Shown in pieces: positions 1 through 64,000 of a stretch of 64,000 bases of DNA (position 1 is the first letter of the stretch; each line of letters opens with the position of its first letter). Origin of the DNA: Paulownia fortunei. Taxonomy: Eukaryota; Streptophyta; Magnoliopsida; Lamiales; Paulowniaceae. Below the pieces are notes generated by a model. That model saw nothing but the letters and a program-made list of their open reading frames with translations, did no database searches and was not told the DNA's origin. The position numbers and the translations under genes were made by a program. The stretch is taken from the NCBI GenBank assembly GCA_019321725.1, contig CM033120.1, positions 6,019,694 to 6,083,693 on the forward strand, written 5' to 3'.

Positions 1-367
1 CTATAGACTATTCAACAAGATCTCATGCACTCCTTTCCTTCCAACAGAAATTTAACTATGTTGATAGTTGTACCCTTTCTTACGCTAGAAAATCAAGGCC
101 CTAGATGCATCGTCTAATTTAAATAAGGGTACTACTTTAGAAAAAAATAAATAGTTGTTTTCAGATTACTGAAAGGTCAAACTGTTAATTTAGCATCTCC
201 AACATGCTCAACTGTACTATATATTCAGTTGTCATGCTATGCTGTATCTTAGTCATTTTTCCCTTAATAATTCAAATATTTTTTTTAGTCAACACAATAT
301 GCATGCCAGCGTATGCATCTTAAAATATTTATATTTAAATTTGTAATAAATCTGGACTTTTATGTAG
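1..367 (+). other. Intron 1 (3' part) of the AKR gene
   Basis: No coding potential is seen. The stretch is AT-rich and ends in an acceptor AG at 366-367. The preceding exon is outside the window. Confidence 0.7.
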
Positions 368-568
368 GCTCTCAAGGGAGGGATGAGGGAAAAAGTGGAG
401 CTGGCAACGAAATGTGGATTCAAATATGAGAATGGGAGGTTCGGTATAGTTGGTGATCCTGCCTATATACGGGCTGCCTGTGAGGCCAGTTTGAAGCGGC
501 TTGTTGTTGACTACATTGATCTCTATTACCTACATCGGATTGACATAAATGTGCCTATTGAAGTCGCG
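368..568 (+). CDS. AKR gene, exon 2 (first in window)
   Basis: Acceptor AG at 366-367 and donor GT at 569-570. The exon has 67 whole codons from [12 protein letters not shown] to NVPIEVA. It carries the candidate catalytic Lys in ATK and the His in YYLHRID. The ATG at 383 is internal, because homologous sequence continues upstream of it and the family start lies in an earlier exon. Confidence 0.9.
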
Positions 569-3500
569 GTTAGTTCCATTTCCCTTTTTTACTTTTGCAA
601 TGTGACCATGTAATTTTACTTTACACTATACGAATACCTTGATCTCTAATCCACCATGGAAATTGGCTTTAGGATTTAAACACTATGTAATGTTACAATC
701 ACGAATTCTAGGAGTCCCTGTTGTTATGACGATGGTATTGATGAAATAAGTCATCTTGCTAGCATTTCATGTTGTACAGAAGCTCCTACATTTTGTTAAA
801 CTGGAAGCTGTAAAATTATTAAGCTTTTAAAAATTCATAACCATGTTTAACTTGAGTTTAAAGTACAAGAACCTTTTGGATGGAGGCATTGCCCTGTAAT
901 AATGTTAGTGCAACTATACAATAATTGCTCTATGAGGGTAAGACAGAGTAGATTTAGTTCTGGAGCATGTGCTAGTTACATAACTGAACAGACTACTTCA
1001 TTTCTACTGTTAGAATCAAAGTAAGTTCATACTTTGATATTATTGTAAGATCAAACCAATTTAAGTAATTAATTTTTTTGATATTTCTAAGACATGATAT
1101 TGGAGTGATGTTGATCATTTATTGTTCTTCTCATTTAAATTAACCTATAATTACATCTATATAAATAGGTGATCATTTGTAATGTAACAACTTAACCTAA
1201 ATTGAGGGACTTCAAGAGAATATTAAATGGGTTGTACTTTTGTTGTTGAAGATCCATGATGAGAGGAAATATGTATGGAATGATACATCTTGCACTATAA
1301 TATGGGATAATTCATGAACATCATAATTGATATGTAACCTAGAATGACATGCATGGATTGTGCAATGACAAAGCCAAAGCAAAAACAAATGAAGTAAGAA
1401 GAAGAAAATCAAAAAGTTAAACGGTTTGACCATTTGGCCTACGCCCAAGGATAAATGCCGAAAGGGCTTAAAACACATATTATTCAATTGTCATTTTCAT
1501 ATTCAACTTGAGGGGAGTGTTAGAATCAAACTTGATACTTTGATATAATTTTAAGATCACACCAATTTAAGAAATTAAATGTTGTGATATTTAGGATTTC
1601 ATAAGATTTTGATATTGGATTGATTTCCTCCATTTATCATTCATCCCATTGTGATTCACCTAGGTGATCACTTGTGATGTGATGTAATAGTAAGAGAGAA
1701 TAACATGAGTATATAATAGTCCAAAAGGCCAAACCTTTCTTTTTCTCTCTTCACTTTCTTTATCTAATTTAACATCTACAGTATGCTTCATTTAATATCT
1801 GAATAATTTCTGAGAAATTGAACATTTTACCCTGCCTGCACTTCAGGGTTTTCTTTTTATATCCAATTCTGCTGGATAAAACTGTGAGTATAGAAACTTA
1901 CCTGAATGAAAGGGAAGTTCTTATGCTAGCAGCGAGACATTCTTTTAACTCAAATAAATGACAGGCAGGTCATAAAGGAACAGCCTACCATTTTGCACTT
2001 ATCCAACTTAATTTCTGTATTTCAGATCTTCTTCTGCTTCAGATTTTATAAGTCATATGTAAAAATTTCCCTGTTATCATAAAACAACTGTGACTAGTTG
2101 TTTCATAATTTGAATTCAAGAAGAATATTCCACCTCCCCCACCCTTTTTTAAGTGATGACCGTTTCTTATGTTAATGAAGTTTCTGCCTTTTATAAGCTT
2201 ACATCTTGAGAACCAATCAACATGGATGTTTGCATTTGCAGTTCTTGACCTAAGCGCTACCCTTTATTTCTTTTCTGGGCTTATCCAGTTAAGCATATGC
2301 CTTAGTCAATCAAGGAGGCACATGCATTTTTCAGTTACTATTTCAACATTTGACCAATGGTTGTTTAGGATAGAGGTTCATACATTGTGGTATATTCTGG
2401 AACTGTTTCTACTGTCTTTCTTACAAAACAATTTGTATCCCGGAAATAAAACAGTTATACAAAATGGTGAACACCATTGGTTACCTGTGTCGTCCACCAT
2501 CCTTGTTTATATAAGGTTGAAACTAATGCGTCAAGTTTCATCAAATTGGTTTATGAGCTTGAACAAATCTAGATAAACAGAATTAACAGCGAGAGACATA
2601 GAAACAATAAAAGGTTTTGAATTTGAATGGAAATTTTACGCCTTTTTTTTTCATCCGGGAGTGGCTAGTACAGTACTAGATCTCCAAAGAGGTATCTTTC
2701 GTTGTTCTCCATCCTCACTAATCATGTAAGTATGAGGGTCAAGGAGCCACTGTTTTACAATTTCTGTTTGACAAGTAGTATTACAATTGCAGGGAAGAAT
2801 TAGATATCGGCTCAGGATCAGAACATTAGCTTACCAGCAAGTTCTTTAGAGGAGTATGAGAGCTATAATGCAGTGTAAACAAATCCTACCAGAGTCAATA
2901 AAATGTCCATTTATGTGATGCCATCCAACCATAGAATTTTCTTGAACAATTGTCTGATAATAAAATTATACTAATTTTTGTGACAAGAATAATGTTGCAT
3001 ATATTGTGAACTAGTTCATTCTTAAAACTCGAGTCATTTCAAACATATTTGATTATATTGTGTTCTATCATTTCTATGTGAAGCAATTTAGAAAAATATA
3101 AAAGATGATCCACCAAGTTACATCAATGTTCAGTGTCTACCAATTGTACGGCACTGATAGCCATATATGTTCTCCCTCAAAAAGGAAGATCAGTACAAAT
3201 CAGGTCGACGAAGTAAGGTAACGCTTTCAAGTTAGAGGATCTACATTGTTACCTGCTGTCATTTACTGTCATTGTATAAGGTGAGAAGTAACAATCCGCT
3301 GATTAATCATCTCACTGACATCTTTGTGTACTTATTTGCTGACCTGCGTTAATTCCTTCAACTGAAAATTATGTAGTAAATCCAATGAAGAACTCTCATG
3401 TAGATAGACTTCTGTATATACTCTTAGAAAAAACTACGATATAAACTTATCTCACTACATTTGGCTATATTGACTGCAGACGTTCACGGGAGTGCATCCA

Positions 3501-6500
3501 TTGGTAGAATACATTCTTCAGGAATTTAATTGGTTCTCTAGTTTATACTGTTAAAGACTTTATTTATTCTCTTGTTTCATATTTTGGCTGCAAAGGACTC
3601 TGTTGTCCTGCAAGTATTTTCATTAGTAGGAATAGAATATCATTTACCAACCTACCTCCTAATACACAAAAAAAAAAAAAAAAAAGCTTAGAGACCTACG
3701 ACGTTCAAATTTGGCACGATTCATTAATATCAACACTATATCATATAAGATGTAATCTCCATATGACATTAAAGTCCCTACTGATGCACCGAACAACTAT
3801 GAGTTGTTCCTCATTATTTTTGGATCTTAATTATGCACAAACTGGTTCTTACTACTGGGACGCATATGTAGATTGGAGGTGTAGTGTTTCTGAGTTCATT
3901 TTTTTTATCTTCCTGTTTAGCCGTTTTCTAATTATTTTGGAAATTTGTTTTGCATAAGGTAGGAGAACTCAAGAAACTAGTGGAAGAAGGAAAAATAAAG
4001 TACATAGGTCTATCTGAGGCATCTGCTTCGACAATCAGAAGAGCACATGTTGTCCATCCCATAACAGCTGTACAATTGGAGTGGTCTTTGTGGGTAAGAG
4101 ACGTGGAGGAAGAAATAATTCCTACTTGCAGGTTTGACTAATGCTCTCTGAATTTATTGTTGGGTTCGCTATAATCGCAGGGGTATGCGAAGTGGAAAAT
4201 TTAAATTTTTTATCTAACATAAATTTAACTCATTTGATTCGAAAGCTATTTTAACGATCGCGCTTATTCAAGTGAATATATAAATAAATATAAAATTGGA
4301 TTATACCTTTCGTGCACTTCGGTTGTTGTAGGGAATGAAGCAATCAACTGCTTATCCTGGACTATCAGAATTTGTAGGGATTCAAGTATCTCTCCTCTAT
4401 CAAGTCCACAATACGGAAGAGCAACACCAATCAAAAGGATTCACTAGTATCCTTTTACTTGTTTACTAATCTAGAACCGGAGTAAATTTTCAAGAACAAT
4501 AAAGATTGATTCTTTAAGTTCTTAAAACAATAATATGAATAGAATAACAAGAAATTGATTTTTTTTTCTTTCTTTTCTTTTCTTGGAGAGTAAAAATAGA
4601 AGACTTTAAACAAAATATTTTTTCTCAAATTTTTGAATTGAATTATGTAATTTTCATCCCTCATATATATAGGGCTGAAAATTTTAATCTCTTTCCAACT
4701 CTTGGAAAGTTTTTCAATTTTGAACTACTTCAAAACCTTATTTTGGAAGGATTCCAAATCTTCCAAACACTCTTCTCTTTTCTCTCTCCAATTGTATGTG
4801 GACTAATTTGAGACTACATTAATCATCAAAATTGTCTACATACATTGTTGATATTAATTTGAATTCTTCAAATAATATCAAGATAGATATATATCATATA
4901 TATACTATAATTATATTTAGTGGCCGATTTTATCCCATAAAATTGGTCACTATATTTATTTATCTATAAATATGTTAATTAAATAAATCATATTTATTTA
5001 ATTTATTCTCTTCATATTTTAGTGGGCTTCTTAAGTGATCCACATTAATTTTGGGTTTGGACTTAAAAATTCCCAAATAAATTCAATTGATTCAATCCCA
5101 ATTTAATCAATTCAATTGATTAATTTAATTTACTCCAATTAGGCTTCCTAATCAAATTAGGTCCAATTAAATAATTCAATTACTTAATTAAATAATTTAA
5201 TTTAACCATTAAATTAAATAGAACCCTTAATTAATTAATTGATTAATATTAATTAATTAATTTCCAACCATTGGATAAAATCTAAAATTAAAAATATTAC
5301 TTTCCATAAAGATGTGTGACCCTCTTAGGTTAACTACTAAGCTAATAATAGGTTTGCAACATTTGCAACTTATGAATAACAATTAATCCAATTAATTAAT
5401 CCAATTAATTAATCCGCTTGGAATCAACTCCTTAATTCCAAGAACTTCACTATCCATGAAAACACCTAACAAGTAATCATGGCAAACTAGTATTAGGTGA
5501 AATAGCGAGTAAACCTATTTTAGTAGCGAGTACCATACACATACGGTTCTTTCGATAGCTAATCTCCTGATTGAATCTAAGGCATAGATTATAAGTCGAA
5601 AACCTAAATGATTCAATAACTGTGATCCCATTTCAAGTTCCAATAATTCTTGATGAATCACAATTCATCCTGCCTTGGCCAAGGTTTTTGAATCACGAAC
5701 TATGAAAACACGGGAGATTCCCTTGTTTAAAAAACAAGTGTCGAATTCTATATTGGCCACTGACAAACCTCCATGCACACCAGTGCAATACCCAACATAC
5801 CCCTTTTGTAATTGTCAAGCAATTAGAAGATATATCAAAGTACTGTAGGATGCACACAAGACTACCATCATGCCTCAAATTTGAGGACTAGTCGTGTACT
5901 ATCGCAACACATAAATTCTTGTTTCAACGGGCAAAACCTCCAACAAAGAATTTCTTGCGAGGCATGTTCGGTGTACTTGTTCCCTAACAAGCACCCACAT
6001 ACATGCACTTACGCCTCTACGCTAATGCCAATGGAATGTGACATCCTCGTCTTACGAGCATGCATCATATGTACGAGTCTTACTGAGCTATTTGATGTCC
6101 CATCTCAAAAAACTCTCAACTCGAAACTTATTTAAAACCAAAGCGTTAGAGGCATGTCCCATGATCGCCATCATATGCGCGACCATGCCCCATAGCTAAA
6201 TTTGGTCTAAGGACTTTATCTAATGTGCAGAAATAAAAAAATGCAAGGCATAAAATAAAGAAAATGTCTTTTTATTAATATGATTTCCAATAAGATTGTT
6301 TTTACAAAAGCAAAAGAGTATAATACACCCAATCTAATTGGGGCGTTGGGTATCCTACTCTAACATTTATAACCATAAGTAAGGAAGCAATATACAATTC
6401 TACCTTCATCCTTTGTGCAAATTTTCAGAGAACTTGGCATTGGAATTGTAGTTTACAGTCCTCTCGGAAGAGGATTCTTTTCATCAGGGGCAAAGGTGGT

Positions 6501-7770
6501 CGAAAGTGCAACTGAAGATGATTTCCGAAAGGTTGGCTTTTCCACTCATACTAACTTACAAAACTAGTATTGTTAATTGGTAATCCTTTCTAATTTGATA
6601 TCATTTCCTTTACCAGAATTGTGAGTGTCTCATAGCAAAATATTGAAAATTATAAAAATAAAAACTGTGCCCCCTGTGAAGCTCATTGAGCGTGATTATA
6701 AGTTCTTGATTCAGAGTCAAGCAAAGTGTTACCCACACTGGGGAAATTGATGGCATAATTGGATAAGTTGCAATAGTTACTGCTAGATGAGATTTCTGAT
6801 CAGTTGCTTCACTGGAGCTTGATGAGTTAATATTATCCACTAGAGAAAGTAGCTTTTGTTCTATACCATGATCAAGTAGTCATGGAATCTGAGAGCAGAA
6901 TTTTCTCAAGCCATCTACTCAAAATGAGATGAATCTATTTATGCTTAAGATTACTAAGGTAGAATCACTGCTATATTACTAAGGTAGAAACACTGCTATA
7001 TGAGTTTGTTGAAACATCTAAACTATGTGGCCCTTTTTTCTTCTTCCTTATAGTTTTGTATGTAGAGGATACTTCTTTGTTGGACGACAACTAGGGATCT
7101 AAGTATTCATCTCTTTCACAGTGTAAGATATACCTATTATGAGATCCATCAGTAGATGAGAGACATCAATGCTAATGCTAAAACTATTCAGACTGGGAGA
7201 TGGCTCAAATTGATCTTGTATAAGCCCAATTCTCCTTTACAATGTGGTGTGTTATTAGTTGATGTGCATTCAACCACATTTGAGAATCAACTCCTTGTCC
7301 TTCCCTTTGTGTTGGTTGATTTGATCAACATCAATAATCCTTATCTGAAACCATTCATGCATACACTGTGGTGGGTTAATCATAATCCTTTCGCAGTCTG
7401 TATTTGGAGATTAAAGTTTTGAGAATTTCTATTGCAGTCTCTACCGAGGTTTCAACCTGAGAATTTGGAGCATAATAGTAGCTTGTTTGAGCGGGTGAAA
7501 GATATGGCAACTCGAAAGGGATGCACGTCATCGCAGCTTGCATTAGCCTGGATCTATCATCAGGGAAAAGATGTGTGCCCCATACCTGGTACCACCAAAA
7601 TTAACAATCTCAACCAAAATATTGGAGCTTTAGCTGTGAAATTGACATCGGAAGAGGCGGCTGAACTCGATTCCATTGCTTCATCAGTGAAAGGTGATAG
7701 ATATCAATCTCTTATAGATACATGGCTACACGTGGAAACTCCTCCCTTGTCATCTTGGAAAGTTGAATGA
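368..7770 (+). CDS. Aldo-keto reductase (perakine reductase / auxin-induced PCNT115-like), 3' part of gene, exons 2-5
   Basis: Predicted NADPH-dependent cytosolic aldo-keto reductase that reduces aldehydes or ketones; the natural substrate cannot be read from sequence. Four exons join in phase: 368-568, 3959-4131, 6429-6531 and 7438-7770. Each intron has GT at its start and AG at its end, and the Arg codon split across 4131/6429 is restored. They give 269 residues. Family members are about 340-350 residues, so roughly 70-75 N-terminal residues, including the catalytic Asp and Tyr, lie upstream of base 1. Visible family features are ELATKCGF with the candidate catalytic Lys (residue 15 of this part), [12 protein letters not shown] with the active-site His (residue 56), [30 protein letters not shown] and the cofactor-binding [18 protein letters not shown]. 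No stops or frameshifts occur, so the gene is probably functional. Introns 2 and 3 are enlarged by LTR elements. Confidence 0.9.
1008..1774 (+). mobile_element. Small deleted LTR retrotransposon (TRIM-like) in AKR intron 2
   Basis: Both ends carry a repeat beginning TGTTAGAATCAAA (1008 and 1518). A purine tract, CTTGAGGGGAG, sits directly before the second copy, as a polypurine tract should. The element ends AACA at 1774 and has a perfect 5-bp duplication TCTAC at 1003-1007 and 1775-1779. The right LTR is 257 bp. The left copy is recognisable only to about 1185, and no clear primer-binding site follows it, so an internal deletion probably removed the LTR end, the primer site and all coding sequence. 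The PPT/LTR junction suggests Copia origin. Confidence 0.8.
1518..1774 (+). repeat. 3' LTR of the small element
   Basis: Begins TGTTAGAATC, ends TTTAACA, is preceded by a polypurine tract and followed by target duplication TCTAC. It resembles 1008-1185 in the same orientation. Confidence 0.75.
3668..3685 (+). repeat. Poly(A) tract, 18 bases
   Basis: An uninterrupted run of A in intron 2. No LINE- or SINE-like sequence is visible upstream, so it is listed as a simple repeat only. Confidence 0.8.
3959..4131 (+). CDS. AKR gene, exon 3
   Basis: Acceptor AG at 3957-3958 and donor GT at 4132-4133. It encodes [20 protein letters not shown] through EEEIIPTC, plus two bases of a split Arg codon. This is the conserved barrel segment of the family with the GLSEAS motif. 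Confidence 0.9.
4158..6365 (-). mobile_element. Copia solo LTR in AKR intron 3
   Basis: On the minus strand it starts TGTTAGAGTAG (right end, 6365) and ends AACCCAACA (left end, 4158). These match the ends of the Copia LTRs at 25307-27602 and 37867-39968. It is flanked by a perfect 5-bp target duplication TTTAT (4153-4157 and 6366-6370). No internal region or second LTR is present, so it is a solo LTR left by recombination between the two LTRs of a full element. At 2208 bp it makes up almost all of intron 3, in antisense to the gene. Its weak ORFs are not genes. Confidence 0.93.
6429..6531 (+). CDS. AKR gene, exon 4
   Basis: Acceptor AG at 6427-6428 and donor GT at 6532-6533. The first base completes the split Arg codon. 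The exon then encodes [17 protein letters not shown] and a variable loop ending DDFRK. At 103 bp it is easily missed by ORF-length filters, but YSPLGRG is diagnostic for the family. Confidence 0.88.
6532..7437 (+). other. Intron 4 of the AKR gene
   Basis: A 906-bp intron with no recognised element. The ORFs at 6610-6840 (minus) and 7156-7422 (plus) show no domain similarity and are taken as chance. Confidence 0.7.
7438..7770 (+). CDS. AKR gene, last exon (exon 5)
   Basis: Acceptor AG at 7436-7437. The exon starts [13 protein letters not shown] and ends SSWKVE with TGA at 7768-7770. It contains the C-terminal helix [15 protein letters not shown] and the NADPH-phosphate binding region [20 protein letters not shown]. 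The C-terminal tail is typical for the family, so the protein appears complete at this end. Confidence 0.9.
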
Positions 7771-8766
7771 GAATGATTTCATCCATCCTATGGTAATCAA
7801 TATCTTTGTAGTAAAACTATGCTGTGCTTACGAGTTCCTCGACTATTTAACTCGAGAACTCTGCATCAATTGTCATTCGCTATCAAAGTTGGCAAGAACT
7901 CATTTAGTTTGGCAGGTCTACTTGGTTTAAGTGAATTCAATGTACTGCAATATTTTTATCAAACTTTATATTATTGTTGTGATATCATTATATGTATCTA
8001 TATCTTTATCTGTATCTATATCTCATCTATTTATGACTATATCTATCTATATCTATACCTTTATCTATATTTATATCTATATCTATATATTTATATATAA
8101 TCTATTTATGGCTATATTTGTCTCTTTATCTATATTATCCATAATCTATAATATAGAGTATGAATTGTACAAGTTGTTTCTTTCTATTTTACAAGGACTT
8201 AAATGCCCATCTTGATTAAGTTTTTAATTGGTTGTAAAAACACACAGATAAAAAGAAGAGAAAGATAAGTAGAAAAATATTTGCCAAATATCCTATTTTT
8301 ATATTGGTTAGCCTCTCTCTTAATATGAATTTACTTTTGGAAGATTTGGTTGGGACGTGAGTGGAGTTGATATTAAGGATAGTACTCTAAACATACCTAT
8401 TTGTATATTATTTGTTGATCTAATAAAATATTATTTCATATTTGATTTTGTGCATAATGGTATCCCAATGAATATTAGAAAATTATTTTTATTAATATGA
8501 TTATAATCTTAATATATAAGTATTATATGAGTGGATTAATATTATGAATAATAAATTAAATCAAATTACAATGAAATTAATTAAAGTTGAGATTTTTAAT
8601 TAAATCATTATTAGTACCGTCCATTAACTTTAACACTAAGAATGTGAAAATTTTATCGGACAATTGATGTAGTGATATTATAGTGATAGCACTCTATATA
8701 ATGTGATTATATAGATTGGATCAAATGTAAATTGAATTTTAATTTTTTGAAAATTAAAATAACATT
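7771..8766 (+). other. 3' flank of the AKR gene
   Basis: The 3' UTR and downstream spacer, AT-rich, with the microsatellite at 7990-8108. No further gene is seen. The spacer ends where the Gypsy LTR begins at 8767. Confidence 0.6.
7990..8108 (+). repeat. Imperfect hexanucleotide microsatellite (TATCTA/TATCTT)n
   Basis: About 120 bp of tandem six-base units with point variants, starting some 220 bp after the AKR stop codon. The two overlapping ORFs here (7819-8100, 7931-8215) are products of this repeat. Confidence 0.85.
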
Positions 8767-11700
8767 TGCTACAAATTTAAGGTTGCAAATCTAAGTGTAG
8801 GTTGTGTAAAATAATAAATTTCTCATGAGTTCGAGTTCGATCTATAGAGAAGTTGTTTAAAAAATTCTGGATTATATTTCTAAAAAAATGGGGTTTATAT
8901 GATTTAGAATATATAAAAAAATAATATATGTTGTAACTAAAGAAAAACAAAAGTAATAAAAATATTAAAAATTAGGGATCCATTTTGAGTTTTGGATAGA
9001 AAAATGATTATTTATTATTTTTATCTCTCAATTTGCCACTATTGGAATCCATACATAATAAAGATTCCAATGGGAAAATAATGTCCAACACTTATTTATG
9101 GGATCAAGTATTTATGCACACATGTATCTTCAACAAATCAAGGTTTCACGTTAGCAATTGGTGTAGTAAAACCAAACGTCTAGTTAAATGAACTCAAGTA
9201 TTTGTTGTGTCATTGATGATACATAAATCAAGAATCACCACAAAACAAGTATGGTTTAGATTAAAACTCAAAATAATAATACAACTTATTTAAATATTTT
9301 CTACCCTTATAACCGTTCCTCTTTCTCTCTCAAGAGGTTCACCCTTTTTTGTCAACAAAATGAAATTTAGAAAGATATAATAAAGTAGAAAAGACTAAAA
9401 ATATAAGAGAAACTAAAGAATATATTTCTATTACTACTAGAAAACTTACATTACTAGAAAATATATATTACTACTAGAAAATTTAGTCTAAAGAAACTTC
9501 TTATAAGTTTAATGCATGGCCTATTTATAGTACTTGGAGTATGCTAGATGCCAAACATATAATGGAGGAGTTAAACAATCAAGTGGTATGCTAGTTGCCA
9601 AGAATTGATAAATTGTTACACCAAATGTTTTAAATTCTCACCTACCCAATTAAATTATATTTTTAGGTCGGATACGATCAGATTTTGATGATGAGTTAAC
9701 AAAAGTTGTAAGTCTTTCTCTACTGATATATGTTCATATATCATTTGTCAAATTGGGTTGGCGGATGAGGGAGATATAGTCAAATTACCGAATCATGTTC
9801 AAGAGTTATCCTTCAACATTAGCAGCACATTGCATCATATGTGTTTACTATTTTGACATATTTTCTCACCGTCTTGTCTCAACAAACTTGTTTATTTACC
9901 TCTTGTGTATAACATATCCAAATTTCAGCCCAAAATTAATTTGGACTTAAGAGATATGACCCAATTGGTAAAATAAGTTAGGACTTGGCTGAGTTCTGAT
10001 CCGAATTTTTGGTGATCCATTTTGTACTACCACTTGGACATTTTGCTGCTATAATCAAGATTAAAATAGGTCGAGCTGCCAACACAAAAGTTGTAGTTCT
10101 ATCTCTTGAATTTTAAATGAAGTAAGATTCAGGTTCCTAGTGTAATACCCGAGCCTCGTGCTACTCATCTGGCCAATATAGTTCATGCATTTTATGCCAC
10201 GTATGTGTCATTTGCATTTTAATTGATATTTCATATTGCATTATATTTTATACGGCATTTTAATAATTAAACTTTTGAAGTTGTCACCGATATTAGTTTC
10301 CAGATTCTTTAACCTAATTGGTTGAGTTGGTACTAAGATATGAGAATTTAAGTATCAACTATTAGATAGCATTATAATACACGTAAGTGAAAGGTGGCAT
10401 CGTTGTGTTTATCGGTGTAGGATAAACTATGCAAATAAATTAATTAGGGGGAAAATAATGATAGTAATAGTAATAATAATAATAATAAAAGAAAATAATA
10501 ACATTATCATATTAATTAAGAGATTGTAAATTCTTACTAGAAATAAACTTGGGGGTTTATAAATAAACATCAAAATATTATATACTAAATATACATATAA
10601 AAATATAATATATATATACATATATATATGTATAGATGTACGAAATATATATATATATATAAGTATGTATATGGAGTATAAAACAAATGATACCATAATA
10701 TACATACATATATATATATATATGCATATATGCGTGTACCACTTGTAGTGTATAATATATTACACATATGTTATAACATATTGTAGTAGATAAGTATACA
10801 TATGTTATAATATATTATATTAGGTTTCTTAATTGTTAAGTTATATTTATGTATGTTAACACATGTCCGCACCACAACAAAGAAAGGAAAAGAAATATGT
10901 ATTAACACGCACCACACACACACGTCTGCACGATAGCAAAGAAAGGAAAAGAAAACAAAAAGAAGAAGAAATAGCACAAACAAATTTCAACTATAGAAAT
11001 GTGAGAAAATTTTGGGTAAGTCCCTTGTTCTTTTTGTACGGATAAAAATATATATTTATGCTGTTTATTTCTAATTTGAAATAAAGTTTTTGATCCAAGT
11101 TAATTAGTTATCTACCTGTGAGACAATAATTAACATACACCTTTAATTCAAAATTAATTACAAAGATTTAATTTTATTATCCTGTATTAATTGGATAAAA
11201 TAGCTAATTTAATTGAGGGATTTTTTACGGGGATTATAACACATCAATTAGATAATATTAAAATAAATTCGAGATGAGAAATTAAGGTATTCAAAAGGTT
11301 CTAATTGGTGTGAGTATAAATTTTAAGGTTTGATTGTTATTTAATTAAATTTAAGATTTAAGACCCCTTATGAGATTTGATATAAGAAACTCATTGATTA
11401 AGAATGAAAATTAATACGTTATACTTTTACAGGCAGTCTTATATCTAAGGCTAGGGAGGAGAATCTTGTTAACCTTCAGTAGGATATCAAAGGTGGAAGG
11501 TAAGTGAAAATCCATTTGCAACTACAATATATGGGCATAGTATTTCATGGCTTATTTATATTAAATGTGATCCTTGTATCTTGATGAGTGTTTTGATGAG
11601 TATTATAAATATCTTATAGTGCATACGTTGTTTGGATGACATGACATGTGATTCACTGTGTCATTGAACATGCCATTCATCAATATTTACACGTGCATGC

Positions 11701-12887
11701 ATAACACGTGCTCATAGTTGAGGTTTTGCATGCATAACATTATTTTCAGAAAGAAAATATTTTAGTTGGCCACTACTAGTGTACCAAGGCCCATGTGTGG
11801 TTTATTTATATGATATTTAGGGCGCCGCGATTATTACATTTCGAAGGATCATAGAGATTGACAGGGGGTGTGCCTCTGGTGGTCACGAGAGGGTGGACCA
11901 CTTGACTGTGCCCTTATTGATGCCGCTGGTGGGAATACTTCTGGAGGGTCACAAGGGAAGACAGGGGGTGGACCTTTGATGATCCCAGGAGATGACCCCT
12001 AGACTGTGTCGATCTGTTTATGGCCATGTGATTATTGATATTGTTGAGAGCTCTATTCGGTACATAGTAGGTGGGCCAAGGGCCTAGTGATGAAAAATGA
12101 TTTTGATGCATGAGTTCGCATTCTTGTCATGATCTCATAGAAATGCATTGCATTTATGTTGGATTATCCCCTTCAACATGCATGATTTTCATTTATTGAG
12201 CATTAGCTCACGTAGTTCATGCATTGTAGGAAAGTTTGATGATACTTGAAGCTATGGACTTACTGAGCGAACGGCTAGAGCTCCTACAGGTTCTGAGGAT
12301 CAGTGTACATGGATGACGACCTGTTGGGCTGGTTGTTAATTTATTTGACTTTGGAGTTTATAGTATTAGGTTTTGGGATTTTTACTGTGTGTTATTTTTA
12401 AAACTTTTCTGTATATAGGTATGTAAATGTTATGGTTGTTATGGGTCCTCTGTAGATATATATATATATATATATATATATTAGTTTGTGAGTGAAAAAA
12501 ATAGTTTATTATTTATTATATTGTTACAGGAAGAAAAAAAAAATTGTACATGCATACAGGATTTATCATGTCAAAATTATTATATATATAAATATATATG
12601 TGTTTGTAGTATTAGGGGTGTTACACATAGGGCTTTTCATGGAGATATGCCCAAAATACAAAAACTGTACAAGTTTGAAAACATATTTTTTTTATCCAAC
12701 AAAATATTATCTCCCAACTTTTCCATGACACGTGTTGTCTTCTTTGATTTATTTCATCTCTTTTTGATCATTTTTGTTCATTAATTTCCTAACACAAATT
12801 ATTAATAAAATAATGATATTAATAAGAATAAAGTAAGGAAATTATAAAGGATTTGATACAAAAATATGTCAAAATATGCATTTATCA
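8767..12887 (-). repeat. 3' LTR of the Athila/Tat-type element, split by a solo LTR
   Basis: Pairs with 20834-22543 over its whole length once the insertion 10141-12630 is removed, leaving about 1.63 kb. The left end reads TGCTACAA and the right end TTATCA, the same as the other LTR. Confidence 0.9.
10141..12625 (+). mobile_element. Chromovirus-type Gypsy solo LTR nested in the 3' LTR
   Basis: Starts TGTAATACCCGAGCC and ends AGGGGTGTTACA. These are the same terminal motifs as the chromovirus-type LTRs at 59685 and 60459-62737. Flanks are CCTAG (10136-10140) and CATAG (12626-12630), a 5-bp target duplication with one mismatch. The uninterrupted sister LTR at about 22270 shows the empty site. 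Orientation is inferred from the TGTAATACCC end. It includes AT-rich microsatellites near 10448-10490, 10610-10720 and 12455-12481. The ORFs inside it are low-complexity. Confidence 0.88.
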
Positions 12888-13849
12888 AATTTCTCCACAC
12901 TTAACCCTTGCTCGTTCTCGAGCAAGCCTAAAACAAACCTAAACTGATCCACTTTTATAGAAAATCACAATTACATTTAGCATATACAACAAGTCTTTAA
13001 ACCAATAGGTGGCCCATAGAGGACGAGTTATAATCTCTTGAGGGTTCCAGCGGTGATACCCACAAACACCTATGATAACTATTTTCTAACTATTACTCTT
13101 AGGGAACAACAAAGTAATTTAGAAATAAAATCAAACAAGTGTTGAATTTAACTCATAGTCATTCAAAAGTCAATTCATTTCCACAATAAGCATACTCAAG
13201 TGTGTGTGTGGATAGTTAATGTCAACAGTGACAAAACTATGTATGTTTCAAAGAAGTGAATTCTCATAAAACCTTACAAAACTATCACCCAATCTCTAAT
13301 GGAAGAGTTAAACATCATAGACTCTTCCTCTGGTACAAATCTCCACTACACCGAAGGTACCACACAAAATCAAAAGGTTTCCAATAAAGGTTGTAATGAA
13401 GCTAAAGGGTAGTGATGTGGCTAAAAAATAAAAGGATATGATACAATAAAGGTTCTAAAAATTTTATGGAATTAGAGACATAGAGTTTATCAATGAACAA
13501 TTCTCAAACTCCATGAATTTTAACACTGGGGTCTATTGCTATTAAATTGAACCCCTCTTCATAATTCTTATTCATCTTATAACATCCTATTTTAGTTGTA
13601 ACTTGTAATATTTTTAGCACTTTGTAATTTTTTTTCTTTGGTTTTCTTTTTTTTTTGAAGAGAAACTCCTCCACACTTATCTTCTATTCCAACCTAAATT
13701 TCTTTTATAAGCTCACCCTATCAATGGAATATTTCTTAAACTCCAAATTATTTTAAAACAAGGGTTGAATAATAGTGTATTTAGACTAGGTAAAAAGATA
13801 TGGTTAACACAAAAAAATGTTCATTTATTGAAAGGTTTAAAGTGACTCA
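12888..13849 (-). other. 3' untranslated internal region of the Athila/Tat-type element
   Basis: Holds the polypurine tract next to the 3' LTR (about 12888-12900; minus-strand AGTGTGGAGAAATT) and a hairpin with 8-bp stem and 4-base loop at 12907-12926. A second similar purine-rich stretch lies near 13655-13680. No ORF is seen. Confidence 0.65.
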
Positions 13850-14467
13850 CTAAGGGGATGTTCTCTTAGAACATACACAAGCCAATGTTGGATCAGGTTC
13901 TGGCACATATGTTAGAAGTTGATCAATTAGTTGGTCTGGTGTTGGAGCAGAAATGATGATCTTTTTCGCAGATGGTGAAATAAAACCTTTTTCCACAGCA
14001 TGATCTACAAAAGATAGCAAATCATCATAAAAACTATTAACATTAAGAATATCTATATGTTTTTGGTAAATATTGAGTTGTACCCAAGAGATAACTTGGA
14101 ATAATTCCTCTAGTGTACGAAAACCGTCAGGTAGAATTATGAATACATCCGCATTGTTTAACATATTAGACATTCTGTCCTGAATATGTGACACTTTTAG
14201 CTCATCTCCAATGATCATACTTGTGATATTCTGTACTGTTAAAGGTTTTAAGATAACTCCCAAAATTTTGACTCCACCTTCATGAGCAAAAGTAGCAACA
14301 CTCCCCATTAATCCCAAATTGCCTTCCCCATACACTAAATGATTTTTTTTTTCTGCTAAAGTTCTACCAAGGTTATTGGCTGCCCATATAAACTTACCAT
14401 TTTTTCTTAGATTATATCCACAAAAGGCACAAATGCAGTTGAATTTGCGAGTGGAAGAGACTTCCAT
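13850..14467 (-). CDS. LOG-like (cytokinin riboside 5'-monophosphate phosphoribohydrolase family) passenger ORF
   Basis: An intact, intronless ORF of 205 codons related to plant LOG proteins, which release active cytokinin bases from their ribotides in the cytosol. The nucleotide-binding loop reads YGEGNLGLMG (residues 46-55), against the usual GGGSxGLMG. The HxxxR element is at 94-98. The signature PGGxGTxxEE appears as PDGFRTLEE (113-121): both Glu are kept, but one Gly has become Asp and another Gly Arg. Length fits the family (about 210-220), while plant LOG genes have several introns, so this is a cDNA-derived copy. It lies in the sense of the retrotransposon between integrase and 3' LTR, where env-like genes sit. 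The ORF is open although pol is wrecked. The altered signature makes enzymatic activity doubtful. Confidence 0.85.
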   Translation of the reverse strand: MEVSSTRKFNCICAFCGYNLRKNGKFIWAANNLGRTLAEKKNHLVYGEGNLGLMGSVATFAHEGGVKILGVILKPLTVQNITSMIIGDELKVSHIQDRMSNMLNNADVFIILPDGFRTLEELFQVISWVQLNIYQKHIDILNVNSFYDDLLSFVDHAVEKGFISPSAKKIIISAPTPDQLIDQLLTYVPEPDPTLACVCSKRTSP

Positions 14468-14645
14468 TTTTTTTAAAGTGAGTTGTGCAAAAATAAAGTG
14501 AGTATACTGCTATTTATTGAAGTGTGAATAGGAAATGCATTTACATCTTTTTCTTTTGTCAGAAAGGTTGAAAATAAGGATACAAAATTTGAAAATTAGC
14601 TACTTACACATGAATATACATGTAGTTGCGATTGCGGCTTACATC

Positions 14646-15241
14646 TTTCTTTGGTTTAATGTCCAGTAACAACTTAAATGCCCTCTATGGGTCGAGTATA
14701 TGCTTACCATCTAGTTTTCTTATAAACTGGAAAACAAAGTCTTTTAATATTATATTTCTAAGACTATAAAGCTTATATTCAGTTCGAAATTGATCTCATA
14801 AATCAAGAATTATACTTTGTACTAATCCTTATGGATGCATCTTAAAAGTCAATATAATGTGATCTAAAGACTCCTTACTCACTCCATCCTTAATGAATTT
14901 AAGTTTATCTTTTCGATTTTGAGAAACCATTCCTAAGGAACGACACTTTGTGTTACAAGTCCATCTAGCACATTTGCGATACTTTTTTATTTTTTTCATC
15001 GTTCATTTTTTAAATATGTGCTTTTACCAAAACCAGACATGTATCTAGTAAGAAAATCTGAAAACTCATGTGAAAACTCACCTACTCTTACCTTTACTTC
15101 AATTATCCATCGTATGTCCTCTAAGATGCCCTTGTGCATGACCATCTTTAATCTTTCAATCCTGATTTTATAAATTTTTAAAATTTCATTTTTAGGAAGA
15201 AAAGAAAATCGCTTCGTGAGAGTTAGAAAAATATCACCCAC
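14646..15241 (-). pseudogene. Unidentified passenger coding remnant between integrase and LOG-like ORF
   Basis: I do not recognise the family. Reading right to left, a clean frame runs 15241-14996 (81 residues, containing GEFSHEFSDFLTRYMSGFGK). A shift in frame at an A-rich run is then followed by a coherent stretch of about 115 residues with a Cys cluster (CARWTCNTKC), FKMHP and DFVFQFIRKLDGKH, broken by only three stops. The amphipathic, non-repetitive composition and low stop density argue for real ancestral coding sequence. It matches none of the gag, pol or env-like modules I know and may be a second captured host-gene fragment or an element-specific extra ORF. Confidence 0.5.
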
Positions 15242-15519
15242 TTTGAAAAGAAAAGGAAAAGAGAATGAAAAAAATTAAAAAACTATGTACAGAGATTTCA
15301 GTTGTTTGGGAAATTGACAAATCCGACTTTAATAGCCATAGAATACTACTATCCGCCACTTAATCGGGAAAAGAAAAAAAATAAAAGAAAGAAAGCCTTC
15401 AAAATAAATAAATTCAGAGAAAATAAGTATATATATATATATATATATTTATACAACACTAATCATAATAAGTGTTAGAAAGAAAAATAATTTTCTCTTA
15501 TGAAAATTAATTTTTTAGA

Positions 15520-16580
15520 AATGGTTTAACTCTTTGTCCATTTACTTTGAATATGTTACTATTTCTAGGATTTTCACTGTCAATCGCCCCATAAGGATAT
15601 ACTTTTTTTACAACAAAAGGACAACTCCACCTTGATCTCAAATTTTTAGGAAACAAATGCGATTGAGAATTATAAAGCAAAACCTTTTAACGAACGCCAA
15701 ATATTTTTCTTGAAATTTATTATCATGAAAATCTTTGATTATTTCTTTATAAATTTTAGAATTCTCATATGCATCATTTCTCAATTCTTGAAGTTCATTG
15801 ATTTGTAGTTTGCACAATTTAAAGTTTCATCAAGGTTAAAGTTAAACATTTTGATTACCCCAAAAGTTTTATGTTCAAGTTCAATAGGTAAATGACAAGG
15901 TTTTCCATAAACTATCCTATAAGGAGACATGCCTAACGATGTTTTGAAAGCAGTTCTATATGCCCAAAGTGTATTGGTAAGTCTAAGAGACCAATCTTTA
16001 CAGTTTGGATACTGTCTTTTCCAAAATTTATTTATCTCCCTATTTGTAAGTTCAAGTTTTCCATTTGTATGAGGGTGATAAAGGGTTGCAACTTTATGTA
16101 TGATTCCATATTTTCTCATTAAAGTTCCAAAAATTTTATTATAAAAAAGTTTTCTCCCATCACTAATAATAGATTAAGGAATTCAAAATCGACTTAAAAT
16201 ATTTTCTTTTAAAAATTTTACCACTATTTTGTGATCATTGTTTCGACAAGGAATTGCCTAAATCCATTTTAAAACATAATCTATGACAACCAATATGTAA
16301 ATAAAATCAAATGATAATAAAAATGGTGCCATAAAAGTCAATACCCCAACAGTCAAATATTTCAATTACTAGGATAGGGTATATGGGCATCATGTTTCGT
16401 ATTGAAATAAATCCTAACTTTTGATAATTTTCACAACTTTTGTAGAAAGTGTAAGTGTCTTTGAAAAGAGTTGGCTAATAAAATCCATATTGCAAGATTT
16501 TTGTAGCGATTTTCTTTGCTGAAAAGTGACCACCGCTTTACTTATCTCATTGTCAGGCACACATCTTCAAAAGATTTGAT
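15520..16580 (-). pseudogene. Integrase remnant of the Athila/Tat-type element
   Basis: The best-preserved part is 16119-15781: KYGIIHKVATLYHPHTNGK, then NTLWAYRTAFKTSLGMSPYR and YGKPCHLPIELEHKT, the C-terminal half of the catalytic core and its extension. Upstream (16580-16130) the HHCC and first Asp region is visible only in broken frames. Downstream to about 15520 similarity continues in shifted frames. It is non-functional. Confidence 0.85.
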
Positions 16581-16685
16581 CAGGAAAGTATTTGAAGAGG
16601 TATGGATCATTCTAATAAAACTTTTTTACCTCAGTCAAAAACTTCTTTTTGTCTTGAAAGTTCCAATGTGATGGCATCTTTCATG

Positions 16686-18064
16686 TCATAAGAAAATTAA
16701 TAATGTGAGCAAACCAATGTAAAATGAAACATTAGATAGTTGTTCATCAGGAAAAGTGACATTAATGGGTGTGGGTTGAAATAAGTCATTACAAACAAGT
16801 CTTGACAAATGATTAGTCACTACATTCTCTACTCCTTTCTTATCTCGAATCATAATATTAAATTCCTGGAGTAAGAGAATCCACCTAATCAATCTAGGTT
16901 TGACATCTTTTTTTGACAAAAGATATTTCAAAGTTGCATGATTACTGAAAACAACAACATGTGTACCCATAAGATAAGATCTAAATTTGTCCAATGCAAA
17001 AACTACAACAATTAATTCTTTTTCAGTTGTTGAATAATTTAATTGAGCACTATTTAAAGTTTTACTTGCATAGTAAATAACATATGGTTTCTTATCTTTT
17101 GTTTGTCCTAAGACAGCTTCAACAACTTAGTCACTAGCATAACACATTATTTCAAAAGGTAAAGTCCAATCTGGAGACTGCATGATTGGAGCAGATGTAA
17201 GCATGCTTTTAAGCTTAACAAAAGCATTTTCACAATTTTCAGTCCATTCAAAAATGGTGTCTTTTGTTAGAAGATTACACTAAGGTTTAGATATTATACT
17301 AAAATCTTTGATAAATCTTCTATAAAAATCAACAAGTCCTAAAAATGATCTTACCTCATTCGCAGTCTTTGGTATTGACAAATTGTTAATTAACTCAATT
17401 TTAGATTAGTCAACCTCAATACCTTTTGATAAAATAATATGTCCAAGAACAATACTAGTTGTTATTATGAAATGACATTTTTCCCAAATGAGCACAAGAT
17501 TTTTTTCTTCACACTTGATCAAAACCTTTTCTAAATTAGATAAGAAATCGTCAAATGAATTACCAAAAATAGAAAAATCATCTATGAAGACTTCAAGAAA
17601 AGGTTCAACCATGTCACTAAAAATACTAAGCATGCATCATTGGAATGTAGTTGGTGTATTACATAATCCAAAAGGCATCCTTTGGTATGAAAAAGTACCA
17701 AAATAGCATGTAAAAGTTGTTTTCTCTTGATCTTCAAGTGTAATTATAATTTGATTATACCCATAATATCCATATAAAAAGCAGTAAATTCATGTCCCGC
17801 AACTCTTTCTAAAATTTGATCTATGAAAGGTAATGGAAAATGATATTTTCTAGTAATTGAGTTAAGTTATCTATAGTCAATACACAATCGCCAGCTAGTA
17901 ATAGTCTTAGTTGGAATTAATTCATCATTTTCATTCTTGACTACAGTAACTCCAGATTTCTTAGGTACAACTTGAGTAGGACTTACCCATTTACTATCGA
18001 AAATAGGATAAATGGTTCCATTATCTGAGAGTTTAATAACTTCATTTCTCACAACTTCCTTCAT
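16686..18064 (-). pseudogene. Reverse transcriptase and RNase H remnant of the Athila/Tat-type element
   Basis: RT start is at 18064-17867 (SKWVSPTQVVPKKSGVTVV and SWRLCIDYR). The palm motif FIDDFSIFGNSFDD and LVLIWEKCHFI-VLGHIILSKGIEVD are in 17633-17406. RNase H is in 16994-16686 ([42 protein letters not shown]). The segments lie in different frames with many stops between them. Confidence 0.9.
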
Positions 18065-18112
18065 ATTAAGATTTAGACTTCGTTGCTTTTCTCTAGAAGG
18101 TTTAGCATTTTC

Positions 18113-18980
18113 CTATAGATAGATGTTATTTGTGCAAATTAAAGGACTAATACCTTTAATATTAGCAATGGTCCATCGTAAAACATTCTTACGCATTTTC
18201 AAAATTTTGATCAACTTACCTTCTTGATATGCATCAAGTTTGGAAGAAATTATTATTGAAAAAATCTCATTCTCACCCAAGAAAGAGTATTTCAAATCAA
18301 ATAGTAAAGGTTTCAAATCAATTATGGGAGTTTTAATACTTAACGGAATAGGTTGTACTATTGATGATGAAAGTTCTTCAAACCTTGGCTTCCAAAAATA
18401 TTTTTCTTATACATGCAAAAATTCAAAGAGAGTATTAACGTGTGTCTTTTTGAAAATACTTTTACTTTCAAAATAAGTCTCTAAAGTATTTGAAGAATAC
18501 GTTATAGTAAAATATTCATAAACAAGTTCCTCGATTAAATCCATTTCCTATATTTCAACATCTTCTGCAGATTGCTTACAAATATTAAACACGTTTAGTT
18601 CCAAAGTCATATTTCTAAATGATAACTTCAGAATACCATTCTTATAATTGATCAAAGTATTTGAAGTTGCAAGAAAAAGACGACCTAAAATGATAGGAAT
18701 TTGTGTATGTGTTTGTGCAACAACCTCTGTGTCCAAAATAATGAAATCGAATGGAAAGTAAAATTTATCAATTTATACCAACACATCTTCTACTACTCCT
18801 TTTAGAACTTTAATCGAGCGATCAGCTAGTTGGAGTACAATGACAATTGTTTTAAGTTATGCCAAACTTACTTGTTCATAAACTGAGAAAGGTAGAAGAT
18901 TTACACCAGCACCAAGATTAAGCAAAACATGCTCTATTCTAGTGTTTCCTATGGTGCATGAAATGGTTGGACAACCTAGA
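18113..18980 (-). pseudogene. Protease and linker remnant of the Athila/Tat-type element
   Basis: 18736-18548 encodes the protease C-terminal half with ILGRLFLATSNTLINY and LSFRNMTLELNVFNICKQ. 18316-18113 encodes the typical linker before RT (LKYSFLGENEIFSIIISSKL, RWTIANIKGISPLIC). The active-site part is decayed. Confidence 0.85.
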
Positions 18981-19190
18981 TCTTTTTACTTGGGTGGAGT
19001 GAATTGTTGAATAATTGAACTAACACTTTCAGTTGAAAATGTATTCTTTTGTACATGATGTTTTCTTTTGATTGAATATAAATCTTTGAAAAATTTGGTA
19101 TAAGGTGGAACTTGCTTGATTTCATCCAGCAATAGAATATTAATCTTGACTTGTTTAAAAACTTCAAAGATTTCAGCATTTGAGTTCAAT

Positions 19191-20636
19191 TTATGAGTTG
19201 ATTGCAATCTTAAAGGAAAGGGTACTGGAGGTAAATATTTTTTTTTCATCATTTTCAAACTTACCTTCATCATCAAGACTATTTCCATTCTTCATTTTTG
19301 GAGGTGGATTAGAAAATTTCTTCTTGGGATGAATAGTCATATTAATAACTTTCCCATTCCGAAGAGTTATGATCAAATTAGCCTCCTTGATTGGATTTTC
19401 ACCTAAAGAAGAAACATGACACTGAGTGAAAGAATTAGGTTGAGGTTGAACATAAAATTTACCTTTTTCATGAGTACGCAAAGAAGTTATCAATATTGAA
19501 AGTGTGCTTTTGATCTTATTGATGGCTTGTGAAGTCTAATTATTGATGTTTGTTTGTTCATGCATAAATGCTTGTAAAGTTTCCTGAAGGGATTTTGTAT
19601 GTGGAGCTAGATAAGAAAGAAAGTTTGGTGCCTTTTGTGAATATAGCGGTTGGGCATGGTTATCATCTTGCCAACTAAAATTGGGATGATTTTTCCATTG
19701 TGGATTGTAAGTTTCAAAATATGGAGAATGGAAAGGTTTTTTGAAAGTGTTCATGAAATTTCCTTGTACTGGAATATTTGGACATTCATTGGTGGAGTGC
19801 CCCACAAGTTCACAATTGCTACAAACTTCTTCCACTTGCATAGATTTGATTTTCTTTACTTTTTTAAGTTTCATGGCTTCAATGTTTCTTGTTAAACTAG
19901 CAATCCTTGCATTTAGATCATTTTCTTAACTAAGATAATATTTTTCTTTATTACTATTAGCAAGATTATATCTAATAGAACCTTTAAAATAATTAATACT
20001 ATGCCATAATTGATAGTTTTATGCCAAAATAGCCTAGATATTCTAGGGCTTCATCCAATTCTTTATCAAGAAACTCACCATTACACATTATTTCAATAAA
20101 TTATTTAATTTTAGGAGTTAAACTTTCATAAAAGAAATTAATTAAGTGCTATTTTTTAAAACAATGATGTGGGTATGAATTCAACAAATCTTTAAATCTT
20201 TCCCAACATTAAAAGAAAGCTTCACTAGAATTTTGAGAAAAAATTGAATTTGTCTTTTCAAAGCATTAGTTTTATGAGTTGGAAAGAATTTTTTCAAATA
20301 TTCAACTTACGTTTCTTGCCAAATGCCAAGTTTTTGCTTTATCTTTTAAAGAAAAAGGAAATAATTTTAGTTTAACAATCTCATTTGTGCAAGTTTGATC
20401 ATCAAAAGTGGCACTTACTTCATCAAATTCTTTCGGATGCAAGTAAGGGCTTTCAGAGTCTAAACCATGGAAATGAGGAAGTAAAGGGATCATACTGGCT
20501 TGAATCGAAAGTTATTTGCATTGAGAGGAAAAATGAAACAAGAAGGAGAAGAATTTTGATGAGGTTGCAAGTAATAACGCATGGTAGACACCTGTTAATT
20601 CTCATTTTCATTCTGGACACTTTCATTTTCAGCCAT
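19191..20636 (-). pseudogene. Gag remnant of the Athila/Tat-type element
   Basis: The likely gag start is the ATG at 20636 (MAENESVQNENEN, then a stop). The capsid part is at 20493-20302 (FHGLDSESPYLHPKEFDEV, LKLFPFSLKDKAKTW). A CCHC zinc knuckle, CSNCELVGHSTNECP, lies around 19822-19780. The gag/protease linker with LRNGKVI follows at 19493-19191. There are many frame breaks. Confidence 0.88.
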
Positions 20637-20809
20637 GGCGGAAGTGTGGAGGTGTTCAAACAAATTTCAAAATAAAATTTTGAAATTAATTCTAACTAAA
20701 CACCGAGAATTATGATTTCGATATCATTTATACATATAATCATAAAGAAAATAAACACATTATATTTATAAAGGAAAAATATTTACAAACCTAAATACTT
20801 ATCTTGTCT

Positions 20810-20827
20810 TCCCCGACAATGGTACTA
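20810..20827 (-). promoter_or_regulatory. Primer-binding site, tRNA-Asp type, decayed
   Basis: Read on the minus strand, the 18 bases six nucleotides inside the 5' LTR are TAGTACCATTGTCGGGGA. The complement of plant tRNA-Asp 3' end plus CCA is TGGCGCCGTTGCCGGGGA. Thirteen of 18 match and all five differences are transitions. Athila-type elements commonly use this primer. Confidence 0.8.
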
Positions 20828-20833
20828 AAAACT

Positions 20834-22543
20834 TGCTACAACTTTAAGGTTGCAAATCTAAGTGTAAGTTGTATTAAGTAAAAAAAATGAGGTCGATCCA
20901 CAGGGAAGTTGTTTGAAGAATTCAGGATTACATTTCTAAAAAAATAGGGTTTATGTGATTCAAACTATATAAAAAAATAATATATGTTGTAACTAAAGAA
21001 AAATCAAAGTAATAAAAGTACTGACGATTAGGGATTCACTCTTGAGTTATGAATAGAGAAATGATTATTTATTCTTTTTAACTCCCTTAATTGCCACTAT
21101 TGAATTTCATACATAATGAATATTCTAATGGGAAGATATTATCAAATAGCTCATACAATAAAGTAATCATGATATTATCTTACTATTTGTAAATTATATC
21201 TTAACGACAACACTTATTTATGAGATCAAGTATTTATGCACACCAGCGTCTACAACAAATCAAGGTTTCATGTTAGCGGTTGGTGTAGTAAAACCAAATG
21301 TCTAGCTAATTGAATTCAAGTATTTGTTGTGCCACTAGTGATACATAAATCAAGAATCACCACAAAATAAGTAGGGTTTAGGTTAAAACTCACACTAATA
21401 ATACAACATACTTAAATATTTTCTACCCTTATAAACCGTTCCTCTTCCTCCATCAAGAGGTTCACCCTTTTTCCTCAATAAAATAAAATTTAGAAAGACA
21501 TAATAAAAGTAGGAAAGACTAAAAATAGAAGAAAAGTTAGATAATACATTTCTTTTACTAGTAGAAAACTTACATTATTAGAAAATATATATTACTACTT
21601 GAAAACTTAGCCTAAGGAAACCCTCTACCCCCCTTTCTTACAAGCTTAATACATGTCCTATTTATAGTACTTGTAGTATGCTGGAGGCCAAACATATAAT
21701 GGAGGAGTTAAACAATCAAGTGGTATGTTAGTTGCCAAGAGTTGGTAAGTTGTTACACCAAATTCTCTAAATTCTCACCTACCCAATTGAATTTCATTTT
21801 TAGGTTAGATACAGCTAGATTTTGATGATGAGTAAATAACAAAATTGTAGATATTTTTATGTTAACATAGTTTCATATATCATTTGTCAAATTTGGTTGT
21901 CAGATGAGGGAGATATAAGTAAATTACCGAATCATGTCCAATAGCCATCTTTCAACATCACCAGCACTTTGCAGTATGTAATTTTACCATTTTGACATAT
22001 TTTCTCACCTTCTTGCCTTCAACAAACTTGTTTATTTATGTCATTGTATAACATATCCAAATGTTTACCCAAAATCAATTTGGGCTTTAAGAGATATGAC
22101 CCAATTATTAAAATAAGTCAGGACTAGGCTGAATTTTGATCTGAATTTTGGGGATCCATTTTCTATAATCACTTGGACAAATTTTCTGCTATAATCAAGA
22201 CTGAATTGGGCTGAGCTTCCAACAGAAAAGTTGTAGCTCTATTTCTTGGCTTTCAAATGAAGTAAGATTCAGGTTCATAAGGCTTTTGATCATGGAGTTT
22301 TGCCTAAAATACAAAAATTGCACAAGTTTGGAAACATGCTTCTTTTTATCAAATGAAGTATTATCTCCCAACTTTCTCATGAGACGTCTTGTCTTCTTTG
22401 ATTTTATTTTGGCACTTTTTGATCTTTATTTGTTCATTTGTTCCCCAACACAAAATATTAATAAAATAATACTATTAATAAGAATAAAGTAAGAAAAATA
22501 TAAAGGATTTGATACACAAATATGTCAAAATATGCACTTATCA
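20834..22543 (-). repeat. 5' LTR of the Athila/Tat-type element
   Basis: 1710 bp, from TGCTACAA at the left to TTATCA at the right, uninterrupted. It pairs with 8767-12887. The primer site sits just to its left. Confidence 0.9.
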
Positions 22544-24371
22544 GCATCAATAAATGACCATACATGGATTGATCTTAATCCTAAATAGTTATAGATTTTT
22601 ATTTATTTCAATGTGATGTTTGATATGTTCACTAAAAGTTTGTTGGATAACATTCTTAATACTTGCATTTTGGGATTACTTTGGGGTAGGTAGCTGGTGA
22701 TGTAACTTACAAACATGCAATCCATACATTCCTAAGGGAAGTGAAAAGATGGTTCATTGATTAGTTAATTCTAGAACTATATAGTTTGAACGCTCAATTT
22801 ATAACTTAATTATAAATTAAATATTCACTAGTAAATTAACGATAGACAAGGATGGGTAGGTAATTAACGAGGTTAATAGTCAATGTAGATCTAATTATGA
22901 ATCATCTATGGAGAGTCAAATTATATGTAATAATTATATCGATGGACTACTTATAGTTGTTTTGAGTAAATTGTTCTATAATTACAAGATTGTAATTCCA
23001 AATTTTTAGTGTAGTCTTGAAATTAATAAATTTGATGATTAATTAAAGAGTTTGATTAACTATCTAAATTTATTGAAGCTTGAAACTACAGGTCCATAGG
23101 TTCCCAATCCACCTTCATAAACACCACAATGAACTATTATAGCAAATTAAATTAGACTTATATTTGTAGAACACTATTTCTAATTAAGTGTTAAATATAA
23201 AAATCAAATACTATCAAAAATTTATGATATTAAGCTGAATTGTCTGCCGCGGGCCTTAAATAAATATAATATATTTATTTTTGGTATTTATCATTTATAT
23301 ATTATATAGAATTGTGGATTCTAGATAATTATAAAAGGAAGATAAATATAACTCTTCATATAGTTATGGTTATTTTTCAATTAGAATTGGAAGAGGGAAA
23401 GGAAACTAGGGTATTCAACAAAAGAAATAAACCCCCTTCCCATTACATACAATTTTTTAGAGAAGAAAACTCTCCAAGCTTTACTGATTTTTTTTCCTTC
23501 TCCTCTCCTAGCAGTCTTGTGATTTCATGTGTTGAAAATATCACAAGATAAAATATAGAGTGTATGAGATTTAATTAGGTGTTGAGAACGTCCACTTATT
23601 CCTATTAGCATGGGGGCATAGATTGGAAGACCTGTGATTTTTGAAAGTATAAGGAAGAAAATGAATCATCTTTTATCTACTAGGTTATATTTTCTAAGCA
23701 CCATTCTTTATATAATAAATTAAAATAATGTAATCATACATTTTTTGTTGCGCCTGATCAGCCGTGTTTCTACTACTCCCGATTTAGCTAGAAAATAAAA
23801 AGTCAAAACTAAAAATTGGTATAGAGTCAGGCTATAAGAATATGTAATTTTAATTTTAAGTATGTATGAGAGGGTATTAGCTTTATTGAATGCAATTTTA
23901 TTCACGATGAATGATTATATCATGTGATGGATGTATGATGATAGATTTTGGTCTTTATTATTAGGTTCCCTAAGATTGCATAGATGATGTAATTAATTTT
24001 TTATTAGATAAGAAATTATAAACCCTAAATTATAGATACAGGATATTTGTAATTTTGTCTTATCTCCTCATCTTAAAAGATTGAGATATTTTGAAGATGG
24101 TAAAGAAGATGAAGGGAAAAAAATGATACATGGCGTGAGCCTTAATTCAGTTAAATAGTGTATTTGGAACCATGGTGCCTGAAAGTCAGGGCCACAGTGC
24201 CATTAAAAATTTTGTAGGATGTAATAGTTGGTGCCGCAGTGCCTGGTAGTCTAGCCATGATGCCAATTGCCAAATTGTTGGTAGTCATAAATCATGTTTA
24301 CTATTCCAAAATATTTTAAACTTGATATTTGTGCAAGTAAGAATGTTGTTTGTTCATTAATTTTAGCAATC
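22544..24371 (+). other. AT-rich stretch, possibly LTR and leader of the next Copia remnant
   Basis: No clear gene. It precedes a plus-strand Copia gag and holds a promoter-like AT-rich patch (about 23300) and pyrimidine-rich tracts, so it may contain that element's 5' LTR and leader. I could not define LTR ends or a primer site. The ORFs here have no domain. Confidence 0.35.
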
Positions 24372-25306
24372 ATGTGAGCTTCAAATCTCATTCTTGCATT
24401 ACTTGCTAATGAAAATTTGACTAGAGAAAAATTTGTTAAGTGGAAAAGTAACATAAACATCCTACTTATCTGTGAAAACTTCAAGTTTGTCCTTACAGAG
24501 GAATGTCCTCAAGAACCTGATGCTAATGTTGCTTGTAATGTACAAGAAATCTATGAAAAATAGATTGCAGCCAATAACAAGGCTCGTGCCTACTTACTGG
24601 CTGGCATGAATATTGTGCTTGGGTTGAAGCATGAAAAGACGGAGACTGCTAATTAGATACTGGAGTCTCTACAAATCATGTTTGAGTAACCTTCTGATCA
24701 ATCACGTCATGAATCTATGAAATTGACTATTAACAAGAATATGCAAAAAGGGACCTCAGTTAGGAAACATGTGTTGAACATGATCAACTATTTGAGTGAA
24801 ATTGGAATACATGATGCGACCATTAATGAGCGCACACATGTAAGTATGACTTTGGAATCACTCTTATTGATTTTTTTGCAATTCAAAAGTAAATATGCTA
24901 TGAACAAGATAAGTTATGATATAGCTTAATCGCTAAATGAGGTGAAGACTTTACCATTTCAAATGGAAAAGGGTAAAAAAGATGAAACAAATATTGTTGA
25001 GGATACATCTTTTTCAAATAATTGCAAGAAGAGGAAGAATAAAAAGGGCAATTTTGAGATCTAATCCAAAAAGATAAAGAAGAGTCCTAAAGACAAGAAG
25101 AAGAGAGACTACAAGAAAAAAACTTAAAAGAAGATGTTTCCTTGTGGAGTTGAGGGGGTATTGGAAGAGAAACCGTCCAAAGTATCTCTCCGAGCTCCAA
25201 GAGAATAAGAAAGGTAAATACAATTTGCTTGTTCTTGAAGCTTGTTTAGTGAAAGATGATTCATCATCTGGATAGTTGATTCAGGTGCTACTAATCATGT
25301 TTGTTC
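24372..25306 (+). pseudogene. Copia gag and protease-start remnant
   Basis: From the ATG at 24372 the frame reads SNLILALLANENLTREKFVK, then ENFKFVLTEECP, IAANNKARAYLLAGMNIVLG, VRKHVLNMINYLSEIGIHDA and a Lys-rich tail, the UBN2-type capsid of plant Copia. Several codons are stops. It ends with the protease motif WIVDSGATNHVCS, and exactly there (25306) a different Copia LTR begins, so this older element was cut by that insertion. Its continuation is not seen in the window. Confidence 0.85.
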
Positions 25307-27602
25307 TGTTAGAGTAGAGCCTAACGAGCTAATTGATTTGTCTATCCTTATGATCTTATATAAATAATCTTACTTTATTACATCTTTAAATGACAATCTT
25401 CATCATAAATTCGCCATAAGAATTAGATAAAGTCCTTGAATCACATATAGATATAGGGTATGGTCGCACATATGATAATGATCATGGAATATGACTCCAA
25501 GGCTGTGGTCTTAAAATGTTCTAAGTCAAGGATTATTAAGATAAGACATCAATGATCCTACTAAGATAAGACATCAGACATTAATGATTCTGTTGAGACT
25601 TGCGCACACAATACATGCTAGAAAGAGGATGCCTCGTTCTATAGGCATTGGTGTAGGGACACTAATACTTGTATGTGGGAGCCTGTTAAAGAATAAGTGC
25701 ATTGAACTACCACGCATGAAAATTCCCAATTGAAATATTCTGTTATATAATGTTAATTTTCTTATTACGATAGTACAAGAATTAGTTCTTGACTTGAGGT
25801 ACTATTGTAACCTTGTGCCTAACACTTCCACTTTGATGTATTCCTCGATTGCATGACAATCACAAGGGGTTTACATTAGGTGTAATATTTTCATATACGG
25901 AGATTAATGAGTGGCCAACAAAGGATCTATCACATATCTAGATGAATAAGCGAATCTCCTATGTATTCTACTATAGTTGACCCAAATCCTTGGCCAAGGT
26001 TGGATGGAAATTAAACGAGAATTTTTTAAATTGTTCATCATCGAGTCAAGAAAATTGGAATGGATACATTGTTATTAAACTATTGGAGTTTCGAGTAATA
26101 ATTCATGCCCCAGGCTTAATCGAGATATTAATTGATAGAAGGATCATACTTCCATGGTACTCGTAATTAGAATAAGTTTTCCATTCACCTAAGACTAGGT
26201 GTCGTGATGTTTAGCTAAGACTAGGAGTCATGATGCATGTGCTTCTTTTGACTTGTGAGTTCTTAATGTGTTAGTTTCAAGATGATTAATTAATTGGATT
26301 AACTAATCAAAATATTTAATTTGTTCAACTAAATCACAAAAGTTGTGAGCCTACAGATAGCTTAGAGTATACCTAAGGGGTCACACATTAAGTTGGAAAG
26401 AGTACACTTCTAGTCAAAATATATCCAAAAGTTTGATAAAATTAATTATGAGAGATTAATTAATTAGGAGCTCAACTTAATTTAAAGAGTTAAACCAATT
26501 TATCTAATTAAATCAAATAATTATTTAATTAGATCTAATGACATTAGTGATTCCATTTGGAGCTAATTAATTAATTGATATAATTAATTAAGTAAAAATT
26601 AATTTAAAGAGTTAAATTAATTTATTTGATTAAATAATATAATAATTTAATTAGACCTAATATGATTAGGAGCCCTACATGTGATCAAGTTAATTAATTG
26701 ATATGATTGATTAATTAAATTGGGTATATTAAATAATAAGATTATTTAATAGATTCTAATATGCTTATAAAACCCAAGTGAAATCAATTAATTAAGTTGG
26801 ACTTATTTAATAAATGGAGATTAATTAATTGAATTTAATTAAATTAATTAAAGTCCAAGCTCAAGCTAAATGGCTCGTAGGAGGCCTATTAGGAAGTTTA
26901 ATTACAAGAATGAAACTTGTCTTGAATTTTGATGGAAAGAAGGAATCGAATAAAGAAAGAAGCAAGTGGAAACCTTATAGGACTAGGATTGGAGGAGTCC
27001 TATATAAGGACTCCCCATATGGCCATGAAAAAGAGCTTTCTTGAGAGGAAAATTGACCAGTAATAAAACAGAAAAACCACCCACTTTGTCTCTCTTGTTT
27101 TGATTCCTTCCCTATCAAAAGGTTCCACCTTTTAATCATGAGTTCAATTCTTCTATTCACTAGTTGAATTAAGAATTGAATTCTACATATCTAGAGTAGA
27201 ATATGTCTTTTAGATTTACTAGCATACATCCAAGTGATGTGAAAATATCCAACGTGTGGATACACTTAGAGGGGTAATACTTGGACTCTAAGCGAACCAT
27301 TTCCAATAAGACGGTTATGGAATCAAGATTTGCGAAAGCAATTCATGGATGGATTCAAGATTTGTGAAGGAGCTCATGGAGATAGAACGATTTGGATCGT
27401 TACATGCATCTTCTTGATATAGAGTGCAAATTAAAGTAAAAGTTTATGAAACCTCATGCTATGGTAATAGAAAATGCAAAATTGAGTAATCATAAATGGG
27501 TTCTGGGATTCATATTATTACATGTGATGCCATATTTGTTTTTATTTAAAAATAAATCAATTTTGCTACGTATATGCTTTCCTTAATCGTGCGAACCCAA
27601 CA
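25307..27602 (+). repeat. 5' LTR of Copia 2
   Basis: 2296 bp, starts TGTTAGAGTAG and ends GAACCCAACA. It is the same family as 4158-6365, 37867-39968 and 45158-47001. Its 3' half has the AATTAATT-rich tract characteristic of the family. Confidence 0.9.
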
Positions 27603-27603
27603 G

Positions 27604-27616
27604 TGTTATCAAAGCC
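27604..27616 (+). promoter_or_regulatory. Primer-binding site of Copia 2, initiator tRNA-Met type
   Basis: TGTTATCAAAGCC, one base after the LTR, resembles the plant Copia primer site TGGTATCAGAGCC with two differences. Confidence 0.75.
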
Positions 27617-29749
27617 AAGGTTCATTCATTTTTTATACTTTTTTGAATGTGTTTATTTATTTTTTATGTAAATCAATGAATTTGTTTATTTGGTATCATG
27701 GTGTTTATTGTTGTCGAGTGTTGAAATAGTAAACAAGATGGGACAAATAAAAAATAAAAACAAATTATTGGAAATCTATGCGTATAGTGCCTAGTAGGTC
27801 ACTACCATCGAGGTGCTGACTGTTGACATTGTGTCTCCTGGCATGTTTTCATGACCATACATTTGGACCCGCAACACCTATTTTTGGTGCCACAACCCCA
27901 TATGCAATTAGTCCTAACATGAGTGAATGCCTATTTTATTTCGTCTAATTTCGTAACTATCATGCAATTGATTTGTTTTAATTGTTAAAACTTTCAAGAA
28001 GATCAAAACGAAAAAATGACCATAAGAGTTGATTTCTTGATTCAAGAATATGATTCTTGAGTTCAAGATTTCAAGTTTTGCATTCAAAGATTTGATTCTT
28101 GAATTTAAGACTTCATGATTTGTGAAATTTTGAAACTCTTCATTCAATAGCATCAAGATTTGTGAAAATTTGAAATTATTGAATTGGTGGCAGTATTAAA
28201 AATCAAAGAAGTTGATTTCTTGATCAAGAAAATTTGTTCTTGATTGAGTTTTTCCAAAATTTCTTGATAAGATCAAGAAATCAAAAATTCTTGATGTTGA
28301 TTAAGAAAAGAGGCAAAAGCTCTAAACTTATGCCTGTTTCAGTTTGACAAAGCAAACACTGCACAAAAATTACTTTTTCAAAATTAAAGTTAATAGTTAA
28401 TTTTATGAAAAAATATTTTTTTTGAAAAACTAAGAATTTTGATTCCAAATTTGAAAGAAATTGCATATAAAATAATCTGTAAACTTATATGCTTTCATTA
28501 TCATGTGATGATTTGTGTTAAGCATGTAGTTGGATGATCATGAAGTCTAGGCCAATGTGATTAGTTTAAATTTATGCACTTATTAGTTAATTTTTAGATT
28601 TTAATAAAATGAAGTTGCAAGTCTTGACTTTCTCTAGTTTTTTTATTCTCGATGTGTTTCTATCTCAATCTTATGTACCTCCCCTTAGAATCTTGTAATT
28701 TTAGCAATTGTAATGAGAGTAGAATTAGGTGGAGAGGTATATCTTTTTGTAATTAGGCAGATATTACAAGAAGATGGAATGCAGATGGAGGAAAATGAGG
28801 AATCAAGACTCATGAATGTATGAGATATATTTATATAATAAATAAGTTTATTTTCCTGTTTATTATCACCCTTAGATTGACCTTGATTCACTTTGGCTCG
28901 AGTGGATCGTGTAGGATTAAAGACTCATGATCATCTATTTATTTTAGTATGTATGTGATGCATGTTACGTTTATTTAATACTTTCCTTATGATGTATGCT
29001 TTCCATCATTAGGATAGTGAACATTAAATAAACAAGATAAGAAAATGATGAGATCTTATATAATAAATCGAGTATGACCCTCATGTGAAAAATTTCAAGT
29101 TGAGAACCTTGATTGGTTTGATATCAACATAAATGGAAATTATTGGGTGAGACCCAGTCGTCCATGCCTTTCATCAAAAGTAGTTGGCATGTGAAACGCT
29201 ACCAAGCTTAGTCATTAGCTACGAGTTGTGGGATGTGCCAAGCGGAGGTAATAGCTATGACCACTACTAGCATGGAGATGCCCATGGGGTGGGAGGTCTA
29301 AGGGTGTTGACCACAAGTCATGGGACATTAGTTGTCTTGCTCACATAATGTTTGATGGGCAATGATTGACACATAGTATATGTGCTCATAAAATTGGGGT
29401 GTATAGGAAGAGGTAAGACAAAATAGCTTGAGGGGTTGCATGGGAAAGCAATTGTGAATGTAGTTAGTTACCTTTTAGTTTTGTCATATGGGCTTATAAA
29501 ATTAGGATGTATGTCAAGACTAAATGGACCTGAGGCCCACTAGGAAATTGGATTACCTGAATTGTAATATAGAGAGTGATGAGATTTGAATAAAATAGTG
29601 AGAGATATTTATGGTTAAAGACCAAATCATAAATAGATATTAATAGAATGAATGCTCATTATTCTATCTCTCATAGGATAATAGTTATTGCTAGTAATTT
29701 CACTCAGGTTAATCTAGATACATAAACAAACTTACAGGTTCAATCTATC
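27617..29749 (+). other. Untranslated leader of Copia 2
   Basis: No intact ORF. The segment around 29130-29400 matches the leader of Copia 3 (about 40920-41200) in order and wording. The capsid-coding part of gag seems deleted, since the sequence passes from the leader to the zinc-knuckle region near 29750. Confidence 0.65.
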
Positions 29750-31161
29750 TGAAAGGATAGATGTTTGTTACCACTGTGGATATTTAGAGCAAGGAAAAAA
29801 GAAGCGCAATTTAAATACGAAGGAGTTCTAATTCAACTTTTCACTTTGTTGAAATCAACTTAATATGAAGGAGTTCTAATTCAACTTTTCACTTTGTTGA
29901 AATCAACTATTAAGGTTAATAATTTTTTCTTGGGTATTGGATACCAAATATGACCCCATCTCTACAAGAGGTTGCGGAAGATGACAAGAAAATGGAGACT
30001 AAGATAAAAGACAAAACTTAAGCTTGCGAATGAACCAAGTGTTACTTTATTAATTATAGAAACTCTCTACTTAGCTCTAGATGGAATTAGGGTAGTATTA
30101 GTTTTTTATCTTTGCTACATTGAAAAATGAACTATACAATCTCAAATTTTCATGCAACATAATCAATAACATTAGAATTAGATAAACAAAAAGGTGTATA
30201 CTTGTGGAAAGCTAGATTAGGTCATATTTCTAAAGAAAGAGTTCACAAGATGGAACATTTGCTTGATTTTTCAGAATTGCCAGGGGTGCCAACTTGTAAA
30301 TCTTATCTCAAGGGAAAGATGATCAGATCACCATGTGTAGGACAAAGGACGAAACCACTTCTTTAGATTTGATCCAAATGGACATATGCAGTCCACTATG
30401 TGTTGGTGCACGAGCAAACTATTCTTACTTCATTACTCGAAGATCCTTTGAAGGGTTCAACAAATTTGGACATGAAGTAAAGAATTAAGTTGACCAAATA
30501 TTTAATCCATTAATGTAATCAAAGAAGCTAATACTAAAGCACAAGTTCTTTGATTATCTAATAGAGAATTTGAGATTTAATTATTTTTTCTTTCTTTATG
30601 AGAATTCACCATAGAATCGATGACATTCTTATCAATTAAGAATGTCATTTAAGTTGGTGAACAAAATACCATACAAGATATGATGTGATAAAGACCCCTC
30701 ATATACATAGCTAAGGGTATGATGGAGCCTACTTCCTTAAAGCAGTTAGTAGGAGATAAGTTGGATGTAAAATCCAGCTTATGCAAATTTATAGGGTATC
30801 AAATGAGTCCATTAGATACTATTTATTTGATCTCTAGAAATAAAGTTGTTTATTTTCTAAGGATGCCACCTACTTAAGAAGAAGGAGTATGTATTGAATA
30901 GAAATGGCTAAGTCATAGAGTTTGAAAAAGTTCAAGAACCATAATTTGTCCTACAAGTGACAATGATGCAAGAATACATTACTAAAACTTCTAGTACACA
31001 ACCTCGAAAGAGATCTAGAAGGATATCGGGGCTACTATATGATAAGGACATTTTGCTAGAGAGCAATAAGAAGGATCTTCTTGTTGAATATTGATCCAAG
31101 TAAGGAGTAATGTTTTATGACATCAACTCAGGAAGATGGAGAAAGGCCATGCAATCCGAAA
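29750..31161 (+). pseudogene. Copia 2 polyprotein remnant: zinc knuckle to start of RT
   Basis: In shifting frames: CYHCGYLEQGKKKR (knuckle, about 29768), SWVLDTKY (dead protease, about 29932), LWKARLGHISKERVHKM and CKSYLKGKMIRSPCV (pre-integrase, 30200-30330), integrase core traces, KLDVKSSLCKFIGY (about 30760) and DINSGRWRKAMQSE (RT start, 31115-31160). A 48-bp tandem duplication lies at 29819-29907. It is not functional. Confidence 0.8.
29819..29907 (+). repeat. 48-bp tandem duplication
   Basis: The block starting GAAGGAGTTCTAATTC at 29819 is repeated from 29867, nearly identical, inside the decayed gag/protease region. Confidence 0.85.
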
Positions 31162-31166
31162 GATAT

Positions 31167-33380
31167 CTTTAGTCTTTTTCAAGTACTTCAGGATCATCTT
31201 CACAGCTTTCCAGTGCTTCTCACAAGGATTGGATGATATCTACTCATGACATTCAAAACATGTGTGACATCAGGCCTCTTATTTAGCATACCATATATTA
31301 TGCTTCCAATGGAGGATGCATAAGGTATGCGGGTCAATCTTTCTCTATCCCTAGGAGTCTTAAGGGACAGACTTTGAGACATAAACGCCATGACTTATTA
31401 GCAAGAATCCTTGTTTGGATTCTTCCATACTGGACCTCTTTAGTAATTTAGCTATATACGTGGATTGGGATAGTGTGATCATCCTCTTTGATCTATCTCA
31501 TAGATCTTTATTTCCAGAATAAAGGATGATTGATTCTCCCAAATCCTACATGGAAAACTAGTTAGACAACCAAGTCTTAGTTGACTGGAAAACTGGTTAG
31601 ACAACCTAGTCTTTGTTGACTTCAACATCCCTACATCATTCCCAATGAGTAGGATGTCATCAACATACAACACAATAAATGTCACTGTGCTCCCACTAGC
31701 CTTCTTGTAAACATATGGTTTATTCGGGTTTTTTTTTGGAAATTAAATGATTTGATTGTCTCCTCAAATTAGATGTTCCAACTTTGGGAAGCCTGCTAGA
31801 GTTCATAATTGGATCTCTAAAATTTGAAAACCTTTTCCTCGCTCTCTTTAGATATGAAGCTTTCAGGCTACATCATAAAGGTCTCTTCCTTAATGTTTCC
31901 ATTAAGAAAACATTGTTCACATCCATCTGCCATATCCCATGGTTATAATACGCTGATATGGTTACCAGAATATATATGGATTTTAGCATCGCTACTGTCG
32001 AGAAGGCTTCCTCATAATCAATTATTTACTTCTGAGTATAACCTTTTACAAGTCCCTACCTCTCCATTTACTCCAAACTTCTACTTGTAGGCCTATTTAT
32101 AGTAAATGAGAACTATTCTTTATGGTGGCTCCACAAGGTCCATACCTTGTTGGAGTACACGGAGTCCATCTTGAATTGCATGGCATCTTGCTAACTTCTC
32201 GAGTTGAAGTTAGACATCACCTATCCATAAGTCTTAAGGATAATTATAAAGGGAGAACCTCCTTATTCTAAGAAAAAAGCCATACTTCTTAGGCAGCGTT
32301 GAGACCTTTCCAATTCTCTATAGAGGTATTGTGTCAAAAGGCCTAACCTCAATTTGTTGGTCCATTACTATGTCTGTTGGGACGTCTTATGGTTCTTAAA
32401 CTTTTTAAAGTTCCATGACTTTGCCATTTCTATCTAATAGAAATTCCTTCTCTAAGAAGGTGGCATTCCTTGAAATAAACACCCTTTGTTCCGAGGAGTC
32501 ATAGAAGTAATATCAATGTATTCCTTTGGATACCCCACAAACTTGTATAAACTAAATCTCATATCCAATTTATCTCTCACTTGTTGCTTCGTGTAAGCAG
32601 CACACCTCCATAAACTAAGGTATTTGTAGGAGGGTGGTTTCCCACACCACATCTCATATAGTATTTTAGGCACCGACTTAGATGACACTCTATTCAATAG
32701 ATATACCGCTGTTTCTAGGGCATAGTCCTAAAATAAAATGTGAAGTCCAGTGAAACTCATCATCGATTGAACTACATCTAATAGAGTTCAATTCTTATGC
32801 TCCACAACTCCATTGAGTTGAGAAGTAGTAGGAGGAGTCCACTAAGAGAGAATCCTATTCTCCTTTAGATAACCAAGAAACTCTGTGCTTAAGTATTCTA
32901 CTCATCAATCTGATTGAAGAGCTTTGATATTTCCAAGAATATCCAATTCTTAAAACTGCATCTTCTTCCAACAACTCTTGTGGGCCCTCTCCTAATGGGC
33001 GACTTGAATTGGCTTGTTTAATGTATTTGTTCTCTAAGCAAGAACCCGCATATATGTACTAGCGTCACTTCACCGATGCGTATGGAGTGAGACATCCTCC
33101 TCATGCAAGCATACATCATATGCACGAGTCTTATTGGGCTATTCAATGTCCTATCTCAAAAAGCCCTCGACCCAAAACTTATTTAAGTCCAAAGTCTTAA
33201 AAGTATATTCCATGCCCCATAGCTAAGTTTGGTATAAGGACTTTATCTAATTAACATACGTAACTAAAGATAAATAAAAATTCCTATTTTATTAACATGA
33301 GTTTAAAAAGATTGTTTTACAAATATAAGGGTATATAAAAGATATCTAATCTAATTAGCGCGTCAAGCACTAGTTTAACA
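31167..33380 (-). mobile_element. Inverted, internally deleted Copia fragment
   Basis: On the minus strand, from the right: the first about 370 bp of a Copia LTR (33380-33013, start TGTTAAACTAG), a short jump to an inner LTR piece (about 33010-32960), then integrase (32900-32452, VSSKSVPKILYEMWCGKPPS and KFVGYP) and RT (31685-31479, FIVLYVDDILLIGNDVG) to a stump at RNase H (31391-31200). Gag and the 3' end are missing. It replaces about 290 bp of Copia 2's RT and is bordered by GATAT at 31162-31166 and 33381-33385. Confidence 0.8.
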
Positions 33381-34030
33381 GATATGGCATAGGGATGTGA
33401 AAACTGCCTTCTTCAATAAGGGTATTGAAAAAGAGATCTATATTAGCAGCCTAAGGGCTTCATATCCAACAAAGGCAAGCAAAAGGTTTTTGAGCTTTAG
33501 AGATCCATATACGATGTTAAATAAATTTTCTGAAGGTTGAACATTTAATTTTCAACAATCAAAAGGTTGGATTTTCTTAGGAATATGGATGAACCAAGTG
33601 CCTGCAAGAGGGTTAGTGAGAGCATGGTGATGTTTGTTGTGTTTTACGTTGATAACATTCTACTCATAGGGATAATGTAGGAATGTTGTATTCAATTGAG
33701 ACATGTCATCTATGAAGTTCCCCTTATAGGATTTGGAAATAACATCTTAGGATTTGGGATTGAGGTCTATAGAGATTGATCATAAATGATACTTTGACTA
33801 TACTAAATCTAACTATATAGTTTAGATGCTAAATGGGTTTAACATGAAAGAATCCAAGGAGAGATTCTTGCTTTTAAGTCATGGGATTTTGCTTTCAAAG
33901 GCCCTGTCCCCAAGGACTTCTAAAAGAAAGGAAAAGAATGACTCACATACTTTATATATCAGTGGTTGGAAGTGTAAAATATGCAAATCTATGTATATAA
34001 TATGATACCATAAATGCTCTGAGTATCACG
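33381..34030 (+). pseudogene. Copia 2 RT and RNase H remnant
   Basis: Resumes after the inverted insert. Traces in several frames include IYDV, an LITFYS-like relic of the RT palm, RFLLLSHGILLSKA and ITSRYQSS near 34030. It carries many stops and shifts, and corresponds to 43930-44600 of Copia 3. Confidence 0.7.
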
Positions 34031-34273
34031 AGTAGATATCAATCTAGCAGACATACGCTCGACCTGGGCTTTCCTGCAGTAAACGAGCTGCTTGTCATGG
34101 GGAATGCACCCTTTTGGTGGGTACAGTGGCTCCCCCACCACGATGCCTGTAGGTCAAGCCTATATGGGCTTGACCTCCGTCTCTCTCTGTGAGGCAGCGT
34201 ACTTTCCTACCTCTGTAGTTGTTCCCCTATCCCACATAATTTCACCAACAATCGCATTGATTTTAGATACATA
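34031..34273. other. Unassigned, relatively GC-rich junction segment with a hairpin
   Basis: Clearly higher in GC than the neighbouring sequence. It contains a perfect 10-bp inverted repeat at 34151-34160 and 34167-34176 with a 6-base loop. It is neither Copia 2 nor clearly part of the following gag-like remnant. Origin unknown. Confidence 0.4.
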
Positions 34274-35081
34274 GTGGGTGTTCCTCCCAAGACTATTGAG
34301 GCCATAACTAATTCACTTGATTATGATAGAGAATTGTGGAAAAAGGAAGAGTCTAGTGAGTTGAATAGGAGTGATAGTACATTGGAGTTGGGAGAGTCAT
34401 TATCTAGGGGATCTGGCGAGTCCGATGGAGAGAGTGAGGAGGTTGAGTCAGAAGGGAAGTCTGTGGAGCTTCTCCTAGTTGTTCAGCATAGTTGTATTAT
34501 GGATGTAGAGGTTTGTGATACTTATTTGACTTTAGGGTACCTTAAAGTGTTGAACAAAAAACTTATGCTACTATCTTATTACAAGCTAGTTCTTCCTACT
34601 ATATATATGAGTCTCCTGAGTGACCACATCACGGTGTTTGGCATACTTTACTAGCGGGTTCACCATCTCTCCCCTTCCTCTCCTTGCTGACATTGTGAGG
34701 AGTTTAGGTATTAATCTTAAATAGCTTACCCTAAATGCCTTTTTATCCTTCCTGTATTTTTGTCATCAGTTAGAGGCATTCGGGCTTCCTATCACCTTAG
34801 ATAGTTTTCATGCTCTCTTCACGGTGTAGAGAGTACCTTATGATTCATTCTTCTATTTCTATCCCTGTTTAGGGTTCAAGTTTTTAGGAGGGTGTCCCTC
34901 GTCTCAAGGTCCTTGGAAGGAGCGATTCTTTTATGTCAAGAATGGAGGATAAGGGATTCCCACAGTGTGAAGTAGTATACCTTTGAAGATATATCTTAGT
35001 GAGGTTCACTCTAATATCCAGCTTAGGTGTAGAGGGATGGGGTTGTTTAAGACCTTGTTCGACCTATGTTGTTTAGTTTTG
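34274..35081 (+). pseudogene. Plant gag-like (putative gypsy-type, Transposase_28-like) remnant, first part
   Basis: The first 126 codons (34274-34654) give an acidic, Ser/Glu-rich N-terminus and then SLLSDH. After one frameshift the sequence continues FTISPLPLLADIVRSLGINL, FLYFCHQLEAFGLPITLDSF and YFYPCLGFKFLGG, with a few stops. This matches the pattern of the plant domain often called putative gypsy-type transposon (PF04195), found in gag-like ORFs of plant elements. It is broken at 35081 by an LTR. The domain call is from memory of the motif pattern and needs a profile search. Confidence 0.55.
34828..35081 (+). repeat. Left copy of a 254-bp direct duplication flanking an LTR
   Basis: Runs from AGAGAGTACC to GTTTAGTTTTG and is repeated at 37302-37554 at roughly 94% identity by eye. 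The copies abut the LTR ends exactly. Confidence 0.9.
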
Positions 35082-37301
35082 TGAAATATTTTGCTAACCG
35101 CAAGTGAACGGTGTCAAGTTTTAATACAACGGTGAGTTGAGTATCGTATCCACAGCGATTGTAATAAAAAATTGCATTAAGTACCGTAGTTTAAATAGTC
35201 CTAATTTTATCTAGAAGATCGAATGATGATTGGAAAATAAAGTAAAGTAAGATAAAAATGCATAGACAAGAATGGAGTTTTTAGAAACAATATAACAAGC
35301 ACCTTATGAACAAAATATTCTAGAGGAATGACTCACCTAATTATCACCTATGTTTTTCCTTTCAAAATATATCAATTTAAGTCAACAACACATGTAAGTT
35401 AAGAATTCCTAAGCTTATAAATTCCCTCTCTCGAGTGCCGAATTGACTATGAGTTCTAACATGAATTTTGATATCTCTATAAAAATTCAAAAATAAAACT
35501 CTACAAAAGTTCAATGAATTCTTCTTCAAAACTTCAAAGGTTTCATAAGTTTCTCAACTCTATGATTCCTAGGTTGTGTTATCCCGATGATCATGTATAA
35601 AATTTTCTCTCTCGAGTGCCGAATCTCATACGTCAAACAATCTCAATTAATGATCAATTAATCAAGATGAAATACTAAACAAGGTAACACAAACAAGATG
35701 AATAACTTGAACTAATATTATTTGGAATTCAAAACAAAGGATTAAATAAGGTTACATCATCCTCTAGAAATAAATGTTTAGTTCACCATGGATGAATACA
35801 ACTTCAAGAAATAAATAAGAAAGAACATGAAAATTGTTCACCAATTTGTGAAGTGGAAGGAATGGTTGAAGCTCTCCTTGTCTCCAAGAATAACTCCTTG
35901 TCTTCAATTGTAGAAAATGGAATGGGTTTTGTCTCCAAGCACCCAATGACCTTCTTTGGTTCCAAGAACCAATCCTCTTCTTCCTTGGTTGATGTTGATC
36001 TTCCCCTTTTAGACTTCTCCCCAATGATTCTCTCCAAGAGTCTTCCAAAAGAAATCCTAAAATCTTTCCTCTTTTCTTGGCTTTTCTTCAGAAGAAACTA
36101 AAAATCCTCCCACTTTTCTTGGCTTTTCAAAAGAAACCTGAAATTCTTCCCATTTTCTTGGCTTTTTCTCCTTTTTCTCTCCACCAATGTAGTGTATCCA
36201 CTAAAGCATCACATGGGTAATGATGTATAGGTGTATCTAATGTGTATATCTCATAAAAATGCCAAAATTTGTGATCCATTGCCACTTGTCGCCACAATAA
36301 TGCATGAGCATCTTTTTTGTTAGCAGGATGGTGCCTAGGCACCTTGTTTTGGCGCTTAGGCACCTTCTATTTTGTTTTATTGGCCTCAGATGGCGCCTAG
36401 GCGCTCTATTTTAGTGCCTAGGCACCAGATATTCTATCCTGGTAGCTCCATTTCAGCACTTTGACATTGTACAGGCCATTGAAACTGCTATTTTACCTCT
36501 TTAAAAGATGAATTGGCTTTTGATGTCTTCTAATGAATTGTAAATCTATGTATTATAGTTAGAGCGCCTAGGCGCCAGATATTCTATCCTGGCAGCTCCA
36601 TTTCAGCACTTTGATACTGTGCAGCCTATTGAAACTACTAGTTTACCTCTTTAACAGATAAATTGGCTTTTGATGTCTTCTAATGAATTGTAGATCTATG
36701 TATTATAGTTAGAGCGCCTAGGCGCCGGATATTCTATCCTCGCAGTTTCATTTCAGCACTTTGACACTGTATAGCCCATTGAAACTACTATTTTACCTCT
36801 TTAAAAGATGGATTGGCTTTTGATGTCTTCTAATGAATTATAGATCTATGTATTATAGTTCCATAAGAACTTGAATCAACTAAATATGACTTATGTGGAC
36901 AAAGGTATGCCTGAAATACTAAGATGTGTCATCTCAAAAAATTGCAGCCCAGTGCTGACTTTTGAAATTAGTTTTTCTCATTGAAATAGACCGAATTAGA
37001 TTTTGTAGTAAACATATAAGTTGTAGATATATCTCTTTTATTTCCATTGGATTAAGAATAAATATGATATGAATTTAGGGTCGAGAGTTATGATTGAAAT
37101 ACGAAAACTGCCATTAGTAGCACCACAACTTGAATTCTTCAACATTTCAACCAAGTTTTTGATTTCTTTCCATTATCTTCTCTTATTGTCAATACTTACA
37201 AGATTTAAGACTAAATGCATAAAAAGTAACAAAAACACTTGAAAACAAACTAAATGATAATCAAAATATGTATGAATTATTGGTATAAAACCAACTTATC
37301 A
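35082..37301 (-). mobile_element. Athila-like Gypsy LTR (solo), between duplicated flanks
   Basis: The minus-strand sequence begins TGATAAGTTGG (right end) and its left end, read in plus, begins TGAAATATTTTGC. It is related in reverse orientation to the LTR at 54804-56344: both share the region of TTGACACCGT, the CTCGAGTG/CTCAAGAG block and the TTCACCAATTTGTGAAGTGG block. Length is 2220 bp, longer than the relative partly because of a 150-bp minisatellite. No internal region accompanies it. The flanks are 254-bp direct repeats rather than a 5-bp duplication. Confidence 0.82.
36413..36860 (+). repeat. 150-bp minisatellite, about 3 copies, inside the LTR
   Basis: Units start at 36413, 36563 and 36713, each opening with a palindrome (AGTGCCTAGGCACC or AGCGCCTAGGCGCC) followed by (A/G)GATATTCTATCCT. 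The third copy stops at TATTATAGTT near 36860. The related LTR at 54804-56344 has only one such palindrome (55371-55384). Confidence 0.92.
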
Positions 37302-37554
37302 AGAGAGTACCTCACATTCATTCTTCTATTTCTATCCCTGTTTAGGGTTCAAGTTTTTAGGAGGGTATCCCATGTATCAAGGTCCTTGGAAGGAGCGATT
37401 CTTTTATATCAAGGATGGAGGATAAGGGATTCCCATAGTGTGAAGTAGTATACCTTTGAAGATATATCTTAGTGAGATTCACTGTAATATCCAGCTCAGG
37501 TGTAGAGGGATGGGGTTGTTTAAGACCTTGTTTGACTTATGTTGTTTAGTTTTG
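37302..37554 (+). repeat. Right copy of the 254-bp direct duplication
   Basis: Near-identical to 34828-35081; differences are about 15 scattered substitutions and a one-base length change. Confidence 0.9.
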
Positions 37555-37866
37555 TTAGGTAGCCATGACTCAATCTCTTCTCCTATAATACTCTTTATTA
37601 CTTACTTGATTTACTTGGCATGTTTATTACTTCCATCGCTTTTACTTGTTGCATAAGTTTAATGCTTTTATTCTCTATTTGCAGCAAAAAAGGTGGACTT
37701 CGCAGCCCTTCGCTCGTGTAAACTAGCAAAGATGGGTGTTTTGCATTCTCCTAGGCGTAATGCAATACCTTTGGATAGGGAAGAACTTCATCGTGGTGGC
37801 ATTGAGACCGATCGGAGTAGCCAGGGTGGAGGCAGGTCTTCTACCCCCCTAATGTCGGGTGATGAG
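37302..37866 (+). pseudogene. Plant gag-like remnant, second part after the LTR
   Basis: The right copy of the 254-bp duplication (37302-37554), then continuation of the unit. 37555-37866 contains a pyrimidine-rich stretch ending TTTGCAG at 37683, like a splice acceptor, followed by a GC-richer coding-like segment (RRNAIPLDREELHRGG in one frame). It ends at 37866, where a Copia LTR begins, with ATGAG as the left flank. Confidence 0.5.
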
Positions 37867-39968
37867 TGTTAGAGTAATGTCCAGCGTGCCACATATTAAT
37901 AAAATATGTAACTTTCTTTATCTTTAATTGCATATCTAATCCCTAGACAAAACTTAGCTAAGGGGCATGGTGACACATTTGATGGTGATTATGGAATATG
38001 CCTCTATGGCTTTGGTCTTAAATAAGTTTTGAGTTGAGGGATTTTTGAGATGGGGCATCGAATCTTCTAATAGACTCGTGCATACGATGCATGCTCGCAT
38101 GAGGAGGATATCTCTCTCCATGGTCATTCGCGAAGTGATGCTAATGCATATATGTGGGTGCTTATTAGAGAACAAGTACACTAAACAGGCCCCCTAGAAA
38201 TTCTTAATTAGAAACGTTGTTTGTCGAAATAATTTTTTTTTGTTACGATAGTACACGATTAGTCCTTAGACTTGAGGCACCATGGTAGCCTTGTGCATGT
38301 TATGTTCTGTTTTGATGTATCTTCTGATTACTTGACAATCACAAATGAGGTACATTGGATGTTTGCATTGATATGTATGAGTTAATAAGTGGCCAACAAA
38401 GGATTCATCACTTGTCCGACAGAACAAGTGATTCTCCTATATTTTCATAATTCATGACTCAAAAGTCCTTGACTAAGGCAGGATGAATGTTAGACGGGGG
38501 TTGTCTAATAATTCATCATAAGTTATTAAAACTTAAAATAGAATCATAATTATTAAGCCATTAGGGTTTGGACTATCAATCCATGCCCTAACTTAATCAG
38601 GAGATTGCTTAATGTAAGGACCTTACGTGTATGATACTCATAATTGAAATATGTTCACTCGCTATTTCACCTAAGTCTAGATAGTCATAATACACTTGCT
38701 AGGTGTTTTCCAAGACTTGTGATGTTCTGAAAATTAAAGAGTTAATTTCAAGTGGATTAATTAATTGGAATAATTATTATTCATAAGTTGTAAAAATTGC
38801 AAGCTTACTGCTATCTTAGTTGTCAACCTAAAGGGTCACACACAATTTGAGATGGAGTATTTCTAACATAGGAATTGATCCAAGGAGTTGGATCCAATTA
38901 ATTAATGGAGATTAATTAACTGAGGATTAAATTAATTCAATGAGTTGAATTAATTATTTAATTAAATAATTCAATTATTTAATTAGACATAAATAGATTA
39001 GAAAGCCCAATTGGAGTGAAATAGTTATTTGATTGGATCAAATTAATTGTGTAGACTATAAATTAATTTAATTGTTAAATTAACTTACTCAATCAAATAA
39101 TTGGATTATTTAATTGGGCCTAATTTAATTAAGCGGGCTAGATGGAATTAATTAATTGAGTTTGGGCTAAAATAATTAAGTAAATTAATTATAGGATTTA
39201 TTTTAAGTCTGAGTCCAATTCAATAAGGCCCATTAGGAGAGGCCCACAAGAGTTGAAAAAAGGATGGAGATCCAAGAATGGAAGCTTCTTGGAAATTATC
39301 TAATACGATTAGATAATTATCTCTTTACATCTTTGGAAGATATAAAGGGATAGAGTTGAAGATTTTTGGGATAATCAAAAATATTCCAACCAATTAAAAA
39401 AAGACAAAAAATACCAAGAGTAGGACTCTTGGAATTTTTAAGTCCCCTTATATAAGTGTAGGGGCCAAAAATCTGGGGATATTGAAGCCCTCAAATTTTC
39501 GGCCATCATAGAAAAAGAGAGAAAAATTATTTTTCTTCTCCCATCCTTTATTCCACCAAAATTCCATCCCTTGTCAAAATATTAATTTTTTTATAACTAG
39601 TTGATAGTAAGAATTAATATTCACTATATTCACTTCAAATATAGGTTAGAAAAAGAATTTAGATTGCTAGTGGAATTTGAATTTCGTGTTCCTGCTCAAT
39701 GTGTAGAGTTCTTTAGAGGAGAGATATTTGAATCCCTATGAATCAAAATTCAGAATGTGCCTAACAATCAATTGCTTTAATCCCTATGATAATCGGAGTG
39801 CATAAAGATATAAATCGAAACTATTTTAATTTTTATTAAACTATTGAAAATTGCAAGATCGTTAAAAATCGCATAGGAGTTGGAGTACTACTATAACTGT
39901 GATAGCATGCTTAATTTTAAAATTTTATTTTTCTATTGCGCATACCTCGAGATCATGCAAACCCAACA
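37867..39968 (+). repeat. 5' LTR of Copia 3
   Basis: 2102 bp, TGTTAGAGTAAT to AAACCCAACA. It pairs with 45158-47001 in the same orientation. Confidence 0.92.
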
Positions 39969-39969
39969 G

Positions 39970-39982
39970 TGTTATTAGAGCC
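39970..39982 (+). promoter_or_regulatory. Primer-binding site of Copia 3, initiator tRNA-Met type
   Basis: TGTTATTAGAGCC, one base past the LTR; compare TGGTATCAGAGCC. Confidence 0.8.
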
Positions 39983-39986
39983 ATGG

Positions 39987-41312
39987 TTTGCGCAATTCCA
40001 TTTGGATTCGATTTATGCCTATGAATTTAATTATTAAATTTTGATTGATAATTATTTTTCTGATTAGGATTTAATTATTTTGTAATTTTATTTAATCATT
40101 AATTTCATGACACGATGCAAAAATGTTCAAGCTGAATGTGAGCGCAAACATTGCACGCACGAAGTGAGCCTGCACATGCCGAGTGCGTACGCAGCCTGCG
40201 TACTGCCCGTGCCCCTATAGTGCAGGAAACATGCAGAAGCTATGCGAAATGGGCCGTTGGACACCCTATCGTGTTAATTGCACAATTCAATTTTTAATTT
40301 TTTTAATTAAAGTGTTAATTTTAAAATTTTGAAAAAGGGTTTTTCTTTAAAATGAGATTTTATCCCAAGTCATGAAAATATAATTTAATGTAATGTTTTT
40401 ATTGGTATGTATGGGATGATCATGGAGCCTTTTGGACCAATGTGATTAGATTTATTTATCTTTGGGTTTTAGAAATAAGGCCTCTGAATCTTTTATTCTT
40501 TCATTGTATGTACTTTATATTTTGGAAATGAGAGTAGAATAGGGTGAGGTTTTATCTTTTTATTTTTGGTAGACAAAAAGAAGGACCAAGATGAATAATC
40601 AAGAGAAGGCCCATAAATGTATGCGATATATTCATGTAATAGATATTAGTTTCAAATTCTATTTTATTACCTTTAGATTGACCTAGGATCGCATAGGATT
40701 GACCCATGATCATCTGAATTATGTATGCATTAGATGTATGTGTAGTGTTTATTTAATATTTTCAAATGATATGCTTGCCATCAATTGAATGGAAAAATAT
40801 TAAATAAACTGAGATTAAAATTGATGAGGTCTTGGTTAGAATAAATAAGCCTACTTGAATTAAAATCTAGTAAAGAATTTTTTTTAAATTTTGATTTTCA
40901 AGCAAATATAAATAAAACTGGGTTGGACCCAATAATCCATGTCTAGCATCAAAAGTAGTTGAAATGACGATGCTACCTTACTTTGTGATTCACCATGAGT
41001 CATGGAATGACTCTGTAATGGAAAGCTGTGATCTTTACTAAGCATGGCGATGCCCATGGGATGGACTCATCTCTACATTGGCCATGAGTCGTGGAGTGTA
41101 ATGATGCTCCATCTACATGGAGGTTTGATCGGTCTTACTTGACACTTAGTATGATATGGGCTCATAAAATCGGGGTATATGGGAAGAAGTGACGTAAAAT
41201 ATCTTGAAGGTTGCATAGAGATGCAATGGTTAAAGACCTTGTTATAAATGAATATGTTTTTGAAAGAATGCTAATTTTCTATCTCATTTAAATTTTTGTA
41301 GATTGTTTAAAA
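39987..41312 (+). other. Untranslated leader of Copia 3
   Basis: About 1.3 kb without an intact ORF. It includes a GC-rich patch at about 40130-40260 and a block (about 40920-41200) shared with Copia 2's leader. Confidence 0.65.
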
Positions 41313-44300
41313 ATGGCTAAAAATCCACTAGCATCTATCTTCGAAGCTAATAAATTAACTGGTCCCAACTATGTCGATTGGTTGAGGAACCTTCGAATTG
41401 TTCTATAGTCCCAAAAAAAGGATTACATACTTGATGAAATTCCTCCATCGATCGAGCTGGCGAACGCCACTAAGAAAGAGCTTGTTGATTACCACAAGCT
41501 GGCTGATGATGATCTACAAGTGTATCGATATCAAACAAGTCACAGGGGCAATACAAGGTATATACACATGATATCTATGTTCACCTACAAGAGTCGTATG
41601 GTGAACATACTAGGTAAGAGAGATATTAGATCTCGAAAGAGCTTTTTAGGACCCATATGACGAAGGGCTCTTTAGTCCATGATCATAGATTGAAGATGAT
41701 AGGCCTAATTGAAAGGCTCGAGTGACTTGGAGTCGTTATGGGTAACGAGCTCTATCTGGATCTCATCCTGTAGTCTCTGCCTCCATTGTTTGACACCTTT
41801 ATTGTCAACTTATAAGATGAAAATTAGCCTTATTGAGTTGATTAACATGTTGCAGATGGCTGAGTCCACTATAAAGAAGGACAAGTTGATCATGCTTATA
41901 GAATTCTCATCTAACTCGAAGGCTGCAAAGCCCAAGAGGAAGAAGATGAGAGAAAAATGTTCCTCAAAGTCCAAAGGCATGCAGCCAATTGGTGGCATCT
42001 CCAAGAGTTCCAATAAAACTGATGACAAGTGCCACTAATGTGGAAAACTTAGGCATTGGAAGAGGAGCTGTAAGAAGTACCTTGCAACCTTGAAGAGTTC
42101 AGGTATTTCTTTTATTAAAGTTAACTTATTAGTTAACGATGCTTCTTGGGTATTAGATATTAGATGTGGATCTAATCTATGCTATGATTTGCAAGTGATG
42201 GCAAGAAGTAAGAAGCTAATTAGAGGAGAGACAGTTCTATGGCTGGGGAATAGAGCAATTAGTCATAGGAAGTGTCAACTTAGCTTTAGGAAATAGAGTA
42301 GTTTTAATTTTGAACAATTATCTTTATGCTCCAGAGATAGTTAAGAACATTATCTCCATGGAATTTTGGATGGAGAAGGTTTTACTTTTAAATAAAATAT
42401 GAAAGTTGTTCCATTTTTAGAGATTCATATTTGATTACTTCTAGCATATTGATGAATGGTTTATATTCTATTACTCCCCATATCTACTTTTTCCATGTTC
42501 AACAAAATAAAAGAAAATTAGATAATCATATTTCTCAACTCTTATGGCATGCTAGATTAGGTCATATCTCTGAGAAAAGAATTCATAAGTTGGCTCAATT
42601 GTTTGATCTTTTGAAAGAGCAAGGAATGTCAACATATGAGTCATGTCTCAAGGGAAAGATGACCAAATCACTATTTGTTGAACAAGTGCAGCAAGCCGAA
42701 GATCTATTGGATTTGATCCATTCGGATATATGCGGGCTACTAAGTGTTAGTGCTTGTGGGAACTTTTATTACTTCATAACCTTTCCTGATGATTATTCTA
42801 GGTATGGTTATGTTTACCTTATGAGATACAAATTTGAAGCTTTTTAAAAGTTCAAAGAATTCAGATGCAATGTGGAGAAACAAACTAGGCTAAGTATCAA
42901 GGCTCTTCGATCACATCATGGAGGTGAATACTTGAGCAAAGAGTTTCTTGATTACCTAAAAGAGAATGAGATTCTTTCTCAGTAGACCCCTCCTGCTGCT
43001 CCTCAACTTAATAGAGTTGTGGAACATAGGAATCGAACCTTGTTAGATATGGTTCGATCGATGATAAATTTCACTAGACTTCCTCTTCTATTTTTGCGCT
43101 ATTCTCTAGAAATAATGGTATATCTATTAAATAGAGTATCATCAAAGTCGGTACCCAAAACACCATCTGAGATGTTGTGTAGGAAACCACCCTCTTGTAG
43201 ATACCTTAGGATATGGGGGTGTGCTGCTTACGTGAAGCAGCAAGTGGGAGGTAAATTAGATATAAGATCTAGTTTATGTAAGTTTGTGGGGCATCTAAAG
43301 AATCCATCGTATACTACTTGTACGACTCATCGGAACAAAAGGTGTTTGTTTAGAGAAATGCCACCTTTTTAGATGTGGAGTTTCTATTGGATAGAAATAG
43401 GGAAGTCGTGAAACTTGAAGAAATTCAAGCACCATAGAGCCTCCCAACAAAGGCAATAATGCGCCAACCAGTTGAAGCTGGGCCTTCGGACACACAACCT
43501 CCTATGAGATCCCAATGGATCTTAATGCCACATGTGTGGTATAGCTTTTTGTTAGAGAACAACGAGGAGGATATCCCCTTAAATAGTGATCTAAAGACTT
43601 ATGGAGAGATGATGTCTGACATTGACTCAAAAAGTTGGCAAGATGCCATGTAATCCGAGATGGACTCCATATACTCCAACAAGGTATGGACCTTGGTGGA
43701 CCCACCATGGGGAATAGTTCCCATTGGCTGCACATGGGTCTATAAGCAAAATTGCAAATGGGTCTACAAGCAGAATCTTGGAGTAAATAGAGAGGCAGTG
43801 TCCTACAAAGCATGGATGGTCGCGAAAGGTTATACTTAGAAGCAAGAAATTGATTAAGAAACTTTGTTACTAGCAGCGATGCTTAAATCCATCTGGATAC
43901 TGCTAGCTATATCAGCATATTATGACTATGAGATATGGAATATGGATGTGAAGACCACTTTCCTTGATGTAAATATTAAGGAAGAGATCTCTATGAGGCA
44001 GCCAGAATACTACATATCCAGAGGGAGCGAGCAAAAGGTTTGTAAACTTCAGAGATCCATTTATGGACTCAAGTAGGCTTCCTAAAGCTGGAACATCTGG
44101 TTTGATGAGGCAATCAAATTTAATTTCCACAATAATTTGGATAAACCATGTGTCTACAAGATGGTTTGTGGGAGTGCAGTGACATTCATTGTGTTGCATA
44201 TAGATGACATCCTACTCATTAGGAATGATTTATAGATGTTGTAGTCAACTAAGGCTTGGTTGTCTAACCAGTTCTCCATGAAGGATCTGGGAGAAGCATC

Positions 44301-45122
44301 ATTTATTCTTAGAATAAAGATCTATAGAGATAGGGTTAAAAGGATGATCGGGCTCTCCCAATCCACGTATATAGACAAATTGCTAAAGAGGTTTAGAATG
44401 CCCAATAAGCTATGTCGTTTCTCTCTCAAGAGCTATATCTCCTAAGACTCCTGAGGAGAGTGAAAGAATGACCCGCATACCTTATACACCTGTTATTTGA
44501 ACTATATATGCTATGTATGAGGCCTAATGTCTTATATGCTTTGAGTGTCACAAGTAAATATTAGTCCAATCCAGGTGAGGAACACTGGAAGGCTATAAAG
44601 ATAATCCTTAAGTACTTAAGAAGAACTAAGGATATCTTTGTTGTATACGGCTCTAGAGAACTAAAACTAGAAGGCTATACTGATTATAGTATTCAGTTCG
44701 ATATAGATGACTCAAAGTCTAAGTTTGGACATGAATTCACCATAAACGGTGGTGCGATTAGTTAGAAGAGTTCTAAGCAGGAGACGATTGTAGATTCTAC
44801 CACTAAGGAAGCTGCATGTGATGTAGCAAAGGAAGCTGTTTGGATGAGGAACTTCATCCAAGAGTTAGGTGTGGTTCTATCCTTTATTGATCTTGTATTG
44901 ATATACTGTGATAACAATGGAACTATTGCACAAATAAAAGAGTCAAGTTCTCACTAATGATCCAAGCATATCATGAGGGGATACCATCTGATTAGGGAGA
45001 TCAGTAGTAGAAGCGATGTTATAGTAGATAGAGTCGCTTTGGCAAAAAATATAGCAGACCCACTAATCAAATCCTTATCGCAAAAGGTATTCGATGGACA
45101 TGTTGAGAAGATGGGCCTGTAA
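41313..45122 (+). pseudogene. Copia 3 gag-pol polyprotein, broken
   Basis: Domains in order: gag from the ATG at 41313 (MAKNPLASIFEANKLTGPNY), a CCHC knuckle relic CH-stop-CGKLRHWKRSC (42030-42071), protease with the active-site motif changed to LDIRCGS (about 42147), pre-integrase and integrase core (42431-43372; LLWHARLGHISEKR, DLIHSDICG, VVEHRNRTLLDMVRSMI), RT (about 43600-44450; KVCKLQRSIYGLK, FIVLHIDDILL) and RNase H (44571-45120; KQETIVDSTTKEA, IADPLIKSL, HVEKMGL stop at 45122). The frame is broken by a modest number of stops and shifts, so the element is younger than Copia 2 but dead. The protease Asp-Thr/Ser-Gly triad is lost. Confidence 0.92.
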
Positions 45123-45157
45123 TACACGGGTAATTAGCACTAGGGAAAGTGAAAGAT

Positions 45158-47001
45158 TGTTAGAGTAGTGTTCGATGCGCCAATTAGATTGGGCATTCTT
45201 TTATACTCTTGTATTTGTAAAAATAAATTTTTTCATATCATATTAATAAAATTGGAAAATTTCTTTATCTTTAATTATATTTAATAATTAAATAAAGTCC
45301 CTAAACCAAACTTAGCTATGGGGCATAGCCATGTATTTGATGGTAATCATAGAATATGCCTCTGTGGCTTCGGTTTTAAATAAGCTCCGAGTCGAGAGCT
45401 TTTTGAGATGGAACATCGAATAGCTCAATGGACACGATGTATGCTTGCATGAAAATGATGTCTCGCTCCGTGTACATTAACGTAGTGATGCTAGTGCATG
45501 TATGCAGGAGTTTGTTAGAGAACAAGTACACTGAGCAGACCCATTAGAAATTCTCAATTGGAAATGTTGTTTGTCAAAATAAGAATTTTCAAGTTATGAT
45601 AGTACACGATTAGACCTTAGACTTGAGGTATCGTGGTAGCCTTGTGCATGTCAAGTTCTATTTTGATGTATCTTCCGATTACTTGACAATCATAAAAAAG
45701 GTACATTGGATGTTACACTGATATGTATGGAGGTTAATGAGTGGCCAACAAAGGTTTCATCAGTTGTCTAACAGAATAAGTGAATTTCCTATGCTTTCAT
45801 AGTTCATGACTCAGAAGTCCTTGACCAAGGCGAGATGAATGTTAGATGGGGTTTTTTAACGATTCGTCTTGAGTTATTAAAGCTTGAAATGGAATCATAG
45901 TCATTGAGCAATTAGGGCTTTAACTATTAATCTATGCCCTAAACTCAATTAGGAGATTAGTTGATGGAATGATCTTACGTGTGTATGATACTCGTAATTA
46001 AAATATATTCACTTGTTATTTCACCTAAATCTAGATAGTCATGATACAATTGCTAGGTAAATCCCATTACTTGTGATGTTCTTAAAATTAAGAAGTTAAT
46101 TTCAACTGAATTAATTAATTTGATTAATTAATTGGAATAATTATTGTTCATAAATTGAAAATATTGCAAGCCCACTACTAGCGTAGTTGTAAACCTAAAG
46201 GGTCGCACACAATTTGAGATGGAGTATTTCCAATTTAAGAATTGATCCAAGGAGTTGGATCCAATTAACTAATGGAGATTAATTAATTAAAGCTTAAATT
46301 AATTCAATAATTTGAATTAATTATTTAATTAAATAATTAAATTATTTAAATGGACTTAATAAGATTAGGAAGACAAATTGGAGTGAAACAATTATTTAAT
46401 TGGATCAAATTAATTGTGTAGACTATAAATTAATTTAGTTCTTAAATTAATTTACTCAATTAAATTATTAAATTATTTACTTAGGCCTAACTTGATTAGG
46501 AGGGCTAGATAGAATTAATTAATTGAGTTTGGGCTAAAATAATTAATTAGATTAATTATAAGATTTTTTTTTAAACCCAAGTCCAATTCAATAAGGCAGT
46601 TAGGAGAGGCCCACAAGAGCTGAAAAAAGAATGGAGATCCAAGAATGGAAGCTTCATGAAAATTATCTAATAGGATTATATAAATATCTCTTTACATCTT
46701 TTGGAAGATATGAAGGAATAGAATTGGAGATTTTTGGGACAACAAAAAATCTTCCAACTAATTAAAAGTAGACCAAAAATACCAAGAGTGGGACTCTTGA
46801 AATTTTTTAGTCCCCTTATATAAGTGTAGGGGTCGAAAATTTGAGGCTAATGAAGCCCTCAAATTTTTCCCCATCATAGAAAGAGAAAGAAAAAAAATAT
46901 TTTTCTTCTTTCATCCTTTATTCCACCTAAATTCCATCCCTTGTCAAAATATTAATTCTTTTATCACTAGTTGATAGTAAGAATTTATATTCACTATATT
47001 C
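45158..47001 (+). repeat. 3' LTR of Copia 3, truncated
   Basis: Matches the first about 1.8 kb of 37867-39968. Similarity ends at 47001, where TGTCACAACC of Gypsy-A begins. The preceding polypurine tract reads AGGGAAAGTGAAAGAT. Confidence 0.9.
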
Positions 47002-47405
47002 TGTCACAACCTCCCAAATATATGTATACATATATATATAAACAACCTGTACAACATAATTTATTCAAATGCATGTGTATAACTTTTTACTTTTTTTAGC
47101 TAATTAGTTTGACAAAACACTGATGAAAGTAAAGTTATTTCATATCCGGTAACACTGTATATACATAGATAGTTATTTGAATGATAAGAAAGCCTATCAA
47201 AATCATCACAAACTTACAATCATTTTACAATTGGGTTTTAAAAGTGATATATATGATAAGGTCACTAATATAATACAATAGACTGTAAAATCAAAAGAAC
47301 AACCCATAAATGGCCCAACAGATCGTTATCCATGTACATTGATATTTGAAAGCCTATAGGAGCTCCACTGCCATCCCAGTAAATTGGAGGTCTCAAGTCT
47401 CACTC
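47002..47405 (-). repeat. Gypsy-A LTR, piece 1
   Basis: Starts TGTCACAACCTCCC and ends before the solo LTR at 47406. It matches the first about 400 bp of the related LTRs (the segment with CCATGTACA and the CAGTAA block). Confidence 0.8.
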
Positions 47406-50274
47406 TGTAACACCCCCATTACTACACAACTATATATATAGTATAATTTAACATGATAGAGCCTGTGGCATACATTATTATTATTATTATTTTTCTGCAA
47501 CATATTAATAAATAATAAATATTTTCCCACTCACAGACTAATATATATACCTGCAGATGACCCATAACAATCATAATATTTATATATCCGTGTTCAGAAA
47601 AATTATAAAAGTAACACATTGTACAAATCCCAAAACGTAATACAATAGACTACAAAATCAAATAAGTTAACAATCAACCCAACAGGTCATCATCCATGTA
47701 CACTGATCCTCAGAACCTGTAGGAACCCCAACAGCTTGCCCAGTAAGTCCATGGTATCAAGTATCACCAGACTCACCTACAATGCATAAACTATATGAGC
47801 TAACGCTCAGCAAGTAAAGATTATGCATGTCAAAGAATAATCTACAATATCAAGTCATGCATCTCAAAATGTTATGCCCACAATGCAATTTTATGCATCA
47901 AATATTTCTCTCAAAATCATTTCTTTCTTGGGCCCCTGACCAACGCTACTATCCCATACACCGGAAAAGAGCTCTGCACATCGCCATAATCCAATGGCCA
48001 ATAATCATAAAAGCATGCAAATCCATGCACACTCATACGCATGCAAATCCATGCACGCGAACCTACAAATCCATGTATAAAACCATGCAAATCCATGCAT
48101 GCTTCGGTGCACTAGTAGTGGTCAGTAAAACATTTTTCTTTCTCAGAATCATGCCGTGCAATGCACGATTTATCACAATGCTTGTATATGATGTATGCAC
48201 GTGCCAATGCCCATGTATGTATGCTCAATGGACATGAATGACAGTTATGCATGCCCTCTACTACGCACATATGATCAATGGTATTACATATAAATCATAC
48301 ATTTACTATGTCTATGCATTGTAGTTGCACATGAATCTTTACTTACCTTTCACTTGGTTGGTGGCTTAGTCTAAATTTGTTTAGTATTCCTCTCCAACCT
48401 TAGATGTAAAATAGCCTGCAATATTACCCAACATCAAGCACCATTCCCAATTTGGCATGTTGAAAACACAAAATCTCATACTAGACCTTAAACACCAAGC
48501 TATAAGCTAACAATCAAGCTTTCACAAACTAGAACCCAATATGGCCCCTCAAATACCTCAATTTCTCATCTTAAATACATGCAAACATCATGTAATTCAA
48601 GTATTATAACTCTAATAGCATGTACCTAATTGTTAACACTCAATAGCAACATGTCTAGGTTGAAACATTCTAAATGATCAAATGTGGCAGATTCACATTT
48701 TCATATTTTCTTGCTGTCAAGTTTAGTTGCATGATAATTTTAACATCCCTAAACATATCCAATCACTCCCAAATTTTTACCACACTTAGATAACATGTAT
48801 ATAAATGTAACCATATCATATAATTGCTAAAAATCACGGATATATCTTTCCAAGTTCAGCTCTCTTCACGACATACTGAAACAAATTGTTTCCTACCGTG
48901 ACAGTTTTGCACACTTCATGACATTAATGGTTTTGGCACCATTAAGTATATTCAATCACTCCAACATTTTCACCATACTTAGATAACATATATAAGGAGA
49001 CAACCAGGTCATATTATTACCAAAAATAATGGATTTAGCTCCCTTAATTCAGTTTCCTTCACAGCACACCAAAACAGATTTTGCTATTTTGGCAGTTTGA
49101 GTGTTTCTCCAATATCATTCTCTATTTCAATTTCCAACTGATAAAACTTCATTAAAATACTCTTAAATCATATATAGTCATGTAAATGGTAATAATTATA
49201 GGTTTTATTCAACATACCATACACTTTTGAAGCCTAAAACACAAGAAAATAGTAAGATGACAGTTTCTGCCACAAGTATTTCCTATTAAGTGTTTGTCAT
49301 CCAAAACCCTTTCTTTGTGCACCAAAGTCTAACTAAAAACTTCCTAACACTTTTATAAGAGATATTGAAAGCTTAATAAACAATAAAACCATTCCTAATA
49401 ATCTGAAAACTAAAGGCAAAACCGTAGATAAGTGTTACCTATGCAGATTTTGAGGCTAACTTGATGGTAATCACTTCTTCTTTGCTTTTCTTGCTTTTAT
49501 TTCAACTTGGAATCAATTTAGATCACTTGGAGACCTTAAGGTGTGTGTTTGGAAGATGAAAATGGCTGAAATGAGGGTCTGGTCATTGCTTAAGGGTGAA
49601 GGGTTTGAGGTGTTAGCTTGAGATGTTAGCTTAAGCTTAATAAGAAAGCATGAGGTGGCAAGTAAATGGCAAATCTGATTTTCTCCCTTATCTTGCAGCC
49701 CTAATCTTGTGTGTCTCATCTATTTTTATTTGGTTGCAACCTATCTTAATCACCATTCATTCCCATAGGTAATTCCTATGTCCGTTCATTCGATCTCCAA
49801 ACCGATTCGCATCCGATTCTTAAAGAATTATCTAGTTTGCATTTCTAAAATCATATGCACGTAAGGGCCTTGTAATATGACACTTAAATCATATTATATC
49901 ATGTCCAATATCCCAAGTATGCTAATTTACAAATATATACTTTTGAAATAACTTGATCAAATCAAATTAAACCGTATAAGGTTACTAGTAACACTTTTAG
50001 CATTTCCAAAATTATAACCTATATATCCCATCTATATCTAATATTGATCCACCTCATTTTCTTCTTATTTCAATATAAACTCAACTACTTAGATTAGGAA
50101 ATTCAATAACTAATACCGTGCAAGAGCTTCAGAATTAAGTTTAAGATTCAAGAATGTCGTATAAAATGAAATAAAATATGCATTGTCAATAGAAATGCAA
50201 TTAGCATATAAAATTAACACGTAATGCATGAATCATATTTGGCCATGTGAGTAGTAAGAGGATCGGGTATCACA
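47406..50274 (-). mobile_element. Chromovirus-type solo LTR 1 in the Gypsy-A LTR
   Basis: 2869 bp, from TGTAACACCCCC to GGGTATCACA. It is very similar to 51769-54652. Flanks are CACTC (47401-47405) and CCATG (50275-50279), so no target duplication is preserved. It contains four copies of an ATGCAAATCCATG-like motif (48013-48105). Confidence 0.88.
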
Positions 50275-51768
50275 CCATGCTCACCTACAATGCATGAACT
50301 ACATGAGATCACGCTCAGTAGGTAAAAATCATGCATGACAAGAGTATGATATAAAATCTCATGCAACTCATCTCTAAGATATAATACTATAAATGTGTTA
50401 AATTTGAGTACTCATAAATCAAAGAGTTTTTATTAAAAAATATTTTATTTTATTGGGCCCTTAGCCAATTTACTATGCACTGGATAGATCTCTACACAAT
50501 ATCAATAATCAAATGGCCATAAACAAATTGACTCAGTCTAGGGGCTATCTCTTGGGACCACTAGAGGTCTACCCCCTGTCTTTTCCTGTGATCCTCCAGA
50601 AGTCTTCCCACCGATGGAATCAATAATGGCACAATCAAGTGGTCCACCCTCTCGTGACCACTAGAGGCACACCTCCTGTCAGCCGCTATGATCCTCCGAG
50701 AAGTAACACTTGCACCACCCCAAAATATCACATAAGCATGCCTCACATGCCTCGGTACACTAGTAGTGGCCAACTAAAACATTTTTTTTTTCTGAAAATC
50801 ATTTCTCAAATTATATTATGCATGCAAGAATTATTATAACTCTAATAACACGTATCTAATTGTTAACACTCAATAGCAACATGTGTAGGTTGAAACATGC
50901 TAAGTTATCAAATGAGACAAATTCATATTTTCATATTTTCTTGCTGTCCAATTTAGTTGCATGATAATTTTGACATTTCTAAACATATCCAATCACTCTC
51001 AAATTTTTACCACACTTAGCTAACATGCAAAGCAATGTAATCAAATTTTATAATTTCCTAAAATCACTGATTTACCTCAGCAAAACCAACCTACTTATTA
51101 CAACACAAAAATTGTAAGTTCTCCCATGACAGTTTTGAGTGTCTCTGTAAATATCAAACCATATTTCAATTTATAACCTCTCCAAACTTACATACATCAC
51201 CTAAAATCATATATAAACACATATATGGTAAAATATATAGGTTTTAATCAATTTATTATACATATATAAAGCTTTAAAAACAAAAACTAGCAAGTATACA
51301 GTTTCTATCTCTAGTGATTTCTATTACGATTTTGCAACTAAAAATCCCTCTTTTGTGAATTATAAGACCATAGATAACATCCTAACATGATTATAAAAAA
51401 TAATAGAATCTTTAAAAATCATAAACCCTTAAACAATTCAATAACTTAAATTAAAAATATGAGTTAAGCTCACCTATGCACAAATTTAAACTTCTACTTG
51501 CTCCTCCTTACTTTCCTTTGCTTCCTTCAGTTTTTTCTTTACATGTAATCAATTGAGTGAAACTTCTAAAATTCAATATGGAGGTTTGGGAGGTGAAATA
51601 GCTCAGAAAATAGTTTTTGGTTGTGGTTCAAGGATAAAAATGAAGAAAGGTTGATGTGGTAGCTTAAGTTGGCAAAGGTTGAAGTGTCAAATGGTGGTTC
51701 AAATATGACATTATTCACACCTTATACAACTTTAATCTAGTGTTTCTCAATATTTATTTATCTATTTA
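50275..51768 (-). repeat. Gypsy-A LTR, piece 2
   Basis: Continues the Gypsy-A LTR from CCATGCTCACCTACAATGC, which is collinear with positions just after 47770 in solo LTR 1. It is not a retroelement internal region, despite lying between two similar LTRs. Confidence 0.82.
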
Positions 51769-54652
51769 TGTAACACCCCCATTATTACACAACTAGATAT
51801 ATATTATAATTTGACATGATAGAACCTGTGTTCATGCATGGAATATATATTTCTTTTTTTTACACTTTAAGAAAAGATAAATCACTTCTTACATGCACAA
51901 CCCTGTTTAAAATACTTTATAACACATGTCATGTATATAGCAGGATCGGTATTTATATAAAATTTCAACACCCACAACGACCCAATATTTATATACTTAT
52001 TTACAGTAAAGTTTTAAAAGCGAAATATAGTACCAGTCTAAAAATATAATACAACAGACTCAAAATATAACAAGCCAACAAGATAGCCCAACATGTCGTC
52101 ATCCATGTACACACTCTCTCAGACACCTGCACGAGCTCCAACCGCCGCCCAGCCAATAAAAGATGCTTCAAGTATCGTCGTACTCACCTACAATGCATAA
52201 ACTATATGAGCTAATGCTCAGCAAGTAAAGATTATGCATGTTAAAGAACAATCCACAATATCAAGTCATGCAACTCAAAATGCTATGCTCATAATGCAAT
52301 TTTATGCATCAAAATATATCTCTCAAAATCATTTCTTTCTTGGGCCCCTGACCAACACTACTATCCCATGCACCGGAAAAGAGCTCTATACACCGCCATA
52401 ATCTAATGACCAATAATCATATAAGCATGCAAATCCATGCATACTCATACGCATGCAAATCCATGCACATGAACCTGCAAATCCATGCATGCTTCGGTGC
52501 ACTAGTAGTGGTCAGCAAAACATTGTCCTTTCTCTGAATCATGCCGTGCAAATGCAAGATTTATCACAATGCTCGTATATGATGCATGAACGTGCTAATG
52601 ACAATGCCCATGTATGTATACTCAATTGAGAGCCCTCTACTATGCATTTATGATTTATGATATTACATATAATTCACACATCTACTATGTCTATGCATTG
52701 TAGTTGCAAATGAATCTTTACTTACCTTTCACTTGGTTGGTGGCTTAGTCTAAATTTGTTTAGTATTCCTATCCAACCTTAGATGTAAAATAGCCTGTAA
52801 TATTACCCAACATCAAGCACCATTCCCAATTTGGCAAGTTGAAAGCACAAAATCTCATACTAGACCTTAAACACCAAGCTATAAGCTAACAATCAAGCTT
52901 TCATAAACTAGAACCCAATATAGCCCCTCAAATACCTCAATTTCTCATCTTAAATGCATGCAAACATCATGTAATTGAAGTATTATAACTCTAATAGCAT
53001 GTACCTAATTGTTAACACTCAATAGCAACATATCAAAGTTGAAACATGCTAAGTGATCAAATGTGGCAGATTCACATTTTCATATTTTCTTGCTGTCAAG
53101 TTTAGTTGCATGATAATTTTAACATCCCTAAGCATATCCAATCACTCCCAAATTTTTACCACACTTAGATAACATGTATATAAATGTAACCATATCATAT
53201 AATTGCTAAAAATCATGGATATAGCTTCCCAAGATCAGCTCTCTTCACAACATACTGAAACAGATTATTTCCTACCGTGACAGTTTTGCACACTTCATGA
53301 CGTTAATGGTTTTGGCACCATTAAGTATATTCAATCACTCCAACATTTTCATCATACTTAGATAACATATATAAGGAGACAACCAGGTCATATTATTACC
53401 AAAAATAATGTATTTAGCTCCCTTAATTCAGTTTCCTTCACAGCACACCAAAACAGATTTTGCTATTTTGGCAGTTTGAGTGTTTCTCCAATATCATTCT
53501 CTATTTCAATTTCCAACTAATAAAACTTCATTCCAATACTCTTAAATCATATATGGTCATGTAAATGGTAATAATTATAGGTTTTATTCAACATACCATA
53601 CACTTTTGAAGCCTAAAACACAAGAAAACAGTAAGATGACAGTTTCTGCCACAAGTATTTCCTATTAAGTGTTTGTGATCAAAAACCCTTTATTTGTGCA
53701 CCAAAGTCTAACTAAAAACTTCCTAACACTTTTATAAGAGATATTGAAAGCTTAATAAACCATAAAACCATTCATAATAATCTGAAAATCAAAGGCAAAA
53801 TCGTAGATAAGTGTTACCTATGCAGATTTTGAGGCTAACTTGATGGTAATCACTTCTTCTTTGCTTTTCTTGCTTTTATTTCAACTTGGAATCATTTTGG
53901 ATCAGTTGGAGACCTTAAGGTGTGTGTTTGAAAGATGAAAATGGCTGAAATGAGGGTCTGGTCATTGCTTAAGGGTGAAGGGTTTGAGGTGTTAGCTTGA
54001 GATGTTAGCTTAAGCTTAATAAGAAAGCATGAGGTGGCAAGTAAATGGCAAATCTGATTTTCTCCCTTATCTTGCAGCCCTAATCTTGTGTGTCTCACCT
54101 ATTTTTATTTGGTTGCAACCTATCTTAGTCACCATTCATTCCCATAGTTATTTCCTATGTCCGTTCATTCGATCTCCAAACCGATTCACATCCGATTCTT
54201 AACGAAATATCAAGTTTGCATTTCTAAAATCATATGCATATATGGGCCTTGTAATAGGACACTTAAATCACATTATATCATGTCTAATATCCCAAGTATG
54301 TTAATTTACAAATATATACTTTTGAAATAACTTGATCAAATCAAATTAAACCGTATAAGCTTACTAGTAACACTTTTAACACTTCCAAAATTATAACCTA
54401 TATATCCATCTATATCTAATATTGATCCACCTCATTTTCTTCTTATTTCAATATAAAATCAACTACTTAGATTAGAAAATTCAATAACTAATACCGTGCA
54501 AGAACTTTAGAATTTAGTTTAATATTCAAGAATGTCGTATAAAATGAAATAAATTATGCAATGTCAATAGAAAAGCAAATAGCATATAAAATTAACACGT
54601 AATGCATGAATCATATTTGGCCATGTGAGTAGCAAGAGGCTCGGGTATCACA
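51769..54652 (-). mobile_element. Chromovirus-type solo LTR 2 in the Gypsy-A LTR
   Basis: 2884 bp, from TGTAACACCCCC to GGGTATCACA, with a perfect 5-bp target duplication ATTTA (51764-51768 and 54653-54657). It has three copies of the ATGCAAATCCATG-like motif. No internal region. Confidence 0.93.
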
Positions 54653-54657
54653 ATTTA

Positions 54658-54803
54658 CAACCTATTTTAATTGTCGTATGATCAGATAATAAATATTTTC
54701 CCTAATTTGTTAACTATTCATTCAGTCTCTAAATCTTGTTGACACTCGATTCTTAAATGATTGTATAGTTTGCATTTCTAAAATCATATACACATATAAA
54801 CCT
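54658..54803 (-). repeat. Gypsy-A LTR, piece 3
   Basis: Collinear with the related LTRs through TTTGCATTTCTAAAATCAT. It breaks at about AAACCT where the Athila-like LTR begins; the LTR resumes at 59311 with TAATATGACACTTAAATCAT. Confidence 0.85.
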
Positions 54804-56344
54804 TGTAAATAAGTTAGTTTTATACCAACAATTCATATACCTTTTGATTAAAATTTGATTTGTTTTCAAGTATTTTTGTTACTTTTTATGCATTTAGTAT
54901 GAAATCTTGTAGGTAATGGCAAAAGGAGAAGAAAATGGAAAAAAACCAAAAACTTGGTTGAAATGTTGAAGAATCCGAATTGTGGTGCGACTGTTGGCAG
55001 TTTTTATATTTCAATCATAACTCTTCGCAAAAATATCATTTTGATTTTATTCTTGAACTAATACAAAGATAAGATATACATCTACAACTTTTATGTTTTT
55101 CACAAAATCTAATTCTGTTGATATCAATTAGAAAAATCGAGTTCAAAATTCAGCACTGGGCTGAAATGTTTTAGAATGACACATCTTGGTATTTCTAGCA
55201 TAACTTTCTCCAAAGAAGTCATATTTAGTTGATTCAAGTTCCACTAGAAAGCCAAGACATATAAATACAATTCATAGAAAGACATCATAAAGCTATGGCA
55301 TAAAAGGTGGTGAAACACCAGTTGAAAGAGGCTACAAGTGCTACAAAAATTGATTCTGGACAGCGAGTACAGCGCCTAGGCGCTGCACACACTATTTTGG
55401 AGGGCGGACAAGTAAGGTCAAAATGGGCATTTTCCTCTCCTTAGGGCATTTCCCATCTATTTTGATGGATTCCAAGAGACTCCAAATCAGAGTTTTTGGA
55501 AAGAGATGAGTGGGGAGAAGCCAAGAGAAAAGAAAGAACAATGAGACTTGAAGTGAAGAAGACTATTCTTAGAGACAAGCCATTCTTGGAGACAAGGTGA
55601 GCTTCAACCATTATTTCCACTTCACAAATTGGTGAACAATTTCCATATTCTTTTTTATGTATTTCTTGAAGTTATATTCATACATGATGAACTAAACATT
55701 TCTTTCTAGAGGATGATGTAACCTTATTTGATCCTATGTTTTGAATTTCAAACAATATTAGTTCAAGTTATTCATCTTGTTTGTGTTATCTTATTTAGTA
55801 TTGCATCTTGATTATTTGGCCATTAATTGAGAGTATTTGATGTATGAGATTCGATACTCAAGAGAGGGAAGATTATACATGATCATAGGGATAACACAAC
55901 CTAGGAATCATAGAGTTGAGAAGCTTATGAAACCTTTCAAGTTTTGAAAAAAAATCATTGAACTTTTGTAGAGTTTTACTCTTGAATTTTTATAAAAATA
56001 TCAAAATCCATGTTAGAACTCATAGTCAATTTGGCACTTGCAAGAGGGAATTGATGAGCTTAGGAATTCTTAACTTACATGCATTGTTAACTTGAATTAG
56101 TATATTTTGGAAGGAAGAACAAAGATAATAATTAGGTGAGTCATTCCTCTAGAATTTCTTTACATTTTTATCTTACTTTGTTTACCAATCATCACTTAAT
56201 TTTTTAGATAAAATTAGGACTATTTGAACTATGGTACTTAATGTAATTTTTTAGTACAATCCTTGTGGATATGATACTCAATTCATCATTGTATTAAAAA
56301 CTTGACACCGTGCACTTGTGATTTGCGATAAAATTCCACGAACA
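54804..56344 (+). repeat. 5' LTR of the Athila-like element
   Basis: 1541 bp, from TGTAAATAAGTTAG to CCACGAACA. It is the reverse-oriented relative of 35082-37301 and has one AGCGCCTAGGCGCT palindrome at 55371-55384. Confidence 0.82.
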
Positions 56345-56350
56345 AGTTTT

Positions 56351-56368
56351 TAGCACCATTATCGGGGA
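56351..56368 (+). promoter_or_regulatory. Primer-binding site, tRNA-Asp type, decayed
   Basis: TAGCACCATTATCGGGGA, six bases after the LTR. It matches the tRNA-Asp complement TGGCGCCGTTGCCGGGGA at 13 of 18, with transitions only. Confidence 0.82.
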
Positions 56369-56516
56369 TTATTTTATCATAATTGCATTACTATTATAAT
56401 GACTTAGTCTTGATTTTAGTTTAGATTATTTTTATTTTCTTCCCATATTTTGATATGGTCTTGCTTTGTATTGGGTTATATGTATTTGTCTGCATAAGGT
56501 TAGGAATCTTGAGGCG

Positions 56517-57456
56517 ATGGCTACTAATAGCCATCAATGGCCTTTCAAGAGGTCTTCTATTGTAAAGGTTGCTGGTGTTTTTTAGGTAGATCCGTTTACA
56601 CAATTAACTGCACAAATTTCTTTTCTTTCTAATCAATTTGGAGCTTGGACTTTTAATAGAGCTTCTCAACGAATAGATTCCGTAGCATCCACTAGCACGT
56701 CATTTATGGAAACTAAAAGTAAGAAAAAGGCATCATTAGAGGAGTTTCTATGCACTTTCATTGGTGAAATAAGAGTCCGATTGAATAAGAATGAAGTAAA
56801 GATAGACAACATTGAAACTCAATTGGGGTATTTAGCTTCAAGTTTAGGAGCTCAAATGAATTCAATAGAAAATCAAATTGGACAGCTTGCTACTGAAATA
56901 AATGCTCAAAAAACATAAAGAAAACTTTCCAAGTGAAATGGAAATCAATCCAAGGGAGCATTGTAAAGCCATCCAACAACAACAAATCGAGGAGTGCGAA
57001 ACTCTTAAAAAGTGCAATGTCATCTTGCAAGAGAAGCCACCTCAAGTCCTAACCAATTCAGGGAGTTTCATTATTCCTTATTTAATTGGATACTCTACTT
57101 GTGAAATAGCATTATGTGATCTACATGCAAGCACTAATTCAGTTTCATTGTTTAATTTCAAAAAGCATGCACTAGATGAAACAAGGCCTACTAGGGTGAC
57201 TTGAGATATGCTTGGCAGTGGTGACCAATTCTTGTGCTCTACAGATTTTTTCATTTTTAATATGGAAAAAGATAGGTACATCTTCATCATGTTTGGAAGA
57301 TTATCTGCAGTAATAGGGGATACACTTATTGATGTCCAAAAGGCCCTTGATGCTGCTCCGGATCATCCTAGCCTTGCCTATCTGGAAGGATCACCTACAC
57401 TCTTAGAGCACACAAATATGTGGCATGATAAACAATTATTTTTAGATCTGGGATGA
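56517..57456 (+). pseudogene. Gag C-terminal and protease remnant of the Athila-like element
   Basis: Starts at the ATG at 56517 with MATNSHQWPFKRSS, a sequence normally found in the middle of Athila gag, so the capsid part is missing. It continues to ENQIGQLATEINAQK, shifts frame in an A run near 56910, then reads KENFPSEMEINP. The protease has GSFIIPYLIG, CDLHAS in place of the usual CDLGAS active-site region, and LIDVQKA. It ends at a stop near 57456. Confidence 0.82.
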
Positions 57457-59310
57457 GTAAAGAAGACAGTTTAGATAAAGACTTTAAATCAAGTGCTTCA
57501 TAGGAGGCAACCCAAGCCCTTTTTTTTTCTTTTTTTAAAAATAATTTCTTAGTTAGTTTATTAAATATATTCATTTTCTATATTTAAGCATGTTTAGCTA
57601 TTATGTTTCTGTGTTAGTTTCTTAGTTTGTTTAGCTAACATGTTTGGCGATTCATTTCTTAATTTGTGTTCTCACTTTCGTTGCTTTAATCCATATGCTT
57701 TCATGCTTTCTTTTCTTATGTAAACGGATGTCTCTTTGGTGATATGTGTGGATCTCTTATGAACTCCGAGTGCATCATCTATTGGAAAGGGGGGTTTCTT
57801 ATTTCCACCTCTTATGTGCTTCAATTCTTTAAATGTTGAGGACAATGTTAACTTTAAAGTTGGGGGTGGAATTTATAGTTTGTATTTTTGAACTTTATGT
57901 GAAAAATTGAGCTAATTTTTTTTATTTGAATTACCTATGTTGAGTGATGAGAGTCCAAGAGCAAGCATGCTTTGTTGACAAACTTAGTTGTGTTCATGCT
58001 TCGTGATTGAATGAATAACTTAATTACCAAGATTGTCTATGATGATACTAATTGATATTGTATAGAGTTTTTAGAGGAAAGAAATATTACTAGTCTTGTG
58101 ACATGGTGATTCATGTGTGTATTTAATCCTTGTCATGAATGATGAATTTTCACTGAGCACGTAGTGTCAAAATCTTGTGAATTACATGCTTCTTGGTGTT
58201 GGATTTTGCTTCCAAAGAGTTGTATTAGTCATTTTGTGGTATTCTAGAACTTGCTTGATTACTCTTTGAGGCAAAATTCTAGATAACTACAAACTGGAAA
58301 ATGATTTAGGCCATCTTGACTTGTTTGTGCCTTTCAAGGCTACCATGATCACACTTTTATTCACTAGTTACCCCTTTGAGCTCTTTTTCAAAAAATGGAA
58401 TGTGCAATGCATATGAATGACCACCATTCGACTTCATTTCTTGAAGCTCACTATACCTACTCTTTATAGCCCAAAAAATAAATGATTGTCCCTAAGAGAG
58501 CTTAAGGTGTGGCATTTTGTGCACAATTTTATCAAAGGAACATATGGAGACATGTTAAGGGCGTGAGTGAATGTATTTAGGAGTATGAGCAAGGCAAATA
58601 TGCAAAAAAAATAAATCACAACTCATGTTGATGAAAAGAAATAAGTTTGGGGGTTGTGGAAGCAAAGAAACAAGAAGTAAAGAAATAAGTTTGGGGGTTG
58701 TGAAAGCAAAGAAACAAGAAATGAAACATTGGGATTCTTGAAAAAAAAGAAGAAAAAAATAAAAAATAAAAATTGTGAAAAAATAAATAAAAGAAAAGCA
58801 TGAATCTTAAAAAAATTAGGAAAGAGAAAAGAAAGGAGGAGAGTGAGATTCTATGTGCAATGCTTTATGCTCTCTTACGTTATTTACCCCTATCTTTTTT
58901 TGTAAGCTAACACCTAAGCCTTACGTTACAAGCTAATTGAAGTCCTTTGACCCAAGTTTGCAAGTGTCTATATTAGTGGAGAATGTGTATGAAAAGCAAG
59001 CCTATGGAACACCTAGAACTCCTTTTCTTAGATCATGCGAATCATTGGTTGTGAAATTCATACCTAAAATGCATGCATGGAACTTGAGCTTGACACTTCA
59101 CATACATGCGTTTTGAATTCATGATTACATTGATGAAGCACAAGTTTTGTAGTGTGATTCGACTAGCTTTGTGACTAACCTTTAGATTCATGTTCAATAA
59201 AGATTGATGAGACATTTGAATTGGTTGATCGAGTTTAGTAATTCATTATCAAAGTATGAGCCTATGATTGTTTGATTTTGAGTTTTCCTTGAGGACGAGC
59301 AAATCTTTAG
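57457..59310 (+). other. Non-coding tail of the Athila-like element
   Basis: Has the block AGGAGGCAACCCAAG (about 57502), a purine-rich AAAGTTGGGGGTGGA stretch near 57858, a 44-bp tandem repeat (58635-58721) and GAGGACGAGCAAA near 59291. No ORF of note. Confidence 0.65.
58635..58721 (+). repeat. 44-bp tandem repeat, two copies, with TTTGGGGGTTG core
   Basis: AAAGAAATAAGTTTGGGGGT starts at 58635 and again at 58679. The purine-rich core resembles a polypurine tract. Confidence 0.88.
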
Positions 59311-59685
59311 TAATATGACACTTAAATCATATTACATCATGTCCAATATCCCAAGTATGTTAATTCATTGATGTATACTTTTAAAACACCTTGATCTAAT
59401 TGAATTGAATCATATAAGCTTACTAGTAACAACTTTAACACTTCCAAAATTATAATATATAACCTATGAATATTAAGCAATCTATTCTTTTTTCTTATCT
59501 AAATATAGAATTACTTAATTAGGTTAGGATCTTAACTACTAACATCAAGTGATAGCATTAGAGGTATAACGACAAAGAATGCTATATAAGATGCCATGTA
59601 GATGTTAATGCAAATTAGCATATAAGTAACATGTAGTGCATGAATCATATTGGTCAACTGAGTAGTGTGAGGCTTGGGTATTACA
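59311..59685 (-). repeat. Gypsy-A LTR, piece 4 (5' end of the 3' LTR)
   Basis: Runs from TAATATGACACTTAAATC to GGCTTGGGTATTACA. The minus-strand start TGTAATACCC is directly preceded by a polypurine tract at 59686-59700 (minus AAGGAGGGGAAGA). Confidence 0.88.
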
Positions 59686-60458
59686 TCTTCCCCTCCTTAT
59701 TAAAATTTCATCCTCGAAATTTACTTATCGAAAGAGTTTTGGATACCTAACTTTCATATCATCTTCCCTTTCCAAGTAGCTTCTTCTGTCGATTGATTTC
59801 TACATAGTACTTTAACCAATGGGATCTTTTTATTTCTGAGTTGTTTTATTTCTCATAGAAGAATCTCTACAGGTGTTTCTTCATAACTCAAATCTACTTT
59901 CAACTCTATAAGTTCATTTTTCAAAATATGAGATGTATTTGCAATATATTTCCTCAACATGGATACATGAAATATATTGTGCACTTGAGATATTGATCCA
60001 GGTAGGTCGAGTTTGTAAGCAACATCCCCAATTTGTTTAATAATATAAAATGGACCAATATATCTAGGACTGAGCTTTCCTTTCTTTCCAAACTGCATAA
60101 TCCCCTTCATTGGAGATAACTTTAGAAATACTTGATCTCCTTCTGCAAATTCTAACATTCTTCTTCTTTGATTAGCATAACTTTTCTATTGGCTCTGGGC
60201 AGTCTGCATTCATTGACGAATTTGTGTCACAGCTTTTATCATTTCTCGAATCATATTTGCGCTCAAAAGCTTATTTTCACCAACCTTATCCTAATGAACT
60301 GGAGATCTATATTTTCTACCATATAATGCTTCATAAGGGGTCATTCCAATAATGGACTGATAGCTGTTATTATAAGAGAATTCCACGAAAGGTAAAAATT
60401 TGTTCAATTGACCATGAAAATCTAATGCACAAGCTCTAAGCATATCCTCTAATATTTG
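59686..60458 (-). pseudogene. Gypsy-A pol end: integrase C-terminus and chromodomain-like tail
   Basis: Read right to left: end of the integrase core (60450-60290, SYNNSY and YEALYGRKYRSPVH), then the C-terminal region 60158-59853 with GDQVFLKLSPMKG, LSPRYIGPFYIIKQIGDVAY and HNIFHVSMLRKYI. A stop is followed by the degenerate chromodomain-like tail VKVLCRNQSTEEATWKGE down to about 59715. Similar in order to Gypsy-B. Stops are present and the frame is interrupted at 60458 by Gypsy-B. Confidence 0.88.
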
Positions 60459-62737
60459 TGTAACACCCCTTAACCTAACTGCAGAGCCTAAACAAGCTGA
60501 TACAGTTAAGTCAAGAAATGTTAAATTTTTATCAATATTAGAGTTATGGTTTTAATAAAAGTTCTCATTTTAGTTATAAGAGAAAGAAATTATATCGTTT
60601 TAAACACACCATATACATATATCAAAACTGAGTACATTTGTTTACAAAACCATAACACAGCGGCTTATTTAAAAATAAAATAAAGTTTTCAAAATAAACT
60701 ACAAAATAGTTCGAAGCATGGTATATGAACAAATCTCTGTCCGGCCGCTCTAGAGACTCAATCAACCTCTAAATCTGTATATTTCCACATGTATCACATG
60801 AATCGAATGAGCTAAAGGATCAGTAAGATAAAACTGATGCAATAACAAATAACATATATGCACATCTCATAAATCATTAAATGCATTATTCTATTTAATG
60901 ACTTTCATTCATAAATCATTTTTAGGGCCCTTGAAGTCTGGTACCTAACTAATAGCGATAGACTGTGGTTTTTGGAACCTGTTCATAATGATTGGCCAAT
61001 AAGAGAACTAATATGGTGTTTCCATACTTGGTCTTTCAACCTCAGGTATTAGCCTTATTCTATCTCATTCATTGTGGCTTTTCTATACCAGTTTTTCAAC
61101 TTCAAGTATTTGCCACCATTTGTTGGGTCCGTCGGTCCCTCCCGCGTCCCTTGTCTACCCGACCATCAATCAAGTACCATACTTTCTTTTCAAAAACCTC
61201 ATTATATTCTTAATAGAGTCATGCTTCATAAACCATAAATGCATCAAACATTACATCATTTGACAAACAATAACAATCACATTAAAACAAGAACAAACAT
61301 TATATGATTCTTGTGATATAACAAATGAAAGCTTCAACTTACCTCAAGTCCACTTTATGCTAAGTGAAAAGGCCAATCTCTTTGGAAGATAGGATGTGTT
61401 AAAGGCCTAACATAATCAAATCATGTACCTTTTAATATCCTTTTTATAAATCATATTGTCTATTCAAGTTAAAATCATATATACTTTTCAATCTTTTGTA
61501 AAGAATTCCGTATCAATTACATAACCTTAAAAATAATGCATACTCCATATTTTACTACTAATTCAAGACATTAAGCATTAGGGCGGCCATTAAATAACTA
61601 ATAATTCAAATATTATTATTAGGGTAGCCCACAAAATATGAACACAATCTGAATTAAAATGACGTAAATTTGATTCTAACTTAAATTGATTCTAACATTC
61701 AATAAAGCAAACTAATTTCTATTGTTCACAATCATTTATAGGCACCTTCAAATACAATATAAGCATTACAAAATCAATAGAAACAAGTAAATTAAATAAT
61801 TTCACAAGACTATCAATTTTGCTAAAAACTAGCTTAACTAGCTTGGTTTTGGCTTCAAGTGTAACTTACTTAAGTTTTCAATCATACAAAAATATACTAA
61901 AACATGTAACGATCCAAGATACTACAAATTCATCATAAGAAACATTGAAAAAGAATATGCCTTGATTAAGTTGGAATTAAGCTTCAAAATCAACAGTTTT
62001 CAAGGTTAAAAGGGTGGAAACTTGTTCTAGTTTGTGTTATATGGATTCCTATGGATTGAATTCAATTTTTGTCAGTATGAGAGTGTAGAATTTTGGGAGA
62101 AACTTAGGAGAATAAGGGCTGGTCATTTTTGAGGTTCTTCCACAAGAAATATGGATGAAAATGGTTTTTTTTACCTTTCAAAGAGAGGTAAGTGGAGGGT
62201 GATGATTGGTTGCATCATGCTTGGTGTCTTCTCATGCCAAAAGCCACGTTCATGGGCTAAGGAGATGACAAAAATTGGTGTTATAATAAAGTGCAATGCA
62301 TTTTAAAATGATTTCATGCAACCTAGTCAACCAACTAATCAAATTGCAACATTTTGCATACTTTTAGTTCTTAGCCAAATATAACATATTTAAAGCAAAT
62401 ATTTAGGCAAATAATCACTTTAGAATGTAACAAGTATGGAGCAATACGAATAATTCATTTCATGGTCATTCAACATATTAATCTTTCTTAACTGAGATAC
62501 CGAGCTTTTCACTGCAAAAAAGCACTTAAGGAATTTGTTAAATCAAGAAACAAAAGTTTGATCTCATATTTCATGTACTAATGCATGTTAAAGCATAACT
62601 AGAGCATATAATAACAATTATTCAAGTTCGTGCAATCATGCTATTTGTATGTCATAATTCAATAATACACATTGATTAGATGCATATTCATGCAAGATGC
62701 TTATTATTGGCTATGTAGGAGAGAATTGGGCATTACA
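60459..62737 (-). repeat. 3' LTR of Gypsy-B
   Basis: 2279 bp, plus-strand TGTAACACCCCTTAACC to TTGGGCATTACA. Read in minus it begins TGTAATGCCC. The polypurine tract lies at about 62738-62752 (minus AAGGAATGAAGGAT). ORFs inside it (for example 60992-61213) are not genes. Confidence 0.88.
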
Positions 62738-62759
62738 ATCCTTCATTCCTTATAAAAAT

Positions 62760-64000
62760 TTAATCCTTGAAATTTGACGTACCAAATAATTCTGGATACT
62801 TGTTCTGTATTTCTTCTTCTCTTTCCCGCATGGCCTTTTCTATAGAATGATTCCTCCACAATACTTTAACAAGTCGAATCTTTTTTGTTCTCAACTCTTT
62901 TTCCTTTTGATCCAAAATTTGCACTGGTTTCTCTTCATAAGCTAAATCAGGAGACAATTCCAACGGTTCATAACTCAACACATGAGAAGGGTTTGAAATG
63001 TACTTTCTTAACATAGACACATAGAAAACATTGTGAACACTAGATAATAATAGAGGTAAGGCCACTCTATAGGTTTTATCACCAACTTTTTCGACAATCT
63101 CGAATGGGCCGACATACCTTGGGCTGAGTTTTTCTTTCATTCCAAATCTCATAACACCTTTCATTGGAGCTACTTTTAAGAGCACATGATCCCCAATGTC
63201 AAACTCTAGATCTTTTCTCCGTTTATCTGCATAACTTTTCTGTCTACTCTGCGCAATCTTCATTCTCACTTGTATCTTCTCCACTACCTTAGCGGTATGT
63301 TGAACTATTTATGGACCAAGTAGGCTTCGTTCTCAAACTTCATCCCAATGAACTGGAGATCTACATTTCTTTCCATACAATGCTTCATAAGGCACCATTC
63401 CAATTGTTGATTGGTAGCTGTTATTATAAGTAAACTCCACTAATGGAAGCTTTACATCCCAACTCCTTTGAAAATCTAGCAGACAAGCTCTTAACATATC
63501 CTCTAATATCTGAATAACCCTCTCTGATTGCCCATCACTTTGGGGATAAAATGTTGTACTAAATGCAAGTTTCGTTTCCATGGTACTGTGTAAACTTTTC
63601 CAAAATGTAGATGTAAACTTAGGATCTCTGTCGGACACTATTGAAACTGGCATCCCATGTAACATGATTTGGTTACATATTGTATGTAGATTTCACTGGA
63701 AGAAAATGGGCTGATTTAGTTAATCTATCAACAATCACCCATATGGAATTATACCACTTTTGTGTTCTAGGTAATCCAAGCATAAAGTCCATTATAATAT
63801 GCTCCCATTTCCACTCTGGAATCAACAAAGGCTTCAACAACCCTGATGGTCTTTGATATTCAATCTTAACTTGTTGACAAGTTAGACATTCAACCTTAAA
63901 TTTTGCTATATCTCTTTTCATTTTAGGCCACCAATAATATTGTTGTAAGTCCTTATACATTTTTGTGCTACCTAGGTGTAGCGAATAAGGAGTAGTATGA
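62760..64000 (-). pseudogene. Gypsy-B pol: integrase with chromodomain-like C-terminus, partial
   Basis: Read right to left. 63960-63673 has the zinc-binding Cys part (CLTCQQVK) and core start (MDFMLGLPRTQ, VIVDRLTKSAHFLPVK). 63665-63333 has the rest of the core (SIVSDRDPKFTSTFWKSLH, TTFYPQSDGQSERVIQILED, WDVKLPLVEFTYNNSYQS). 63284-62760 has the C-terminal domain (LSPRYVGPFEIVEKVGDKTY, VSMLRKYISNPSHVL) and a chromodomain-like tail (VKVLWRNHSIEKAMREREEE). The break near 63666-63672 is a frameshift plus loss of some residues before LHGMPVS, and a stop lies near 63310. It inserts reverse-transcribed DNA in an active element; here it is damaged. RT lies outside. Confidence 0.9.

Follow-up and report, generated by a model that had tools for sequence, protein, structure and literature searches.

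The LOG-like open reading frame (ORF) at positions 13850..14467 of the window, the 64,000-nucleotide stretch of the Paulownia fortunei genome analysed here, is in all likelihood an accessory gene belonging to a Ty3/Gypsy retrotransposon family of high copy number, here in a copy that is old and decayed, a reading that covers both its identity and its history. The LOG gene is a standard part of this family, and at least 150 matches to the window ORF were found in the P. fortunei assembly of 509,145,858 bases.

The window element and its LOG-like ORF

The ORF lies on the minus strand and has 205 codons, the last 8-10 or so of which are read-through past a deletion. From stop to stop the frame extends over 219 codons, and the next longest same-strand frame in the element has 146. 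An intronless frame with the motifs YGEGNLGLMG, HIQDR and PDGFRTLEE is present as the initial annotation had described it. It occupies the env position of a Gypsy element, after integrase and before the 3' LTR, and is oriented like pol. The protein search proposed in that annotation yielded matches to PF03641 (Pfam; E=4.8e-29) and TIGR00730 (NCBIfam; E=2e-38). The nearest solved structures are Arabidopsis At2g37210 (the best match, E=5e-49) and At5g11950, and profile and fold together place the ORF in the LOG family, the fold match being taken from its relative P0001 (2a33, E=4.2e-25). The model of the window protein has the same structural elements as its relatives at a lower confidence (81.6), and both start codon and fold are kept. 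Catalytic Arg99 and Glu122 (CgLOG numbering) are present as R98 and E121, and Lys100 of the adenine site is Met. The PGGxGTxxE phosphate-binding motif is absent and reads PDGFRTLEE; the replacement of two signature glycines noted earlier is thus real (G115 to D and G118 to R). In the stretch ahead of the LOG start codon (14468-14620, minus strand), a TATA-like AATAAATAG some 45 bases upstream could be an internal promoter.

The remaining parts of the element are on the same strand. The 5' LTR (20828..22543), whose inner end was placed by the primer-binding stretch, adjoins a primer-binding-site-like sequence of degenerate TGGCGCC type (20811..20827, by sequence inspection) that we presume perhaps matches tRNA-Asp. 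There follow a gag fragment with a CCHC zinc knuckle (19536..19925; zf-CCHC_4, E=0.02, weak) and a fragment at 18986..19291 that, from its position, we take to be part of the gag/protease region. Fragments of reverse transcriptase (17406..17636; RVT_1, E=9.7e-5, under the curated cut-off), RNase H (16686..17126; PF17917, E=7.6e-28) and the integrase core (15781..16173; Ty3 Gag-Pol, E=0.0019, and PFV integrase, E=0.009, without a Pfam match) precede a short spacer ORF between integrase and LOG (14996..15274). The 3' LTR (8761..12888, outer end approximate) is interrupted by an unstranded insertion at 10141..12625 that is bounded by TG...CA and flanked by the near-identical 5-bp sequences CCTAG and CATAG. 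This insertion is probably a solo LTR of another element, and is younger than its host element because it lies inside the 3' LTR. Paired LTRs with gag, reverse transcriptase, RNase H and integrase in Gypsy order identify the element as Ty3/Gypsy; the RNase H match is strong and those to gag, reverse transcriptase and integrase are weak. Neither an aRH domain nor a chromodomain, both of which an Athila-type element would lack, was found among the 13 element pieces scanned with profiles, which are broken. No target-site duplication of the main element was seen by eye.

Elsewhere in the window, also by eye, minus-strand ORFs at 59853-60158, 62760-63284 and 63333-63665 resemble parts of integrase and of the C-terminal pol region from another Gypsy element, and plus-strand ORFs at 41709-43372 look like Copia-type gag/integrase pieces. 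The ORF at 7432-7770, about 1 kb off the outer end of the 3' LTR, resembles part of a plant aldo-keto reductase.

The LTRs of the element had been described as diverged, and the pair is indeed 85.8% identical over 1626 sites (144 transitions, 87 transversions and 17 indels; K2P 0.159). The accompanying description of the ORF as intact was rejected on alignment with four other genomic copies (L003, L006, L007 and L008), against all four of which a deletion of about 0.83 kb is evident in the window copy, with its junction at 13874..13881 on the minus strand. Window positions 15300-13881 correspond to about 652-2087 of the loci L003, L006 and L008, and 13874 onward to 2923-2939 onward; the L007 alignment breaks at 13889 and 13867. 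Owing to this deletion the last 21 or so LOG codons, present in element-type relatives of typically 216-217 amino acids, are lost together with the C-terminal tail, and the frame now ends on codons from sequence that the four other copies have some 0.83 kb further downstream. No EAR motif of the form LxLxL or DLNxxP is found at the shortened C-terminus. The window element is a dead, old relic, with LTRs 14% diverged, a broken pol, a deleted LOG tail and replaced phosphate-loop glycines.

Genomic copies and the action of selection

A search of the P. fortunei assembly with the LOG ORF gave 4170 candidates, of which 150 were scored, and all 150 matched. The window itself was recovered at 100% identity and the others at 73-80%; counted by eye, about 90 of the 150 are free of internal stops and about 60 contain them. 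With flanks of 1.5 kb, the integrase piece and spacer ORF adjoin LOG at approximately 90-92% DNA identity in six of seven other loci (about 90% for the spacer ORF), and both are absent beside LOG in the seventh, L005. In each of six copies fetched downstream, the family LTR starts about 1.7-1.8 kb past the LOG stop codon and is 83-84% identical to the window 5' LTR over the main part. The LTR pairs of five of these copies are 98.9, 99.4, 99.3, 97.8 and 99.6% identical, which indicates that the family moved recently and that the window copy, at 85.8%, is far older than these relatives. For the sixth copy (on C12) no match to a 5' LTR was obtained. A gain of the ORF private to the window copy, or a late one as the initial annotation had contemplated, was rejected: other copies of the element do carry the same ORF, as attested by the 150 scored matches, their element flanks and the relatives in other plant families.

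An ORF of 217 amino acids is present in 31 of 52 loci (L010-L061), representing 29 places and 29 distinct sequences. The 52 loci correspond to 48 places, four having been fetched twice, and were chosen from the best matches to the window ORF and to a Populus LOG piece, which favours intact frames.

The open frame in the window had also been thought to raise the question of selection, for which the changes in this copy give no support. When polarised with Rehmannia P0013, 11 of 22 amino-acid changes fall at conserved positions, as if at random, such positions making up 39% of the total (p=0.28); a conserved position is one that is the same in at least 90% of 42 relatives, with the Paulownia and Rehmannia rows left out, and 22 changes are few data for a neutral reading. 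Changes between the window and Paulownia lie at conserved positions in 14 of 39 cases, against 7 of 57 between Paulownia and Rehmannia (Fisher p=0.011). NG86 dN/dS between the window and the 29 distinct copies is 0.45, not 1, a value that mixes two lineages. On the polarised changes and the dN/dS comparison, selection was rejected as the cause of the open frame, although simulation keeps some doubt and points the other way. Under neutral evolution at LTR-derived rates, a frame of 196 codons acquires no stop with a probability of 0.13-0.23, or 0.006-0.011 once frameshifts are counted. A neutral survival of 0.6-1.1% leaves room for some constraint after insertion of the window copy, though the simulated indel rates may exceed those of coding sequence, most LTR indels being of one base and lying in A/T-rich stretches. 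Domestication of this copy by the host, with its ORF under selection, would agree with that survival of about 1%, with a frame longer than any other that the element has on this strand (219 codons against 146) and with the persistence of start codon and fold. It is nonetheless highly improbable, given the two replaced phosphate-loop glycines, the deleted tail and the 11 of 22 changes at conserved positions. G:C to A:T changes could explain 17 of the 22 amino-acid changes; no deamination bias is claimed, as the unpolarised DNA differences between the window and the 29 copies comprise 15 G:C>A:T and 12 A:T>G:C transitions.

Across the element family as a whole, sequence comparisons indicate purifying selection on LOG. 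Changes between Paulownia and Rehmannia are depleted at conserved positions, with 7 of 57 there where 39% would be expected (p=1.5e-5), and polymorphisms common to several of the 29 distinct genomic copies comprise 15 nonsynonymous and 14 synonymous changes (p=0.003 against neutrality). NG86 dN/dS among the 29 copies is 0.36. Constraint is weaker for singleton changes among these ORFs, at 61.5 nonsynonymous to 27.5 synonymous (0.68 per site). Were the gene instead a passenger, transduced long ago, of no benefit and retained only since it is nearly harmless, broken copies such as the 60 or so with internal stops would be expected to be numerous, and the window changes would be spread evenly over conserved and variable positions, as they are. 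This explanation is improbable, because the Paulownia-Rehmannia changes avoid conserved positions, the shared polymorphisms are depleted of nonsynonymous changes, and fold, catalytic residues and tail are conserved across Paulownia, Rehmannia, Reevesia, Diplodiscus and Populus.

Relatives in other plants, the adenine site and the C-terminal tail

Three protein searches, two of which give the best 120 of about 8000 scored, returned 162 distinct proteins (P0001-P0162). Twelve are host or bacterial proteins, 14 carry HERKAEM or HEHKAEM and are termed K-type, and the other 136 are element-type by exclusion. Among the matches listed, element-type proteins occur in Paulownia fortunei, Rehmannia glutinosa, Reevesia pubescens, Diplodiscus trichospermus, Populus trichocarpa, P. 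nigra and P. x canadensis. These hosts include members of the orders Lamiales and Malvales. In a tree of 60 rows, whose alignment contained the tail columns, the element-type clade comprises 47 rows including the window (support 99/100). The window pairs with P0001, which is close to the Paulownia proteins (100/97), and then with Rehmannia (100/98), and P. trichocarpa LOGL10 (P0116) falls inside the same clade. The eight host LOG rows group apart from it (96/93), and the branch uniting the K-type with the element-type clade is weaker (81/96). K-type proteins (P0023-P0026, P0087, P0127 and others, including those of Xanthoceras) keep the lysine and, in those whose end is regular, finish with KKRRLA, KKRKLA or KRRRLD and no LxLxL; this sister group is the natural comparison for function. 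One search of viral contigs was without a match and another gave a single distant match of 38% (L001).

Three of 134 proteins match this element outside LOG. In the Paulownia gene model P0037, a piece of the spacer ORF (22 amino acids, 73% identical, E=9e-7) is fused to LOG, and in the Xanthoceras models P0040 and P0041 the fused piece is related to the gag/protease-region fragment (E=1.7e-7 and 6.3e-7). These fusions support the same element arrangement there. The retroelement context is established for Paulownia alone and supported for Xanthoceras by gene-model pieces. Gene models named or numbered in host style in Paulownia, Reevesia, Rehmannia and Populus fall in the element-type clade, and those of Xanthoceras in the K-type sister group, which is a warning for annotation: such models would inflate LOG gene counts.

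At the adenine site, 132 aligned relatives among the matches listed have Met (70), Ile (35), Leu (25), Thr (1) or Lys (1), whereas Lys is present in all three K-type rows and all 12 host or bacterial rows. The catalytic Arg is kept in 126 of the 132, the two Glu in 127 and 128 (the catalytic Glu in 128), and the PGGxGT glycines in 128, 130 and 128. These residues, and a fold that is that of plant LOG, would suit an element protein that is still a cytokinin-releasing LOG enzyme, where more active cytokinin in meristematic or germ-line cells would favour divisions that let the element transpose and pass to the next generation. Against this, the adenine-site Lys is missing in 131 of 132 relatives. 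Published passages on CgLOG describe Arg99 and Glu122 as catalytic residues and count Lys100 among the AMP-binding residues whose replacement by alanine nearly abolished activity, naming S19A as an exception and giving no itemised list of mutants (PMC4979012). Moreover, the window copy scores 80 against an NCBIfam LOG equivalog cut-off of 300, the NCBI models behind this cut-off being meant for bacterial and archaeal annotation. Retention of the enzyme activity is rather unlikely.

The second shared change is the tail. LxLxL occurs in the last 12 residues of 118 of the 136 element-type proteins among the matches listed, or 119 with the DLNLTP of P0107; the other 17 are shortened, extended or have a changed Leu. 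None of the 14 K-type proteins has it, and it is absent from the last 30 residues of all 12 host or bacterial proteins, a comparison that stands on about seven of the 11 plant host entries as four have odd gene-model ends. After clustering at 80% identity, 26 of 31 clusters have LxLxL, one has DLNxxP and four have neither, and none has LxLxL within the first 190 residues; the short motif is common, and shuffled last 12 residues still yield it in 13% of cases. At least three K/R are present in the eight residues preceding LxLxL in 112 of 118 proteins. In the model of P0001 the body is well folded (pLDDT >90 in most blocks) and the tail, residues 202-217, is mostly below 50.

Leucine-rich short motifs have several uses, and the tail may possibly be a packing, export or Gag-binding segment and not a repression motif, the link to TOPLESS being a prediction. 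This reading is doubtful to about the same degree as a repressive role, and its difficulties are the extreme C-terminal position of the tail, its disorder in the P0001 model and the basic cluster ahead of it. LxLxL and DLNxxP are both described as forms of the EAR motif (PMC6283911, PMC9956375), and the DLNLTP of P0107 fits the second, although P0136 and P0098, which are closely related to it, have an LxLxL end and an extended end.

Origin, proposed function and known systems

Long ago an ancestor of the family would have acquired, by a presumed route, a LOG coding sequence free of introns and placed between pol and the 3' LTR. Since the ORF is intronless and groups with plant LOGs, not with the two bacterial rows, the likely origin is a retrocopied host mRNA. 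An intron-bearing host parent was not found in a search of the genome with a Populus LOG piece, where the 150 matches scored of 2744 candidates were 54-62% identical and are taken as element-type. As the elements spread they kept the LOG fold, the catalytic Arg and Glu and the PGGxGT loop, exchanged the adenine-site Lys for Met, Ile or Leu and added the basic and LxLxL tail.

Tail, basic cluster and altered adenine site together suggest that the LOG fold of the element may have been repurposed as a nuclear repressor, a proposal that we put forward tentatively. The protein would bind a nucleotide ligand through the LOG fold, the basic cluster would take it into the nucleus, and the EAR-like tail would recruit TOPLESS-type co-repressors, damping host expression in the element's favour. 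In its general form the proposal is that a widespread plant Gypsy clade encodes a LOG without the adenine-site Lys and with a nuclear, TOPLESS-recruiting tail. It is conceivable, from sequence features, that such a protein is a retroelement-encoded repressor through which host transcription or silencing is adjusted for the benefit of the element, perhaps with a purine nucleotide or a cytokinin precursor as the gating ligand.

The presence of LOG in plant Gypsy elements is already known. A survey covering 121 angiosperm genomes (Alvarado-Marchena et al. 2022, PMC9289625), which refers to an earlier report (Steinbauerova et al. 2011), records the YgdH (LOG-family) domain in Gypsy consensus sequences from Citrus sinensis and C. 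clementina and, without a filter, from Populus trichocarpa. These elements share the domain and the Ty3/Gypsy setting with the window element, and P. trichocarpa LOGL10 shares its clade. The published passages give domain and occurrence alone, with no tail, lysine change or Lamiales (PMC9289625). The LxLxL tail and lysine loss were not found in the open-access literature searched; within that literature, the occurrence in Lamiales and Malvales, the copy number, the tail and the lysine loss go beyond the published passages.

Among host proteins, At2g37210 (LOG3) and At5g11950 (LOG8) share the fold and most active-site residues and are 48-51% identical to P0001 by structural alignment. Unlike element-type proteins, the host LOGs compared keep the Lys and have no LxLxL tail. 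Gypsy elements of orchids carry a functional AlkB m6A demethylase (PMC9289625), likewise a host-type enzyme domain in an accessory ORF; the domain is a different one, and its activity was assayed, whereas LOG is known here from sequence. TOPLESS-interacting effectors, described in terms of EAR motifs, include Jsi1 of Ustilago maydis (PMC8126959) and HaRxL21 of downy mildew (PMC7446885). The likeness lies in a parasite-encoded protein that reaches a host co-repressor; these are microbial effectors with a reported interaction, whereas that of the retrotransposon LOG is predicted. Should the tail recruit TOPLESS, a fold that serves as a hormone enzyme in LOG would have become a regulator, and plant retrotransposons would carry their own repressor of host expression, as some pathogen effectors appear to.
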